Assembly (NCBI RefSeq): GCF_001687105.1 | Contig: NZ_CP014595.1 | Span: 1,240,001-1,304,000, forward strand | Length of the DNA: 64,000 nucleotides | Origin: Salipiger sp. CCB-MM3 | GTDB taxonomy: Bacteria > Pseudomonadota > Alphaproteobacteria > Rhodobacterales > Rhodobacteraceae | Direction: 5' to 3' | Shown: positions 1-64,000 of the stretch, one piece after another | Layout: every line of letters starts with the position of its first letter | Numbering within the stretch: the stretch's first letter is position 1 | Notes under the pieces: model-generated | The model's input: the letters and a program-made list of their open reading frames with translations, nothing else | What the model was told of the DNA's origin: nothing | The model's database searches: none | Position numbers and translations under genes: made by a program

Positions 1-570
1 GGCCCGCGCGGGGATGGCACCGGTGCCGCATGGGCGCGGCGCGTCTTTGCCTCGGCGGGGCTCGAAGGCGTGCGCGTGGCACTGCTGATGCAGCCGCGCT
101 TTCTGGGCTATTGGTTCAACCCGGTCTCCTTTTGGCTTGCGCTGCGCGGCGACCGGCTGCTGGCGGTGATCGCCGAGGTGAGCAACACCTTCGGCCAGCG
201 CCACAGCTACCTTTGCCATCACGCCGCCTTTGCCCCGATCTCTCCAGAGGATGAGTTGACCGCCACCAAGGTCTTTCACGTCTCACCGTTCCAAGATGTG
301 CGCGGCACCTATCACTTCCGCTTTTCGATCACCGGGGCCGCCGCCGCGATCGGCATCCGCCAGATCGACGGCAAGGAAGGCCTCAAGGCCACAATGTCCG
401 GTGACTTCTCTCCCGCCGGATCGGCCCGCCTGCTGCGCAGCGCGCTGCGCCGCCCGGGTGGCGCGATGCGGGTGATTATGCTCATCTACTGGAATGCACT
501 ACGTTTAAAATTGAAGGGAGCCGAATACCGCAAGCTCCCCGCACCGCCCGATCACGAGGTCAGCCGATGA
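1..570 (+). CDS. DUF1365 family protein (5' end cut off)
   Basis: The reading frame is open from base 1, so the true start lies outside the window; the visible part is 189 residues. The segment FLGYWFNPVSFW and the later KVFHVSPFQDVRGTYHFRF are typical of the DUF1365 family, whose biochemical role is not firmly established. The gene ends ATGA, overlapping the start of the methyltransferase gene at 567, so the two are translationally coupled. In Rhodobacter a DUF1365 gene and a cyclopropane-synthase-like gene lie together in the ChrR/sigma-E singlet-oxygen regulon (knowledge of related species). A role in modifying membrane fatty acids is inference from that pairing. Confidence 0.85.
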   Translation, partial: GPRGDGTGAAWARRVFASAGLEGVRVALLMQPRFLGYWFNPVSFWLALRGDRLLAVIAEVSNTFGQRHSYLCHHAAFAPISPEDELTATKVFHVSPFQDVRGTYHFRFSITGAAAAIGIRQIDGKEGLKATMSGDFSPAGSARLLRSALRRPGGAMRVIMLIYWNALRLKLKGAEYRKLPAPPDHEVSR

Positions 571-1742
571 ACCTGCCCATCTCCGCGATGATGAAACGCC
601 GCTTTCTGTCCACGCTCGAACAGATCGAGCACGGCCGCCTCACCCTGCTGACGCCCGAGGGCGAGCGGCATCATTTCGGCACCACCGGGCCCGAGGCGGA
701 TCTGCATATCCTCGACTGGTCCGTGCTGCCTGCGCTTGCCGCACGCGGCGAGGTCGCCATGGGCGAGAGCTATATCGCCGGTCTCTGGCACAGCAGTTCG
801 CCCGAACGGCTGCTGCGGCTGGCGCTGGACAATCTCGATGCCTTCGAACGCTATGTGACGCCCGGCCCCCTCGCCCGGCTCAAGTTCCGGATGATCGACC
901 GGGTGCTGCGCGCCAACAGCCTCAAGGGGTCGTCGCGCAACATTCAGGCGCATTACGACGTGGGCAACGAGTTCTATCAGCTCTGGCTCGATCCGGGGAT
1001 GACCTACTCATCCGCGCTGTTTGCCGAGGGCGAAGGCGACACTGCACTGCCCGAGGCGCAGGACCGCAAGTACGACCGCATCCTCTCGCGGCTGAGCGAC
1101 AGCCCCTCGGTGCTGGAGATCGGCTGCGGCTGGGGCGGCTTTGCCGAACGCGCCGCGCAGCAGGGGCGCAAGGTCACCGGCATCACGCTCTCGCCCAGCC
1201 AGAAAGGCTATGCCGATGCGCGGCTCGACGGGCGCGCCGACATCCGGCTGCAGGATTACCGGGCGGTGCAGGGGCGCTACGCCAACATCGTCTCGATCGA
1301 GATGATCGAAGCGGTGGGCGAAAAATACTGGCCGGTGTATTTCGCCGCGCTGAAGGACCGGCTGGCCGAAGGCGGCCGCGCGGTGCTGCAGGCGATCACC
1401 GTGCAGGACGCCGAGTTCTCGCTCTACCGCAAGCGCACAGATTTTATCCGGCAGCACACGTTCCCCGGTGGCATGCTGCCCTGCAACGCGGTGCTGACCC
1501 GCGAGGCCGCCAAGGCCGGTCTGGAGCTGCGCGAGAATTTCGCCTTTGGACAGCACTACGCCCGCACCTGCCGCATCTGGCGCGACAACCTTCTGCGTCA
1601 GCGCAAGCGGATCGAAGGGCTGGGCTATGGCGAGAGTTTCCTGCGCAGCTGGCAGTTCTATCTCGATGCCTGCGCGGCCACCTTCTCGACCGGGCGCACC
1701 GATGTGGTGCAGGTCGAATTGCGTCACGCGGGCGAGGCCTGA
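567..1742 (+). CDS. Cyclopropane-fatty-acyl-phospholipid synthase family SAM methyltransferase
   Basis: 391 residues, the usual length of the CFA synthase family, which transfers a methyl(ene) group from S-adenosylmethionine to the double bond of acyl chains in membrane phospholipids. Visible features: IQAHYDVGNEFYQLWLD, which precedes the catalytic domain in this family; the SAM-binding loop LEIGCGWGGFAERAA near residues 174-188; and FIRQHTFPGGMLP towards the C-terminus. It overlaps the DUF1365 gene by four bases. Rhodobacter has paralogues in this family that make methylated or furan fatty acids rather than a simple cyclopropane, so the exact product cannot be read from sequence. The family call is firm; the product is uncertain. 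Confidence 0.9.
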   Translation: MNLPISAMMKRRFLSTLEQIEHGRLTLLTPEGERHHFGTTGPEADLHILDWSVLPALAARGEVAMGESYIAGLWHSSSPERLLRLALDNLDAFERYVTPGPLARLKFRMIDRVLRANSLKGSSRNIQAHYDVGNEFYQLWLDPGMTYSSALFAEGEGDTALPEAQDRKYDRILSRLSDSPSVLEIGCGWGGFAERAAQQGRKVTGITLSPSQKGYADARLDGRADIRLQDYRAVQGRYANIVSIEMIEAVGEKYWPVYFAALKDRLAEGGRAVLQAITVQDAEFSLYRKRTDFIRQHTFPGGMLPCNAVLTREAAKAGLELRENFAFGQHYARTCRIWRDNLLRQRKRIEGLGYGESFLRSWQFYLDACAATFSTGRTDVVQVELRHAGEA

Positions 1743-1889
1743 CCCGCGCGGCGCGCCGGAATTTACCCTGCGGGGGCCGTATTTTCGCCTCACTCCATAA
1801 CTAGCGATGACTCAACCCGCAGGGCCCCGCCCTGCCGTGGTTGATGAATGTCACAGTCGCGAGTCGCGCCCTATTCACGGAGCCTGAAG

Positions 1890-2240
1890 ATGTTGTCCAA
1901 GATCGGAGCCTCCCTCCTTCTCCTCGCCGGAGCCGCAGCGCCGCTTGCCGCCGCCGAGCAGGAAGTACTGATGACGGGGCTGAGCTACTTCCCCGAGGAT
2001 ATCTATGTCTCGGTCGGCGACGTGGTTCATTTCGTCAACGCCTCCGAGGTGCCCATGTCGGCCACCGCCAGCGATGCCAGCTGGGACACCGGCGTTCTGC
2101 AGCCGGGCGAGGCCTATGCGCTGGAAGTGACCGATGGAATGCAGGGCGCCTTTGGCGACACCTACACCGCCGACAATACCGCCGCGGGCGTCATCGACTA
2201 TGTGAACCCGGCCCCGCTGGAGCTGGAAAACAACTACTGA
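1890..2240 (+). CDS. Secreted cupredoxin-like protein lacking copper ligands
   Basis: 116 residues. The ATG at 1890 is preceded by ACGGAG and opens a signal peptide (about MLSKIGASLLLLAGAAAPLAAA), so the mature protein is periplasmic. The segment YFPEDIYVSVGDVVHFVN matches the amicyanin/plastocyanin-like fold (cf. F.P..ITVKVGDTVTWVN). The copper-ligand His expected just after this (usually VPH) is Met (EVPMSA), and the C-terminal Cys-x-x-His part is missing: the region reads FGDTYTADNTAAGV. No Cys or His remains in the mature protein. A type-1 copper site is therefore unlikely and the function is unknown. It stands alone between the methyltransferase and a convergent SRAP gene. Confidence 0.75.
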   Translation: MLSKIGASLLLLAGAAAPLAAAEQEVLMTGLSYFPEDIYVSVGDVVHFVNASEVPMSATASDASWDTGVLQPGEAYALEVTDGMQGAFGDTYTADNTAAGVIDYVNPAPLELENNY

Positions 2241-2258
2241 TCCTGCGCGCGACCGGGC

Positions 2259-2918
2259 TCAGATCGGCTCGATCAGTTCTGGCCCCTCGGCGCGGTTCGA
2301 ATTCACCTTGGGATCGACACGGTACATCCGCAGAGTGCCTTCGGGCGCCGCCTGCATAAGCGTTGCGGCGCCGTGCCCATCCTCGCCCAGCCACAGGCCC
2401 CAGTCCTTTTTCGAAAGGATCACCGGCATCCGGTGGTGCACCTTGGACATTTCCTCGCTCGCCGCGGTTGTGACGATAGCGCAGGTGCGGAAGGCCTGAC
2501 CCTCTCCTTCCCAGTCCTGCCAAATCCCGGCGAAGGCCAGCAGGTCGTCCTCGGCCGGAGTGATGTACCACGGCAGGCGGCGGCCATCCTCGGTCTTGGT
2601 CCATTCGTAGAAGCCGCTGGCTGGCACGATGCAGCGCCGCGCGCGGCAAGCGGCACGGAAGGCGGGTTTCTCGGCAATCGTCTCGGCCCGCGCGTTGATC
2701 AGCAGCGGCCCGTCGTAAGGCGCCTTGTACCAATGCGGCAGAAAGCCCCAGCGCATCGCCCCAAGCAGCCGCGTCCCGCCGTCCGAGCGCACCACATGCA
2801 CATCGTTGGTCGGACAGACGTTGAAATTCGGGACATGCGGCAAATCATTGCCGGGCATGGCCTCGAAGATCTTGGCCATGGCATCATCGGGAAGGGTGAC
2901 TGCAAAACGTCCGCACAT
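2259..2918 (-). CDS. SOS response-associated peptidase (SRAP/HMCES family)
   Basis: 219 residues. SRAP proteins (E. coli YedK, human HMCES) form a covalent thiazolidine cross-link with abasic sites in single-stranded DNA and shield them from cleavage. The start at 2918 gives MCGRF, placing the essential Cys at position 2, exposed after Met removal; this fixes the start. Other family motifs are present: FNVCPTNDV, INARAETI (conserved Glu) and VHHRMPVIL (conserved His). It is convergent with the cupredoxin-like gene, 18 bases away. No LexA-type box was looked for in detail. Confidence 0.93.
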   Translation of the reverse strand: MCGRFAVTLPDDAMAKIFEAMPGNDLPHVPNFNVCPTNDVHVVRSDGGTRLLGAMRWGFLPHWYKAPYDGPLLINARAETIAEKPAFRAACRARRCIVPASGFYEWTKTEDGRRLPWYITPAEDDLLAFAGIWQDWEGEGQAFRTCAIVTTAASEEMSKVHHRMPVILSKKDWGLWLGEDGHGAATLMQAAPEGTLRMYRVDPKVNSNRAEGPELIEPI

Positions 2919-2958
2919 GGGGCTCAGAGTAGCGCGCCGGACGGGGCGCGCCAGTGCT

Positions 2959-3504
2959 TCAGACGTCGCGCCATTCGCCGGGAGGAATATCGTCGAGCGT
3001 CCATGTGCCGATCGCCCAACGAACCAGCCGCAGGCAGGGCAATCCCACATGCGCCGTCATCCGCCGCACCTGCCGGTTGCGCCCCTCGGTGATCTTGATC
3101 TCGAGCCAGCTGTCGGGCACCGATTTGCGAAACCGTACCGGCGGATTGCGCGGCCAGAGGTCGGGCTCGGGGATGCGCCGCACCTGCGCCGGGCGGGTCA
3201 TCCCGTCCTTCAGCTCCACCCCTTTGCGCAGCTGCGCGATTTGCTCGTCGCTCGGCGCGCCTTCGACCTGCACGAGGTAGGTCTTGGGCTGCTTGAACTT
3301 CGGATGCGAGATCCGCGCCTGAAGCCGCCCGTCATCGGTCAGCACCATGAGCCCCTCGCTGTCGCGGTCGAGGCGGCCCGCGGGATAGACGCCGGGCACT
3401 TTCACATAGTTCGACAGCGTCTCGCGCGGGCTGCCCTCGGTGCCCTTGTCGGTGAATTGCGACAGCACGCCATAGGGTTTGTTGAGCAAGATCACGCGGG
3501 CCAT
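2959..3504 (-). CDS. rluE: 23S rRNA pseudouridine synthase, RluE type
   Basis: 181 residues starting [17 protein letters not shown]. The protein begins directly with the catalytic domain and has no S4 RNA-binding domain, as in E. coli RluE, which makes pseudouridine 2457 in 23S rRNA. The catalytic Asp sits in [18 protein letters not shown], and the C-terminal [17 protein letters not shown] is characteristic. The start codon overlaps the stop codon of tadA by one base (TGATG), so the two genes form an operon transcribed leftwards. The match to the RluE subgroup, including [15 protein letters not shown], is close. Confidence 0.9.
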
Positions 3505-3959
3505 CAGCCATCCCTCCGGGCAGCGAAAAAGTCTTTCAGCAGCGCCTCTGCCTCGGGCGCGGCGAGCCCGTCGTAGACCTCGGGCACATGGTGGCATTGC
3601 GGATGGGCATAGACCCGCGCGCCCTGCGCCACCCCGCCCGACTTGGGGTCGGATGCGCCGTAGTAAAGCCGCCGGATCCGCGCGAAGGAGATCGCCGCGG
3701 CGCACATCGGGCATGGCTCCAGCGTGACGTAGAGATCATGCTCAGGCAGCCGCTCGGACCCGAGCGCGGCGCACCCGGCGCGCAGCACGAGGATCTCGGC
3801 ATGGGCGGTGGGATCGTTCAACTCGCGCGTGCGGTTGCCCGCCGTGGCCACGACCTCGCCTTTGGGCGAGACCAGCACGGCGCCCACCGGCACCTCACCG
3901 CGGGCGGCGGCGGCGCGCGCCTCAGCCAGCGCCAGATCCATATGACTGCGAAAACTCAT
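3504..3959 (-). CDS. tadA: tRNA-specific adenosine deaminase TadA
   Basis: 151 residues. TadA deaminates A34 to inosine in tRNA-Arg(ACG), which lets one tRNA read CGU, CGC and CGA. Both zinc-site motifs are intact: PTAHAEIL (His and catalytic Glu) and [11 protein letters not shown] (two Cys). The window itself carries the target tRNA, tRNA-Arg(ACG), at 16708-16784. The gene overlaps rluE by one base and is divergent from rluB, whose start is about 80 bases away. Confidence 0.95.
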
Positions 3960-4037
3960 GAGCGCCGGAGTAGCGCGAAGCGCGGCGCTTGGCGAGTCGG
4001 CTTCCCCCGGCGCGGGGGATGCAGTATGCGAGGATTC

Positions 4038-5264
4038 ATGAGCAAACCCCCGTCGCGCCCCGCCAAACCCTCCGGCCCCAAGTCCCGTCCCAGCACGGGC
4101 GCGAAGGCTGGCCCGAATTCTGGCCTGAAATCTGGCCCTAAATCTGGCCCTAAGTCGGACTTCAAGTCCGGCCCCAAGTCTGGGGCGAAACCCGGCTACA
4201 AAGCCGGGCCGAAGGGGGATTTTGACGGCAGCGCGCGCGGCGGGAAACCGGGCGCAAAGCCCTTCGGCAAACCGAGCGGGAAACCCGGCGGCAAACCGAA
4301 AGGCCGTGGCATCGTGCAAGACGAGGCAAGCTATGGCGGTGGCCCCAAGGCGGGCCCCAAATCCGGGGCGAAGTCTGGGGCAAAGTCTGGCACCAGACCG
4401 CCCCCGCGCCGCGGCACCAAGGCAAGCGCCAAATCGGGCCCGGCCAGCAAGCCGGCACAGGTCCCCGCGGCTCCGATGGTGAGTGAGGATGGTCGCATCG
4501 CCAAGGTGCTGGCGCGCGCGGGCGTTGCCAGCCGCCGCGAGGCCGAGAAGATGATCGAAGAAGGCCGCGTCTCGGTGAACGGCAAGGTGCTGGAAAGCCC
4601 CGCGCTGAACGTCACCGCCAAGGACCGGATCACCGTCGATGGCGTGCCGCTCGCCCCGCCCGAAGCCCCGCGCCTGTGGCTCTATCACAAGCCCGTCGGG
4701 CTGGTGACCACCACCAATGACGAGAAGGGCCGCGAGACGATCTTTGACAAGCTGCCCGAGGATCTGCCCCGGGTGATGAGCATCGGGCGTCTCGACCTCA
4801 ACTCCGAGGGCCTGCTGCTGCTGACCAATGACGGCGGCATCAAACGCCAGCTTGAACTGCCCTCGACCGGCTGGCTGCGCAAATACCGCGTGCGGGTGAA
4901 CGGCGCGCCGACCGAGGACATGCTGAAGCCGCTGCGCGCGGGCATCGTGGTAGACGGTCAGGCATTCCAGCCCATGCAGGTGACTCTCGACCGGCAGCAG
5001 GGCGCCAACGCATGGCTGACCGTTGGTCTGCGTGAAGGCAAGAACCGCGAAATCCGCCGCGCCATGGCCGACATCGGACTGACGGTGAACCGACTGATCC
5101 GCGTCTCTTACGGGCCGTTCCAACTCGGCGAGCTGAAAACCGGCGAGGTGCAGGAACTGCGTCCCAAGGTGATCCGCGATCAGCTTGGCCTCGAAGGCGC
5201 CAAGACCGAAAAACCCGTGCCGACTCGGACCCGGCGCAAGGGACCGCCGAAAAGCAGGCAATAG
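4038..5264 (+). CDS. rluB: 23S rRNA pseudouridine synthase, RluB type, with repetitive basic N-terminus
   Basis: 408 residues from the ATG at 4038, which has GAGGA just upstream; an in-frame ATG at 4026 would add four residues. Residues 1-150 are a low-complexity Lys/Gly/Pro/Ser region built from SGPKSGPKS/GAKSGAKS units. Then come an S4 RNA-binding domain (RIAKVLARAGVASRREAEKM, about 152-215) and the RsuA/RluB catalytic domain with the Asp in GRLDLNSEGLLLLTNDGG and the C-terminal EGKNREIRRAMADIGL. RluB makes pseudouridine 2605 in 23S rRNA. The long repetitive tail is the unusual part and probably gives extra RNA contacts (inference). A GC-rich hairpin follows at 5275. Confidence 0.88.
   Translation: MSKPPSRPAKPSGPKSRPSTGAKAGPNSGLKSGPKSGPKSDFKSGPKSGAKPGYKAGPKGDFDGSARGGKPGAKPFGKPSGKPGGKPKGRGIVQDEASYGGGPKAGPKSGAKSGAKSGTRPPPRRGTKASAKSGPASKPAQVPAAPMVSEDGRIAKVLARAGVASRREAEKMIEEGRVSVNGKVLESPALNVTAKDRITVDGVPLAPPEAPRLWLYHKPVGLVTTTNDEKGRETIFDKLPEDLPRVMSIGRLDLNSEGLLLLTNDGGIKRQLELPSTGWLRKYRVRVNGAPTEDMLKPLRAGIVVDGQAFQPMQVTLDRQQGANAWLTVGLREGKNREIRRAMADIGLTVNRLIRVSYGPFQLGELKTGEVQELRPKVIRDQLGLEGAKTEKPVPTRTRRKGPPKSRQ
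4080..4400 (+). repeat. Imperfect minisatellite encoding GPKSGAKS-type repeats in rluB
   Basis: Short degenerate units of 12-18 bases resembling aaatctggcccta and aagtccggcccca recur within rluB codons about 14-120. They encode SGPKSGPKSGPKS and, after a glycine-rich middle part, AGPKSGAKSGAKS. Such tracts change length readily by slippage, so size differences between strains are expected. Confidence 0.7.
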
Positions 5265-5274
5265 GGCACCCAGC

Positions 5275-5299
5275 GGGCGGCTTCGCCAAAAAGCCGCCC
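5275..5299 (+). terminator. Possible terminator hairpin after rluB
   Basis: A 9-bp perfect stem GGGCGGCTT / AAGCCGCCC with a 7-base loop begins 10 bases after the rluB stop codon. No T-run follows, so it may act only as an RNA-stabilising hairpin. Confidence 0.45.
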
Positions 5300-5396
5300 A
5301 CATCGCCTTAAGACGCCGTTAACGCTGGACTAAATTTCACGTATTGGGCCGGAATGCGCCCTCATTTCGCCCGCTTTCGGCGGCAGGTTGGGTGGC

Positions 5397-5591
5397 ATGA
5401 GCACACTACTCGCCATCATGATCCTTGCCGCCACCACGTTTCTCCTACTTGGGAACCTCCGGGGTGTGGCAGCGGACACTTATCAGGCGCTGGCGGGAGC
5501 CACCGCCCGGACCCGTGACCGTGGACTGCTGATCCCGAGGCTGGCCTTCGCCGCCCTCTGGCTGCTGATCTTCGTGCTCGGATATTTCTGA
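5397..5591 (+). CDS. Small two-helix membrane protein
   Basis: 64 residues starting MSTLLAIMILAATTFLLLG. Two hydrophobic segments (about residues 3-20 and 47-63) flank a short polar loop containing TARTRDRG, suggesting a small hairpin membrane protein. It is about 90 bases upstream of the first XpaC-like gene and reads in the same direction, so it may be the first gene of the XpaC-TelA cluster. The upstream ribosome binding site is weak. I recognise no family. Confidence 0.55.
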   Translation: MSTLLAIMILAATTFLLLGNLRGVAADTYQALAGATARTRDRGLLIPRLAFAALWLLIFVLGYF

Positions 5592-5679
5592 CCCCGCGAC
5601 GCAGCCGCCAGACGGCAGACCAAGGACCCCTCCCCTCACGCAGCCTCGCCCGGCCTTGAACGGACCACGGAACATCCTC

Positions 5680-6513
5680 ATGGCAAGACCCTCACGCAAA
5701 CGCAGACAGAGCGCTTCCTCCGGGCCGCTGGATTCCGGCTTGGGCGTGCTGATGCTTGCCGCGTTCCCGCTGCTGATGCTGCTGTTCCAAGGGCGTCCGG
5801 AAACCACCTTCACCGGCCTGCTGATGCTGGTCATCTTCGCGCTGGCGGTCTGGCTGATCCACCGCGGCACGAAGATCGCCCGCGCCTTCGAGGCGGCAGA
5901 GACGGCCAAAGCACCCCGCCTGCCGCGCAAGATGCTCGGCTCGGCGCTGCTTGGCCTTCTGGTGGTGATTCTCGCGGGCCATCACTTCGTCTCGCTGCCG
6001 GTGCCGCTGGGTCTCGGCGTGCTGGGCTTCGGGCTGGGTGTCGCGGCCTTCGGCAGAGATCCGCTCACCAGTAAACAGGCCGCGGTGGAAGAGGACATGC
6101 CGCATCTGCGCACGCAAGAGACGCTGGACCGTATCGACGCCGCCATCGGGCTCGCCGTCGCGGATGTGGCGGCCCTCAACGATGCCGAGCTTAGCCGCAG
6201 GGCCGAAGCCCTGCGCAGCGGCGTCATGGGGTTGATGCAGGCGATTTCGCAGGACCCGCTGGCCGCACGACGCCTGCGCAAGCCCGTGGCCCGCTTTCTT
6301 GAGCTTCTGAGCAAGGAAAACGCGCGCCTGATCGAAGCATGGGGCACCAAGGACCGGATGAAGGCGCGCCGCCGCTATCTGGCGCGGCTCACCTCGCTGG
6401 GCGAGGCCTTCGAAGAGCGTCTGCGCAAGGCCGGAACCGAGCAGGGCCGCGATGCCTATGATGTCGAGGCAGACCTCCTCTGGAACCGCATGGTCGACAA
6501 GAACGCGGCCTGA
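5680..6513 (+). CDS. XpaC-like membrane protein (first copy)
   Basis: 277 residues. The basic N-terminus MARPSRKRRQ is followed by four hydrophobic segments within residues 18-125, arranged as two hairpins separated by a basic segment (RGTKIARAFEAAE...). The rest is a soluble alpha-helical domain with coiled-coil character. This layout is the same as the gene at 6747, which resembles the XpaC family (named for 5-bromo-4-chloroindolyl phosphate hydrolysis), and the two look like diverged paralogues. Family membership is inferred mainly from architecture and from linkage to telA. No enzyme motif is visible. Confidence 0.6.
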   Translation: MARPSRKRRQSASSGPLDSGLGVLMLAAFPLLMLLFQGRPETTFTGLLMLVIFALAVWLIHRGTKIARAFEAAETAKAPRLPRKMLGSALLGLLVVILAGHHFVSLPVPLGLGVLGFGLGVAAFGRDPLTSKQAAVEEDMPHLRTQETLDRIDAAIGLAVADVAALNDAELSRRAEALRSGVMGLMQAISQDPLAARRLRKPVARFLELLSKENARLIEAWGTKDRMKARRRYLARLTSLGEAFEERLRKAGTEQGRDAYDVEADLLWNRMVDKNAA

Positions 6514-6654
6514 AACGCCAATGTGATGGCCATGTTGTGCCGCTTGGTATGACTTCTCCCCAAACAAGAGCCGACCCAAGGGAACTCCCCCCTAGCAAGT
6601 GACCATCTAAGCGCATAAGTTCTTGGTGAACCGAGAGAGCTTGCGGGGGGCACC

Positions 6655-6744
6655 ATGACCGACAAGGGCTTACGCAAGGTGGCCTATGTGCTGCTGATCG
6701 TGCTTCTTTTCGGAGTTACTTCCGGCTGGCTGGGAGGGCTCTGA
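6655..6744 (+). CDS. 29-residue single-helix membrane protein
   Basis: An ATG at 6655 preceded by the purine-rich GCGGGGGG opens a 29-codon frame starting MTDKGLRKVAYVLLIVLLF and ending at TGA 6742-6744. It has a short basic N-terminus and one hydrophobic stretch of about 17 residues, consistent with one membrane-spanning helix. Its 3' end, GGGAGGG, supplies the ribosome binding site for the TTG-started XpaC gene two bases downstream, implying translational coupling. It is very short; comparison with related genomes would settle whether it is real. Confidence 0.5.
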   Translation: MTDKGLRKVAYVLLIVLLFGVTSGWLGGL

Positions 6745-6746
6745 CC

Positions 6747-7646
6747 TTGGCACAACGCTACGGCGGCAAGTACAGTCCCGACGGGTCTTCCGACGATGCC
6801 GGCACCACCGACGAACGGCCGCTCTATCACGGAGCGAAGGTCGATCCGGTGGGCGCACGCTCGAATGTGCTCTTCGCCCCCCCGATCGTGCTGGCCGCGA
6901 CCTCGCTGAACGATGGCGCTGCGGGGCTGGCTCTGGGCCTTGTCGGCGCGGGCATCCTGCTGCTTGGCGCGTGGCTGCTGCGCGATGGCCTGCGGGCGCA
7001 GGCCGCCTATGACGAGCGCAAGATCGCCCGCCGCCCTTCGATCCCGAGAAAGCTTTTCGCCGCAGCCTGCGCGGGCGTCGGGATCGGTCTCGCGGCCTTC
7101 AAAGCCGATCCGGGCCTTGTGGCACCGGTGCTCTATGGGCTGTCCGCTGCCGCGCTTCACGTGGGCGCCTTCGGGCTCGACCCGATGAAGCACAAGGGCA
7201 TGGAAGGCATCGACACGTTCCAGCAGGACCGTGTCGCCAAGGTGGTGGACGAGGCAGAGGCCTATCTCAACGCCATGGAAGATGCGGTGCGCCGCGCGGG
7301 CGACCGGCAGGTCGAGGCGCGCGTGCAACGCTTCCACGCCAAAGCCAAGGACCTCATCCGCACCGTCGAAGAGGATCCGCGCGATCTGACCGCCGCGCGC
7401 AAATATCTTGGCGTCTATCTGATGGGCGCGCGCGACGCGGCGGTGAAATTCGCCGACATCTACAGCCGCACGCAGGATCGCGGGGCCAAGTCCGATTTCA
7501 TGATGTTGCTGACGGACCTCGAGGAGAGCTTCGGCCAGAAGAACCGCAAGCTGCTGCTCGACAATAATGCCGACCTCACGGTCGAGATCGACGTGCTGCG
7601 CGACCGCCTTCAGCGCGAAGGCGTGCGGCTCAAAGAGCCTGAATGA
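6747..7646 (+). CDS. XpaC family protein (5-bromo-4-chloroindolyl phosphate hydrolysis family)
   Basis: 299 residues. It uses a TTG start at 6747 with GGGAGGG ten bases upstream, inside the end of the preceding 29-residue frame; no closer ATG fits. Residues 1-35 are polar. Hydrophobic segments at about 42-80 and 95-135 are followed by a helical cytoplasmic domain (about 145-299) rich in charged residues. XpaC-like genes are commonly paired with telA in bacteria, as here, where telA starts 23 bases downstream. Comparative genomics places the pair in Ter-type stress-response networks. The molecular activity is unknown and the name hydrolase should not be taken literally. Confidence 0.75.
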   Translation: MAQRYGGKYSPDGSSDDAGTTDERPLYHGAKVDPVGARSNVLFAPPIVLAATSLNDGAAGLALGLVGAGILLLGAWLLRDGLRAQAAYDERKIARRPSIPRKLFAAACAGVGIGLAAFKADPGLVAPVLYGLSAAALHVGAFGLDPMKHKGMEGIDTFQQDRVAKVVDEAEAYLNAMEDAVRRAGDRQVEARVQRFHAKAKDLIRTVEEDPRDLTAARKYLGVYLMGARDAAVKFADIYSRTQDRGAKSDFMMLLTDLEESFGQKNRKLLLDNNADLTVEIDVLRDRLQREGVRLKEPE

Positions 7647-7669
7647 GAGACAGATACGGAGGAAGTCCG

Positions 7670-8872
7670 ATGTCCGAGAACGTAAGAGCCAAGGCCCAGC
7701 AGGAACTGGCTATGGTGGAAGAGGTGAATGCTGTGATCCTGCCCGACCCCAAGCCCGCGGATGAGGTGGAAAGCTATGAGGCCGCCTCGCCCGAGGTGAC
7801 CGAAGAGATCCGCGCCCGCATGGACGAGATCGACATGGGCGACACCCAGTCCATCGTCTCCTTCGGCTCGGCGGCTCAGGCCGAATTGCAGGAGATCAGT
7901 CAGGCGATGCTGGCGGACGTGCGCAACAAGGACGTCGGCCCCGCGGGCGACAGCCTGCGCAACATCGTCACCACGATCCGCGGCTTCTCGGTCTCGGAAC
8001 TGGATGTGCGCCGCAAGCGCAGCTGGTGGGAAAAGCTGATCGGCAAGGCCGCGCCCTTCGCCAAGTTCACCGCCCGCTACGAGGAGGTGCAGGGCCAGAT
8101 CGACGGCATCACCGACAGTCTGCTGAAGCACGAGCACACGCTGCTCAAGGACATCAAATCGCTCGACCTGCTCTACGACAAGACGCTGACCTTCTATGAC
8201 GAGCTGGCGCTCTACATCGCTGCGGGCCAGAAGAAGCTAGAGGAACTCGACGCCAACGACATCCCCGCCCGCGAAGCCGCCGTGGAGGCCGCCGCAGAGG
8301 ATCAGAAGGTGATGAAGGCGCAGGAACTGCGCGACCTGCGTGCCGCGCGGGACGATCTGGAACGCCGGGTGCACGATCTCAAGCTGACCCGGCAGGTGAC
8401 CATGCAGTCGCTGCCCTCGATCCGGCTGGTGCAGGAAAACGACAAGAGCCTCGTCACCAAGATCAACTCGACGCTGGTCAACACCGTGCCGCTCTGGGAG
8501 ACGCAGCTGGCGCAGGCAGTGACCATCCAGCGCTCATCCGAGGCCGCCGCCGCCGTCCGCGACGCCAACGATCTGACCAACGAGCTGCTGACCTCCAACG
8601 CCAAGAACCTGCGCGACAGCAACGCCGCCATCCGCACCGAGATGGAGCGCGGCGTCTTCGACATCGAGTCGGTCAAACAGGCCAATGCCGATCTGATCGC
8701 CACGATCCAAGACAGCCTGCGCATCGCCGACGAAGGCAAGGCGCGCCGCGCCGCCGCCGAGAAGGACCTGCAGCAGATGGAAGCCGAGCTGCGCGACACG
8801 CTGGCTTCGGCCAAGGCGCGGTCGACCGGCACCGGCGACAACGCCGCCACTTCGGTTCCAGCGGGGTCGTGA
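7670..8872 (+). CDS. telA: TelA family protein (toxic anion resistance)
   Basis: 400 residues, almost entirely alpha-helical and coiled-coil, the usual length for TelA/KlaA (PF05816). The ATG at 7670 has GGAGGA six bases upstream. Family landmarks are RRKRSWWEKLIGKAAPFAKF, then the helical segments HEHTLLKDIKSLDLLYDKTLTFYDELALYI and LTRQVTMQSLPSIRLVQENDKSL. TelA proteins were named from plasmid tellurite resistance, but chromosomal copies beside XpaC are thought to be part of an envelope or chemical stress response. No tellurite phenotype can be inferred here. The gene lies between XpaC and a DUF2927 lipoprotein in a tight operon. Confidence 0.9.
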   Translation: MSENVRAKAQQELAMVEEVNAVILPDPKPADEVESYEAASPEVTEEIRARMDEIDMGDTQSIVSFGSAAQAELQEISQAMLADVRNKDVGPAGDSLRNIVTTIRGFSVSELDVRRKRSWWEKLIGKAAPFAKFTARYEEVQGQIDGITDSLLKHEHTLLKDIKSLDLLYDKTLTFYDELALYIAAGQKKLEELDANDIPAREAAVEAAAEDQKVMKAQELRDLRAARDDLERRVHDLKLTRQVTMQSLPSIRLVQENDKSLVTKINSTLVNTVPLWETQLAQAVTIQRSSEAAAAVRDANDLTNELLTSNAKNLRDSNAAIRTEMERGVFDIESVKQANADLIATIQDSLRIADEGKARRAAAEKDLQQMEAELRDTLASAKARSTGTGDNAATSVPAGS

Positions 8873-8876
8873 CCAT

Positions 8877-9854
8877 ATGCGGGGTTGGGGTAAAAGTGTA
8901 CTGAGCATCTTGGTTTGCGCGGGCCTCGCGGCCTGCGATAGTTCTGCCCTGGCTCCGCGCAGCACCGAAGTGCTGCCGCAGTCGCGCCCCTCCGGGCTCA
9001 AGCCTCGCGAGGCTGAAACCCCGGGCGCGCCGCGGCAATCCCTGGCGAGCTACGATCTGGAGGTCTATTACGCCCGGGTGCAGGCCGATCTGCTGTCACA
9101 GGGTCTGCTCCGCACCGACGGCGGCGGACCCGACACGCCGGTCACCGACACCATGCTGATGCGCAATTTCGAACGCATCGCTCTGGCCGAGGAATACGCC
9201 CGCGGCCAAGGGCTGAAACCCTCACGCGGCGAGCTTGGCCGGGTGAAGAAATGGCTCAAGCCGGTGCGCGTCTCGGTCGAGTTCGGCGACCATGTTCCGG
9301 CGGAGCAGCAGGTCACCGACCGCAACCAGCTCAGCCAATACGTCAGCCGTCTTGGCCGGATCACCGGGCATCCGATCTCGATGACCACCGGCAATTCGAA
9401 CTTCCACGTTCTGTTCATGTCCGAGGACGATAAGAAGACCATCGCCCCGCGCATCAAACAGCTGGTGCCCGATGTGAACCCCACGGCGCTGGCGGTGTTC
9501 AACGATCTGCCGCGTGAGATTCACTGCCTCGTCATCGCCTTTTCCGACGAGCCGGACGGCTATGCCTACGGTCAGGCCATCGCGGTAATCCGCTCCGAGC
9601 ATCCGGATCTGCTGCGCCGATCCTGTATCCACGAAGAAGTGGCGCAGGGGCTGGGGCTTGGCAACGACAGCCCGCAGGCCCGGCCCTCGATCTTCAATGA
9701 CGACGACGAGTTCGCGCTTCTCACCTCGATGGACGAGATGCTGCTGAAAATCCTTTACGACCCCCAGCTCAAACCCGGCATGGATGCCGCCACCGCGCGG
9801 CCGATCGTGCAGGATCTTGCCGCGCAGATGACCGGCGGCAGCGGGCCAAGCTGA
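8877..9854 (+). CDS. DUF2927 family lipoprotein
   Basis: 325 residues. The N-terminus MRGWGKSVLSILVCAGLAAC is a lipoprotein signal with the lipidated Cys at position 20, so the protein should be membrane-anchored facing the periplasm. The C-terminal part contains SCIHEEVAQGLGLGNDSP and SIFNDDDEFALLTSMDE, the hallmarks of DUF2927. The HEE arrangement recalls zinc metallopeptidases, but catalysis has not been shown and is only a possibility. The gene starts four bases after telA and is followed by the SPFH gene 30 bases later, so it is part of the same operon. Confidence 0.85.
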   Translation: MRGWGKSVLSILVCAGLAACDSSALAPRSTEVLPQSRPSGLKPREAETPGAPRQSLASYDLEVYYARVQADLLSQGLLRTDGGGPDTPVTDTMLMRNFERIALAEEYARGQGLKPSRGELGRVKKWLKPVRVSVEFGDHVPAEQQVTDRNQLSQYVSRLGRITGHPISMTTGNSNFHVLFMSEDDKKTIAPRIKQLVPDVNPTALAVFNDLPREIHCLVIAFSDEPDGYAYGQAIAVIRSEHPDLLRRSCIHEEVAQGLGLGNDSPQARPSIFNDDDEFALLTSMDEMLLKILYDPQLKPGMDAATARPIVQDLAAQMTGGSGPS

Positions 9855-9884
9855 GCTGAGGACAGGCGACAACAGGAGATGATC

Positions 9885-11006
9885 ATGGGAATTCTGGATT
9901 TCCTCTCGGGGCAGTTCATCGACGTCATCCACTGGACCGACGACACCCGCGACACGATGGTCTGGCGCTTCGAGCGCGAGGGCCATGAAATCAAATACGG
10001 CGCCAAGCTCACCGTGCGCGAGGGGCAGGCAGCGGTTTTCGTGCACGAAGGGCAACTGGCGGATGTGTTCACGCCGGGTCTCTACATGCTCGAGACCAAC
10101 AACATGCCGATCATGACCTCGCTGCAGCACTGGGATCACGGCTTCCGATCGCCCTTCAAATCCGAGATTTATTTCGTCAACACCACCCGCTTCACCGGGC
10201 TGAAGTGGGGCACGAAAAACCCGATCATCTGCCGCGACCCCGAGTTCGGCCCGGTGCGCCTGCGCGCCTATGGCACCTATTCGGTGCGCGTGTCGGACCC
10301 GGCGAAATTCCTCGTCGAGATCGTCGGCACCGATGGCGAGTTCACCAGCCACGAGATCAGCTTCCAGATCCGCAATATCATCGTGCAGGAGTTCTCGCGG
10401 CTGATCGCCTCTTCGGGCATTCCGGTGCTCGACATGGCGGCCAATACGCAAGAGCTGGGCAAGATGCTGGCCGAGGGCATTTCGTCGACCATCGCCGAAT
10501 ACGGCCTGTCGCTGCCCGAGCTTTACATCGAGAACATCTCGCTGCCCGATGCGGTCGAAAAGGCGCTCGACAAGCGCACGTCGATGGGCGTGGTGGGCGA
10601 TCTTGATGCCTATACCCGCTTTCAGGCCGCCGAGGCGCTGGGGGCCGAGGGCTCTGCCGCCGGTCAGGCCATGGGCACCGGCTTTGGCGCGGGCATGGGG
10701 ATGGCCATGGGCGGCGCCATGACCGGCGCGCAGGCGGGTCCGTGGGGCGCGCGCCCGCAGCAGACCGCTGCCACCGCGCCGCCGCCTCCCCCGCCGCCGG
10801 TGGAACATGTGTGGCACGTGGCCTCGGGCGGCCAGACCAGCGGCCCCTTCTCCAAGGCCAGGCTCGGACGCATGGCGACCGAGGGCGAGCTGACCCGCGA
10901 CAGCTATGTCTGGACCCAAGGTCAGGACGGCTGGAAACGCGCCGAGGACGTAACCGAACTGGCGCAGCTCTTCACCGTTCTGCCACCGCCGCCTCCGGGC
11001 GTCTGA
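9885..11006 (+). CDS. SPFH domain protein with C-terminal GYF_2 domain
   Basis: 373 residues. An in-frame ATG at 9879 exists, but AGGAG at 9874-9878 is correctly spaced only for 9885. Residues about 20-240 form an SPFH/Band-7-like domain of the type annotated as 'virion core protein-like' (VREGQAAVFVHEGQLADVFTPG, IRNIIVQEFSRLIASSG). A Gly/Ala/Met-rich stretch and a run of seven prolines follow, then a GYF_2 domain (HVWHVASGGQTSGPFSKARL ... DSYVWTQGQDGW). SPFH proteins organise membrane complexes, and the Bacillus YdjI relative belongs to a PspA-recruiting complex together with a zinc-ribbon protein. The zinc-ribbon gene here, at 11796, makes a similar partnership plausible (inference). The 3' end overlaps a convergent gene by 35 bases. 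Confidence 0.88.
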   Translation: MGILDFLSGQFIDVIHWTDDTRDTMVWRFEREGHEIKYGAKLTVREGQAAVFVHEGQLADVFTPGLYMLETNNMPIMTSLQHWDHGFRSPFKSEIYFVNTTRFTGLKWGTKNPIICRDPEFGPVRLRAYGTYSVRVSDPAKFLVEIVGTDGEFTSHEISFQIRNIIVQEFSRLIASSGIPVLDMAANTQELGKMLAEGISSTIAEYGLSLPELYIENISLPDAVEKALDKRTSMGVVGDLDAYTRFQAAEALGAEGSAAGQAMGTGFGAGMGMAMGGAMTGAQAGPWGARPQQTAATAPPPPPPPVEHVWHVASGGQTSGPFSKARLGRMATEGELTRDSYVWTQGQDGWKRAEDVTELAQLFTVLPPPPPGV

Positions 11007-11595
11007 TCGCACGGGAGGCTACCGGGAAGGAGGCGGGCAGCACCGCCTCCGGCCCCGCTTGGCCCAGCAGCGCCGGGGCAAGGCAGGCATCGGCGGGAAA
11101 TTTGACCGACGGGTCGGGCACCGCCGGGAAGGGCCGCGCGGGCGGCACCTGCGAGGCCACCAGCAGCCGACCATCGAGGCAGAGGTCCTGCGCCGCATTG
11201 CCGATGTTGAAGCCGAAGCCGTCCTGACCGCAATCCGTGCCGAACCCATCCATGTTCCACGCCTGCGGCATCAGGCTTTGCGGGCCGAAAACCTCGAAGG
11301 CGTTCTGCTGCGGCAAGAAGGTGAGCGACCATGTGGTGTCTTCGGTCTTCATGCCGAGCGCCCAGCGACCAATCGGCTCGCCCTCGTGGTAGCCCTCGAC
11401 GACGAAGCACTCCACGTCCTCGCCAAAGACACGCTCGCGCTCTGCAAGCGCCGCGTCGATGGCCAGCGCGCCGCGCATCTCGTAACCGTCGCCGCCCTGC
11501 CACTCGAACCGCCAGGACAGGTCGGCGGCCATGGCCGCGCCGCTGTAGAGCGCAAGCCCGAGGACAGCCCCGGCGCATGTGTTCAGTCCTGTCAT
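10972..11595 (-). CDS. Hypothetical secreted protein
   Basis: 207 residues from the ATG at 11595 (GGAGA upstream); an ATG at 11610 with GGGGA upstream would add five residues. The start MTGLNTCAGAVLGLALYSGA reads as a signal peptide ending AMA-A, so the mature protein should be periplasmic. The body holds FECQ-free beta-rich segments such as WRFEWQGGDGYEMRGALAI and several Cys (VECFVV, GTDCGQDG, DLCLDG, DACLAP) that could form disulfides. I recognise no family. It overlaps the 3' end of the SPFH gene tail-to-tail by 35 bases. Whether it works with the SPFH cluster is unknown. Confidence 0.7.
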   Translation of the reverse strand: MTGLNTCAGAVLGLALYSGAAMAADLSWRFEWQGGDGYEMRGALAIDAALAERERVFGEDVECFVVEGYHEGEPIGRWALGMKTEDTTWSLTFLPQQNAFEVFGPQSLMPQAWNMDGFGTDCGQDGFGFNIGNAAQDLCLDGRLLVASQVPPARPFPAVPDPSVKFPADACLAPALLGQAGPEAVLPASFPVASRAIRRPEAAVAER

Positions 11596-11795
11596 CACGG
11601 TCTCCGGCATCTCTGTCCCCGGCACCCTAGCCTTGGAGCTGCACGCGAGAAAAGCGCCTGTCGCGAAGTTGTGTGCGCAAGCCCCTGCGCCCGCAGCGCA
11701 TCGGGCAAACGCTTGCCCGAAAACCGGTTCCCTCTCCCGTCCCATCCGCCTAGGGTGGCGCTGCCGGAAATGGCGGATCTGGAGGCACTTCGGGC

Positions 11796-12914
11796 ATGAA
11801 CGAAACCCACCGATTTCCCTGCGAGCAATGCGGCGCCGACTACCGGTTCGATCCGTCGACGAGCGAATTGGTCTGCGATCATTGCGGCCACAGCCAGAAG
11901 GTCGAATCCACGGGTCCATGGGAAAGCGACATCCGCGAGCTGGATTTCCGCGCCGCGATGGACAACCTGCTGCCGCTTCAGGAGATGGAGGACCTGCGGG
12001 TCACCCAATGCCCGAACTGCGGCGCCGAGGTCGAGTTCGATCCCGACACCCATGCCACCGAATGCCCGTTCTGTGCCACGCCGGTCGTCGCCGACACCGG
12101 CACCCACCGGCAGATCAAACCCAAGGGCGTGCTGCCCTTCGCGCTTGACGAGAACGCCGCGCGCGGCGCGATGAACGACTGGCTGGGGCGACTTTGGTTC
12201 GCCCCCAATGGCCTCAAGGAATATGCCCGCAAGGGCCGCAAGATGCAGGGCATCTATGTGCCCTACTGGACCTTCGACGCCCATACCCGCTCTGCCTACA
12301 GCGGCGCGCGCGGCACGGTCTATTATGAGACGCGCACGGTGATGCGTGACGGCAAGCGCCAACAGGTGCAGGTCGCCAAGGTGCGCTGGACCCCGGTGCG
12401 CGGGCGCGTTGCGCGCTTCTTCGACGACGTGCTGGTGCTGGCCTCGAAGTCTCTGCCGAAGAAATTCACCGATGCGCTGGAGCCGTGGGATCTGAGCCGG
12501 CTCGAACCCTATCGGCCCGAGTTCCTCGCCGGATTCCGCGCCGAGGGCTATCAGGTCGATCTCGACGCAGGGTTCGTCGAGGCGCGGCATATCATGGACC
12601 GGCAGATCACCCGCGACATCAAGTTCGACATCGGCGGCGACCAGCAGCGGATCACCTCGGTGGACACACAGGTGTCGGAAGTGACCTTCAAGCATGTGCT
12701 GCTGCCGGTCTGGCTGGCGGCCTACAAGTTCCGGGGCCAGACCTACCGCTTCGTGGTCAATGGCACCACCGGGCGGGTTCAGGGAGAGCGCCCCTGGTCG
12801 ATATGGAAAATCGCGCTGGCCGTGATCATCGGGGCAATCGTCGCGGGATTTGTCGGCTACATGCTGTCGCAATCGCAGGGCGACGTCAGCTTCAGCATGC
12901 CGACAGGCTATTGA
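11796..12914 (+). CDS. Zinc-ribbon protein with C-terminal membrane helix
   Basis: 372 residues. Two zinc ribbons are visible: CEQCG...CDHCG (Cys 9, 12, 28, 31 approximately) and CPNCG...CPFC (Cys 71, 74, 89, 92 approximately). A long middle domain includes MQGIYVPYWTFDAHTRSAYSGARG, and a single hydrophobic helix near residues 338-358 (IALAVIIGAIVAGFVGYML) anchors the C-terminus. Relatives are often mislabelled as primosomal protein N' or TFIIB-type zinc finger; there are no helicase motifs here. Bacillus YdjG, a zinc-ribbon membrane protein, works with SPFH protein YdjI, and the SPFH gene lies just upstream. The shared role is inference. Confidence 0.8.
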   Translation: MNETHRFPCEQCGADYRFDPSTSELVCDHCGHSQKVESTGPWESDIRELDFRAAMDNLLPLQEMEDLRVTQCPNCGAEVEFDPDTHATECPFCATPVVADTGTHRQIKPKGVLPFALDENAARGAMNDWLGRLWFAPNGLKEYARKGRKMQGIYVPYWTFDAHTRSAYSGARGTVYYETRTVMRDGKRQQVQVAKVRWTPVRGRVARFFDDVLVLASKSLPKKFTDALEPWDLSRLEPYRPEFLAGFRAEGYQVDLDAGFVEARHIMDRQITRDIKFDIGGDQQRITSVDTQVSEVTFKHVLLPVWLAAYKFRGQTYRFVVNGTTGRVQGERPWSIWKIALAVIIGAIVAGFVGYMLSQSQGDVSFSMPTGY

Positions 12915-12930
12915 GCGACGCCCTCCGGAC

Positions 12931-12946
12931 GCGCTAGGTATAGCGC
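12931..12946. promoter_or_regulatory. Inverted repeat upstream of the PfkB kinase gene
   Basis: GCGCTAGGTATAGCGC is a perfect 6-bp inverted repeat with a 4-base spacer, ending 38 bases before the kinase start codon. It contains the AGCGCT core often seen in LacI-family operators of alphaproteobacterial sugar genes. It could equally be an unimportant hairpin. Confidence 0.25.
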
Positions 12947-12984
12947 TAACAAGACCAAGAAGATCACCGACGAGGGAGTGAGAG

Positions 12985-13896
12985 ATGATCCTGTGCTGCG
13001 GAGAATCGCTGATAGACATGCTGCCCAGAACCAGCACCGGCGGAGAGCCCGCCTTTGCGCCGGTTGCGGGCGGCGCGGTGTTCAACACCGCCATTGCGCT
13101 CGGCCGACTTGGCGCGCCTGCAGGCTACTTCGGCGGCATCTCCACCGATCTTTTCGGCAGCATCCTCGCCGATGCGCTGACCGCCTCCAAGGTTGACCAC
13201 AGCGCCTGCCCGCGCTCTGACCGACCCACCACGCTGGCCTTCGTAACGCTGGTGGATGGTCACGCGCGCTACGCCTTCTATGACGAGAACACCGCCGGGC
13301 GGATGCTGTCGGAGGCGGACCTCCCCGCGCTGGACGGTGACACCGAGGCGCTGTTCTTCGGCGGCATCAGCCTCGTTTCCGAGCCCTGCGCCGACACTTA
13401 TGCCGCGCTCTGCGCGAAGGCGGGCGACCGGGTGGTAATGCTCGATCCCAATATCCGACCCGGCTTCATCAAGGACGAGGCGCGCTACCGCGCCCGGCTT
13501 GCCGCCATGCTCGCGCGGGCCGACATCGTGAAAATCTCCGACGAGGATATGGCATGGCTCGGCACCACGCCCGAGGCGCTGATCGAGGGTGGCAGCACGC
13601 TGGTGCTGGAGACGAGGGGTGCCGAGGGGGTCCATGCAGTCAGCGCCCAAGGGAGCCTCGAGGTGCCCGCCACACGCGCCACGGTAGTCGATACGGTGGG
13701 CGCTGGCGATACGTTCAACGCGGGCCTTCTGGCCGGGCTCAGCCGCGACGGGCGGCTGCGCCGAGACGTCCTGCGCAGTACCCCGCTAGAGACGCTGCGC
13801 CCTGCCGTCGCGCTGGGTGCGCAGGCGGCGGCGGTGACCGTCAGCCGCGCCGGGGCCAATCCGCCATGGCTTTCGGAACTGGAGCCGCAGGCATGA
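12985..13896 (+). CDS. PfkB family sugar kinase (fructokinase-like)
   Basis: 303 residues with GAGGGAGTGAGAG just before the ATG. The first PfkB motif is near [26 protein letters not shown] and the second, with the catalytic Asp, is [18 protein letters not shown] near residues 232-249. The N-terminus [15 protein letters not shown] is typical of bacterial fructokinases, which phosphorylate fructose to fructose 6-phosphate. The substrate cannot be read with certainty because no sugar transporter lies nearby. It overlaps the dtd start by four bases (ATGA). Confidence 0.88.
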
Positions 13897-14336
13897 GGGC
13901 GCTGATCCAGCGCGTCTCGGAGGCGAGCGTCACGGTAGAAGGCGCGGTCATCGGCGAGATCGGCCCGGGCCTGCTGATCCTGATCTGCGCCATGCAGGGC
14001 GATACCGAGGCACAGGCCGACAAGCTGGCGGCAAAGATCGCCAAGCTGCGCATTTTCCGCGACGAGGAAGGGCGAATGAACCGCTCGGTGCGTGACACAG
14101 GCGGTGCGGCACTGGTGGTCAGCCAATTCACCCTCGCCGCCGACACGCGGAGCGGCAACCGCCCCGGCTTTTCCAGCGCGGCCGCCCCCGACGACGGCCA
14201 GCGGCTTTACGAGTACTTCGCCGGGCGCATCGCCGCCGAGGGCATCGCCACCGCCACAGGCCGCTTTGGCGCCGATATGAAGGTGGCGCTGATCAACGAC
14301 GGGCCGGTAACGATCTGGATCGACAGCGAGGGCTGA
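13893..14336 (+). CDS. dtd: D-aminoacyl-tRNA deacylase
   Basis: 147 residues, the normal size. Dtd removes D-amino acids (and glycine from tRNA-Ala) mischarged on tRNA. Key motifs are present: [12 protein letters not shown] with the catalytic Thr of SQFT, and the Gly-cisPro motif [10 protein letters not shown] near the C-terminus. The start overlaps the kinase stop (ATGA), so the two genes are cotranscribed, with no obvious metabolic link. Confidence 0.95.
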
Positions 14337-14345
14337 GCGGCGCGC

Positions 14346-15638
14346 TCAGAGGTCGCTGCCCGCCACAAGCGTGCCCTGCAGAAAGGCAAGGTCCAGCTCG
14401 GTGCGCGCCAGCGCGAAGCGGCTGGTGATCTCGGCCTCCTGCGCATCCAGCGCCCGCTCCAGCGGCCCCAGAAGCTGCGCCGCATGGCCCCTGCCCGCGC
14501 GGTAGTCGCGCAGTGCCAGCGCCGCCACTTCAGCCGCGGCGGATGCCTGCGCCGCCGCAGCCGCAGCCTCGGAGCGCAGCCGATCGCGATCCCGCGCAAG
14601 GCCGCCGATTTGCATCTCCGCTTCCGACCCTGCCGCCCGCTCCGGCCATTGAACCTGCAGCGACGGGGCACCCCAGTCACCGGCCTCGGCCCCTTCGCCT
14701 GCATAGCCCGCCGCCTCTTCCAATGCATCGAGCTCCTCGGCAGAGCGGCGCAGCTGCAGCCCTTCCATGTGGGCATGCGTCCCAAGGCGCTGCCGCGCCT
14801 CCTGCTCTGCGCGCGCGGCCTGCGCCTGCATCAGCGGCAGCGGCACGGCACCGACCATCTCACGCAAGGCACCCGCGCCCGCGACGCCGCCAAGCCGGCC
14901 ATCCGCCATGGCGACCAGCTCGCGGCGCGCGTCCGCTTCAGCCTCGCGGGCCTGCGCGAGACCGCGGCGCACGTCCGCCACCTCGGCGCGCAGTTGGGCA
15001 AGCTCGGAGGACATCAACTCACCCGAGGCAACCGCCTGCGAGATCGGCCAGTCCAGCCCCGCAAGATCGCGATAGCTGGCCTTATAGAGCGCGGCACGCG
15101 CCCGCGCCTCCTCACCGGCCAAATGCTGGCCGAGCGCCTCATGCACGTGGACGTTGGCCTCTTCCGCCAGCGCCAGTGCCGCCGTTTCGATCTGCGCCTG
15201 TGCAAGGTCGCGCTCTGCCAGTTTGCGCGAAGTGTCGAACCGCTCGGGCCGCGCTATGATGCGCGCGGACATATCGCGCAGAGCGCCCAGCGACGCACCG
15301 CGCGCGAGCTCGGGCAGCCAGCTCAATTCCTCGGTCTCTCCGCGCAGCGGCGCGAGGCGCAGCTCTGCCTCGGCACCGAAAGCAGACCCCTGCAGCACTG
15401 CCGCCGCAACCGCCGCATAGGGCGTACCGGGCACGAGCGCCGAGGGGCGCTGCGCGAGCTGGGTCATCAAATCCGCCCCGTCCGGCTGTGCGCGCAGGCC
15501 GAGCGCAGGCGCAGCGGCGGCGACGCTGGCCGTGTAGGGCTGCGACGCCGGAGCGTCCGCGCCATAGGTTTTCATGCATGCGGGCAGGAGCGCGACAAGC
15601 GCAAGACCTCCGACCCAATGGAAAGACGATCGTGCCAT
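14346..15638 (-). CDS. TolC-like outer-membrane lipoprotein (putative)
   Basis: 430 residues starting at 15638, where GGGAGGGG precedes the ATG. The N-terminus MARSSFHWVGGLALVALLPAC carries a lipobox. The rest is strongly alpha-helical, rich in Ala, Glu and Arg, with two long heptad-like regions separated by a central part, which suits a TolC/OMF family fold of paired long helices. It has no adjacent membrane-fusion or pump genes, which is unusual for an efflux outer-membrane factor. An alternative is a generic coiled-coil lipoprotein. It ends 10 bases from the dtd stop, convergent. Confidence 0.5.
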   Translation of the reverse strand: MARSSFHWVGGLALVALLPACMKTYGADAPASQPYTASVAAAAPALGLRAQPDGADLMTQLAQRPSALVPGTPYAAVAAAVLQGSAFGAEAELRLAPLRGETEELSWLPELARGASLGALRDMSARIIARPERFDTSRKLAERDLAQAQIETAALALAEEANVHVHEALGQHLAGEEARARAALYKASYRDLAGLDWPISQAVASGELMSSELAQLRAEVADVRRGLAQAREAEADARRELVAMADGRLGGVAGAGALREMVGAVPLPLMQAQAARAEQEARQRLGTHAHMEGLQLRRSAEELDALEEAAGYAGEGAEAGDWGAPSLQVQWPERAAGSEAEMQIGGLARDRDRLRSEAAAAAAQASAAAEVAALALRDYRAGRGHAAQLLGPLERALDAQEAEITSRFALARTELDLAFLQGTLVAGSDL

Positions 15639-16058
15639 CTTCCCCTCCCTCTCAACTCGAACACTCGCAAACCGGCCACGGCAACGTGCCGCACCGCTTA
15701 GGGGACCGACGGAAAGCGAAATCACCTTCGAAAGACCCGGCGAACGAAAACCTCACCCGGCGCGGCACCCAAGGGGCGCACGCCATTGCTTCGTTCTGCC
15801 GATGATCACACCACTCTGCCTGTCACGGGCCACTCGTCCAGATGGTGAACGGCAGCCTCTTACCCTGCATTCAGGCGTATCTTATTTTCGCCTTATTTCC
15901 CAGACGCCGAGCCTAGGGGCCCGGGAGATTGCGCAAATTTGAGAAAGCGGCGTTGCTGGAATGTCGCGCCGAGTGACGCCAAGGCGACACAGGACAGCGA
16001 GGGTAGCGCTCACATAAGAGTAAGCGCCCCTAGACAGTCGAAGACGGCGCGAGTCGCT
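15639..16058. other. Intergenic region of about 420 bases
   Basis: It lies between the start of the TolC-like gene (leftward) and the end of the Nudix gene (leftward). I see no convincing coding frame, tRNA or strong hairpin. It should hold the promoter of the TolC-like gene, but no clear -35/-10 pair stood out. Confidence 0.5.
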
Positions 16059-16511
16059 TCAGGTCAGCAAAGGGGCGATCACCGGATGCTTGCGCGGGGC
16101 GCGGCATAGGGTGAGCAGAAGATCGGCAAGTTCCGGTTCGTCCACACGTTTCGCCGCGGCCTTGGGGCTGAACCACTTGCGCTTGCGTTGCTTGCGCTCT
16201 TTCCAGTCGCGCTTCAGCGTCTCGACGATCATTGGATAGACCCTGACCCGGCAACGCAGCGACGCGCCACAGTCCAGCCGTTTGGGGTAATGGTAATGGC
16301 CGATCAGGTCCTTCCCGACGAAGCCCTTCGCCCCGGCTTCCTCGAGCGCTTCGATCTCCGCCGCGGCCCAAGGCTTCTTGCCGTCCATCTCCCAGCCCTT
16401 GGGCATCACCCAGCGACCGGAATCGCGCGAGGTGACCATCAGAATCCGGAGATTGCCTTTCTTGTCCCATTGCAGGGGAAGTGCTGCGATTTGCTCACCA
16501 CGTGAGGACAT
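16059..16511 (-). CDS. Nudix hydrolase family protein
   Basis: 150 residues from the ATG at 16511. The Nudix region reads MPKGWEMDGKKPWAAAEIEA followed by LEEAGAKG. The EALEEAG part is kept, but the Arg of the REUxEE core is Ile and the first Glu position is Lys. This MPKGW...AAxIEAxEEAG form recurs in alphaproteobacterial Nudix proteins (from memory). The substrate, often a nucleoside diphosphate derivative, is unknown. An open frame continues upstream to 16664, but that part runs through the tRNA terminator and does not look coding. Confidence 0.85.
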   Translation of the reverse strand: MSSRGEQIAALPLQWDKKGNLRILMVTSRDSGRWVMPKGWEMDGKKPWAAAEIEALEEAGAKGFVGKDLIGHYHYPKRLDCGASLRCRVRVYPMIVETLKRDWKERKQRKRKWFSPKAAAKRVDEPELADLLLTLCRAPRKHPVIAPLLT

Positions 16512-16649
16512 TAAGTCGGAAGCCTTTCGGGGAAACCCGTGCGTGTTATCCAAGAAAGGTAAAGCTTCTGTGACGTTCGGCAACGCGCGCCGTACAAAAT
16601 GCGTCACGCAAGCCAAGCAGATATGCGTTTGGAAAAACGGCCACCCTGA

Positions 16650-16688
16650 AAACACCAAGGCCACCGCAATGCGGTGGCCTTGGTGTTT
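16650..16688 (-). terminator. Terminator of tRNA-Arg
   Basis: A perfect 18-bp stem, AAACACCAAGGCCACCGC paired with its exact complement, with a 3-base loop. Read leftwards it is followed by TTTTC and lies 20 bases after the tRNA-Arg 3' end. Confidence 0.8.
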
Positions 16689-16707
16689 GCCATTCCCTGG
16701 TGGGAAG

Positions 16708-16784
16708 TGGCGGACCGAGGAGGATTCGAACCCCCGACCCCTTGATTCGTAGTCAAGTACTCTATCCAGCTGAGCTATCGGTCC
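16708..16784 (-). tRNA. tRNA-Arg (anticodon ACG)
   Basis: 77 bases including encoded CCA. The acceptor stem GGACCGA pairs with TCGGTCC, followed by discriminator G and CCA. The D-arm contains AGCTCAGCTGGATAGAGT, the anticodon loop is CTACGAA (anticodon ACG) and the T-arm is GGGGGTTCGAATCCTCC. A34 is the substrate of TadA, encoded at 3504-3959. Confidence 0.97.
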
Positions 16785-16795
16785 GTCTGCGGCGG

Positions 16796-16824
16796 GGTTT
16801 AGAGTTTGTGCGGAGGATACGCAA
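16796..16824 (-). promoter_or_regulatory. Possible sigma-70 promoter of tRNA-Arg
   Basis: Reading leftwards, TTGCGT is separated by 17 bases from TAAACC, whose end lies 12 bases before the mature tRNA start. The -10 match is modest. Confidence 0.35.
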
Positions 16825-16850
16825 GAGAGATTTTCGAAAAACTTCCAAAC

Positions 16851-18233
16851 TTACCCCAAGTCACCCGTAGGAAGGCGAATTTCGAAGCAGGTGCCATGCT
16901 CGTCAGAGCGCAGGAGCTGCAGTTTTCCGCCGTGATTCCGCACCAGCTCCGCGACGATGGCGAGACCGAGACCCGCGCCGCCCTTGCGTGCGCCGCCCTG
17001 AAACGGCTGGAACAGGTGATCGCGTGCTTTTGGCGGCAGGCCGGGGCCCGTGTCGGTCACCTCGATCACCCAATCCTCGTCCTCGGCGCGGGCGGACACG
17101 GCAATTTCGCCCTCCTCACCCGAGCCGGTGATCGCCTGACGAGCGTTGCGCACCAGATTCGCGATGGCGCGATAAATCTGCTCGGGATCGCCGCGCACCT
17201 GCATCGACGCGGGGATGTCCTCCGACAGGCTGACCTCATGGTCGCCGATCGCAAGCCGCTCGGCCTCGAGCACCTCGCTCACCAGTTCGGCGAGGTTGAA
17301 ATGGGTCAGCAGCGGCGCGGGCTCCTCGGCTTTACCAAAGGCTAGCGTGGTCTCGCACAGCGAAACGGCGCGGGTGATCGAACTGACCAGCTTGGGCGCC
17401 ATACGCTTGACCGTGGGGTCTTCGGACATCTCAATGCGGTCAGTGAAGAGCTGCGCCGAGCTGAGGATATTGCGCAGGTCGTGACTGACACGCGCCACAG
17501 CCCCGCCAAGCTGCGCCAGCCGCTCTTTCTGACGCAGCGACTGCGAAAGCTGCGTCTCCAGAGATTTCAGCGCCTCCTCGGCTTCGCGAATCTCGCGCAC
17601 TCCGGCAGTGGGCCTGATGATCCGGCGCGCATCCTCGGGGTCTTCGGCGTAGCGCTGCATGTGGCCGACCACGCCCTTGATTGGCTTCATCAGCAGCGCC
17701 CGCACCGCGAGGAACAGCAGCACCGCCGTGACGATCGACATCATCGCCGAAAACAGCAACACGCGCAGGCCGAACTCGATCATCGCCGTGCGCAGCGGCG
17801 CGCTGTCCATAGTGACCTCGATCAGCTCGCCGCCATCGTCCTTGGGATAGCCCAGCACGCGGATCAATTGCGGCGTGGTATCGGCCAGCGTCACCAGCGC
17901 GTCTTTCATCAGAATCAACGGACCGGCCTCGCGCAGATCATAGCTGGCGTCGACAGACCCGGGCATCGGCGAGGATAGTGCCAGCTCGCGCCGCTCGTCG
18001 CGCTGCAACACCACGTTGTAGACCCCGGCATTTTCCAGAAGCTCTGCCTCCAGTTCCGGCGCCAGCACGTCATCGGCCAGAAGCGCCAGAGAGGCGATCT
18101 GCGCCCGTTCCAGGTGGTCGTTGAGATAATCTTGCCGGAATCGCGCCACCGAGGGCACGAAGATCAGCACTTCGGCCAACATCACGAACACCGTCGTGAG
18201 CACTAGGAAGCGGCCGGAGAGCGAATTGAACAT
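16851..18233 (-). CDS. Membrane sensor histidine kinase
   Basis: 460 residues. A first membrane helix (about 9-28) and a second (about 155-178) enclose a periplasmic domain of roughly 125 residues. A HAMP-like region, a coiled helix (AEEALKSLETQLSQSL) and the phosphoacceptor VSHDLRNILSSAQ follow. The ATPase domain has the N-box NLVRNARQAI, DTGPGLPP and GGAGLGLAIV. No response regulator is adjacent, so it is an orphan kinase. It lies 29 bases downstream of the FAD oxidoreductase gene in the same direction, so it may be cotranscribed with the TVP38 and oxidoreductase genes. The signal is unknown. Confidence 0.9.
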   Translation of the reverse strand: MFNSLSGRFLVLTTVFVMLAEVLIFVPSVARFRQDYLNDHLERAQIASLALLADDVLAPELEAELLENAGVYNVVLQRDERRELALSSPMPGSVDASYDLREAGPLILMKDALVTLADTTPQLIRVLGYPKDDGGELIEVTMDSAPLRTAMIEFGLRVLLFSAMMSIVTAVLLFLAVRALLMKPIKGVVGHMQRYAEDPEDARRIIRPTAGVREIREAEEALKSLETQLSQSLRQKERLAQLGGAVARVSHDLRNILSSAQLFTDRIEMSEDPTVKRMAPKLVSSITRAVSLCETTLAFGKAEEPAPLLTHFNLAELVSEVLEAERLAIGDHEVSLSEDIPASMQVRGDPEQIYRAIANLVRNARQAITGSGEEGEIAVSARAEDEDWVIEVTDTGPGLPPKARDHLFQPFQGGARKGGAGLGLAIVAELVRNHGGKLQLLRSDEHGTCFEIRLPTGDLG

Positions 18234-18262
18234 GGAGTGCAGTCTTTGGCCTTCTGGGGCGG

Positions 18263-19681
18263 TCAGGGAAGCAGACGCTGAACTGTTCGTGTAACAGCCT
18301 TGACCGTGCGGTTTTCAAACAATCTGGGTGTGAAATAGGATCCGGCAACCCGTTTGTTAAGCTCCCCCATCGTCGGATAGGGCGCGACCATGCCTGCCAA
18401 CTGACTGATTTTCACGCCTGACGAGAGCGCCAGCGCCCAAGTGGAGATCAGATCCCCCGCCTGCGCGGCGACAATACTGGCCCCCACCGGGCGGCCTTTG
18501 TGGACCATCACCTTGATCAGCCCGACCGTCTCGCGCTCAGCAATTGCACGGTCATTGTGCTGCACCGCCTCGCGCAGCACCTCGAGCTTGTCGCCGTAGC
18601 GCTGACGCGCCTCCACCTCTGTCAGCCCCACATGCGCCAGCTCCGGCTTTGTGTAGGTGGCGCGCGGGATATGGCTGTCGCTGGCCCTGGCTGGCAGGCC
18701 GAAAAGCGCCGAGCGGATGACGATGCCCGCGTGATAGCCCGCCACATGGGTGAACTGCAGCCCGCCCGCCGCGTCGCCAATGGCGTAGACCTTGCGATTG
18801 CTCGTCCGTAGTCCTGCATCCACCGCGATCCCGGTTTTGCTGGTCTCGATGCCCGCGACATCCAGCCCCAATCCTTCGGTATTCGCCCGGCGTCCCGCCG
18901 CCACCAGAAGATGCGAGCCGGTGAGTCGCTTGCCGCTCTGCAGGAGCAGCTCAATGGCGCCACCGTCGCGGCGCGCCTCGCTCACGGTCTCGCCTTCGAG
19001 AATCGTCACCCCCTCGCTGCGCATGTGGTCGAGCACGATGGCCGCCATTTCGGGATCCTCGCGCCCCAGCGCCTTTGCCCCCTCGACCACAGTGACCTGC
19101 GCCCCGAGCCGTCGGAAGGCCTGCGCCATCTCCATGCCGATCGGACCGCCGCCGAGGATCAGCAGATGAGAAGGCAGATCTTCGATGTCCCAGAGCGTCT
19201 CATTGGTGAGATAGGGCACATCCTCGAGCCCCTGCACCGGCGGCACGAAGGGCGAAGAGCCGGTGGCCAGCACAATGCGGCGCGCGCGGATGCGGTGAGC
19301 CCCCGCCTCGACCTCGCGCTCGGAGATAAATCGCGCGTGCGCGCGGATGACCCGCACGCCCAGCCCCTCGAACCGCTCCTGCGAATCGACGGGCGCGATC
19401 CGCGCGATGGTCTGCCGCAGGTGCGCGCGCACGCGCAGCCAGTCCACACGCGCCGGAACCACATCCACCCCGAAGGCCGCCGCCTGCCCCGGCGCATGCG
19501 CCTGCGCGGCCGCAGCGATCAGCGCCTTGGACGGCACGCATCCGTAGTTGAGGCAATCGCCCCCCATCTCACCGCGCTCGACGAGCACCACCTTGGCCCC
19601 CATCTGCACGGCGCCCGCCGCCACCGACAGCCCGCCGGACCCGGCACCGATGATCAGCAGGTCGGTCTTGATCTCTTCCAT
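18263..19681 (-). CDS. FAD-dependent pyridine nucleotide-disulfide oxidoreductase
   Basis: 472 residues from the ATG at 19681 (GGGAG ten bases upstream); the ATG at 19690 overlaps the upstream stop and would add three residues. The FAD-binding loop LLIIGAGSGGLSVAAGA is followed by the redox-active pair GGDCLNYGCVPSKAL. Then come the NAD(P) fold LLILGGGPIGMEMAQ and FAD contact YAIGDAAGG. The dimerisation domain follows, but its C-terminus lacks the HPT.SE catalytic pair of lipoamide dehydrogenase; ISTWALALSSGVKISQLAGM stands in its place. This group is close to mercuric-reductase-like enzymes often linked or fused to TVP38/DedA proteins, as here. The substrate is unknown. Confidence 0.88.
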   Translation of the reverse strand: MEEIKTDLLIIGAGSGGLSVAAGAVQMGAKVVLVERGEMGGDCLNYGCVPSKALIAAAAQAHAPGQAAAFGVDVVPARVDWLRVRAHLRQTIARIAPVDSQERFEGLGVRVIRAHARFISEREVEAGAHRIRARRIVLATGSSPFVPPVQGLEDVPYLTNETLWDIEDLPSHLLILGGGPIGMEMAQAFRRLGAQVTVVEGAKALGREDPEMAAIVLDHMRSEGVTILEGETVSEARRDGGAIELLLQSGKRLTGSHLLVAAGRRANTEGLGLDVAGIETSKTGIAVDAGLRTSNRKVYAIGDAAGGLQFTHVAGYHAGIVIRSALFGLPARASDSHIPRATYTKPELAHVGLTEVEARQRYGDKLEVLREAVQHNDRAIAERETVGLIKVMVHKGRPVGASIVAAQAGDLISTWALALSSGVKISQLAGMVAPYPTMGELNKRVAGSYFTPRLFENRTVKAVTRTVQRLLP

Positions 19682-19686
19682 GGCAC

Positions 19687-20427
19687 TCATACTCCCTTGC
19701 GCGCACGCCAAGCGCGCAGAACGATGGGCAAGGCCGCCAGCGCGGCGAGCCCCATCAGCGGCCCGATGACCTGCGGCGCCCACAACAGGCTGAGATCCGG
19801 CGTCTCGCCCCGGTCGAAGACCGAGCCGACGCCAACCCCGATCGAGGTGAAGACCAGCGCGCCGGGGATGATTCCCAATGCCGTGGTCCAAGCAAAATTG
19901 CCCAGCCCCACGCCCACCAGAGCGGGCAAAAGGTTGGCGACGAAGAAAGGCACCGCGGGCACCAGCCGCAGCAGCAGCAGCACGCTGATCTCATTTTCGC
20001 GCAAGGCATCGCGCAGGCGCCGGATGCGCCCCTCGGAGGCGTCCAGCTTTGCCGCGAGCGTCTGCCCCAGCCCCGCCCGCGCCGCGAGGAAGATCGCGAT
20101 GGCGCCAAGGCTGGCGGCGATCACATTGAAGGCCGTGCCCGCCCAGAGCCCGAAGAGGAACCCGCCGGTCACCGAGGCCACCGCCGCACCGGGCAACGAG
20201 AACGCCACGATGGTCACATAGGCGGCCACGAATCCCCCGGCCATCAGCAGATAGTTCTGATCCCGCAGCGCCAGCAGCGCCGCGCGATTCTCGGCCAAGG
20301 TCTCGAAACTGATGTAGTCACGCAGAGTCACCGCGCCGATCACCGCCACTAAGGCGATAAGCGCGAGCGGAAGGTGACGCCAAGGGCGCGCAGCTGAGCT
20401 GTCACGGGTCTGCTTCGGATCTGTCAT
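19687..20427 (-). CDS. TVP38/TMEM64 (DedA-like, VTT domain) membrane protein
   Basis: 246 residues. Hydrophobic segments start near residues 17, 60 and 85 and recur near the C-terminus. VTT-domain motifs include FSLPGAAVASVTGGFLFGLWAG and the reentrant-loop segment LLLLRLVPAVPFFVANLLPAL. The fold is shared with DedA flippases and scramblases; the transported substrate is not known here. The stop codon overlaps a potential ATG of the oxidoreductase gene (ATGA at 19687-19690), a close coupling seen widely for this pair of families. Confidence 0.88.
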   Translation of the reverse strand: MTDPKQTRDSSAARPWRHLPLALIALVAVIGAVTLRDYISFETLAENRAALLALRDQNYLLMAGGFVAAYVTIVAFSLPGAAVASVTGGFLFGLWAGTAFNVIAASLGAIAIFLAARAGLGQTLAAKLDASEGRIRRLRDALRENEISVLLLLRLVPAVPFFVANLLPALVGVGLGNFAWTTALGIIPGALVFTSIGVGVGSVFDRGETPDLSLLWAPQVIGPLMGLAALAALPIVLRAWRARKGV

Positions 20428-20777
20428 GTCCCTAGAATGGCGTTTAGAATCCCTGACGCACAGCCCGATCACGCCGCCTTGATCGGCGGTGACGTCGGCG
20501 GCGGGCTTTCCCCGGCCCCCGCGCACCATGATACACCCCCGAAAGGGCCCGCGCAGGAAATGTTGCGACGCGCATAGGATAGAGGTTTGACACGCGGCCC
20601 GGTCATGCCTATAGCACGGGCCTCGAATGACCCGGCCCAGCGAATCCGCTTTGGGCCGTCTGTGATGTAAGCTCATGCTGTCAGCGACTGGCACCTCGGG
20701 CAAGCGCCGCAGGCAGCAATGAGACCATTATGTGAGACAGGCCTCGACAGAGGCCCGACCAGACGGAGAAGAGCGCG
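20428..20777. other. Intergenic region with the rpmH promoter
   Basis: 350 bases between divergent genes. It contains a strong rightward sigma-70 promoter at 20587-20615 and presumably the leftward TVP38 promoter. The 160-base 5' leader of the rpmH transcript carries no obvious open frame. Confidence 0.6.
20587..20615 (+). promoter_or_regulatory. Sigma-70 promoter of rpmH-rnpA-yidD
   Basis: Consensus -35 TTGACA at 20587-20592, a 17-base spacer and -10 TATAGC at 20610-20615. It is the best promoter match I saw in the window and suits a highly expressed ribosomal-protein operon. Confidence 0.75.
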
Positions 20778-20912
20778 ATGAAACGCACCTTTCAGCCTTC
20801 GAACCTCGTTCGCAAGCGCCGCCACGGCTTCCGGGCCCGGATGGCGACCAAAGCCGGCCGCGCGATCCTGAACGCGCGCCGCGGCCGCGGCCGCAAGAAG
20901 CTCAGCGCCTGA
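20778..20912 (+). CDS. rpmH: 50S ribosomal protein L34
   Basis: 44 residues, [20 protein letters not shown] and onward, with the classic basic C-terminus ending KKLSA. The length and sequence are those of a standard bacterial L34. It begins the rpmH-rnpA-yidD operon, with rnpA 16 bases downstream. Confidence 0.98.
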
Positions 20913-20928
20913 GCCGAGCGCTCTGCCC

Positions 20929-21447
20929 ATGGCGGAGCGGAAGCACAAGACACCGGCCAAGGCCGCTTCGGGACAGACCGAAGCGGCCTTTGCGCTTGGC
21001 GTCCGTGCGAATGGTTCAGACGCGGCCCCAGACATGAGCAGTCCTGCCAAGGACAGCGACACGCCCAAGCTCGAGGTCCTGCGCAAGCGCAGCGATTTCC
21101 TCGCGGCGGCGCGCGCGCGACGCCAGCCGGTGTCGTCCTTCCTGCTGCAGGCACGCTATCGCGATGACGGCACCCCCGGCATCCGCGTTGGGTTCACCTG
21201 CTCGAAAAAAGTCGGCAATGCCGTCGCCCGCAACCGCGCCAAGCGCCGGCTGCGCGAGATCGCACGGCTGAACCTGCCGCAACTGGGCAAGCCCGGTTGG
21301 GACTACGTGCTGATCGGACGCGCGGGCGCCACCGCCGAGCGCGATTTTGCGGCGCTGCAGGACGATCTGGGCTACGCGCTGCGCCGAATCCACGACGCAT
21401 CTGGCCCCAAGCCCCCTCGCAAGCCGCGCCACAAGAGCGAGGCATGA
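20929..21447 (+). CDS. rnpA: Ribonuclease P protein component
   Basis: 172 residues as drawn, longer than the usual 110-130. The conserved core begins near residue 47 (LEVLRKRSDFLAAARARR) and includes the RNR motif in VARNRAKRRLREIARL, which binds the RNase P RNA. The first 35-45 residues are polar and unlike the family, so the ATG at 21034 (giving 137 residues) is a credible alternative start; neither has a strong ribosome binding site. RnpA helps process pre-tRNA 5' ends. The stop overlaps yidD by four bases. Confidence 0.93.
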   Translation: MAERKHKTPAKAASGQTEAAFALGVRANGSDAAPDMSSPAKDSDTPKLEVLRKRSDFLAAARARRQPVSSFLLQARYRDDGTPGIRVGFTCSKKVGNAVARNRAKRRLREIARLNLPQLGKPGWDYVLIGRAGATAERDFAALQDDLGYALRRIHDASGPKPPRKPRHKSEA

Positions 21448-21665
21448 GCCCGCTCGCCCATATCGCCGCCCTGCCCGTGCGCGCCTACCGGCTGGTGTTT
21501 TCGCCTTGGGTTGGCCATGGCTGCCGCTTCCAGCCGACCTGCTCGGCCTACGCCATGGAAGCCCTCGAAAAGCACGGCGCGTTTAAGGGCTCTTATCTGG
21601 CGATTCGCCGCATTCTGCGCTGCCACCCGCTGGGCGGGTCCGGCATCGACAACGTACCTGACTGA
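21444..21665 (+). CDS. yidD: Membrane protein insertion efficiency factor YidD
   Basis: 73 residues with the family signature [20 protein letters not shown] followed by [15 protein letters not shown] and [13 protein letters not shown]. YidD is a small peripheral inner-membrane protein that assists YidC-dependent insertion. The ATGA overlap with rnpA is the normal arrangement in this locus. Confidence 0.96.
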
Positions 21666-21673
21666 GGCCGCCC

Positions 21674-22564
21674 ATGTTCGACGATGACGCCGACGACATC
21701 CACCCGCTGTTCTACGGCGCTCCGAAGAGCACCGAGTTCAAGAAGCTGCGCAAGCGCATCGTGCAGAACACCCGCGAGGCGGTGGAACACTACGGCATGA
21801 TCGAGCGGCGCGAGGATGGCACCATGCCCAAATGGCTGGTCTGTCTCTCGGGCGGCAAGGACAGCTATACGCTGCTGGCGGTGCTGCACGAACTGAAATG
21901 GCGCGGCCTGCTGCCGGTCGAGATTCTTGCCTGCAATCTCGATCAGGGCCAGCCGGGCTTTCCGGCGACGGTGCTGCCCGAGTTCCTCGAAAAGATGCAG
22001 GTGCCGCACCGGATCGAGTATCAGGACACCTATTCGGTGGTGATGGATAAGGTGCCGCAGGGCCGCACCTATTGCGCACTCTGCTCGCGCCTGCGCCGTG
22101 GCAACCTCTACCGGATTGCGCGTGAGGAAGGCTGCTCGGCGGTCGTGCTGGGCCATCACCGCGACGACATTCTCGAGACCTTCTTCATGAACCTCTTCCA
22201 CGGCGGGCGCCTCGCGACCATGCCGCCGAAGCTGGTCAACGAAGAGGGCGATCTCTTTGTCTACCGCCCGCTGGCGCATGTGGCCGAGGTGGATTGCGAG
22301 AAATTCGCCAAGGCGATGAACTACCCGATCATTCCCTGCGACCTCTGCGGCTCGCAGGACGGGCTGCAGCGCCAGCAGGTGAAGCAGATCCTCGATGGTT
22401 GGGAAAAGAACTCGCCCGGTCGCCGTCAGGTGATGTTCAAGGCGCTGACCAACATCCGCCCGTCGCACATGATGGACCCCAAGCTTTTCGACTTCGCCGG
22501 GCTGATGCGCGACATGAACAAGCGCGCTCCCGATGCAGACGACGGAATTCCCGACCTGCGTTAA
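21674..22564 (+). CDS. ttcA: tRNA 2-thiocytidine synthetase TtcA
   Basis: 296 residues. TtcA adds sulfur to C32 of certain tRNAs using an iron-sulfur cluster. The PP-loop ATPase motif [11 protein letters not shown] is near residue 57. The two CxxC pairs are [11 protein letters not shown] and [11 protein letters not shown], and [15 protein letters not shown] follows the usual pattern. It sits eight bases after yidD and separates yidD from yidC, two genes that are commonly close together. Confidence 0.95.
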
Positions 22565-22625
22565 GCGAAGCCTTACTCTCTTGCGCTAGGCCTTTCCCCG
22601 TCTCTGAAGATGCAGGGGGCGGGCC

Positions 22626-24173
22626 ATGCCGCCGGTTATCACTCACAAGATCGCCTATCTCCGCAGCGCGCTGCAGCGCTGGTCGCTTGGGCGGCATATG
22701 CTGGCGTTCATCCCGGCGCTGTCGCTGGCGGGCTACTGGCTGGGCGGAGAATTGGCGCTTCTCGGTGTCGCGCTGACCCTGCCGCTGGTCTACGGGCTGG
22801 TCTGCAGCACCGAAGGGGCGCAGCGACACCCGGCACGGCGCAGTCTCGGGCAGGACCTCGTCAGCATGGCCGCCGCGCAGGATTTCGCCCAGCACAGCTT
22901 TGAACAGGCGCGCGCCGCCGAGATGCACACCGCCTGCCTTCTGTTCGAGGCGGAAGGGATAGAGACGATCTCGCGCCGCATGGGCGAGGATGTGGCAGAA
23001 ACCCTGCGCGTGCTCCTGCTGCGGCGCCTGCGTCAGGCGCTGCGTCCCGAAGACACCGCCATGCGGATCGGCGATTCCCGGTTCATGGTGCTGATCGCCC
23101 CCGGGCTGCGGCTCGACCTTGAGGCGCTGATCGCCCTTTCCGACCGCCTCCAGCGCATCCTCGAAGAACCGGCTGTGACTGACAGCGGGCTGCATTATCT
23201 CTCTGTGGCCATAGGGTTTTGCGGCTCGGCACGGCTGCGCCCAGGCGCCGATGGCGCGGATATGCTCGACTGTGCGCAGGCCGCGCTGCGCGAGGCTTCG
23301 GACAATGCGCCCTCGGCAATCCGCGCGTGGAGCGAAGGCATGCGCTCGGAGCGGCGCGCCCGCACCGAACTGCTGACCGAGGTCGAGGCGGCGCTCGCGA
23401 AAGGACAGATACAGCCGTGGTATCAGCCGCAGTTGTGCACCTCGACCGGCGAGATCAGCGGCGTCGAAGCGCTAGTGCGCTGGATACACCCGCAGCGGGG
23501 CATCATCCCCCCTGCCCAGTTCCTAGAGGCCCTGCACGAGTCGGGGCGTATGGACCAGCTTACCGAAACCGTCCTTCACCACGGCCTGACGGCCCTTAGG
23601 GACTGGGACGCACAGGGGGTGTTGATCCCTCGCCTCAGCATCAACTTCTCGGATGTGGAATTGCGCAACCCACGTCTTGTCGATCGGCTGAAATGGGATC
23701 TCGACCGTTTCGGCCTGCCGCCAACACGGCTGGGAATCGAGGTGCTCGAAACCGTGATCGCGGAAAGCCCCGAGGGCATCATCCCCCGCAACATCATGGA
23801 GCTATCGCGGCTCGGCTGCCGGATCGATCTTGATGATTTCGGCACCGGCCATGCCTCCATCGCCACGCTGCGCCGCCTCACGGTGCATCGGCTCAAGATC
23901 GACCGCAGCTTCGTGGCACGGGTTGACCGCAGCGAAGACCAGCGCCGGATGATGGCCGCCGTGCTGGGCCTCGCGGACCGTCTGGGTCTCGAGACTGTGG
24001 CGGAAGGCGTGGAAAGCAGCGGCGAACACGCGCTTCTGGCCCAGCTTGGCTGCGATCATGCGCAGGGCTTTGGCATCGCGCGGCCCATGCCCGCCGCGCA
24101 ACTGGCCGATTGGGCGATGGCGCATGCAGAGCGTATCGCCGCGGCGCAAAAACTGGGGCGCGGCCCCGCCTGA
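22626..24173 (+). CDS. c-di-GMP phosphodiesterase (EAL) with degenerate GGDEF domain
   Basis: 515 residues with GCAGGGGGCGGGCC before the ATG. Two hydrophobic segments lie near residues 23-60. The GGDEF-like domain (about 95-225) has RIGDSRFMVLIAP where GGDEF should be, so cyclase activity is unlikely. The EAL domain (about 245-505) keeps its catalytic and metal residues: VEALVRW, INFSD, EVLETV, DLDDFGTGHAS, LKIDRSFV and VAEGVES. It should hydrolyse c-di-GMP to pGpG, with the GGDEF-like part perhaps acting as a GTP-sensing regulator (known for some homologues). It sits between ttcA and yidC with no obvious functional link. Confidence 0.88.
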   Translation: MPPVITHKIAYLRSALQRWSLGRHMLAFIPALSLAGYWLGGELALLGVALTLPLVYGLVCSTEGAQRHPARRSLGQDLVSMAAAQDFAQHSFEQARAAEMHTACLLFEAEGIETISRRMGEDVAETLRVLLLRRLRQALRPEDTAMRIGDSRFMVLIAPGLRLDLEALIALSDRLQRILEEPAVTDSGLHYLSVAIGFCGSARLRPGADGADMLDCAQAALREASDNAPSAIRAWSEGMRSERRARTELLTEVEAALAKGQIQPWYQPQLCTSTGEISGVEALVRWIHPQRGIIPPAQFLEALHESGRMDQLTETVLHHGLTALRDWDAQGVLIPRLSINFSDVELRNPRLVDRLKWDLDRFGLPPTRLGIEVLETVIAESPEGIIPRNIMELSRLGCRIDLDDFGTGHASIATLRRLTVHRLKIDRSFVARVDRSEDQRRMMAAVLGLADRLGLETVAEGVESSGEHALLAQLGCDHAQGFGIARPMPAAQLADWAMAHAERIAAAQKLGRGPA

Positions 24174-24396
24174 GCGCTCTCCGGCAGCCCGGCACCCACC
24201 ATAAAAACCGCCACTTGGCCCCCGCAACCCTCGGCGGCGCTTCGGCCCGAGCGGACAGGATGCCCCGGATAACGCCACGCTCCAACACTGGAATAGGTCA
24301 CAAAGCCCCTTGCAGGGTATGAATCAGCTTGACCTTTGGGGGTCTGCCCTGTTGAACCCGGCTTTGACTTTCCAAGGACAGGTGGCAGTCTCTCGC

Positions 24397-26226
24397 ATGG
24401 ACAATCAGAACAAGAATCTGCTCATCGCAACAGCGCTGAGCTTCATCGTGATCCTCGTCTGGTTCCTGCTCTTCCCCCCGCCGGAAGCGCCGGTCGACGA
24501 GACCGCCCAGACCACCGAGCAGACCGTCGAGTCCGCCGAGGGCGTGAGCACCCCCGCCGCAAACGGCAGCGCGCAGACCGCGCCCGCCGCTGGCACCTCG
24601 GCTCCGGCCGAAGCGACCGTCGACACCGCGCGCGTCGACATCGACTCCCCGGCCTTCGTCGGCTCGATCGCCCTGACCGGCGGCCGCATCGACGATCTGA
24701 GCCTGCGCAACTACCACGAAACCAATGACGAGAGCTCGCCGGTGGTGAAGCTGCTCGAACCCGTGGGCAGCGCCAACCCCTATTACGCCGTTTACGGCTG
24801 GGCGCCCGGCAACGGGCTGCAGGCTGGCGACGTGCCCGGCCCGAACACCGAGTGGACCGTCGAAGACGGCGAGACGCTCGGCGCGGACAGCCCGGTCACC
24901 CTGCGCTGGGACAGCCCCTCGGGCCTGATCTTCCGCCGCACCTTCGCGGTGGATGAGCAATTCATGTTCGACGTCACCCAGTCGGTCGAGAACCCCACCG
25001 ACGCTGAAGTGGCCGCCGCGCCCTATGGCATTCTCGCCCGTCACGGTGAACCCTCGGATCTCAAGAACTTCTTCGTGCTGCACGAAGGCGCCATCGCGAT
25101 GACCGACGGCACGCTCGACGAGAACAAGTATAAGAAAATCCGCGACTTTGATCCCACCGCAGACGCGAGCACCCTCGCAGAGACCTATCAGGTCTCGGAG
25201 AACGGCTGGATCGGTTTCACCGAGCACTATTGGGAAACCGTGCTGATCCCCGACAATGGCACCAGCTACCGTCAGGCGATCAAATACAACGAAGCGCGTG
25301 ACATCTATCAGGCCGAAGTGGTCATGCCGACGCAGACCATCGCGCCGGGCGCCACCGCCGAGGTCTCGACCCGCATGTTCTCGGGTGCCAAGGTCTGGGA
25401 GATCATCAACGAGTATCAGGATCAGGGCGTCGACCGTTTCGTCGACAGCATCGATTGGGGCTGGTTCTTCTTCCTGACCAAGCCGATCTTCTGGCTGCTG
25501 CACCACATCCACCAGCTGATCGGCAACATGGGTCTGTCGATCATCGGCCTGACCATCCTGCTGAAAGCGATCCTCTTCCCGCTGGCGTATAAATCCTACG
25601 TCTCGATGGCGAAGATGAAGGAACTGCAGCCGCAGATGGAAGAGATGAAGAAGAAGGCGGGCGACGACCGTCAGAAGCTTCAGCAAGAGATGATGGCGCT
25701 CTACAAGCGCGAGAAGGTCAACCCGGCCTCGGGCTGCCTGCCGATCCTGCTGCAGATCCCGATCTTCTTCTCGCTCTACAAGGTGATCTTCGTCGCGTTC
25801 GAACTGCGGCACGCGCCCTTCTTTGGCCCGTTCCAAGACCTTTCGGCGCCCGATCCTACCTCGCTCTACAACCTGTTCGGCCTGCTGCCCTGGGCGGCGC
25901 CCGAGCCGGGCACGACGCTGGCGATGATCTTCATCGGTATTCTGCCGATCCTGCTGGGCATCTCGATGTTCCTGCAGCAGAAGCTGAACCCGGCGCCCGC
26001 CGACCCGGCGCAGAAGATGATCTTTGCGTGGATGCCTTGGGTGTTCATGTTCATGCTCGGCGGCTTCGCCTCGGGTCTGGTGCTCTACTGGATCACCAAC
26101 AACACGATCACCTTCACCCAGCAGTACATCATCATGCGCAGCCATGGGGCGAAGCCTGACGTGTTCGGCAACATCAAATCCGGCTTCAAGCGCAAGCCCA
26201 AGGACGCGAAGTCGGACGGAAAATGA
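24397..26226 (+). CDS. yidC: Membrane protein insertase YidC
   Basis: 609 residues from the ATG at 24397 (MDNQNKNLLIATALSFIVIL), which is the standard proteobacterial start; upstream in-frame codons from 24310 do not resemble the family. The N-terminal helix is followed by an Ala/Thr/Glu-rich linker, the large periplasmic P1 domain (about 90-350), and five C-terminal membrane helices starting near WFFFLTKPIFWLLHHI. The hydrophilic-groove Arg is in LFPLAYKSYVSMAKM and following, and NPASGCLPILLQIPIFFSLY is conserved. It inserts and folds inner-membrane proteins alone or with SecYEG. The next gene overlaps by ATGA. Confidence 0.96.
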   Translation: MDNQNKNLLIATALSFIVILVWFLLFPPPEAPVDETAQTTEQTVESAEGVSTPAANGSAQTAPAAGTSAPAEATVDTARVDIDSPAFVGSIALTGGRIDDLSLRNYHETNDESSPVVKLLEPVGSANPYYAVYGWAPGNGLQAGDVPGPNTEWTVEDGETLGADSPVTLRWDSPSGLIFRRTFAVDEQFMFDVTQSVENPTDAEVAAAPYGILARHGEPSDLKNFFVLHEGAIAMTDGTLDENKYKKIRDFDPTADASTLAETYQVSENGWIGFTEHYWETVLIPDNGTSYRQAIKYNEARDIYQAEVVMPTQTIAPGATAEVSTRMFSGAKVWEIINEYQDQGVDRFVDSIDWGWFFFLTKPIFWLLHHIHQLIGNMGLSIIGLTILLKAILFPLAYKSYVSMAKMKELQPQMEEMKKKAGDDRQKLQQEMMALYKREKVNPASGCLPILLQIPIFFSLYKVIFVAFELRHAPFFGPFQDLSAPDPTSLYNLFGLLPWAAPEPGTTLAMIFIGILPILLGISMFLQQKLNPAPADPAQKMIFAWMPWVFMFMLGGFASGLVLYWITNNTITFTQQYIIMRSHGAKPDVFGNIKSGFKRKPKDAKSDGK

Positions 26227-26966
26227 GCGCGAGCGTCACCCAGATCTGGCGCCACCCGATCAAGGCCCATGGCCGCGAGGCGCTGGATCGGGTGACGCTC
26301 ATCGCTCACCACTGCCTGCCCTTCGACAGGGCTTGGGCGGTGGCGCATGAGAACTCTGCTGTCGACGGGTCCGAATGGGCCCGTTGCGGCAATTTCAGCC
26401 GGGGCGCCAAGGCGCCCCGGCTCATGGCCATCAGCGCCGAGCTGAACGAGGCGGCGGGCACCATCACCCTGCACCACCCGGACCGCCCCGATCTGACCGT
26501 CAATCCCGACCGCGACGGCGATGCTTTCCTTGACTGGGTGCGCCCGCTGATGCCCGAAGACCGGGCGCAATCGGCGCGGCTGGTTCGGGCGCAGGCCCGT
26601 GGCATGACCGACGCCCCCTTTCCGTCGATCACCCTGTGCAACATGGCCTCGCACCGCGCGGTCGAAGCGCAGATGGGTCAGCCGCTGTCGATCCACCGCT
26701 GGCGCGGCAACATCTGGCTGGACGGGCTGGCACCGTGGGAGGAGTTCGACTGGCTTGGCCGGCAGGTGAAGATCGGCTCTGCGATCTTTACCGTGCGCGA
26801 ACGGACCGGCCGCTGCGCCGCCACCACCGCAAACCCCGAGACAGGCCAGCGCGATGCGGATACGCTGGGCGCGCTGCGGCACTGGGGGCATACGGATTTC
26901 TCGGTGCAGGCCGAAGTGACGACAGGCGGCGAGATCGCCCTGGACGACGAGGTAACTCTGCTGTGA
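26223..26966 (+). CDS. MOSC domain protein
   Basis: 247 residues. MOSC domains occur in molybdenum cofactor sulfurases and mARC-type enzymes, where they bind Mo cofactor and use a conserved Cys. Visible features are the N-terminal MOSC_N-type sheet (IWRHPIKAHGREALDRVTL) and the C-terminal NIWLDGLAPWEEFDWLG and VRERTGRCAATTANPETG, with a Cys in RTGRC. The substrate is unknown. It overlaps yidC (ATGA) and engB (GTGA), an arrangement common in Rhodobacterales. Confidence 0.88.
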   Translation: MSASVTQIWRHPIKAHGREALDRVTLIAHHCLPFDRAWAVAHENSAVDGSEWARCGNFSRGAKAPRLMAISAELNEAAGTITLHHPDRPDLTVNPDRDGDAFLDWVRPLMPEDRAQSARLVRAQARGMTDAPFPSITLCNMASHRAVEAQMGQPLSIHRWRGNIWLDGLAPWEEFDWLGRQVKIGSAIFTVRERTGRCAATTANPETGQRDADTLGALRHWGHTDFSVQAEVTTGGEIALDDEVTLL

Positions 26967-27619
26967 CGACCCCCCTTCCCTTTCCCATCGCCGAAGACCC
27001 CGATGACGCTGCCCGCGAGGCGGCGCGCAAGGCCTTTGCCGGTGACGTGCAATTCCTCAAGGGCGTGGTCGCCATGGACGGGCTGCCGCCCGACGACCGC
27101 CCCGAGGTCTGTTTTGCCGGGCGTTCCAACGTCGGCAAGTCGAGCCTGATCAACGCCCTCACCGGCCGCAAGGGCATTGCCCGCGCGTCGAACACGCCGG
27201 GCCGGACGCAAGAGATCAACTTCTTCACGCTGAACGAGAGCCATTATCTCGTCGACCTTCCGGGCTATGGCTTTGCCAATGCCCCTGTTGCAGTGGTCGA
27301 GAAATGGCAGCGCCTGCTGAAGCAGTATCTTTCTGGCCGCGTCTCGCTGCGCCGCGCCTTCGTGCTGATCGACGCGCGCCACGGGGTGAAAGCGGTGGAC
27401 GAAGAGATCATGGATCTGCTCGACAAATCCGCCGTGACCTTTCAGGCCGTGCTGACCAAGACCGACAAGCTCAAGGCCAAGGACCTCGACAAGATCCTGA
27501 GCCAAGTGCGCGAGAAACTGTCGAAACACCCCGCCGCCTACCCCGAAATCGTGCTCACCAGCTCTGAAAAGGGCGAAGGGATTCCGACGCTTCGCGCGAT
27601 CATTCACGGACTTTCCTGA
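26963..27619 (+). CDS. engB: Ribosome biogenesis GTPase EngB (YihA/YsxC)
   Basis: 218 residues with a GTG start overlapping the MOSC stop. The G1 loop is CFAGRSNVGKSSLINALTG, the G2 Thr lies in SNTPGRTQEINFF, G3 is DLPGYGFA and G4 is TKTDKLK. The GTPase acts in 50S subunit assembly and is usually essential. Confidence 0.95.
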   Translation: MTTPLPFPIAEDPDDAAREAARKAFAGDVQFLKGVVAMDGLPPDDRPEVCFAGRSNVGKSSLINALTGRKGIARASNTPGRTQEINFFTLNESHYLVDLPGYGFANAPVAVVEKWQRLLKQYLSGRVSLRRAFVLIDARHGVKAVDEEIMDLLDKSAVTFQAVLTKTDKLKAKDLDKILSQVREKLSKHPAAYPEIVLTSSEKGEGIPTLRAIIHGLS

Positions 27620-27701
27620 GATTCCCCTTCGCAAATCCTGACGCAGGGTCTAGTTCTCTGCGGGACGAGAGACGTTTCCCGCATCGAGGATGCACCACAA
27701 G

Positions 27702-28595
27702 ATGAAGAAGCAGACGATGAACCGAGACTGGATCACCACCGCCCGCACCCTCAACGAAGCCCTGCCCTACCTGCAGCGCTATACGGGCGCGATCGTGGTG
27801 GTGAAGTTCGGCGGCAATGCCATGGGTGACACCGACGCCATGGCAGAATTCGCCCGGGACATCGTGCTGATGCGTCAGGTCGGGGTGAACCCGGTTGTGG
27901 TGCACGGCGGCGGCCCGATGATCAACGACATGCTGGCCAAGCTGAACATCAAATCCGAGTTCAAGCGCGGCAAGCGGGTCACCGATCAGGCCACCGTCGA
28001 AGTGGTCGAGATGGTGCTCACCGGCCTCGTGAACAAGCGCATCGTGCAGGCGATCATGGATGAGGGCGGGCGTGCCGTCGGCCTCTCGGGCAAAGACGAT
28101 GATCTCATCGTTTGCGAAGCGGATGATCCGGAACTGGGCTTTGTCGGCCGCCCGGTCGAGTGCAACGTGCAGGTGCTGCATGATCTCTTCAAGGCAGGGA
28201 TCATCCCCGTTGTCGCGCCCGTCGCCACCGGCATGGATTATCTCGAGACCTTCAACGTCAACGGCGACACCGCCGCTGGCGCGCTCGCGGGGGCGCTTAA
28301 GGCCGATCGCCTGCTGCTGCTGACCGATGTGTCAGGTGTGAAGAACAAGGCGGGCGAGGTGGTCACGCAGATGACCCCCGAGGATGTCCGCGCAATGACC
28401 GAGGACGGCACCATCGCCGGCGGCATGATCCCCAAGACCGAGACCGCGCTGAAAGCGGTCGAGGAAGGTGTGCGCGCGGTGGTCATCCTCGACGGGCGCG
28501 TGCCCAACGCCTGCTTGCTGGAGCTTTTCACCGAGCATGGCGCAGGCTCGCTGATCCGCCGCGCCGATCTGGAACCGGTGCGCCCACGCGAGTGA
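27702..28595 (+). CDS. argB: Acetylglutamate kinase
   Basis: 297 residues from the ATG at 27702; in-frame ATGs at 27690 and 27717 are alternatives, and GAGG at 27686-27689 is best placed for 27702. ArgB phosphorylates N-acetylglutamate in arginine biosynthesis and is often feedback-inhibited by arginine. Motifs: [11 protein letters not shown] (phosphate binding), [12 protein letters not shown] (substrate), [18 protein letters not shown] and [11 protein letters not shown]. It overlaps the downstream ferredoxin-like gene by GTGA. Confidence 0.95.
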
Positions 28596-29272
28596 CCCTC
28601 GCAAGGATCGGCGAGGCAGCGCGGGCCGAGGGGCTGGCGCTGCGCGGCGCGTTCCATCCATCACAGGGCGACGCCGCGCCGGATGGCTGCGGCACGCTCC
28701 TCCTGCTGGGGCCCGACGAGCCGCGCTTTTGGCCGATCTTCTCGGGCTCCCCCGAATACCGTGACCGCACTCCCGACCCGATGGACCGCTGGTCCAAGCG
28801 GGTAATCGGCGCGTTGGCGCAGAGGTTTGGCGGGGCGGCGATCTTTCCCTCCGACGGGCCGCCCTACCCGTCGTTCCTGAACTGGGCAAAGGCCAGCGGC
28901 TCCGCCTTCACCGCGCCGCCGGGCATGCTCGTCCACAGCGAGGCGGGGCTGCTGATCAGCTACCGCGGGGCCATCGCCCTGCCAGAACGGCTCGCCCTGC
29001 CTGCTGCCCCCTCAGAAAGCCCCTGTGCGCCCTGCGCGAGTCCCTGTGTCGAGGCTTGCCCCGTTGGTGCCCTTGGCGACGGCACGCCCTATGACGTGCC
29101 CGCCTGCCAAGCCCATCTGCGCAGCGACGAAGGCGCGGAATGCCGGAACCATGGCTGCCTCGTGCGCCGCGCCTGCCCGCTGTCCGCGACCCTGCAGCGC
29201 GAGCCAGAACAGGCGGCTTTCCACATGGCGAGCTTCATGGGAAACTGGCATGAGGCGGAGGGATCATCATGA
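28592..29272 (+). CDS. Ferredoxin-like iron-sulfur protein
   Basis: 226 residues with a GTG start inside the argB stop. The N-terminal two thirds lack a recognised fold. The C-terminal part holds two cysteine clusters: [17 protein letters not shown] and then CQAH...[15 protein letters not shown], compatible with a [4Fe-4S] cluster and perhaps a second one. Related alphaproteobacterial proteins are annotated only as ferredoxin. The cysteine part resembles the cluster region of QueG-type reductases but the B12 domain is absent. The electron partner is unknown. Confidence 0.75.
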
Positions 29273-29757
29273 AACGGCTCATTCTCATGCGGCATGCCAA
29301 GTCCGACTGGTCGGTGGGCACGCCGGATCACGCGCGCCCGCTCAATGACCGTGGACGGCGCAGTGCCGAAGCGCTTGGCGACTGGCTGCGCACCGAAGAC
29401 ATCCTGCCTGATCAGGTGCTCTGCTCATCGGCGGCGCGGACACGCGAAACGCTCGACCTGCTGCATCTGGGCGATCTGCCCACACGCTTTGAAGACCGGC
29501 TCTATCTTGCGGGCCCTTCGGCGTTGCTCAAGAGCCTGCAGGCTGCCACTGGAGCAACCGTGCTGATGCTCGCGCATAACCCCGGCATCTGCGATTTCGC
29601 CAATGCCGTTGTCGCGCGCGGCCCCAACCACCCGCGATTCGCCGACTACCCGACGGGCGCAACCTTGGTGGCGGATTTCGACATCGACGACTGGGCGGAT
29701 GCGCGTTTGGGCAAGGCGACGAGCCACGCCTTCACCATCCCGCGCGAATTGGTCTGA
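29269..29757 (+). CDS. sixA: SixA-type histidine phosphatase
   Basis: 162 residues. The histidine phosphatase motif is LMRHAKSDWS, with the catalytic His at about residue 9. A second Arg lies in CSSAARTRETLDL and the second His in MLAHNPGICDFAN. E. coli SixA dephosphorylates a phosphohistidine on phosphotransfer proteins. The target here is unknown, and the protein could be a general phosphatase of the family. It overlaps the ferredoxin gene by ATGA and ends the long rightward gene run that starts at rpmH. Confidence 0.88.
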   Translation: MKRLILMRHAKSDWSVGTPDHARPLNDRGRRSAEALGDWLRTEDILPDQVLCSSAARTRETLDLLHLGDLPTRFEDRLYLAGPSALLKSLQAATGATVLMLAHNPGICDFANAVVARGPNHPRFADYPTGATLVADFDIDDWADARLGKATSHAFTIPRELV

Positions 29758-30130
29758 CCCTGCACGCGGGCCCCACGCGGGCCAATGGGCAGTCCTGAAA
29801 ATAAAGCGCCTGAAAATAAAGTGGCGCCCGCGATCCCCCTCCCAAAGGACCACGAGCGCCCCTGTAGCCGGTCACGGTTTGAAGGGACCATTCGAAAGGT
29901 CCGGGTCAGCCATATCAGATCGCGCATCCTCCCACGCAACGATCCGAACGCGGGCGACACTCGGACGACCTTTCGCGGATCGTCCCCTCATGAAACCGGC
30001 ACAGATTGCATCCGGTCAGAGACCGGAGGAGCCGCCGTGCGACTCCGTGTCACAGAACGTAACACAAATGATAAAAAAACGAGCCCCAAAATTAATGGGA
30101 CTCGCTGAAATAATGCAGATTTTTTAGGCG
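29758..30130. other. Intergenic region between convergent sixA and aapP
   Basis: 373 bases. Near 29795-29823 the phrase CTGAAAATAAAG occurs twice in tandem. A small hairpin GGACC/GGTCC lies near 29893. The AT-rich right end holds the aap operon terminator at 30073-30104. No coding frame is convincing. Confidence 0.5.
30073..30104 (-). terminator. Intrinsic terminator of aapJQMP
   Basis: Read leftwards: CGAGTCCC, a 9-base loop, GGGGCTCG, then seven T. It lies 27 bases after the aapP stop codon. Confidence 0.85.
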
Positions 30131-30919
30131 TTAGTGCCCAAGGATCTGGCTAAGGAACAACTTCGTGCGCTCGTGCTGCGGATTGTTGAAGAATTCCTCG
30201 GGCTCGTTCTGTTCGACGATCTGTCCGGCGTCCATGAAGATGACCCGATTCGCGACCTGACGGGCGAATCCCATCTCGTGCGTGACGCAGAGCATGGTCA
30301 TTCCCTCTTCGGCCAGTTCGACCATCGTATCGAGCACTTCCTTGATCATCTCCGGGTCGAGCGCCGAGGTGGGCTCGTCGAACAGCATGATCCGCGGCTT
30401 CATGCACAGCGAGCGGGCGATGGCCACACGCTGCTGCTGCCCGCCTGAAAGCTGGCCAGGATATTTGTTGGCCTGCTCGGGAATCTTCACCTTCTCGAGG
30501 AAGTGCATCGCCGTTTCTTCCGCCTGTTTCTTGGGGATCTTGCGAACCCAGATCGGCGCCAGCGTGCAGTTCTCGAGGATGGTCAGATGCGGGAAGAGGT
30601 TGAAGTGCTGGAAGCACATGCCGACCTCGGAGCGGATCTTGTCGATGTTCTTGAGATCCGAGCTCAGCTCGATCCCGTCGACCATGATGCTGCCCGCCTG
30701 ATGCTCTTCAAGGCGGTTGATGCAGCGGATCATCGTCGATTTCCCCGAGCCCGAAGGCCCGGCGATGACGATCCGCTCACCGCGGTAGACGGTCAGATCG
30801 ATATCGCGCAGCACGTGGAAAGTCCCGTACCACTTGTTCATGTTCGTGATCTGGATGGCCACCTCATCGGAGACCTTCATCTGGCTGCGATCGACTTCGC
30901 GTGTTGCAAGTTCAGACAT
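30131..30919 (-). CDS. aapP: General L-amino acid ABC transporter, ATP-binding protein
   Basis: 262 residues from the ATG at 30919 (AAGGAGACC upstream). Walker A is [19 protein letters not shown], the ABC signature [16 protein letters not shown] and Walker [19 protein letters not shown]. The protein couples ATP hydrolysis to amino-acid import by AapQM with the binding protein AapJ. It is the last gene of the leftward aap operon, 11 bases after aapM. Confidence 0.95.
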
Positions 30920-30929
30920 GTTGGTCTCC

Positions 30930-32246
30930 TTAGCGGTGCTCTCTGCGGAGCTTTTTCTCGAGGAAGAGCGAATAGCGGCCCATGCTGAAGCAGAAGATGA
31001 AGAAGCACAGACCGATAAAGACGAAGAGTTCCCAGTAGACACCGTTCCAGTCGGTGGTCGCCCGGATCGAGTTGGACAGGCCGATGGGATCCAGCAGGCC
31101 GATGAAGACGACCAGCGTGGTATCCTTGAACAGGCCGATGAAGGTGTTCACGATCCCCGGGATCGAGATCTTCAGCGCCTGCGGCAGGATGATCAGCCGC
31201 ATGGATTTCCAGTAGTCCAGACCCAGCGCATCCGCGGCCTCATACTGCCCTTTGGGAAGGGCGGCGAGACCACCGCGGACCACCTCGGCGATATAGGCGG
31301 CCGAGAACAGGGTAACCATGATGATGACGCGCAGCATCAGGTCAAAGTTGGTGCCCGGCGGCAGGAAGTAGTTCAGCAGCAGCGAGGCGGTGAACAGCCA
31401 GACGATCAGCGGCACGCCGCGGATGATCTCGATAAAGGCCACCGAGAACTTGTTGATGATGAACATGTCCGACTGACGCCCCAGCGCCAGCAGGATGCCC
31501 AGCGGCAGCGACAGGACGATGCCCGACACGCCGATGATCGTGGCCAGCATGAAGCCGCCCATGTTCTGCGTCGGCACGCTCTGCAGCGCCAGCGGTAGCA
31601 CCGAGGCGAGACCCGATGCCAGCGGACCGGCCACGAAGAGCCAGTAGAGCACCGGAACGATGATGGTCAGGATCACCGCGCCCAGCGAGCCGATCTTCGG
31701 CGCGGCGAAGGTCATGATCGCCCAGCCGATGACGAAGCCGAGGATGGCCGCGATCGGCCCCCAGAGCGATCCGCCCCAGAGCAGCCAGAACAGCGCGAAG
31801 GGCGCAAGCGCGGTCACCCAGAGCGCCTTGCGCGGCACCGAGCTGAACAGCACCGGCGCGACCGCCGCGAGGAACAGCAGGAAGGCGAGGATCGGGCGCC
31901 AGTAGAGGTCTTTGGGATAGAAGCCAAAGATCAGCTGCGGCCAACGCTCGGCCAGCACCGCCCAACAGGCCACCGAGGCATCGGCCCCGTAGAGCTCGTC
32001 GCGGATGGCGCGACATTCACTGAGGCTCGAGGCATCCCAGATGCCGCGCAGGGCCCAGGGCAGCAGGTGGCTCAGGGCAGCATAGATGACCCAGAGCGAG
32101 AGCAGGGTGAGCAGGATGTTGAGCCAGCCGGAGAACAGGTTCTCGCGGATCCATTTCACCGCACCGACCTGCGTCAGCGGCGGGTCCTGCTGGTCAATCA
32201 TCGAGTCCCGGACATAGGCGACGGTTTGTGCGTGTGTATCGCTCAT
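30930..32246 (-). CDS. aapM: General L-amino acid ABC transporter, permease AapM
   Basis: 438 residues. The N-terminus [21 protein letters not shown] is typical of AapM, followed by several membrane helices and the permease domain. The EAA-like loop is [23 protein letters not shown], which contacts the ATPase. It pairs with AapQ to form the channel. The start lies one base from the aapQ stop codon. Confidence 0.93.
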
Positions 32247-32247
32247 G

Positions 32248-33681
32248 TCACCGCTCCTTCAGCTTCACGGAGGAGTTGTAGATGTTCATCACGCCCGAGA
32301 TCAGCAGGCTCAGCACCAGATAGAACAGGCCCAGCAGCAGCATGCCTTCCAGCTCACGGCCGGTCTGGTTAATGGTGATGCCGCCCAGGGTCGAGCGCAC
32401 GTCCATGTACCCCACGGCGATGGCGAGCGAGCTGTTCTTGGTCAGGTTGAGGAACTGCGAGATCAGCGGCGGGATGATCACCCGCAGCGCCTGCGGCAGG
32501 ATCACGAGGTTCATCGTGGTGCCCGGACGCAGACCCAGCGCATAGGCGGCCTCGGTCTGGCCTTTCGAGATGGCGAGGATACCGCCACGCACGATCTCGG
32601 CGATGAACGCGCCGGTGTAGAGCGACAGCGCCAGCCACAGGGCGATCAGCGAGTTGCGCAGATGCACGCCGCCGTCGAAGTTGAAGCCGCCCAGTTCAGG
32701 CTTGTCGAGAGATGCGCCCAGCAGAAGCAGCACCACGATCACCGGCACCAGCACCGAGGCGATCTGGAAAGGCAGCGTCATGGGGCGTTTGCCGGTTGCT
32801 TCCTGAATATGGGTCGCGCGCGTGCCAAGCACCTTGGCACCGACACCCCCGGCGATCAGTACGGCGAGGATCAGCAGCCAGTCCCAGACCGAAGAGGTGG
32901 GGATGACCTCTCCGCCCTCACCTGCCTCAGCGCCACCCGAGGCGTCTGCGGCGGTGGAGGTGGCGTCATTGTTCTGGCCGGTCTGCACACCGGCCCCGCC
33001 GGTGGCGATGCGGCTGGCGCCATAGGTCCCGGCCATATTGGTGCTCGGGCTCGCGGCTGCGGCGGGCGCGGGCGCTTCGGGCGCGGCAACCTCATTGCCC
33101 CCCAGCGAGCGGCTGAACACCACGTTCGGGATATAGACCCCGCGGTTGGTGATCGCGACGCTTTCGCCCAGAATCATGGAAGACCCGTCTTCGCCGCGGA
33201 AGTCCCGCGGTGTCGGCATGGATTCGGTCATCAGCGCGAAGATCAGCACGATCCACAGCAGCAGCGGCACGTTGCGGAAGCCTTCCACGTAGACCGCAGT
33301 CAGGCGCGAGACGACCCAGTTGTTCGACAGGCGCAGAACGCCCGCGATTACCCCCAGCACGGTGGCGAGGGCACAGCCCAGCACGGCCACCAGCAGGGTG
33401 TTCAGAATGCCCACCAGCGCCGCACGACCGTGGGACATCTGGTTGTTGTAGTCGATGAGCTGCTGGTTGATGTCATAGCCTGCAGGCTGGCCGAGGAAAC
33501 CGAAGTCGAAATCCTTGCCCAATGCCTCGAGGTTATGGATCGTGTTCGAAATCAGCCACGACAGCAAAAGCGCAATCAGGATCATTGCCACCACCTGGAT
33601 GGTCATCGATCGATAGCGCGTGTCGAAAATGAGCTGACTCAGCCGGAAGCCTCGCTCCGGCGGATCCGTCATGGTCGCCAT
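32248..33681 (-). CDS. aapQ: General L-amino acid ABC transporter, permease AapQ with an Ala/Pro/Ser-rich insert
   Basis: 477 residues from the ATG at 33681 (GGGGAGA upstream), longer than the roughly 400 usual for AapQ. The permease parts are normal: LSWLISNTIHNLEALGKDFD near the N-terminus and EIVRGGILAISKGQTEAAYA as the ATPase-contact loop. The extra length comes from a low-complexity tract at about residues 190-265, including EAPAPAAAASPSTN and ASGGAEAGEGGE, between membrane segments. Its sidedness is uncertain. The tract is probably a flexible loop, but its role is unknown. It is second in the aap operon. Confidence 0.93.
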   Translation of the reverse strand: MATMTDPPERGFRLSQLIFDTRYRSMTIQVVAMILIALLLSWLISNTIHNLEALGKDFDFGFLGQPAGYDINQQLIDYNNQMSHGRAALVGILNTLLVAVLGCALATVLGVIAGVLRLSNNWVVSRLTAVYVEGFRNVPLLLWIVLIFALMTESMPTPRDFRGEDGSSMILGESVAITNRGVYIPNVVFSRSLGGNEVAAPEAPAPAAAASPSTNMAGTYGASRIATGGAGVQTGQNNDATSTAADASGGAEAGEGGEVIPTSSVWDWLLILAVLIAGGVGAKVLGTRATHIQEATGKRPMTLPFQIASVLVPVIVVLLLLGASLDKPELGGFNFDGGVHLRNSLIALWLALSLYTGAFIAEIVRGGILAISKGQTEAAYALGLRPGTTMNLVILPQALRVIIPPLISQFLNLTKNSSLAIAVGYMDVRSTLGGITINQTGRELEGMLLLGLFYLVLSLLISGVMNIYNSSVKLKER

Positions 33682-33780
33682 AAATGTCTCCCCGGACATT
33701 TGCTGTGTGGGCTACCGCAGCGGTTGATCCGCCGTCCGTCCCCTCACGCAAACGCGATATTTTTCTTGTTTAGGTGGAAA

Positions 33781-33804
33781 GGGGCGCAGGTTTCCCTGCG
33801 CCCC
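33781..33804 (-). terminator. Hairpin between aapJ and aapQ (attenuator)
   Basis: A 10-bp perfect stem GGGGCGCAGG / CCTGCGCCCC with loop GAAA, read leftwards, starts 15 bases after the aapJ stop and is followed by TTTCC. Such hairpins after binding-protein genes usually cause partial termination and stabilise the upstream message, so more binding protein is made than permease. Confidence 0.75.
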
Positions 33805-33819
33805 TCGCCGTAGTCGATC

Positions 33820-34839
33820 TTAGCGGAACGGCGGGCTGTAGAGCAGGCCACCTTCGGTCCACTGCGCGTTCAGACCGCGCGACAGGCCGATCGGGGTTGC
33901 TTCGCCGATGTTCTTCTCGAAGAGTTCGCCGTAGTTGCCGCCCGCCATGATGGCGCGCTTGGCCCATTCTGCGTCGAGGCCGAGCATCGCGCCCAGTTCA
34001 CCTTCGGTGCCGAGCAGACGGTTGATCTCGGGGTTGTTCGTCGGAGCCGAGGACAGCTCTGCGATGTTTGCCGAGGTCACGCCGTATTCTTCAGCGGCGA
34101 CCAGTGCGTTCAGAGTCCAGCGAGCGATGTCGCCCCACTCGTTGTCGCCGTGGCGAACCAGCGGGCCGAGCGGCTCTTTCGAGATGATTTCCGGCAGGAT
34201 CACGTGATCGGCCGGGTTCTCGAAAGTGGCGCGGGTCGCTGCGAGGCCCGAGGCGTCGGTGGTGTAAACGTCACAGGCGCCAGCCAGATACTGCTGCTGC
34301 GCTTCGGCGTTGGTCTCGATCGGAACCGGCTCGTAGCTGATGTTGTTGGCGCGGAAGAAGTCCGCGAGGTTCAGCTCGGTGGTGGTGCCGGTCTGGATGC
34401 AGACGGTGGCGCCATCGAGTTCTTTCGCCGAGGCGATGCCCAGCGACTTCGGTGCCATGAAGCCCTGACCGTCGTAGTAGTTCACGCCGACGAATTCGAA
34501 CTTCAGGTCGACATCGCGCGAGAAGGTCCAGGTGGTGTTACGCGCCAGAACGTCGATCTCGCCCGAGGCCAGCGCGGTGAAGCGGGTCTGGCCGGTGGTC
34601 TGGGTGAAGGCAACCTTCATCGGGTCGCCCAGAACGGCTGCGGCGAGCGCGCGGCAGTACGCCACGTCGAAACCCTGCCACACGTTGTTTGCATCGGGTG
34701 CCGAGAAACCGGCCAGACCCGTCGACACACCGCACTTCAGCTCCCCGGCCGCTTTCACGTCGTCCAGGGTCGCAGCACCTGCAGCGCCAGCCACGAAGGC
34801 GGCAGCCGTCAGAGCGCCCAGAGTTACGGTTTTTTTCAT
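33820..34839 (-). CDS. aapJ: General L-amino acid ABC transporter, periplasmic binding protein
   Basis: 339 residues. The signal peptide MKKTVTLGALTAAAFVAGAA ends AGA-A. The mature part has family motifs GELKCGVSTGLAGFSAPD and GFDVAYCRALAAAVLGDP, and GTTTELNLADFF. It captures a broad range of L-amino acids for AapQMP. It is first in the operon; the promoter should lie in 34840-34980, where I see no certain -35/-10 pair. Confidence 0.95.
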   Translation of the reverse strand: MKKTVTLGALTAAAFVAGAAGAATLDDVKAAGELKCGVSTGLAGFSAPDANNVWQGFDVAYCRALAAAVLGDPMKVAFTQTTGQTRFTALASGEIDVLARNTTWTFSRDVDLKFEFVGVNYYDGQGFMAPKSLGIASAKELDGATVCIQTGTTTELNLADFFRANNISYEPVPIETNAEAQQQYLAGACDVYTTDASGLAATRATFENPADHVILPEIISKEPLGPLVRHGDNEWGDIARWTLNALVAAEEYGVTSANIAELSSAPTNNPEINRLLGTEGELGAMLGLDAEWAKRAIMAGGNYGELFEKNIGEATPIGLSRGLNAQWTEGGLLYSPPFR

Positions 34840-34980
34840 GTTAACCTCTTCCTGTTGCCCGGCCCCTTGTGGACCGGCTCTTGATCCTTGCTGGATCGGT
34901 TTGTGCAGCCAGGGGCTCCCTCCCTGTGCTGGGGGGAGTTTGGGAGGAAACTTTCGGCAAGGTCAAGCCGGTGCGGCGCG

Positions 34981-35000
34981 AAAAAGGCATGCAAATGCCT
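34981..35000 (-). terminator. Terminator after the ATP12 gene
   Basis: Read leftwards: AGGCAT, loop TTGC, ATGCCT, then TTTTT. It is 36 bases beyond the ATP12 stop codon and closes the crcB-RluC-HAD-ATP12 run. Confidence 0.7.
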
Positions 35001-35035
35001 GCATCTTACGCAACGACTCGGGAAGAGATATACGT

Positions 35036-35749
35036 TTAGGCAGTACCGCAGAGGGCAAAGAAGCGGTGCGCGTGCAGAAAGGCATCGCGTTTGATCTCAG
35101 CGGCTTCCGTGGCCTCTTCGTCCTCGCCCCAGAGTTCCGCCTGAAAGCTCTCGTCCAGTCGCGACAGCGCCCAGATTTCCTCGGCGTCATGCGCCTTGCC
35201 GGTGGCGGCGAATCCCAGCACCAGCGAGCCGGTGAGCGCCACGAGATCGTGGAAGGCGGCCAATTCGAACGGACTGAGCGCATGGGTACGCTCGCGCAGC
35301 ACCCGCAGCGCGGGCTCGGGCTGCGGCGCATGCATCAGCCCCTGCCGCGTTTCGAGCCGCGCGCCAAGCTCGCGCTCGGCCCAATCGAGCAGCGGGTCCC
35401 ATTGCGCCTGTTGGCGCTGGACCAGCACGTCGGGGCTGTCGGCGCGGTAGCACAGCAGATCGCTGTCGCCGTATTCGGCCAGCATGTCCGCCACATCCGC
35501 GTGCTGCGTCGCCACCTTGTCGATGGCACTGTTGGCGGTGCGCGTGAACGGCATGGTGGTGGGGGCGATCTTTTCGTCCTGCGCGCGCCATTCCTCGGCC
35601 ATGGCCTCGGCGATGGCGCGGCTCGGCACCACCAGTGCGGCCTTGCCCGGCGTGCGCAGCGGGCGCCCGTCGAGATGCACAGAGAAACCGCCCTCGGCCT
35701 CTTCGACCGTGGCGTCCTTATAGAAGCGGCGGGGGGCCCATTCGCTCAT
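35036..35749 (-). CDS. ATP12 family chaperone
   Basis: 237 residues. Mitochondrial Atp12 is a chaperone for the F1 ATPase alpha subunit; bacterial homologues are largely limited to Alphaproteobacteria. Diagnostic segments are RFYKDATVEEAEGGFSVHLD, LDGRPLRTPGKAALVVPS, MPFTRTANSAIDKV and DSDLLCYRADSP. The gene overlaps the HAD gene upstream by four bases, so it is cotranscribed with HAD and RluC. Confidence 0.92.
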   Translation of the reverse strand: MSEWAPRRFYKDATVEEAEGGFSVHLDGRPLRTPGKAALVVPSRAIAEAMAEEWRAQDEKIAPTTMPFTRTANSAIDKVATQHADVADMLAEYGDSDLLCYRADSPDVLVQRQQAQWDPLLDWAERELGARLETRQGLMHAPQPEPALRVLRERTHALSPFELAAFHDLVALTGSLVLGFAATGKAHDAEEIWALSRLDESFQAELWGEDEEATEAAEIKRDAFLHAHRFFALCGTA

Positions 35750-36423
35750 GCGGCTTGGCTCCAGAGTTGGTCCAGCAGCGCCGGAAGCGCGCGGATATCG
35801 TCGATGATGCTGCGCGCCGAGGCAAGGCGCGCGCGGTCGTGATAGCCCCAGCTGACGCCGATCCCGTGGATCCCGGCGGCGGCGGCCATATCCATATCAA
35901 AGCTCGTGTCGCCCAGCATCACCGCGTCGCGGGCATCCACGCCGGCTTCGGCGAGCGCGGCCTGCAGCATGGCCGGATGCGGCTTCGACGGGTGATCGTC
36001 AGCGCACTGCTGGGTGACAAAGAGGCTGCGGATGCCGTGCCCGTCGACCAGCTTGTCGAGCCCGCGGCGCGACTTGCCGGTGGCGATGCCAAGCAGCCAT
36101 TCGGGCCGCGCGTGCAGCGCCTCCAGCATCTCGCGCACATGCGGATAGAGCGGCGAGCTGACCGGCGTGCCCGATTGCGCGCGCAGGCGCATGTAGGTCG
36201 TCTTGTAGCCCTCGACCATCGCCTCGACGGTGCGCGCATCGGCCTGCGGTGCCAATTGCGCCACGGCCACCGGCAGCGACAGGCCGACAATGCCGAGAAT
36301 CTCTTCGCGACTCGGCGTCTCGATCCCGACCTCGGCAAAGGCGCCGCGCATCGACGCGAGAATATCCGCCTGACTGTCGACCAGCGTGCCGTCGACATCG
36401 AAGATGATCAGTTTCAGGTCCAT
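35746..36423 (-). CDS. HAD family hydrolase (phosphoglycolate phosphatase-like)
   Basis: 225 residues. HAD motif I is IIFDVDGTLVDSQ, motif II lies in LLGIATGKSRRG, motif III is the Lys of DDHPSKPHPAML, and motif IV is MLGDTSFDMDMA. The cap-domain type and overall form resemble Gph or PPi-type phosphatases; the substrate cannot be assigned. It lies three bases downstream of the RluC gene and overlaps the ATP12 gene. Confidence 0.88.
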   Translation of the reverse strand: MDLKLIIFDVDGTLVDSQADILASMRGAFAEVGIETPSREEILGIVGLSLPVAVAQLAPQADARTVEAMVEGYKTTYMRLRAQSGTPVSSPLYPHVREMLEALHARPEWLLGIATGKSRRGLDKLVDGHGIRSLFVTQQCADDHPSKPHPAMLQAALAEAGVDARDAVMLGDTSFDMDMAAAAGIHGIGVSWGYHDRARLASARSIIDDIRALPALLDQLWSQAA

Positions 36424-36426
36424 CGC

Positions 36427-37476
36427 TCAGTGCAGCTCTTCGAAGGGATCGTCCGCCGCCAGATCCTCGGTCCAGCCGAAGGTCTCCCAGCTTTGCGTCA
36501 TATGCTCGGGCAGCGGCGCAGTGACGGTGACCGGCTTCTTGGTCACCGGGTGCAGGAAGGTCATCGAGCGGGCGTGCAGATGCAGCTTCTTCGAGATGAT
36601 GCCGCCAAGTTGCGCGCCCCAGCCATCGCCAAGGTTTTCCTGACCGGAGCCGCCGTATTTGCCATCGCCGATGATCGGATGGCCGATCTCGGCCATATGC
36701 GCGCGCAGCTGGTGGGTGCGCCCGGTCACGGGCTCCATCGCCACCCAGCTTGCCCGCCCCGCAACACGGTAGAGCGTGGCATAGAGCGTATGGGCGCGCT
36801 TGGCGCCGGGGGTGCTGTCGATCTCGCGCGGGTGGATGGCGCGCATCTTCTCGCCCTCGCCGCCCTTGCCGTGGCCGCCAGCCTTCACCAGCCCGTATTT
36901 GATCTCGCCAAGGTAGGGCGTCGGCACACCGGCCACCAGCGCCCAGTAGATCTTGCGCGTTTCCTTGTGGCGGATCGCGGCGGTGAGCGCCTGCGCCATC
37001 TCGCGGGTGCGCGCCAGCAGCAGCACGCCCGAGGTGTCCTTGTCGAGCCGGTGCACAAGGCGCGGCTTTTCTTCGAAGCCGAACTTCAGCGCCTCGGCCA
37101 GCCCGTCCACATGGCGTGTCTGCTTGCTGCCGCCCTGCGTCGGCATCCCCGGCGGCTTGTTCAGGGCGATGATGTGATCGTCCTTCCACAGCACGCAGGA
37201 CTGGATCAGCTTGCTGTCGGCCTCTGAGACCTTGGGCTTTGCCGGGGCGGTCTTGGCCATTTCCTCGGGCTCGGGCAGCGGCGGCACGCGCACCTGATTG
37301 CCCACCGCGAGGCGGGTCGACGCTTTCACCCGGCCACCATCCACGCGAATCTCGCCCTTGCGGCACATCTTCTCGATGCGGCCCTGCGGCACATGCGGGA
37401 AGTGGCGCTTCATCCAGCGGTCGAGGCGCTGATCGCCATCGCCCGGCCCCACGGTCACGGTCTGTACTCGGCTCAT
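36427..37476 (-). CDS. rluC: RluC/RluD family 23S rRNA pseudouridine synthase
   Basis: 349 residues. An S4 domain (DQRLDRWMKRHFPHVPQGRI) is followed by the catalytic domain with the nucleophile Asp in RLVHRLDKDTSGVLLLARTR and the C-terminal motif GRTHQLRAHMAEIGHPIIGD. RluC makes pseudouridines 955, 2504 and 2580 in E. coli 23S rRNA. The GKGGEGEK segment is a small lineage insertion. The gene overlaps crcB upstream by four bases. Confidence 0.9.
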   Translation of the reverse strand: MSRVQTVTVGPGDGDQRLDRWMKRHFPHVPQGRIEKMCRKGEIRVDGGRVKASTRLAVGNQVRVPPLPEPEEMAKTAPAKPKVSEADSKLIQSCVLWKDDHIIALNKPPGMPTQGGSKQTRHVDGLAEALKFGFEEKPRLVHRLDKDTSGVLLLARTREMAQALTAAIRHKETRKIYWALVAGVPTPYLGEIKYGLVKAGGHGKGGEGEKMRAIHPREIDSTPGAKRAHTLYATLYRVAGRASWVAMEPVTGRTHQLRAHMAEIGHPIIGDGKYGGSGQENLGDGWGAQLGGIISKKLHLHARSMTFLHPVTKKPVTVTAPLPEHMTQSWETFGWTEDLAADDPFEELH

Positions 37477-37850
37477 GCGAAGAAACTCCTGGTCAGCAGC
37501 AGCCCGGCAAAGAGCGCGGCAAGAGAGACGGCCACCGAGGCCGCCACGTAAATGCCTGAAAGCGCGATATCTCCGCGCTCGTAAAGCGTTGCGAAGTCAA
37601 GGGAAAACGCGGAAAACGTGGTAAAGCCTCCAAGCACGCCGGTCATCAGGAAGGGCGCGAAACGGTTGGCCGAAAGATTGCCCAGCAGCACCACGATGAC
37701 GCCCATGGCGAAGGAGCCGACGATGTTCACCGTCAGCGTGCCCCATGGGAATCCCTTGCCAAGCAGGCGCGCCATGGCAAGCCCGGTGAGATAGCGCCCG
37801 CTGGCACCCAGCGCTCCGCCGAGCGCGACCTGTAAAACCGTGAGGATCAT
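37473..37850 (-). CDS. crcB: Fluoride ion channel CrcB/Fluc
   Basis: 125 residues with four membrane helices. Family motifs: GGALGASGRYL, FPWGTLTVNIVGSFAMG (the channel Asn) and LTGVLGGFTTFSAFSLD with the Phe-box. The channel expels fluoride. I see no recognisable crcB-type fluoride riboswitch in the 150 bases upstream. The gene is four bases into rluC. Confidence 0.93.
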   Translation of the reverse strand: MILTVLQVALGGALGASGRYLTGLAMARLLGKGFPWGTLTVNIVGSFAMGVIVVLLGNLSANRFAPFLMTGVLGGFTTFSAFSLDFATLYERGDIALSGIYVAASVAVSLAALFAGLLLTRSFFA

Positions 37851-37936
37851 GCGCGGGAAATGTCCTGCATGTGGGGAATTGTCAAGTTTCCGGGCCACTG
37901 CGCATAGAAGGGCGCGCTGCCGCTGCCCGGCAGGAA

Positions 37937-38000
37937 GAGGGGGCCCTGCCCCCTCGGCGCTGCGCGCCTCACCCCCGGGATATTTGCGCCAAGAGGAAGA
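37937..38000 (+). repeat. 64-nt double-hairpin repeat, copy 1
   Basis: First hairpin GAGGGGGC / GCCCCCTC (3-base loop), second GGCGC / GCGCC (loop TGC), then TCACCCCCGGGATATTTG and a purine-rich end AAGAGGAAGA. The copy ends one base before the rarA stop codon. Copies 2 and 3 are at 41819 and 58278. Confidence 0.8.
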
Positions 38001-39317
38001 TCAGGGATTTCGCTCGCGGCGCAGCTTTTCGAAATAGTCGACGCGCTTTTTCAGGTCGCGCTCGAAGCCGCGCTCGACCGGCGCGTAGTAGCTGCCGCGG
38101 TCCATCGCCTCGGGGAAGTAGTCCTGCCCCGAAAAGCCATCGTCGGCGTCATGGTCATAGGCGTAACCGCTGCCATAGCCCTGATCCTTCATCATCGCGG
38201 TCGGCGCGTTGAGGATATGCTTGGGCGGCATCAGCGAACCGGTGCGCTTGGCGGCGCTTCTGGCGGCCTTATAGGCCACATAGGCGGCATTGGATTTCGG
38301 GGCCAGCGCGAGGTAGATCACCGCCTGCGCCAGCGCCAGTTCGCCCTCGGGGCTGCCCAGCCGCTCATAGGTCTGCCAGCTGTCGATGCAGATCGCCTGC
38401 GCCTGCGGATCGGCCAGACCGATGTCCTCGACGGCCATACGGGTCAGGCGCCGGGCAAGAAAGCGCGGGTCCTCGCCGCCCTCCAGCATCCGCGCGAACC
38501 AGTAGAGCGCGGCATCCGGGTCCGAGCCGCGCACCGCCTTATGCAGCGCCGAAATGAGGTTGTAATGGCCATCGCCGCTCTTGTCGTATTGCGCGGCGCG
38601 GCGCATCAGCCGGGCCGAGAGCGCCTCGGGGGCCAGCGGCGCGTCGACCTTCCACGCCATGATCTGCTCGATGAGGTTGAGCAGCGCGCGGCCATCGCCA
38701 TCGGCCATCTCGAGGAGCGCCTCACGGGCGGCGGCATCGAGCGGCAGGCTGCGGCCCAGTTCCCGCTCGGCGCGCTGCGCGAGGCTTTCGAGATCGGCAT
38801 GGCCCAGCCGCTCGAGCACCAGCACCTGCGCGCGCGACAGCAGAGCCGCATTGAGCTCGAAGCTTGGGTTCTCGGTGGTGGCCCCCACAAGTAGGATGGT
38901 GCCATCTTCCATATGCGGCAGGAAGCCGTCCTGCTGCGCCTTGTTGAACCGGTGAATCTCGTCAACGAAGAGCAGCGTGCCCTGCCCGTTGGCGTGGCGG
39001 TGGCGCGCCGCCTCGAACACTTTGCGCAACTCGGGCACGCCGCTGAAGATCGCGCTGATCTGCACGAAATGCAGGTCCGTGGCATCGGCCAGCAGCCGCG
39101 CGATGGTGGTCTTGCCCACCCCCGGCGGCCCCCAGAAGATCAGGCTGGAGAGCGCCCCCGACGCCAGCATCACGCCAAGCGGCGCTTCGTGGCCGAGCAC
39201 CTGTTGCTGGCCGATCACCTCGCCCAGCGCCTTGGGGCGCAGGCGGTCCGCCAGCGGGCGCGGGCCGGACTGTGCGGGCGTCGCAGCCCCGGAGGGGTCG
39301 TCGAATAGATCGGCCAT
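38001..39317 (-). CDS. rarA: Replication-associated recombination protein A (MgsA)
   Basis: 438 residues. RarA is an AAA+ ATPase related to clamp loaders that acts at stalled replication forks. Walker A is FWGPPGVGKTTIARLLA, Walker B LLFVDEIHRFNKAQQD, sensor 1 GATTENPSFELNAALLSR. The C-terminal domain contains DPDAALYWFARMLEGGEDPR and NAPTAMMKDQGYGSGYAYDH. It is 42 bases downstream of the Deg protease gene. Confidence 0.95.
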   Translation of the reverse strand: MADLFDDPSGAATPAQSGPRPLADRLRPKALGEVIGQQQVLGHEAPLGVMLASGALSSLIFWGPPGVGKTTIARLLADATDLHFVQISAIFSGVPELRKVFEAARHRHANGQGTLLFVDEIHRFNKAQQDGFLPHMEDGTILLVGATTENPSFELNAALLSRAQVLVLERLGHADLESLAQRAERELGRSLPLDAAAREALLEMADGDGRALLNLIEQIMAWKVDAPLAPEALSARLMRRAAQYDKSGDGHYNLISALHKAVRGSDPDAALYWFARMLEGGEDPRFLARRLTRMAVEDIGLADPQAQAICIDSWQTYERLGSPEGELALAQAVIYLALAPKSNAAYVAYKAARSAAKRTGSLMPPKHILNAPTAMMKDQGYGSGYAYDHDADDGFSGQDYFPEAMDRGSYYAPVERGFERDLKKRVDYFEKLRRERNP

Positions 39318-39359
39318 CTGTGTCAGCCCCTCCCATGGCCCTGTTCAGCTTTTGCCGCG

Positions 39360-40760
39360 TCAGGCCCTGAAGCGCAGCGAGATGCGGCCATTGCCGCGCT
39401 GCGCGTCGATCTGGATGCGCGGCGCCGCGTCTTTCAGCAGACCGTCCACATCGCCGGGCAGCGCGATCTGATGGCCGTTCACCGCCCGCAGCAGATCCCC
39501 GCGCTGCAGGCCGATCCGCGCGCCCCATGGGCCGGGATCGACCACCACGACGCCGTCGCTCCCCGCAAGCGGCAGGCCAAGCTCGGTCTGCACCGCCGGG
39601 TTCAGCCGTGCCAGCGTCAGCCCCGGCAGCACCGCCCGCTCGTCCAGCGTGACGCGCTGCTGCGGCGGCTCGTCGGGCGCGGCGATCATCGCGACCTTGG
39701 CTTCTTTCTGCGCACCGTTATGAAGATAGGTGATCTGCGCCTTATGGCCCAGCCCTGTCACCGACATGCGGTAGAGCATCTCTGCCGGCGTGTTCACCGG
39801 CTGGTCGTCGACCTCCAGCACCACATCCCCCACGTCGAGCCCGGCCTTGGCGAAGGGGCTGGCCTCATGCAGCTCCGAGATCAGCACACCGCCGGGCAGC
39901 CCCATGCCAAGGCTTTCCGACAGATCCGCATCCACGCTCTGCCCGGTCATCCCGGCCCAAGGACGCTCGAAGGAGGTGTTGCCCGCTTCCGCCTGTTCGA
40001 CGAATTGGCTCACCAGCGCCGAGGGGATGGCGAAGCCGATGCCGTTCGATCCGCCTGAGCGGGTGAGGATCGAGGTATTCACGCCAATGAGCTGGCCTTT
40101 CACGTCGATCAGCGCACCGCCGGAGTTGCCCGGGTTGATCGGCGCATCAGTCTGGATGAAATAGCCGCGCGCATTGCCGGTGGCGGTGCCCGAGCGGGCG
40201 AGGCCCGACACGATGCCCGAGCTGACGGTCTGCCCCACGCCGAAAGGGTTGCCGATGGCCAGCGCCAGTTCGCCCACCTCGACGGAATCGCTGTCGCGCA
40301 GCGGCAGGAAGGGCATGCCCTTGGCGCCGTCGAGCTTCAGAATCGCCAGATCGGCTTCCTCGTCGGCCAGCAGCACCTCTGCGTCATATTCGGCGCCATT
40401 GTTGAGCACCACGCGGATGTCGGTCGCCTGCCCCACCACGTGGTAATTCGACACGACGATGCCGTCCGCCGACAGGATCACCCCCGAGCCCAGCGAGTTC
40501 TGCACCCGTGGCCGCCCTCGGAAATCGCTGAACAGGTTGCCGAAGAGCGGATCGCCCGCGAAGGGGCTTCGCGCCTCGACCACGCGGCTGGCGTAGATAT
40601 TGACCACCGCCGGGGTCGCCTTTTTCACCAGCGGCACGAAGGAAAGGGAAATCTCCGCCTTGCTCTGCGGCACCCTGGTCTTGGCCGGGGTTTCGGCAAG
40701 CGCCGGCACGGCTGTGAGGGCAAGGCTGAGGGCGGGAACGATCAGGATGTTTCGCAGCAT
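39360..40760 (-). CDS. Deg/HtrA family periplasmic serine protease
   Basis: 466 residues from the ATG at 40760, preceded by GGAGGA; a signal peptide (MLRNILIVPALSLALTAVPALA) follows. The catalytic triad is visible: His in VSNYHVVG, Asp in EEADLAILKL and Ser in NPGNSGGAL. Two PDZ domains follow (about residues 255-345 and 360-455), with VLISELHEASPFAKAGLDVGD typical of the first. It is a Do-type envelope quality-control protease and chaperone. Whether it is DegP or DegQ cannot be decided. Confidence 0.93.
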   Translation of the reverse strand: MLRNILIVPALSLALTAVPALAETPAKTRVPQSKAEISLSFVPLVKKATPAVVNIYASRVVEARSPFAGDPLFGNLFSDFRGRPRVQNSLGSGVILSADGIVVSNYHVVGQATDIRVVLNNGAEYDAEVLLADEEADLAILKLDGAKGMPFLPLRDSDSVEVGELALAIGNPFGVGQTVSSGIVSGLARSGTATGNARGYFIQTDAPINPGNSGGALIDVKGQLIGVNTSILTRSGGSNGIGFAIPSALVSQFVEQAEAGNTSFERPWAGMTGQSVDADLSESLGMGLPGGVLISELHEASPFAKAGLDVGDVVLEVDDQPVNTPAEMLYRMSVTGLGHKAQITYLHNGAQKEAKVAMIAAPDEPPQQRVTLDERAVLPGLTLARLNPAVQTELGLPLAGSDGVVVVDPGPWGARIGLQRGDLLRAVNGHQIALPGDVDGLLKDAAPRIQIDAQRGNGRISLRFRA

Positions 40761-40941
40761 GTAGCGGTCCTCCAGTACCTCTTGGGATATGTCGGGCGGA
40801 TCTTTGGAATGCAAGTCACGCCCCGGTGCGCGACCCGTGCGCTTTGCGTGTGCGAGGCGCGGCCAAGACCGGAGCTGCTAAGACTGGAAATGCCGCGCGC
40901 GCCGTGTCAGAAGCCGCCGCGTCAGTCATTGGAGTGCCCTC

Positions 40942-41808
40942 ATGCAGATCGTCTCGCTCATCGCCCGCCCCGGCACGCTCGATACCGCGCTGGTCGACAG
41001 CCTGCGCAACGCCTTCGGCGGCGGCCCCGTCACCGTGCTGTCGGATGGCGAAGCGGCGGAATTCCCGATCGAGACCGCGCCCGGCAACTTCGAAGAGGTG
41101 CGCGCCTCGCTCGCCGATCAGGCAGACGTGAACCTGCTGCCGGGCGAAGGCCGCCGCAAGAAGATGCTGCTGGCGGATATGGACAGCACGATGATCCAGC
41201 AGGAATGCATCGACGAGCTGGCCGAGGAAGCCGGCGTCGGCGCGCATGTGAAAGAGATCACCGCGCGGGCGATGAACGGCGAGCTCGACTTCGAAGGCGC
41301 GCTGACCGAGCGGGTGGCGCTGCTGAAGGGCCTGTCGGAGAGCGTCATCAACAAGGTGCTCGAGACCCGCATCACGCTGATGCCGGGCGGCCCTGCCCTC
41401 GTGGCGACGATGAAGGCCAACGGTGCCTATGCGGCGCTGGTCTCGGGCGGGTTCACCGCCTTCACCGGCAAGGTGGCGGCGCAGGTTGGCTTCGACGAGG
41501 ACCGCGCCAACACGCTGCTGGTCGAGGACGGCAAGCTCACCGGCATCCCGGCACGGCCCATCCTCGGGCGCGAGGCGAAGGTGCAGGCGCTGGAAGAGAT
41601 CACCGCGCGGCTCGGCATCACCGAGGCCGACGTGCTCGCTGTGGGCGACGGCGCGAATGATCTGGGGATGCTGGGCCGCGCCGGGTTTGGCGTCGCGCTG
41701 CATGCCAAACCCTCGGTGCAGGCGGAATGCGCGCTGCGGGTGAACCTTGGCGATCTGACCGCGCTGCTGTTCCTGCAGGGCTACGCCCGCGAAGAGTTCG
41801 CGGGCTGA
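40942..41808 (+). CDS. serB: Phosphoserine phosphatase
   Basis: 288 residues with GGAGTGCCCTC before the ATG. SerB catalyses the last step of serine biosynthesis. An N-terminal ACT-like region (1-70) is followed by the HAD domain: motif I LADMDSTMIQQECIDELA, motif II LVSGGFTAFTG, motif III Lys near LGREAKVQAL, motif IV AVGDGANDLGML. It is divergent from the Deg protease gene. Confidence 0.95.
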   Translation: MQIVSLIARPGTLDTALVDSLRNAFGGGPVTVLSDGEAAEFPIETAPGNFEEVRASLADQADVNLLPGEGRRKKMLLADMDSTMIQQECIDELAEEAGVGAHVKEITARAMNGELDFEGALTERVALLKGLSESVINKVLETRITLMPGGPALVATMKANGAYAALVSGGFTAFTGKVAAQVGFDEDRANTLLVEDGKLTGIPARPILGREAKVQALEEITARLGITEADVLAVGDGANDLGMLGRAGFGVALHAKPSVQAECALRVNLGDLTALLFLQGYAREEFAG

Positions 41809-41818
41809 GAGCTGGGAG

Positions 41819-41882
41819 GAGGGGGCGCTGCCCCCTCGCCGCTGCGCGGCTCACCCCCGGCGTATTTTCAAAGAGAAGAAGA
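41819..41882 (+). repeat. 64-nt double-hairpin repeat, copy 2
   Basis: GAGGGGGC/GCCCCCTC (loop GCT), then GCCGC/GCGGC (loop TGC), TCACCCCCGGCGTATTTTC and AAAGAGAAGAAGA. It lies between the convergent serB and asparaginase genes, 10 bases after serB, and probably terminates transcription from one or both sides. Confidence 0.85.
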
Positions 41883-41891
41883 ACCCCGCGG

Positions 41892-42908
41892 TCACGCCGC
41901 GAAGAGCGTGTCCAGCGGCCGGATTTCCCCGGTGAGATGGCCTGCGAAATTGCGCAGCTCGGGGTTGAGGAAGCGGTGCACGTCGGGATGCGCCGGGTCC
42001 GCCACGCCAAGCCGCACCAGCAGCGCGGCCATCACGCATTCCGCCGCGCGCGTGGCGCCGTCGATGATCTTGACCGCAACGCCCAGACCGCGCTCCGGCA
42101 GGATGGCGACGAAATAGCCCTCCGCCCCGGTCTTGATCGCCAGCGGCTCCAGCGCGGCGCGCATGAGCAAGGTGCAGGCGCGGCCTTCCCCCGCCACCAG
42201 ATCGGGATAGGCATACATCGCCTCCACCAGCTGCGCCCCGGCGCGGCTGAGCGTATCGCCGCGCGGCTGCGCGCTGGCGAACCACGCCATGGCCCGCGCC
42301 ATGCCCGCCATCGTGGTGGCGTGGTTGGGGGCCGAGCAGCCGTCGATGCCGAAACAGGGGCTTACCGCGCCGGTCACCTCCTCGAAGGCATCGCGCACCG
42401 CCACCTGCACCGGATGCTCTGGCAGCACATATTCGGGACCGGCCCCCAGATACTGGCTGAGCGTCAGGAAGCCCGCGTGCTTGCCCGAGCAGTTGTTGTG
42501 CAACTGGCAGGGGCTTTCGCCCTCGCGGATCATCTGCAGCTTCAGAGCCTTGTCGCGGCTCGGCTGGGCGCCGCAGCGCAGGTCCGCCTCCGACAGTTCC
42601 AGATCCGCCAGCCACGCTTCGACCGCCGCCACATGGATCGGCGCGCCCTGATGCGAGGCGCAGGCGAGCGCCAGCTGTGGCGGGGTCAGATGCCATGCCT
42701 CGGCGGCCCCCGAGGCGACCAGCGGCAGCGCCTGAATCATTTTCGACGAGGAGCGCGGATAGACCACCGCATCCGGATCGCCCCAAGCGTGTACGATGCC
42801 GCCGGAGGCGTCACAGATCACCGCGTGGCCCATATGCAGGCTTTCCGCGAGCGGCCCGCGACGGACCTCCACCAGAGGTACGGCGGCGGTGATGGGCTCT
42901 TGACGCAT
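41892..42908 (-). CDS. Asparaginase (AnsA/thermolabile type II family)
   Basis: 338 residues from the ATG at 42908 (GAGGA upstream); the ATG at 42941 is an alternative. It belongs to the Rhizobium etli AnsA-type family (PF06089), unrelated to classical asparaginases. Conserved segments: VYPRSSSKMIQALPLV, CASHQGAPIHVAAV, NNCSGKHAGFLTL and GIDGCSAPNHATTM. It hydrolyses asparagine to aspartate and ammonia, supporting use of asparagine as nitrogen source. No transporter is adjacent. Confidence 0.9.
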   Translation of the reverse strand: MRQEPITAAVPLVEVRRGPLAESLHMGHAVICDASGGIVHAWGDPDAVVYPRSSSKMIQALPLVASGAAEAWHLTPPQLALACASHQGAPIHVAAVEAWLADLELSEADLRCGAQPSRDKALKLQMIREGESPCQLHNNCSGKHAGFLTLSQYLGAGPEYVLPEHPVQVAVRDAFEEVTGAVSPCFGIDGCSAPNHATTMAGMARAMAWFASAQPRGDTLSRAGAQLVEAMYAYPDLVAGEGRACTLLMRAALEPLAIKTGAEGYFVAILPERGLGVAVKIIDGATRAAECVMAALLVRLGVADPAHPDVHRFLNPELRNFAGHLTGEIRPLDTLFAA

Positions 42909-43075
42909 GGGGGTCCTCACAAACGAGCGATAATCTGCCATCGGGGCTTTCTCGCCCCGCGTGTTTCGGTCTATTGTCCCGCCGTCGAGCACGAATGGTC
43001 GCGCCGGTCAAGGGACCGGAACAGGTTGGAGGCGCGCCACACATCTAGAGGCAAGCACGGCTGGAGGCTGCAGGT

Positions 43076-43603
43076 ATGAAGTCAATTCTCGGTGGGGTTC
43101 TGGGCGCAGCGATGGCGCTGACCGCAACGGCGGGTCTCGCGCAGGAAGAAAGCACCAACCGGGTGAATGCGATCACCGACTGGTCGGTGTTCGAAGGCAA
43201 CAGCCCGCGCGAATGCTGGGCGGTGACCACCTATAAGGAAAGCGTCAACACCAAGGACGGCCGCGTCGTCTCGGTGAAGCGCGGTGATATCCTTCTGATG
43301 GTCTTCTACCGCCCCGAGGCCAATGTGATGGGCCAGGTCGCCTTCACCGGCGGGTACCCGTTCGCGGGCGGCTCGACCGTCGAGGCGAATGTCTCGGGCG
43401 AGACCTTCGAGCTCTACACAGAGGGCGAATGGGCGTGGCCGGCCACGCCGCAGGACGATGCCAAGATCATCGCGGCGATGAAGCGCGGCGCCGATGCCAC
43501 GCTGACCGCGCGCTCGAGCCGTGGCACGCAGACCAAGGACACCTTCTCGCTGCTGGGCTTCACCGCCGCGGTCGAGGATGCGGAGAAGCGGTGCACCAAC
43601 TAA
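43076..43603 (+). CDS. Invasion-associated locus B (IalB) family protein
   Basis: 175 residues. Signal peptide MKSILGGVLGAAMALTATAG ending LAQ, then the IalB fold segments DWSVFEGNSPRECWAVTTY and GEWAWPATPQDDAKIIAAM; the two Cys (near 44 and the C-terminus) probably form a disulfide. IalB was named in Bartonella, but free-living Alphaproteobacteria carry many copies with no known role. A hairpin follows at 43628. Confidence 0.88.
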   Translation: MKSILGGVLGAAMALTATAGLAQEESTNRVNAITDWSVFEGNSPRECWAVTTYKESVNTKDGRVVSVKRGDILLMVFYRPEANVMGQVAFTGGYPFAGGSTVEANVSGETFELYTEGEWAWPATPQDDAKIIAAMKRGADATLTARSSRGTQTKDTFSLLGFTAAVEDAEKRCTN

Positions 43604-43627
43604 GCCGGTAGCGTGGAAGTATTTGGA

Positions 43628-43664
43628 GAAAGATGAAAGGCACCCCGAGGCGCTTTCATCTTTC
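43628..43664. terminator. Hairpin after the IalB gene, related to the tail of the 64-nt repeat
   Basis: A 12-bp perfect stem GAAAGATGAAAG / CTTTCATCTTTC, extended outward by AGTATTTG / GAAAATACT. The TATTT plus purine motif resembles the right end of the 64-nt repeats. It can function as a terminator on either strand. Confidence 0.6.
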
Positions 43665-43824
43665 CGAAAATACTCAAATTCCGGCGCCGCCACGCACACG
43701 CCGGTTGAAATTTCAGGAGCCATCCACAGATGAGCTTCACCGAGGGAACGCGCCTGCGCGTTCCCTTTGACTTTTTGCAGGCGAATCCTGTATGGAGAGG
43801 CCTTCTTTTTCCGAGGATGACGAG

Positions 43825-45021
43825 ATGACCGCCAGCGCGCCGATCACCCAGGACGTGGTGACGATCCCCCGCAAGCAGCCCGAAGAGGGCAAGGTGAACC
43901 TGATCGGGCTCACCCGTGACGCCCTGCGCGCCGCCTTGATCGAGGCTGGCACGCCGGAGAAACAGGCGAAGATGCGGGTCGGCCAGATTTGGCAGTGGGT
44001 CTATCACTGGGGGGTCCGCGAGTTCTCGGCGATGACCAATCTCTCCAAGGATTACCGCGCCCTGCTCGACGAGAAATTCGCGATCTCGCTGCCCGAGATC
44101 GTCTCGAAGCAGGTCTCGGCGGATGGCACGCGCAAATATCTCGTGCGCATCGCGGGCGGGCATGAGGTCGAGGTGGTCTATATTCCCGAGGAAGATCGCG
44201 GCACGCTCTGCATCTCCTCTCAGGTGGGCTGCACCCTCACCTGCTCTTTCTGCCACACCGGCACGCAAAAGCTGGTGCGCAATCTCACCGCCGGCGAGAT
44301 CATCGGTCAGGTCATGCTGGCGCGCGACGATCTTGGCGAATGGCCCGAGCCGGGCACCGGCACCGGCGAGAGCGGGCCGCGCCTGCTGTCGAACATCGTG
44401 CTGATGGGCATGGGTGAGCCGCTCTACAACTTCGACAACGTGCGCGACGCGATGAAGATCGCAATGGACGGCGAGGGCATCGCCCTGTCGCGCCGCCGTA
44501 TCACCCTTTCCACCTCGGGCGTCGTGCCGGAGATCGCCAAATGCGCCGAAGAGATCGGCTGCCTGATGGCGGTCAGCTTCCACGCCACCACCGACGAGGT
44601 GCGCAACAAGCTGGTGCCGATCAACAAGCGCTGGAACATCGAAGAACTGCTGAACGCGCTGCGTGAATATCCGCGGCTGTCGAACTCAGAGCGCATCACC
44701 TTCGAATATGTGATGCTCAAGGATGTGAACGACACCGATGCCGACGCGCGCCGTCTGGTGAAGCTGATCTCGGGCATCCCGGCCAAGATCAATCTCATCC
44801 CGTTCAACGAATGGCCCGGCGCGCCCTACCAGCGCTCGGACTGGGAGCGGATCGAGCGGTTCGCCGACATCATCTACAAGGCTGGCTACGCCTCGCCGAT
44901 CCGCACCCCGCGCGGCGAGGACATCATGGCCGCCTGCGGTCAGCTGAAGTCGGCCACCGAGCGCGCCCGCAAATCGCGCAAGCAGATCGAGGCCGAAAGC
45001 GGCATCGGCGGCGCGGCTTGA
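43825..45021 (+). CDS. rlmN: Dual-specificity RNA methyltransferase RlmN
   Basis: 398 residues from the ATG at 43825 (GAGG eight bases upstream); an ATG at 43792 is a less likely start. RlmN makes 2-methyladenosine at A2503 of 23S rRNA and at A37 of some tRNAs. The radical-SAM cluster motif is [13 protein letters not shown], and the catalytic Cys is in MAACGQLKS near the C-terminus. Other conserved parts are [15 protein letters not shown] and [10 protein letters not shown]. The gene is alone in its orientation after IalB. Confidence 0.95.
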
Positions 45022-45025
45022 CTTA

Positions 45026-45044
45026 CCTGATTTAATTAATCAGG
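45026..45044. terminator. Hairpin just after rlmN
   Basis: CCTGATT / AATCAGG, a perfect 7-bp stem with loop TAATT, four bases after the rlmN stop. It lacks a T-run, so termination is uncertain. Confidence 0.4.
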
Positions 45045-45053
45045 ATTGCCTCA

Positions 45054-45114
45054 CCCAGCCAGTCCCGTCTCCGGGACAGCCCGGATCGACGGCCCCATCG
45101 GGCGACTGGCTGGG
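45054..45114 (+). promoter_or_regulatory. Structured 5' leader of the small gene at 45124
   Basis: An 11-bp perfect closing stem, CCCAGCCAGTC at 45054-45064 with GACTGGCTGGG at 45104-45114, encloses about 39 bases that can form at least one internal hairpin (GCCCG...CGGGC, 45079-45103). The right strand runs into GGGAGAGG, the ribosome binding site of the gene at 45124. The fold could therefore control access to the start codon. It could instead be a transcript-end structure of rlmN. Confidence 0.45.
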
Positions 45115-45123
45115 AGAGGTTCC

Positions 45124-45465
45124 ATGCGACATGAACGGTTCGACCGGGTGGCATTGCGCCCCGCGGAAGCGCGGGTGGTGCGGCTGCTGAGGCTGTGGCG
45201 CGAGAATGACGAAGCCACCGCGCAGCTCGAATTGCGCGACGCGCTCGGCTTCACGCGCGCCCGCGTCTGCCTGCGCGCCTTGGGTGATTTCGCGAATTTG
45301 CTCACCACGCACGGATGGCATGCCCCGCTCATCCTCGCCCCGGACGCGACGGGCCTCTCCGACGATGAGCGCGCCATTGCCCGCTTCGTGCTGACCGCCA
45401 CGGAGCAAGACCGCGATCTGGCGCTGGCCGAAGCCACCATGCTGGTCACCCCATCCATATTCTGA
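45124..45465 (+). CDS. Small hypothetical protein, probably frameshifted near its end
   Basis: 113 residues as read, with GGGAGAGG before the ATG. The body RFDRVALRPAEARVVRLLRL is helical and resembles a small uncharacterised family found in Rhodobacterales. The frame stops at 45463-45465 shortly after ATMLVTP. In the -1 frame the sequence continues as a coding-looking tail, ILTLTNAAERLGLPLLCEEC and on, ending at TGA 45546-45548. The expected family end, an AE.LGL.L helix, lies in that tail. A one-base indel at the CCCC run 45449-45452 would join them. Function is unknown. Confidence 0.6.
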   Translation: MRHERFDRVALRPAEARVVRLLRLWRENDEATAQLELRDALGFTRARVCLRALGDFANLLTTHGWHAPLILAPDATGLSDDERAIARFVLTATEQDRDLALAEATMLVTPSIF

Positions 45466-45548
45466 CGCTGACCAACGCCGCCGAGCGTCTTGGCCTGCCG
45501 CTGCTCTGCGAGGAATGCCGCGCGCGCCTCGATTGCCGCCTGAACTGA
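45449..45548 (+). pseudogene. Out-of-frame C-terminal tail of the small gene
   Basis: The -1 frame from the CCCC run encodes about 30 residues, with CEECRARLDCRLN before a TGA. Codon use resembles neighbouring genes and no start codon of its own is present. It is best explained as the displaced C-terminus of the gene at 45124; a sequencing error is also possible. Confidence 0.5.
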
Positions 45549-45585
45549 TCCCCATCACGGAAGCGTGCCAAGTGAAAGCGCGCCC

Positions 45586-45616
45586 TTGACCTTCCAGTGA
45601 CTGGAAGCCCTATGTT
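45586..45616 (+). promoter_or_regulatory. CueR-type promoter and operator of copA-cueR
   Basis: -35 TTGACC (45586-45591) and -10 TATGTT (45611-45616) are separated by 19 bases, the long spacer typical of MerR-family promoters. The spacer holds the perfect dyad CTTCCAGTGACTGGAAG (45591-45607). CueR with copper would twist the DNA to activate transcription of copA 33 bases downstream. Confidence 0.85.
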
Positions 45617-45648
45617 GTGAGGCGACCAAGATTGGAAGGAGTCGCATC

Positions 45649-48137
<2,489 letters not shown>

Positions 48138-48141
<4 letters not shown>

Positions 48142-48548
48142 ATATCGGAGACGTGGCCACCCGCGCCGGGCTGCCGCCCAAGACCATCCGCTATTATGAG
48201 GATATCGGCCTCGTGACGCCACACCGAGGCGCCAACGGCTACCGCGCGTTCACAGAGCAGGACGTGCACAAGCTGGCCTTCCTCGCCCGCGCGCGGACGT
48301 TGGGCTTTACCATCGAGGACTGCCGCGCGCTGCTGGCACTCTACGAGGACGAAAGCCGCGCAAGCGCCGAGGTGAAGCATATCGCCGAGGACCATCTGGC
48401 GCAGATCGACGAGAAGCTGGCGCAGTTGCAGCAGATGCGCGACACGCTGGCGCATCTCGTCCACGCCTGCCACGGCGACGACCGCCCCGATTGCCCGATT
48501 CTCAGCGATCTGGCCTCGGAGCCCTGCAAAGCACCGTCCGAGCCCTAG
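48138..48548 (+). CDS. cueR: MerR family copper-responsive regulator CueR
   Basis: 136 residues. The winged helix [20 protein letters not shown] is followed by a dimerisation helix and the metal loop [10 protein letters not shown], whose two Cys bind Cu(I) in the CueR manner. It overlaps copA and should activate the 19-base-spacer promoter at 45586. Its stop codon TAG shares the palindrome CCCTAGGG with the convergent kinase gene. Confidence 0.93.
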
Positions 48549-51097
48549 GGTGCTTGGGTCTCGAGCTCCAGTAGCGCCCGGCGGGTCGCCTGCCAGACCG
48601 GCATCACCGCGTCGAGGCTGCCCACCGGCAGCGTCTCGCTCGACCGGGCGCGCTCTTCCTCGACGCGCAAGGCGGCGTGCAGGGCGCTGGCACCAAACAC
48701 CGCCGCGGATCCCGCGATCCGGTGGACCTTCTCGGCATAGCGCGTCGGGTCGATCCCGGCGCGCATTTCCTTCGCCAGTTCGCGCAGGCCGTCTTCGGTC
48801 TCGGACACGAAACGGTCGCGCAGCGAGGCGAAAAGCTCTGCCCCAAGCGTCGTCGCCGCGGCGTCGAGCGCCACGTCATCCAGCACCGGGGCGTCCCGCC
48901 GCCCCATATCCTCCGCGCCCTGCGCCTCGGGGAGCGGAGCAGCAACCGGGGCAATGCCCGCGATCGCTTCGGTCAGCGCGCGCCATGTGATCGGCTTGGT
49001 CAGGGTCACCTTCATGCCCGCCTCGCGGAAGCGCGCGATATCGGCGGGCAGCGCATGGGCGGTGAGCGCGACGATGGGCGTTTCGGCGTTCGGCCCGCCC
49101 CCGGCGCGCAGACGGCGCGTGGTTTCGACACCATCGAGGCCCGGCATCGAAATATCCATCAGCACGAGGTCAAAGGGCTCTTCCGCCGCGATCTTCAGCC
49201 CTTCTGCGCCGTCGCGCGCCTCGATCACCGTATGCCCCATCTTGCGCAGCATGGCGTTCGCCACGAGGCGGTTCACCGGATTGTCCTCGACCACGAGGAT
49301 GCGTGAAGGGGCCATCTGAGGGTTCTGCACCAGGGCTGGCGGCAGCGCCTGAAGCGGCGCACGTTCGGCGGGCAGCGCAACGCTGAAGCGCGTGCCCATC
49401 CCCGGCGTGCTTTCGACCGAGACCTCGCCTCCCATCGCATTGACCAGCCGCCGGACGATCCCCAGCCCTAGCCCGGTGCCCTCGGCCGCACGCATGTAAG
49501 AGGAGTCGAGCGTCACGAAATCCTCAAAGATGCGCTCCTGCTGGTCCTCAGCGATGCCGATGCCATTGTCCGCCACCTCGAAATGCAGCGTACCGGTCCG
49601 GTCGGGACAGTCCAGCGTGAGGTGAATTTCGCCATTCTCGGTGAATTTGATCGCATTGCCCATGAGGTTGACGAGCACCTGCCTCAGGCGCGTCGGGTCC
49701 CCCATCATCAGCGGGCAGCCCCCTTCGGGCAGCGAGACTTGCAGCATGTTGCCGCGCGCCGCCGCCGTGGGCCGCAGCACGTCCACCACTTCGCGTGCAA
49801 GCTCCACCGGATCGAAGGGCGCGCGGGCAAAGCTGAAACGCCCGGTCTCCAGCCGCGTATGATCGAGCACGTCGTTCACATGCTGCAAAAGCACATCCCC
49901 GGCGCGGCGCAGGATCTGCAGATATTCGCGCTGATCGCGGTTCAGTTCCGTTTCGGTCAGCAGTTCCAGCGCACCGATCATACCGTTCAGCGGCGTGCGC
50001 ATTTCGTGGCTCATGATGGCGATGAAATGCGCTTTGGCCTTTTCGCCCTCAACCGCCTTGTCGCGCGCCTCGACCAGTTCTTCCTCGGCGCTGATGTCGC
50101 GGGTGATGTCGCGGAAATAGACCGCGCGCAGCATATCTCCCTCATGCTCCGTCTCGGTCACCGAAAGCTCCATCGGGTAGCGCGTGCCATCGGCGCGCAG
50201 CCCCTCGCAGCGCACCCGGCCTCGCCCGGCATGTCTCGAAAGGGTCAGATCGCGCGCCTCCGGGCTGCCGGGCGGGAACAGCAGTTCAGAGGCGGGACGG
50301 CCCAGCGTCAGATCGCGGCCATGGCCGGAAATGCATTCCGCCGCGCCGTTGAACTGCAGAATTCGCCCCGCGCCATCGGTCACCACGATCCCATCGAGCG
50401 CCGTCGAGACCACCGCTTCGAGCCGGTGATTGGCGCGTGCGCGCCGCTGCGCCTGATCGCGGGCCACATGCATCAACTGCCAGAGCGCCACCACGCCGAG
50501 CGCAAGCGCCAGCACGAGGATCAGGGCCATTCCCGAAAGCCGCACCAAAGAGTTCATCACCTTGCGCCGCTGGGTGTCGGACGCCGCCGAGAACGCCCGT
50601 ACCCCCGACAGAGAGACCTCGCGGATCGCCAGTCGCACCGGTTCGGCCCGCACCCGGAGCTCTGGCAGCGCCGCCAGCAGGTTTTCCTCGGGGCCGTCGA
50701 TCAGCGGCACGGTGTCTTGCAGAAACTCGCGCACGGTGCGCATCGGCCCTTCTGCGGTGGGCGTGTTGACGATATCTGCGTAGAGCGCGCCGCGAGAGAT
50801 CGTCTGGTACCGGCTGTAGAAAATGTCGAACGCCAGCCGCAGCGCCTCTGGGTCGGTATAGCCTTCGGGTTTATCAAGCTCGGCCTGCAGGCTGCCGAAC
50901 TCCACCTCCATCTGCGCCAGAGACCACTGGCCGTTGTCCGAGTTGGCCGTGGCGAGCCCTTGAATCTGCCGCGCCGCGTCCACCGTCAGCAGCACCAGCG
51001 CGGCAAGGCACAGCACGATGAAAGGCGCGCTCAGCGCCGCCCAGCGTTTCCGGTTCGGCAGGCTGCTGCCGGATGAAGGGTCGCTCGCGTCGCTCAC
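48545..51097 (-). CDS. Hybrid sensor histidine kinase with receiver and HPt domains
   Basis: 850 residues. Two membrane helices (about 21-41 and 187-210) flank a periplasmic domain of about 145 residues. A PAS domain (about 225-335) is followed by a kinase H-box HFIAIMSHEMRTPLNGMIGA, an ATPase with NLMGNAIKFTENG, DNGIGIAEDQ and GTGLGLGIV, and a receiver domain RILVVEDNPVNRLV with phospho-Asp in LVLMDISMPGLDG. The HPt His is in EKVHRIAGSAAVFGA near residue 795. It overlaps the gene upstream by ATGA. The divergent LuxR-type regulator at 51782 is the likely output (inference). Confidence 0.93.
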   Translation of the reverse strand: MSDASDPSSGSSLPNRKRWAALSAPFIVLCLAALVLLTVDAARQIQGLATANSDNGQWSLAQMEVEFGSLQAELDKPEGYTDPEALRLAFDIFYSRYQTISRGALYADIVNTPTAEGPMRTVREFLQDTVPLIDGPEENLLAALPELRVRAEPVRLAIREVSLSGVRAFSAASDTQRRKVMNSLVRLSGMALILVLALALGVVALWQLMHVARDQAQRRARANHRLEAVVSTALDGIVVTDGAGRILQFNGAAECISGHGRDLTLGRPASELLFPPGSPEARDLTLSRHAGRGRVRCEGLRADGTRYPMELSVTETEHEGDMLRAVYFRDITRDISAEEELVEARDKAVEGEKAKAHFIAIMSHEMRTPLNGMIGALELLTETELNRDQREYLQILRRAGDVLLQHVNDVLDHTRLETGRFSFARAPFDPVELAREVVDVLRPTAAARGNMLQVSLPEGGCPLMMGDPTRLRQVLVNLMGNAIKFTENGEIHLTLDCPDRTGTLHFEVADNGIGIAEDQQERIFEDFVTLDSSYMRAAEGTGLGLGIVRRLVNAMGGEVSVESTPGMGTRFSVALPAERAPLQALPPALVQNPQMAPSRILVVEDNPVNRLVANAMLRKMGHTVIEARDGAEGLKIAAEEPFDLVLMDISMPGLDGVETTRRLRAGGGPNAETPIVALTAHALPADIARFREAGMKVTLTKPITWRALTEAIAGIAPVAAPLPEAQGAEDMGRRDAPVLDDVALDAAATTLGAELFASLRDRFVSETEDGLRELAKEMRAGIDPTRYAEKVHRIAGSAAVFGASALHAALRVEEERARSSETLPVGSLDAVMPVWQATRRALLELETQAP

Positions 51098-51609
51098 GGT
51101 TCGATTTCGATCCTTCGCAATTGCCAGATGCTGCGAGAGAAGATGATCTCGCTACGATACTCGGGATTGTCGTCATAAGGATAGACCACCCAGAGCGGCC
51201 CCTTGTCGCGCACGCTCATCGGCTTGCCGTTGCGGGCCCATGCGATGATCGGCCCATCGGGTTCGGCATCGCTGACCGGGATCTCGACCCAATACTCGTT
51301 GATCGCCACGGCACGGAGACTGCCATCTGCGACCCCAAGCTCTTCGAGCAGCCGATGCAGCGAGACCCCGGTGAAGGTCTGCTCTCCCTCAGTCCAGATC
51401 GTCTCGGTGGTAAAGCTCGTCTCGCCAAGTTCCTTGAGCATGGGCAGATCGAAGGACGCCCCCTCGGGCACGTTGGAGACCGACAGCGGCCCATCCACGG
51501 TCAACAGCACCGGGCCGCTTGGTGTGCGCAGCGTCTGCGCCCAAGCGGTCGAGCCGGAAAAAGCCCCGGAAAACAGGCAAACGAACATCAAAACCACCCA
51601 GCGGCACAT
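51094..51609 (-). CDS. Periplasmic protein with sulfite-oxidase-like (Mo-binding) fold, no ligand Cys
   Basis: 171 residues from the ATG at 51609, with AGGAGG ten bases upstream. The signal peptide is MCRWVVLMFVCLFSGAFSGS followed by TAWA. FTGVSLHRLLEELGVADGSL and KGPLWVVYPYD are characteristic of the oxidoreductase molybdopterin-binding fold. The Cys that binds molybdenum in true enzymes is absent: the region reads TETIWTEGEQTF and the mature part has no Cys. The start of the kinase gene overlaps its stop (ATGA), so the protein is probably a periplasmic sensor or partner of that kinase (inference). Confidence 0.75.
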   Translation of the reverse strand: MCRWVVLMFVCLFSGAFSGSTAWAQTLRTPSGPVLLTVDGPLSVSNVPEGASFDLPMLKELGETSFTTETIWTEGEQTFTGVSLHRLLEELGVADGSLRAVAINEYWVEIPVSDAEPDGPIIAWARNGKPMSVRDKGPLWVVYPYDDNPEYRSEIIFSRSIWQLRRIEIEP

Positions 51610-51704
51610 CAGTGGCCAACCTCCTTGCGAACTTCGTTGCCGGTCAATATCATACGTCGCTGTTACCCAAGCGCAAAGACGTACCAGATTGCCAGTGCCC
51701 AAAC

Positions 51705-51719
51705 TAGTTTTCGAAACTA
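51705..51719. promoter_or_regulatory. Inverted repeat in the divergent regulator-kinase intergenic region
   Basis: TAGTTTTCGAAACTA is a 15-base dyad between the divergent start codons at 51609 and 51782. It could be a binding site for the LuxR-type regulator, but I have no second copy to compare. Confidence 0.3.
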
Positions 51720-51781
51720 AGCGGTAAGACTTTTGCGCCAGAACTTGCTTGCTGCAAGCAGAGGTCTTGGCAGGAGGACAC

Positions 51782-52384
51782 ATGCGTATTCTGGTCGCTG
51801 ATGACCACGATCTCGTCCGCGAGACGATCGCCGCCTTCCTCCGCTCGGAGGGTATCGACGAGGTGTTCACCGCCGCAACGCTGGACGAGGCGATCGCGCT
51901 GGTCGAGCGTGGGCTGACCTTCGATCTGATCCTGCTCGATTACAACATGCCCGGCATGGCTGGCCTTTCGGGCCTTGATCGGATGCGTGACGTCTGCGGC
52001 GGCGTGCCTGTCGCCCTGCTCTCGGGCACCGCCACCGCCGATATCGCGCAGGCTGCGATCCGCTCGGGCGCCGCCGGGTTTATTCCCAAGACCCTGCCGT
52101 CCAAAACCATCGTCAGCGCCGCTCAGGTGATGGCGGCGGGCGAGATTTTTGCCCCCTACAGCTTTATGACGCAGGCCCCCGACGGCAAGGCCGCCGAACT
52201 GACCCCGCGCGAACGCGAAGTGCTGCGCGGGCTCTGCGAGGGCAAATCCAACAAGGAAATCGCCCGCGACCTCGATCTGCAGGAAGTGACCATCAAGCTG
52301 CATGTAAAGACGCTCAGCCGCAAGCTGGAGGCGCGCAACCGCACCCATGCGGCGATGATCGCCAAAGAGCTGAACCTGGCCTGA
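51782..52384 (+). CDS. LuxR family two-component response regulator
   Basis: 200 residues from the ATG at 51782 (AGGAGG upstream). A receiver domain (MRILVADDHDLVRETIAAFL, phospho-Asp in LILLDYNMPGMAG) precedes a LuxR-type DNA-binding helix-turn-helix (LTPREREVLRGLCEGKSNKE). It is divergent from the sulfite-oxidase-fold and hybrid kinase genes, the usual sign of a cognate system. Target genes are unknown. Confidence 0.92.
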   Translation: MRILVADDHDLVRETIAAFLRSEGIDEVFTAATLDEAIALVERGLTFDLILLDYNMPGMAGLSGLDRMRDVCGGVPVALLSGTATADIAQAAIRSGAAGFIPKTLPSKTIVSAAQVMAAGEIFAPYSFMTQAPDGKAAELTPREREVLRGLCEGKSNKEIARDLDLQEVTIKLHVKTLSRKLEARNRTHAAMIAKELNLA

Positions 52385-52437
52385 GCGGCGCGCTGCGGGG
52401 CTCTGCGCCCTACACCCGCGCCCTAAATCCAGCCGCC

Positions 52438-53430
52438 CTAAATCCAGCGCAGACGGCGCAGGATCAGCAGCTGCAGCCCCACGACCACCGCCAGACCGCC
52501 ACAGAACATCCAGAAGGCCATGGGCTCGCCCGCGCCCGGCATCCCCGCGACGTTGATGCCAAAGAGCCCCGTGAGAAAGCCCAGTGGCAAGAACAGCGCT
52601 GACAGCACCGACAGCATATACATGTTGCGATTGAGCCGGTCCGACAGTTGCCCCGCAAGCTCGTCGCGCACCAGCGCCATCCGCTCGCGCATCGCATCCG
52701 CGTCTTCGACCACACGCTCGATCGCGTCCAGTTCCTCTTCCATCTGGCGCAGGTCGTCGGCTTCGAGCCAATCGGGATGGCTGGTTTGCAGCACCTTCAG
52801 CGCGTCGCGCTGCGGCAGCAGGTAGCGGCGCAGGATGATCGCACGGCGGCGCAATTCGACCAGTTGCTGACGCATGGCGTCATGGGTCTCTTCCAGCACA
52901 TCCTCTTCAAGCTGGTCAGCCTCCTCCTCGATGCCGCGCCAGAAGGATTCGATCCGGTAGGTCAGCCGCTCGACCAGCAGAGACAGGAATTCCGCGCAAT
53001 CCTTAGGTCCGCCCCCAAGCTCGAGCGCCTGAGCGATATCGTCCACCGCCCGCACCTTCCGGCGCGACAGGCTGACGATGCGCTGCTGGTCGATCCAGAG
53101 CCGGATCGAGACCATGTCCTCGGGATCGTCGCCCTCGATCGTGTTGATCCCGCGCAGGATGACGATCAACCCGTCGCCAATCCGCGTGATGCGCGGCCGG
53201 GTCTCTTCAGCGACCAGCGCGTCGATGATCGTCGGATCGAGATACGAGAGGTTATCGACGATCCATCCCGGCGCATCCGCGTGTGAGGCTTTGAGGTGAA
53301 CCCAGCCCAAAGTCTCGCTGCGCAGCACCTCGGGGGCCTCAGCGGGCGTGAGTCTGCGCCCGGCGGTGGGCCCGTCGAGGACGAATCCGGTTTCGATAAG
53401 ATCTGCGGGGCGCGGCACAAGGTTTTGCAT
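52438..53430 (-). CDS. zntB: Zinc transporter ZntB (CorA family)
   Basis: 330 residues from the ATG at 53430; in-frame ATGs at 53445 and 53457 are alternatives. It has a long N-terminal cytoplasmic domain and two C-terminal membrane helices. The pore motif is FGINVAGMPG, one residue different from the usual ZntB GINVGGMPG. ZntB moves zinc across the inner membrane. The gene ends in a 15-base tandem repeat. No zinc regulator is adjacent. Confidence 0.9.
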   Translation of the reverse strand: MQNLVPRPADLIETGFVLDGPTAGRRLTPAEAPEVLRSETLGWVHLKASHADAPGWIVDNLSYLDPTIIDALVAEETRPRITRIGDGLIVILRGINTIEGDDPEDMVSIRLWIDQQRIVSLSRRKVRAVDDIAQALELGGGPKDCAEFLSLLVERLTYRIESFWRGIEEEADQLEEDVLEETHDAMRQQLVELRRRAIILRRYLLPQRDALKVLQTSHPDWLEADDLRQMEEELDAIERVVEDADAMRERMALVRDELAGQLSDRLNRNMYMLSVLSALFLPLGFLTGLFGINVAGMPGAGEPMAFWMFCGGLAVVVGLQLLILRRLRWI

Positions 53431-53839
53431 GGCAAAAATGTACATTGGGCGCCGCAAAGGGCAAGTCCCGGCAGGTCATGAAATGTTACTTAAATTTCAT
53501 GCAGTTGTCGCGTCACCGCCACCTTCCCCTCGCCTCTGTTCATTTTCGCACAGTGTCCGGCTCTTTTTTGGAAACCCCGGGGTTTTCGAACTAATCTTCA
53601 CGAAAATGGACAGGCTAAAACTAAACTCGATAGTTCAATTGCCCCTATTTTGTGCGGTTTATGAACTCATTGGGATTTGCGTGCTCACTTTCAAGTGCAC
53701 GCTTTCGCGATCTTCTGTGAGCGTTCCCGTGATTTGCTAAATGGCCGTGGAATAACGATTTATCACTCATCCCGAAACGAAACGGGACGCGGCGACGCCT
53801 GACGCCACCGCTGATCCAGGAGTAAAAAGGAACGTCGTT
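53431..53839. other. AT-rich intergenic region
   Basis: 409 bases, clearly richer in A/T than its surroundings. It contains a hairpin GCGTG..CACTT / AAGTG..CACGC at 53679-53702. It should hold the promoter of the two small secreted proteins. No convincing coding frame was seen. Confidence 0.55.
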
Positions 53840-54076
53840 ATGAAAACTCTTATCGCATCCGCCCTCGTTGCCACTGCCGCTCTGACCGGCGCCGCTTCGG
53901 CTGCTACCGCTACCGCAGCTCCCGCACAGAAAGAGCTGCAGCAGCTCGTGCCCGGCACCAACCTGTCCGGCCTGAGCGACGCCGAGCTCATCTCGGTTGT
54001 GCAAACCGTGGATGACCTCGACAACGCCTCGCAGAAAGCAGCCGTCGCAAAGGCGCTGATCGAGACCCTGAATTGA
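53840..54076 (+). CDS. Small secreted protein, first of a tandem pair
   Basis: 78 residues, preceded by AAAAAGGAACG. Signal peptide MKTLIASALVATAALTGAAS (cleavage near ASA-A), mature part about 57 residues: an Ala-rich start followed by LSGLSDAELISVVQTVDDLD and ending KALIETLN. The gene at 54234 is a clear paralogue. No family is recognised. It is probably periplasmic and helical. Confidence 0.75.
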   Translation: MKTLIASALVATAALTGAASAATATAAPAQKELQQLVPGTNLSGLSDAELISVVQTVDDLDNASQKAAVAKALIETLN

Positions 54077-54233
54077 TCGCCTGCCACGCCCTTCGCGGCG
54101 TGAGCACGCAGACCAGACGGATGGGCCAGCCGCTCTGACCGGCCCGTCCGCCAAGCCCCCCCGCGCCCAAACGCGGATCAAAGCACAATGGCATCGCAGA
54201 ATGCCCGCTTCAAAGTTACGGAAGGAACCTCCC

Positions 54234-54470
54234 ATGAAAACGCTTATCGCATCCACTCTCATCGCCACCGCAGCCCTGACCGGAGTTGCCTCCGCAGCCC
54301 CCTCCGCCGCCGCAAACGCCGCGCGCGTGATCGAGGCGAACGTGCCGAACGCCGACCTCTCGGGCCTGAGCGACCAGCAGATCGTCGCCGTGGCGCACAC
54401 GCTGCAGCAGACCGAAGGCGCAGCCAAGAAAATCGGCGTGACCGAAGCGCTGATTCAGTCGCTGAACTGA
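54234..54470 (+). CDS. Small secreted protein, second of a tandem pair
   Basis: 78 residues, preceded by GGAAGGAACC. The start MKTLIASTLIATAALTGVAS is nearly identical to the upstream gene, and LSGLSDQQIVAVAHTL and TEALIQSLN match its core. The two genes are separated by about 157 bases and share a direction, so they arose by duplication. A strong terminator follows at 54530. Confidence 0.75.
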   Translation: MKTLIASTLIATAALTGVASAAPSAAANAARVIEANVPNADLSGLSDQQIVAVAHTLQQTEGAAKKIGVTEALIQSLN

Positions 54471-54529
54471 GCTCCGCCGGCCGCGGCTTGAGGGCCGCGC
54501 CCGCACAACTTCTCAGCACCAGACGCAAC

Positions 54530-54557
54530 GCGCCCCCGCAGAGCCCTGCGGGGGCGC
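54530..54557 (+). terminator. Terminator after the second small secreted protein
   Basis: Perfect 12-bp stem GCGCCCCCGCAG / CTGCGGGGGCGC with loop AGCC, flanked outside by CAAC / GTTG and followed by TTGTGTTTG. Confidence 0.7.
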
Positions 54558-54665
54558 AGTTGTGTTTGAGGCCTATCAGTCCCGCGACGATGTGGCCTGC
54601 GCCCTGAGCCGCCCGCAGCGCTCCCCCCGCGAAGGCGGCCCGGCACACTATACTTCACCAACGAA

Positions 54666-54691
54666 AAAGGGCCGCCCAGAGGCGGCCCTTT
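54666..54691 (-). terminator. Intrinsic terminator of tuf
   Basis: Read leftwards: AAAGGGCCGCC, loop TCTG, GGCGGCCCTTT and then TTCGT. It lies about 40 bases after the tuf stop codon. Confidence 0.85.
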
Positions 54692-54731
54692 CCCGATCTG
54701 CTGCCCGGCGTAGGTGCCGGGCGCGCGTTCA

Positions 54732-55907
<1,176 letters not shown>

Positions 55908-56093
55908 CTTTACAGACGTCTCACCTCTAGGGGGTCGACTGCGACCCGGTTTCGCATCGCGGGCCGTTTATTGAGTCGAGAGCAGAAAATCAAGCGTCTG
56001 TTGACAAATGGCGGCTTCGAAGCGCGGTTATTCGGTCACGGTTTCGCGCTCTCGGCCAGCCTTGGCCGATGTCGCAGCGGCAATTTCGGCCTC

Positions 56094-56723
56094 CTACCCC
56101 GCGCCCGGACGCTCCTGCGCAGCGGTTTCGGCCTCCGTGTTGGCCGCCGCGAGACGCGCTTCCGCCGCATCCTGCGCCGCCTCGCCGCCGAACCAGCCCT
56201 GCGCGCGCAACTCGCGGCGCATCCACATCTCGATCTGCAGCGCCGCATTGGCCGAGAGGTTGCGCATCTGCTCGGCCTTCGACTGGGTCAGCCCAGAGCC
56301 CGCCAGCGTTTCGGGGGTGATCGCCTCCATCACGGTGATCTGCTCGGGCGTGTCGTTGAGCTTTTTCTGCGCCGCATCATCCCAGATTGTCACCTTCAGG
56401 ATCAGCGCCGACTTGGGGCTGAACACCAGAGGCACGCCGGGCTGGGCCAGCACATAGCCTTCGACGCTGGTGCCGATGTGATAGTATTTCTCGCCGCCCT
56501 GCCGGTCGAAGCGCTCCTCGATGGCGTGATCCACCGCGGCTGTCCATTCCTCGGCGCTGGCCTCGCGCGACAGCGGTCCCTTGACGATGTTGGGCGCCAC
56601 CACCTCGGAAAAGCCGAGCTTGAAATTGCCCAGCGGCTCCGCCGGTTTCTCAAGATTGCGCTGGCCGTTGGCGCAGGCGGTGAGCCCGAGAAACATGGCA
56701 AGGGCGGCGGCAAGGCGGAACAT
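56094..56723 (-). CDS. Hypothetical lipoprotein
   Basis: 209 residues from the ATG at 56723; a GTG at 56744 is an alternative. MFRLAAALAMFLGLTAC is a lipoprotein signal with lipidation at Cys 17. The body contains GNFKLGFSEVVAPNIVKGPL and KSALILKVTIWDDAAQKKL, and the C-terminus is Ala/Glu-rich. I recognise no characterised family; it is widely kept in related genomes (from memory). It is divergent from the P450 gene. Confidence 0.75.
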   Translation of the reverse strand: MFRLAAALAMFLGLTACANGQRNLEKPAEPLGNFKLGFSEVVAPNIVKGPLSREASAEEWTAAVDHAIEERFDRQGGEKYYHIGTSVEGYVLAQPGVPLVFSPKSALILKVTIWDDAAQKKLNDTPEQITVMEAITPETLAGSGLTQSKAEQMRNLSANAALQIEMWMRRELRAQGWFGGEAAQDAAEARLAAANTEAETAAQERPGAG

Positions 56724-56839
56724 GGTCGAACTTTCGGCAAACACTGGGGCCCGAGGGATAGCCCGACGGCGGCGGCGCTGGCAATCTCCCGGCTTTGCCG
56801 TGGCCCTCGGCGCACCTATCTTCTGCTAAGAGGTGTGAC

Positions 56840-58210
56840 ATGATCGAAACGTCGTCCGAACCCCAAAGCCCCGCACCGCTGCCGGTGCGCGCGCCGCTGG
56901 TGACCGAACCCTTGGGCATTCTGGCCAGCCTGCGGGCGGCGCGGCGCAATCTGCTGGCGATCATCCCCGACCTCGCGACCCGCACGCCGATGGTGTCGGG
57001 CCGTACCGGCGCGCGCTGGCATATGCTGATGGAGCCGGGCGCGATCCGCGAAGTGCTGCTCGAACGGCTCGACGACTACCCTAAGTCGATGGTCACCAAG
57101 AACCTGCTGCGCCCGGCGATCGGCGAGTCGATGTTCGTCGCCGAGGGCGCGCAATGGCGCTGGCAGCGGCGCGCCGCCGCCCCCGCCTTCTCCGCCCGCA
57201 ATATGAGCAACCTCGGCCCGATCATGGCCGGCGCGGCGGACCGGGCGGCGCAGCGGATCGCCGCACAGCAGGGACGCGCGGTCGACCTCTACGAAGAGAT
57301 GGTCACCACGACCTTCGACGTGATCTCGGAAGTCACCTTTTCCGGCGGCGAGGCCTTTGCCCGCGACGCGGTGCATCGGGCGATCGACGGCTATATCGCC
57401 GAGGCCGGGCGGATCTCGCTGTTCGACGTGCTGGGCCTGCCCGATTGGGTGCCCCGCCCGGGGCGCATGCGCTCGGCGGGCGGGCTGACCGAGATGAAGC
57501 GCGTGGCGGATGCCGCCATTGACGACCGCGCTGCCCGTGGACCGCGCGAGGTGCCGGACCTGCTGGATTTGCTGCTGGCCGGCGAGGACCCGGAAACCAC
57601 GCGCCGCATGAACACCGCCGAGCTGCGCGACAACCTGCTGACCTTCATCGTCGCCGGGCATGAAACCACGGCGATCACCCTGTCGTGGGCGCTCTACCTG
57701 CTGGCGTTCGATCCCGAGGCGCAGGAGCGCGCGCGGGACGAGGTCATGGCGGGGGTCAGCGGCGGTACCGCCAGCGCCGCCGAGGTGGCTGAACTGCCCT
57801 ATCTGCGCCGGGTGATCGACGAGACGCTGCGGCTTTATCCGCCCGCGGGGATCGTCTCGCGCACGGCGCAGGTGCCGGACGAGCTCTGCGGGCGCGAGAT
57901 CAAGCCCGGCGATACGGTGATGATCCCGATCTACGCGCTGCACCGCAGTCATCGCCTGTGGGAAGATCCAGACGCTTTCCGGCCCGACCGCTTTCTGGAA
58001 AAGCCGCCGCGCTACGCCTATCTGCCCTTCGGCGACGGGCCGCGGATCTGCATTGGCGCGGCTTTCGCACTGCAGGAGGCGCTGATCGTGCTTGCATCGC
58101 TGCTGAAGCGCTTTCGCTTCAGCGCCGTCGAGGGCCGCGCGCCGGAGCCGGTGATGATCCTCACCTTGCGCCCCGAGGGCGGCGTGTGGCTGGAGGCCGA
58201 ACCGCTCTGA
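56840..58210 (+). CDS. Cytochrome P450
   Basis: 456 residues from the ATG at 56840 (AAGAGGTG upstream). The oxygen-binding I-helix is FIVAGHETTAITLSWAL, the K-helix ExxR is DETLRLYPP and the heme loop FGDGPRICIGAAFA carries the axial Cys. The form is like soluble CYP4/CYP102-type fatty-acid hydroxylases. No ferredoxin or reductase gene is nearby, so the redox partner and the substrate are unknown. Confidence 0.93.
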   Translation: MIETSSEPQSPAPLPVRAPLVTEPLGILASLRAARRNLLAIIPDLATRTPMVSGRTGARWHMLMEPGAIREVLLERLDDYPKSMVTKNLLRPAIGESMFVAEGAQWRWQRRAAAPAFSARNMSNLGPIMAGAADRAAQRIAAQQGRAVDLYEEMVTTTFDVISEVTFSGGEAFARDAVHRAIDGYIAEAGRISLFDVLGLPDWVPRPGRMRSAGGLTEMKRVADAAIDDRAARGPREVPDLLDLLLAGEDPETTRRMNTAELRDNLLTFIVAGHETTAITLSWALYLLAFDPEAQERARDEVMAGVSGGTASAAEVAELPYLRRVIDETLRLYPPAGIVSRTAQVPDELCGREIKPGDTVMIPIYALHRSHRLWEDPDAFRPDRFLEKPPRYAYLPFGDGPRICIGAAFALQEALIVLASLLKRFRFSAVEGRAPEPVMILTLRPEGGVWLEAEPL

Positions 58211-58249
58211 CGCCGCGCCTCCGGCACGCTTCGGATATGCGCATTTGGA

Positions 58250-58288
58250 AAGAGAAGAAGCCTTGGGAACTTCGGTCCTTCTTCTCTT
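58250..58288. repeat. Inverted repeat fused to repeat copy 3
   Basis: AAGAGAAGAAG (58250-58260) and CTTCTTCTCTT (58278-58288) form a perfect 11-bp stem with a 17-base loop. The right arm is the tail of the 64-nt repeat copy 3, and the left arm is a second, isolated tail in opposite orientation. Confidence 0.7.
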
Positions 58289-58341
58289 CGGAAAATACGC
58301 TGGGGGTGAGGCGCGCAGCGACGAGGGGGCAGCGCCCCCTC
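58278..58341 (-). repeat. 64-nt double-hairpin repeat, copy 3
   Basis: Reverse orientation of copies 1 and 2, with the same GAGGGGGC/GCCCCCTC hairpin and the CACCCCC..GTATTTTC segment; the second small hairpin is imperfect here. It sits between the convergent P450 and adenosyltransferase genes, six bases from the latter's stop codon. Confidence 0.85.
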
Positions 58342-58347
58342 TCTTTC

Positions 58348-58923
58348 TCAGTCGCGGTTGGCGCCGGGCACCCAGAGCACATCCGCCGCGCCGCCATCAT
58401 TGGACATACGCGCGGCGCAGAAGAACCAGTCGCTGAGCCGATTGAGATAGGTCACCGCCGGGCGGTTCACCTCCTCCAGCGTGGCCAGTTCCACCGCGCG
58501 GCGCTCGGCGCGGCGGGCGACGGTGCGGCACTGGTGCAGGAAGGCGGAGGCCGCCGTGCCGCCGGGCAGCACGAAGCTGCGCAGCGGTTCGAGCTGGGCG
58601 GTCATCGCGTCCATCTCGGTCTCGAGCCGGTCGACCTGCGCCTGCGTCAGGCGCAGCACCGGGTAGCCGGCCTCGGCGTCCTTGGCCATATCGGGGCGGG
58701 CAAGGTCGGAGCCGAGATCGAAAAGATCGTTCTGGATGAGCGCGAGTTTCGCATCCAGCGCCGGGTCCGCGTGCAGCCGCGCCAGCCCGACCACCGAGTT
58801 CAGCTCGTCCACCGTGCCATAGGCCTCGACCCGCGGCGCGAATTTCGGCACGCGCGAGCCATCGACCAGCGCCGTGTCACCCTTGTCGCCAGTGCGGGTG
58901 TAAATCTTGTTGAGCACGACCAT
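58348..58923 (-). CDS. PduO-type cob(I)alamin adenosyltransferase
   Basis: 191 residues. The enzyme transfers adenosyl from ATP to cobalamin, giving coenzyme B12. Motifs: YTRTGDKGDTALVDGSRVPK (ATP binding), EAYGTVDELNSVVGLAR and the C-terminal signature YLNRLSDWFFCAARM. No cobalamin riboswitch or B12 synthesis gene is near. It is immediately downstream of the HIG1-type gene on the same strand. Confidence 0.93.
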   Translation of the reverse strand: MVVLNKIYTRTGDKGDTALVDGSRVPKFAPRVEAYGTVDELNSVVGLARLHADPALDAKLALIQNDLFDLGSDLARPDMAKDAEAGYPVLRLTQAQVDRLETEMDAMTAQLEPLRSFVLPGGTAASAFLHQCRTVARRAERRAVELATLEEVNRPAVTYLNRLSDWFFCAARMSNDGGAADVLWVPGANRD

Positions 58924-59124
58924 TCAGCTTCTCCGGATCAGCACAAAGACGAGGATGAGCACCACCGCCGCAAATTGCGCGATGATGCGCCAGCGCATCG
59001 CCTTGTTGGCGTATTTCTTGTTGAAGGCGCCTCCCTTCGCGAAAGAGCCGATGCCGAAGAGCAGAATGCCCACGACCGCCATCATCACGACGGCAACGAC
59101 CAGAAACAGCGGGTCATCGCGCAT
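58924..59124 (-). CDS. HIG1 family twin-transmembrane protein
   Basis: 66 residues with two membrane helices (about 7-26 and 46-63) joined by the short basic loop SFAKGGAFNKKYANKAMRWR, the HIG1-domain signature. Mitochondrial relatives (Rcf1/HIGD1A) associate with respiratory complexes; bacterial roles are unclear. It directly precedes the adenosyltransferase gene, with the start and stop adjacent. Confidence 0.88.
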   Translation of the reverse strand: MRDDPLFLVVAVVMMAVVGILLFGIGSFAKGGAFNKKYANKAMRWRIIAQFAAVVLILVFVLIRRS

Positions 59125-59226
59125 GGATTTGCCTCCCTATCCTCTTGCTTCCCACATAGCCGGTTCGCGGCCAAAAGCGAAGGCGCGCGGCTGCGACCTT
59201 AGCGCGCTCCACCGCGCCTCCTGCAG

Positions 59227-60090
59227 TTAGCGGGTGCGTTCGATGATCCAGTCGAGCAGGCGCGACGGCAGCAGGCGGCGCAGCGTGCCCATGATGTGGG
59301 TCGGCGTGGTGACATAATAGCGCGGCGCGGGATGATCGCTCTCCAAGGCGCGGATCAGCTTTTCGGTGACCGCCGAGGCGGGCAGCTCGAATGTGTCCTC
59401 TTGCGGGGCCGCATAGAGCCGCTTGCGCAACGAGCCTTCGTATTGCGCGCGGCGCGGGCTGTCCTGCCAGTTCACCCAACGCTCGAAATGGGGGACGGAA
59501 TTGGCGCGGATCTTCGAGGTGATCGGGCCGGGCTCGACGAGGATCACCTTGATCGGCGTGTCCGACATCTCGATGCGCAGCACGTCGGTCAGCCCTTCGA
59601 GCGCGTGTTTGGTCGACACATAGGCCCCGCGCCACGGCATTGGCACCAGCCCCAGAACCGACGAGCAGTTGATGATCCGCCCGTGCCCCTGCGCGCGCAT
59701 CACCGGGATCACCATGCGGGTCAGCGTGTGCCAGCCGAAGAGGTTGACCTCGAAGATCTCGCGCAGCGCGCCGGTGGGCAGATCCTCGAGCGCCCCCGGC
59801 ACCGCGTAGGCGCCATTGTTGTAGAGCGCGTCGAGCGTCCCGCCGGTGGTCGCCAGTACCTCTGCCAACGCCGCCTTCATCGAGGCCTCGTCGGCATAGT
59901 CGAGCCGCGGGCTCTCGAAGCCTTCGGTCCGCAGCCGGGCGCAATCCTCTTCGCTGCGGCAACTGGCGAACACCCGCCAGCCACGGGCGCGCAGCCCGCG
60001 GGCCGCCGCAGCGCCGATGCCCGACGAGCAGCCGGTGATCAGAATGGATTTTCGGGATTCTGTCGCAGCCTGTTCGGTACTCAATGCCAT
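59227..60090 (-). CDS. Short-chain dehydrogenase/reductase
   Basis: 287 residues. The NAD(P) loop is ITGCSSGIGAAAA, NNGAYA is the second motif, the catalytic Ser lies in INCSSVLG and the Tyr-Lys pair is YVSTK. The long C-terminal part (RRLLPSRLLDWIIERT) is typical of larger classical SDRs. The substrate is unknown. It is about 100 bases upstream of the HIG1 gene in the same direction. Confidence 0.9.
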   Translation of the reverse strand: MALSTEQAATESRKSILITGCSSGIGAAAARGLRARGWRVFASCRSEEDCARLRTEGFESPRLDYADEASMKAALAEVLATTGGTLDALYNNGAYAVPGALEDLPTGALREIFEVNLFGWHTLTRMVIPVMRAQGHGRIINCSSVLGLVPMPWRGAYVSTKHALEGLTDVLRIEMSDTPIKVILVEPGPITSKIRANSVPHFERWVNWQDSPRRAQYEGSLRKRLYAAPQEDTFELPASAVTEKLIRALESDHPAPRYYVTTPTHIMGTLRRLLPSRLLDWIIERTR

Positions 60091-60195
60091 ACGCCGGTCT
60101 CCTGTTCGCAGAGACCGGGATAGGCGAGGCGGGCGGGGGCTGCAATCGCTGGCGGCTCACTCCGCCGCCTCAGGTCACAGCCTTAGTTCACCGCC

Positions 60196-60759
60196 TCAAT
60201 TTACAGCGGCGGCGAGATAGGCGTCATACATCCAGCCAGCGGTACCGCCATCTTGCGCCTGCAGCTTCACCCAGCCATCGCCGGGATCGCTGAGCACCTC
60301 GACGCGGTCGCCTTCGCCGAGCTGACCGACGACGCTGTAGCTGGTGCCCGGACCATAGCGCAGGTTGACCCGGCTGCCGGTGACCTTGCGCAGATCCGCG
60401 GGCGTCTCAGGCTCGGCGCTTTCGGGCTCGAAGCTGGCCGCGATGGGTTTGTCGGGCACTGCCGCCAGCGCAAGGTCCATGCTCTTGGCTGTCGCCGCCG
60501 CCCCAGTGACCTTCGCCTCGGTCACAGTCGCCTGCGATTCGGCGGGCCCCACATCGGTGAGCGAGGCGGTGCTGGCGCGGGTCACCTCAGGCTCAACGGC
60601 GGCGTCTGCTGAAGCTGCGGGCAGAGTTTCGGCCTCGGCTGCGCGGACCATCATCGGCAGATCGACACCATTGGTTCCGGCGGAGAATTCCGCGCCTCCG
60701 GACATTGAATACCAAGCCCAGCCCAGAAGGCCAAAAGTAAGCACCATAAGGCGTTTCAT
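60196..60759 (-). CDS. SH3 domain protein with membrane anchor
   Basis: 187 residues from the ATG at 60759, with AGGAGA upstream. A hydrophobic N-terminus (MKRLMVLTFGLLGWAWYSMS) is followed by an Ala/Thr/Glu-rich linker and a C-terminal bacterial SH3 domain (about 127-185: VTGSRVNLRYGPGTSYSVVG, GWVKLQAQDGGTAGWMYD). It probably lies in the periplasm and may bind peptidoglycan. It is divergent from parC. Confidence 0.85.
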   Translation of the reverse strand: MKRLMVLTFGLLGWAWYSMSGGAEFSAGTNGVDLPMMVRAAEAETLPAASADAAVEPEVTRASTASLTDVGPAESQATVTEAKVTGAAATAKSMDLALAAVPDKPIAASFEPESAEPETPADLRKVTGSRVNLRYGPGTSYSVVGQLGEGDRVEVLSDPGDGWVKLQAQDGGTAGWMYDAYLAAAVN

Positions 60760-60951
60760 GCTGAAATCTCCTGAACAGAAAAGGGCTGGCTGAAAAAGGC
60801 CGCTGGCGCACCGTTCCAATACTCGGCGTCACGCTCAGCATAGCCGATTTGCGCGCTCGCCTTAAGCGGGAATCTGGAAAAATCCGCTCTGAATGGAATT
60901 CGCGGTGCGGATCGCTTGCCCGCGCTTTTCTGCGCGGGTATCACAATATGC

Positions 60952-63267
60952 ATGAACGATATCGTCGATGACCCCAACATGAACCCTCGTAACGTGGCAG
61001 AGACCCTGCGCCGGGCAATCGGCGAGCGGTACCTGACCTATGCTCTGTCGACGATCATGAACCGGGCGCTGCCAGACGCCCGTGACGGGCTCAAGCCCGT
61101 GCATCGTCGTATCCTTTATGCAATGCGCCGGCTGCGACTTAGTTCCAGCGGAGGCTTCCTGAAGTCGGCAAAAATCTCCGGCGACACGATGGGGGATTTC
61201 CACCCGCATGGCGACGCGGCGATCTATGACGCCATGGCGCGCCTCGCGCAGGACTTCACCATCCGCTACCCGCTGGTCGACGGTCAGGGCAACTTTGGCA
61301 ACATCGACGGCGATAACCCGGCGGCCTCGCGTTATACCGAGGCGCGGATGACCATCATGGCCGAGGCGCTGCTGCAGGGTCTCGACGAGGACGCGGTGGA
61401 CTACCGCCCGAACTACGATGGCCGTCTCGAAGAGCCCGTGGTGCTGCCCGCCTCCTATCCCAACCTGCTGGCCAACGGCTCGTCGGGCATCGCGGTGGGC
61501 ATGGCGACCAACATTCCGCCGCACAACATTGGCGAGCTGATCGACGCCAGCCTGCATCTCATCAAGTCGCCGAACGCGCTGGACGAGACGCTGCTGCAAT
61601 ATGTGCCCGGTCCCGATTTCCCCACCGGCGGGGTGATTGTCGAGTCGCGCGAGAACATCGCGCAGGCCTATGCCACCGGACGCGGCTCGATCCGCCTGCG
61701 CGCGAAATGGGAGGTCGAGGACCTTGGCCGCGGACAATGGCAGGTCGTGGTTACCGAGATCCCCTATCAGGTGCAGAAGTCCAAGCTGGTCGAGCGGCTG
61801 GCCGAGTTGATCCAGACCAAGAAGGTGCCGATCCTCGCCGACATCCGGGACGAGAGCGCCGAAGACATCCGCATGGTGCTGGAGCCCAAGAGCAAGAACA
61901 TCGACCCCGATCTGCTGATGAACCTGCTGTTCAAGAACAGCGATCTGGAGATTCGCTTCTCGCTCAACATGAACGTGCTGATCGACGGCGTGACGCCAAA
62001 GGTCTGCTCGCTGAAAGAGGTGCTGCGCGCCTTCCTCGATTTCCGGCGCGACGTGCTGTGCCGCCGCTCGCGGCACCGGATGGAGAAGATCGACCACCGT
62101 CTCGAGGTGCTGGAAGGGCTGATCATCGCCTTCCTCAACCTCGACCGCGTCATCGACATCATCCGCTATGATGAGGACCCCAAGGCCGCGCTGATGCGCG
62201 AGGACTGGGGCCGCAAGACCGCCCGTGCCACCTCCGAGGCCGATTACGTCTCCCCTGCCCCGGTGTCGGGCGAAGACGAGTTCGGCCTGACCGAGGTGCA
62301 GACCGAAGCCATCCTCAACATGCGCCTGCGCAGCTTGCGCAAGCTCGAAGAGATGGAACTGGTCGCCGAGCGCGACAAGCTGATGGAAGAGCGCGCCGGT
62401 CTCGAAGACCTTCTGGCCAGCGAAGACCTGCAGTGGAAGCGTATCTCGGGCGAATTGCGCGAGGTGAAGAAGGCCTTCACCAAGGATCTCGAGCGGGGTG
62501 CGCGCCTCACCGCCTTCGCCGAAGCGGGCGAGGTCGAGGAAGTGCCGCTGGAAGCGATGATCGAGCGCGAGCCGATCACCGTGGTCTGCTCGCAGATGGG
62601 CTGGATCCGCGCGATGAAGGGCCACATCGACCTGAACTCGGAACTGAAGTTCAAGGACGGCGACGGCCCGCGCTTCATCTTCCACGCCGAGACGACGGAC
62701 CGCCTGCTGGTCTTCGGCTCGAACGGGCGCTTCTACACGATCTCTGCCGCCAACCTGCCCGGCGGGCGCGGCATGGGCGAGCCGCTGCGGCTGATGGTCG
62801 ATCTGCCCAACGAGGCGCAGATCATCGACATTTTCGCGCATGTGCCGGGCCGCAAGCTGCTTCTGGCCTCCTCTGCCGGGGACGGCTTCGTGGTGCCCGA
62901 GGCGGATGTTCTGGCGCAGACCCGCGCGGGCAAGCAGGCCCTCAACGTCCGAGAGCCCGCCTTCGCCAAGATCTGCAAGCCAGTGACGGGCGACGCGGTG
63001 GCCGTGGTCGGCGAGAACCGCAAGGTGCTGGTCTTTATGCTCGACGAACTGCCCGAGATGGGCCGGGGCAAGGGCGTGCGCCTGCAGAAGTACAAGGATG
63101 GCGGCCTGTCGGACCTGACAACCTTCACGCTGGCCGACGGCCTCACTTGGAAGGACCCGGCCGGGCGCACCCGCACCCAATCCGACCTCAGCGAGTGGAT
63201 CGCCAAGCGCGCCACCGCGGGCCGTATGGCGCCGCGCGGCTTCCCGCGGGACAATACGTTCACCTGA
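60952..63267 (+). CDS. parC: DNA topoisomerase IV subunit A
   Basis: 771 residues from the ATG at 60952, the usual ParC length. The catalytic Tyr is 128 in [11 protein letters not shown]. The quinolone-determining segment reads [10 protein letters not shown], where E. coli ParC has HPHGDSACYE. The beta-propeller C-terminal domain (from about residue 500) has the blade repeats [15 protein letters not shown] and [13 protein letters not shown]. With ParE, encoded elsewhere, it unlinks daughter chromosomes. A terminator follows. Confidence 0.95.
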
Positions 63268-63661
63268 TCTGCCACGGCAGGCAGGGCTGAAACCTCAAAC
63301 AAGGGGCCGCCTTCGGGTGGCCCTTTTGCCGTTTGGCTCCGCTGAAAGCGACCCGACGCCCCCTCTGAACCAAGGTCTGCGAATCAAGTTTCGGCCCGTC
63401 CTAAGCCTGATCAGGCACCAACTCAGCCCATCGCCTATTTTTTGTGCAGAACGCCAACACGCGCGAAACGCGTTTCCGACCGTTCGAATTTCCGCCGCGA
63501 CATCGCGCTGCTCCGCGTCCACACAAGCGCGCTAACGCAGCGGCGTTTTGGCACGCTTGGCCAAATTGGCACTGTTTCCCTCGCGTTCACTTCGCTATCA
63601 CCCCACGGGAGAACCAGAAGTGCCGTGCTTGCTGCGGCGAAACAAAGGGAGTGATCCGCTC
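63268..63661. other. Intergenic region between parC and etfB
   Basis: 394 bases. It holds the parC terminator (63304-63327). Further right are several short inverted segments, such as CGCGCGAAACGCG near 63462 and TTGGCACGCTTGGCCAAATT near 63545, close to where the etfB promoter should lie. No clear -35/-10 pair was found. Confidence 0.5.
63304..63327 (+). terminator. Intrinsic terminator of parC
   Basis: GGGCCGCC, loop TTCG, GGTGGCCC (one G-T pair) and four T. Confidence 0.85.
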
Positions 63662-64000
63662 ATGAAGGTGCTTGTGCCCGTGAAGCGCGTGATCGACTAC
63701 AACGTGAAAGTCCGCGTGAAAGCGGACGGCACGGGAGTCGATCTTGCCAACGTCAAGATGTCGATGAACCCGTTCGACGAGATCGCCGTCGAAGAGGCCA
63801 TCCGCCTCAAGGAAGCTGGCAAGGCCGAGGAAGTGATCGTCGTCTCGATCGGCGTCAAGCAGAGCCAGGAAACCCTGCGCACCGCGCTGGCCATGGGAGC
63901 TGACCGCGCCATCCTCGTGACCGCCGCCGATGACGTGCACACCGACATCGAGCCCCTCGCCGTCGCCAAGGTCCTCGCCAAGATCGTCGAGGAAGAGGCC
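63662..64000 (+). CDS. etfB: Electron transfer flavoprotein subunit beta (3' end cut off)
   Basis: 113 residues are visible from the ATG at 63662, which has GGGAG nine bases upstream; the gene runs off the window. [20 protein letters not shown], then [20 protein letters not shown] and GADRAILVT are family-specific. The protein forms the EtfAB dimer that passes electrons from acyl-CoA dehydrogenases to the quinone pool; etfA normally follows. Confidence 0.95.

Follow-up and report, generated by a model that had tools for sequence, protein, structure and literature searches.

In the window, a 64,000-nucleotide stretch of the 5.5 Mb genome of Salipiger sp. CCB-MM3 (G000), genes for XpaC, TelA, an SPFH protein and a membrane protein with two zinc ribbons (ZnR) lie on one strand (Table 1), and from gene order and trees across relatives these genes very probably form one co-inherited unit. 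The locus is best read from its sequence as a variant on a known SPFH-zinc-ribbon theme, with TelA and XpaC as steady partners in one bacterial branch. Chance can be ruled out as an explanation of the cluster, because it is conserved across loci. The genes are placed as the preliminary description claimed, but they are no unbroken run: an ORF on the minus strand splits the SPFH gene from the ZnR gene. This ORF matches no Pfam family, has relatives (55-61% identity), likewise placed and oriented, in 3 of 60 loci (L040, L041, L088) and is outside the conserved set. The gaps between XpaC and TelA, TelA and DUF2927, and DUF2927 and SPFH are 23, 4 and 30 bases, and none of six locus proteins matches PADLOC models of anti-phage defence systems at 0.01.

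Table 1. Genes and open reading frames of the locus (positions within the window).
Feature	Position	Strand	Basis
64-aa protein, two predicted TM segments	5397..5591	+	ORF; hydropathy; precedes extra XpaC copy
Diverged XpaC paralogue, several hydrophobic segments and tail	5656..6513	+	paralogy to second XpaC
29-aa single-TM microprotein	6655..6744	+	profile matches, codon-position pattern; directly 5' of xpaC
XpaC (Halogen_Hydrol family)	6747..7646	+	PF10112
TelA	7670..8872	+	PF05816
DUF2927 lipoprotein	8877..9854	+	PF11150, lipobox
SPFH (Band_7_1), C-terminal GYF domain, polyproline tail	9885..11006	+	Pfam
Opposite-strand ORF, signal-peptide-like start (by eye)	10972..11595	-	ORF
Double zinc ribbon, long-stranded beta domain, C-terminal hydrophobic segment	11796..12914	+	sub-cut-off Pfam matches, alignments, hydropathy, AF2

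Among the 121 genomes of the order sample, all of one family (Rhodobacteraceae) by their labels, TelA is present in 119 and an SPFH orthologue in 117, each time with TelA; no genome carries SPFH without it. Both are absent from G011 and G106, and TelA stands without SPFH in G081 and in G085, where TelA is degenerate. Gene order was followed in 20-kb stretches round TelA (shorter at contig ends) from 59 genomes, covering 57 of 58 genera, with the SPFH locus of G048 as a 60th; the window's proteins were mapped onto these loci by tblastn and linkage was counted by fixed distance rules. XpaC lies immediately 5' of TelA in 56 of the 59 loci, SPFH no more than 5 kb downstream of TelA on the same strand in 55, and ZnR within 8 kb in 49. 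The four loci without linked SPFH are L048, whose halves lie on two contigs, L085 (G081), L087 (G085) and L096 (G110), where SPFH is ~14 kb away; among the ten without ZnR, three (L056, L081, L093) end at contig ends and three (L046, L049, L059) lack it in a full stretch. Part of this linkage is plain synteny, since rluB and dtd are also within reach (48 and 41 of the 59 loci). The two halves that the preliminary description had joined do not occur independently in most relatives within the family.

The doubt arising from synteny is lessened by linkage conserved outside the family. A class sample of 142 genomes, drawn evenly and including the family members G000 and G001, was searched at E 1e-20 or better. 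In its 140 non-family genomes TelA occurs in nine and Band_7_1 in five, all five of which also carry TelA (Fisher p 3e-7 for co-occurrence in the sample, phylogeny ignored). Four of the five, from four different families (G250, G176, G183, G236), have the order XpaC-TelA-SPFH-ZnR, with gaps of 24-277 bases between TelA and SPFH and 13-53 bases between SPFH and ZnR, and with no DUF2927, rluB or dtd match in these stretches. The TelA and Band_7_1 genes lie apart in G132, and G124, G155, G161 and G231 carry TelA without a strong Band_7_1. In a phylum sample of 200 evenly drawn genomes, 14 non-alphaproteobacterial genomes carry Band_7_1 at 1e-20, none with TelA on the same contig; G268, G325 and G439 hold both genes on different contigs. 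ZnR adjoins SPFH in 8 of the 10 non-alphaproteobacterial Band_7_1 loci fetched.

Named genomes were also scanned with 13 aligned SPFH sequences, of which 12 come from non-family genomes; at least 593 loci scored, and the best 80 of these make up a biased sample. Among the best 80, 42 carry a same-strand TelA 5' of SPFH. By our own ORF calls TelA and SPFH are -143 to 122 bases apart in 28 of the 42, abutting or nearly abutting, across classes; of the others, 13 have DUF2927 in between and one a gap of 2.6 kb. Of the 42 TelA-linked loci, 38 have XpaC, 38 ZnR and 34 both. The 38 loci without TelA (6 of them uninformative, with fewer than 1500 bases upstream) include no XpaC and 25 ZnR. Judged by record titles, 28 of the 42 linked loci come from neither Rhodobacteraceae nor Neomegalonema, and all four genes are present in 23 of the 28. 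They belong to Alphaproteobacteria, Gammaproteobacteria (Sedimenticola, Granulosicoccus, Thiotrichaceae, Competibacteraceae) and Campylobacterota (Sulfurovum, Campylobacteraceae). SPFH loci without TelA include those of Bacteroidota, Planctomycetota, Verrucomicrobiota, Chloroflexota, Actinomycetota and Geobacter relatives, as well as of Methylotuvimicrobium, a Kangiellaceae bacterium and Inquilinus. The claim that both halves belong together largely stands: it does so for the family and for four of the five class genomes with a strong Band_7_1, and further afield in part (42 of 80 linked; 0 of 14 with TelA on the same contig in the phylum sample).

Trees of both proteins carry the same signal. 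Among 66 TelA proteins, all 47 SPFH-linked ones fall on one side of a branch of length 2.1 with support 100/100. This linked group, to which the window's TelA belongs, has 51 rows, four of them unlinked: L096 (split), L085 (loss), L103 (contig end) and L110. The remaining 15 unlinked TelAs fall outside it. In the SPFH tree, the 43 linked rows lie within a group of 48 (support 91/77), of whose five unlinked members two (L096, L099) are split genomes. Both trees have midpoint roots and omit several near-duplicate members, and the placement of the long branches L102, L111 and L129 is of little certainty. The label changes number 5 and 6 and, taken alone, are not evidence of a single origin. On the simplest reading, the linkage arose once and was then inherited jointly, with a few losses.

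The identities proposed earlier for TelA, DUF2927 and SPFH/GYF are borne out by Pfam. TelA matches PF05816 over model positions 3-331 of 332 (E 1.3e-108, 363.5 bits against a cut-off of 30), has no hydrophobic segment and is predicted, in an AF2 model with pLDDT 72.7 and pTM 0.54, to be a long helical hairpin. Its comparison by hhalign with PspA/ESCRT-III, using 10 family PspA sequences, gave a probability of 0.5%, a value from a small profile in a case that helical models cannot decide. The SPFH protein matches Band_7_1 (PF13421, 7e-103, 343 bits, over cut-off) and GYF_2 (3e-20), and 142 of 150 relatives have PPP within their last 25 residues. In an alignment of 58 rows, the DUF2927 protein (PF11150, E 2.2e-60) shows its lipobox Cys20, E253, E254 and Q257 in every row and H252 in 57. 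It is present in 55 of the 59 family TelA loci and lacking in the operons of four further families of Alphaproteobacteria; on this distribution the lipoprotein is accessory to the conserved set. The earlier reading of the last gene as encoding a zinc-ribbon membrane protein also held: it has two zinc ribbons, eight cysteines invariant in alignments of 11 and of 50 relatives, and a hydrophobic segment at residues 339-357, although all 25 Pfam models shown, nearly all of them zinc ribbons, score below their curated cut-offs. Its AF2 model has pLDDT 91.6 and pTM 0.85. The public name of some of its relatives, "primosomal protein N' (replication factor Y) - superfamily II helicase", mismatches this architecture.

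Of the two proteins previously called XpaC-like, the second is confirmed by PF10112 (E 3.7e-24, 86.2 bits against a cut-off of 29.8) and has hydrophobic stretches around residues 60-78 and 124-142. The first has no Pfam match over cut-off and counts as XpaC by paralogy: its alignment to the second (24.7% identity over 227 aa, E 4e-16) marks it as a diverged paralogue. An alternative later ATG, at 5680, is possible for this first gene. The extra copy occurs in 4 of the 59 family TelA loci. A small membrane protein had also been announced, and the two-TM ORF at the start of the locus was found; it was listed from a TTG at 5388 and has an ATG at 5397. Relatives of it were detected by tblastn in 4 of 60 loci (L040, L041, L059, L073), from three genera.

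To this gene set the TM microprotein has to be added, although the plural "small membrane proteins" of the preliminary description may already have meant it. Its ORF stops two bases short of the xpaC start. In the family, a rule-based search places a single-TM ORF of 26-30 residues that stops at or near the xpaC start in 51 of the 56 loci with an xpaC match. The call in L045, one of these 51, is evidently in the wrong frame. A profile trained on 50 family sequences and 7 others matches 5' of 51 of 60 family-sample xpaC genes and 30 of 47 elsewhere, counts that are inflated because the 57 training sequences are included, and has no match in 270 random control regions of the same loci. It recovers 23 of 40 non-training cases outside the family sample, some of which are further Rhodobacteraceae, and ~30-residue TM microproteins range from Alphaproteobacteria to Campylobacterota. 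No match occurs before the 6 extra XpaC copies, in L106, L110, L124 and L126, where TelA is unlinked to SPFH, or in the linked loci L100, L101, L104, L149, L155, L181, L196, L199, L202, L207 and L208. Five family loci (L055, L058, L079, L088, L096) fall below the profile threshold, four of which show a microprotein by rule. Differences at codon positions 1, 2 and 3 (0.48, 0.35 and 0.61 of comparisons) are as expected of coding sequence, and the uncorrected pN/pS of 0.65 is, at such divergence, a mild sign of constraint only. The microprotein matches no Pfam family.

We regard it as an evenly balanced proposition that the microprotein, XpaC, TelA, SPFH/GYF and the double-zinc-ribbon TM protein form one inner-membrane assembly, a PspA-less relative of YdjG/YdjI, to which, on the best reading, the DUF2927 lipoprotein was a later addition, as was the extra XpaC found in this and two further genera of the sample. 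The zinc-ribbon protein would hold SPFH on the cytoplasmic face by its C-terminal TM segment. SPFH proteins oligomerise, and the GYF domain beside the polyproline tail may serve to chain SPFH or to bind a proline-rich partner. XpaC and the microprotein would act as an integral receptor that recruits TelA, and the TelA hairpin would cover or stabilise damaged membrane, a task that in Bacillus falls to PspA with YdjG/YdjI. Envelope stress would be the trigger, cationic peptides and toxic oxyanions included. By analogy, then, we infer that TelA may be a client loaded onto the membrane. It is tempting to go further, if only tentatively, and to see in TelA the membrane-protecting effector of a PspA-free envelope repair, with SPFH/GYF as the lattice, the zinc-ribbon protein as the anchor and loading via XpaC and the microprotein; TelA and PspA, though unrelated, would then be clients able to replace each other on a single ancient SPFH-zinc-ribbon platform.

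Alternatively, XpaC-TelA and SPFH-ZnR may be two functional modules that share a stress regulon, and for that reason a locus, without forming a single complex. We consider this possible but on the whole doubtful. It would accommodate the SPFH-ZnR pairs without TelA in many phyla, the TelAs without an adjoining SPFH in several proteobacteria and the split genomes G048 and G110, but it sits less easily with the strong clustering of linked TelAs and of linked SPFHs in their respective trees, or with the abutting or nearly abutting frames in 28 of the best 80 loci. In the 48 TelA-less SPFH loci compared, the largest neighbour clusters were shadow ORFs of core genes (7 loci), a loose 7-locus cluster with an ABC-type ATPase (single linkage within 4 kb on either strand), and another kind of zinc-ribbon protein, 3' of SPFH in 7 Geobacter-/Desulfuromonas-type loci, which is the only recurring neighbour to look specific.

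It is very improbable that the locus is a canonical Psp-type module in which SPFH and ZnR recruit a PspA encoded elsewhere, as the preliminary description had suggested; YdjI does recruit PspA in Bacillus, and 40 of the 121 order genomes have PspA matches, but a Pfam search found none (PF04012) in G000 or in 81 of the 121 genomes in all, while SPFH is in 117. Recruitment of PspA therefore cannot be the general role, and for G000 this explanation is largely refuted. A tellurite or oxyanion resistance operon proper, with TelA as the resistance factor and the scaffold incidental, would fit the family name and the Rhodobacter sphaeroides telA, listed in a review as a tellurite determinant; we think it improbable, as a Listeria mutant was reported to be hit harder by nisin (4-fold) than by tellurite (2-fold), G000 has no TerD match (PF02342), and the conserved partners are scaffold-type membrane proteins. 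With no PspA or TerD detectable in G000, the locus would neither recruit PspA nor belong to a Ter system, and the earlier Ter-type label finds no support.

TelA and XpaC owe their names to marginal effects (on tellurite and a chromogenic dye) that came with no mechanism. Through the conserved operon they are now tied to a platform with a Bacillus counterpart whose part in positioning a membrane-repair protein has been tested. The operon also brings in a small membrane protein that matches no Pfam family, and it suggests that PspA-less bacteria may load a different client on a similar scaffold. A literature search found no publication on a TelA-SPFH operon, which is no proof of its being unpublished, and the available portions of PMC11237479, PMC9239133, PMC10936438, PMC7159879 and PMC12419801 do not mention TelA.

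The parallel drawn earlier with YdjI/YdjG is upheld: among 14 controls Band_7_1 reached 1e-20 in Bacillus subtilis alone, where in pspA-ydjGHI, as here, a Band_7_1 SPFH adjoins a protein with two zinc ribbons and a TM segment. Besides its zinc ribbons and TM segment, YdjG is described as having a YpeB-related domain (PMC11237479); for the protein described here such a domain has weak structural support. According to the part available of another study, YdjI and YdjG/H act upstream of PspA localisation (PMC8581546). In contrast to Bacillus, G000 has no detectable PspA, no operon protein matches the TPM protein YdjH in Pfam, and TelA and XpaC occupy the neighbouring places; the Bacillus SPFH ends in a zinc ribbon, whereas that of G000 ends in GYF and polyproline. 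TelA is commonly named alongside the Ter systems (TerBCDE/TerY), from which G000 differs in being without TerD; the R. sphaeroides telA shares the protein's name and comes from a related bacterium. In the Firmicutes Listeria and Lactococcus, too, XpaC and TelA genes are adjacent, and there they are induced by envelope stress: lmo1966-1967 of Listeria belongs to a psp-gene regulon and is induced with the psp genes, and llmg_1115-1116 of Lactococcus is induced in a stress response. In Listeria, however, xpaC-telA is a putative two-gene operon, whereas in G000 the pair forms one run with the SPFH/ZnR platform.

The small transmembrane protein and XpaC that form the extra pair are found together in 4 of 59 TelA-centred loci drawn from 57 genera of Rhodobacteraceae, the four belonging to three genera, and the additional XpaC is apparently a lineage-specific duplication. 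The microprotein that precedes the second xpaC matches no Pfam family, and related sequences are present in loci of Gammaproteobacteria and Campylobacterota.

Coordinates of the features discussed (window positions)
Feature	Position	Strand	Remarks
Extra pair, small-TM and XpaC	5397-6513		
XpaC of extra pair	5656-6513	+	
Microprotein	6655-6744		29 aa, TM; directly adjoins xpaC
xpaC, second copy	6747-7646	+	
DUF2927 protein	8877-9854		
SPFH (Band_7_1/GYF)	9885-11006	+	
Double-zinc-ribbon protein	11796-12914	+	C-terminal hydrophobic segment

Among DUF2927 proteins, of which this genome encodes a second copy (C1:2558841), a HEExxQ...ND motif is almost invariant; it hints at a zincin-like site in which the canonical spacing is absent.

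Public records give some relatives of the double-zinc-ribbon gene the name "primosomal protein N' (replication factor Y) - superfamily II helicase", which is inconsistent with a zinc-ribbon membrane protein of 372 aa. In several family members (L043, L045, L061, L067 and others) an additional membrane-type open reading frame on the same strand, which by eye looks cytochrome-like, lies between this gene and SPFH. In seven Geobacter- or Desulfuromonas-type loci (L135, L139, L150, L152, L165, L166 and L168) the gene after SPFH encodes another zinc-ribbon protein, which differs from this one and is shorter, at ~230 residues.
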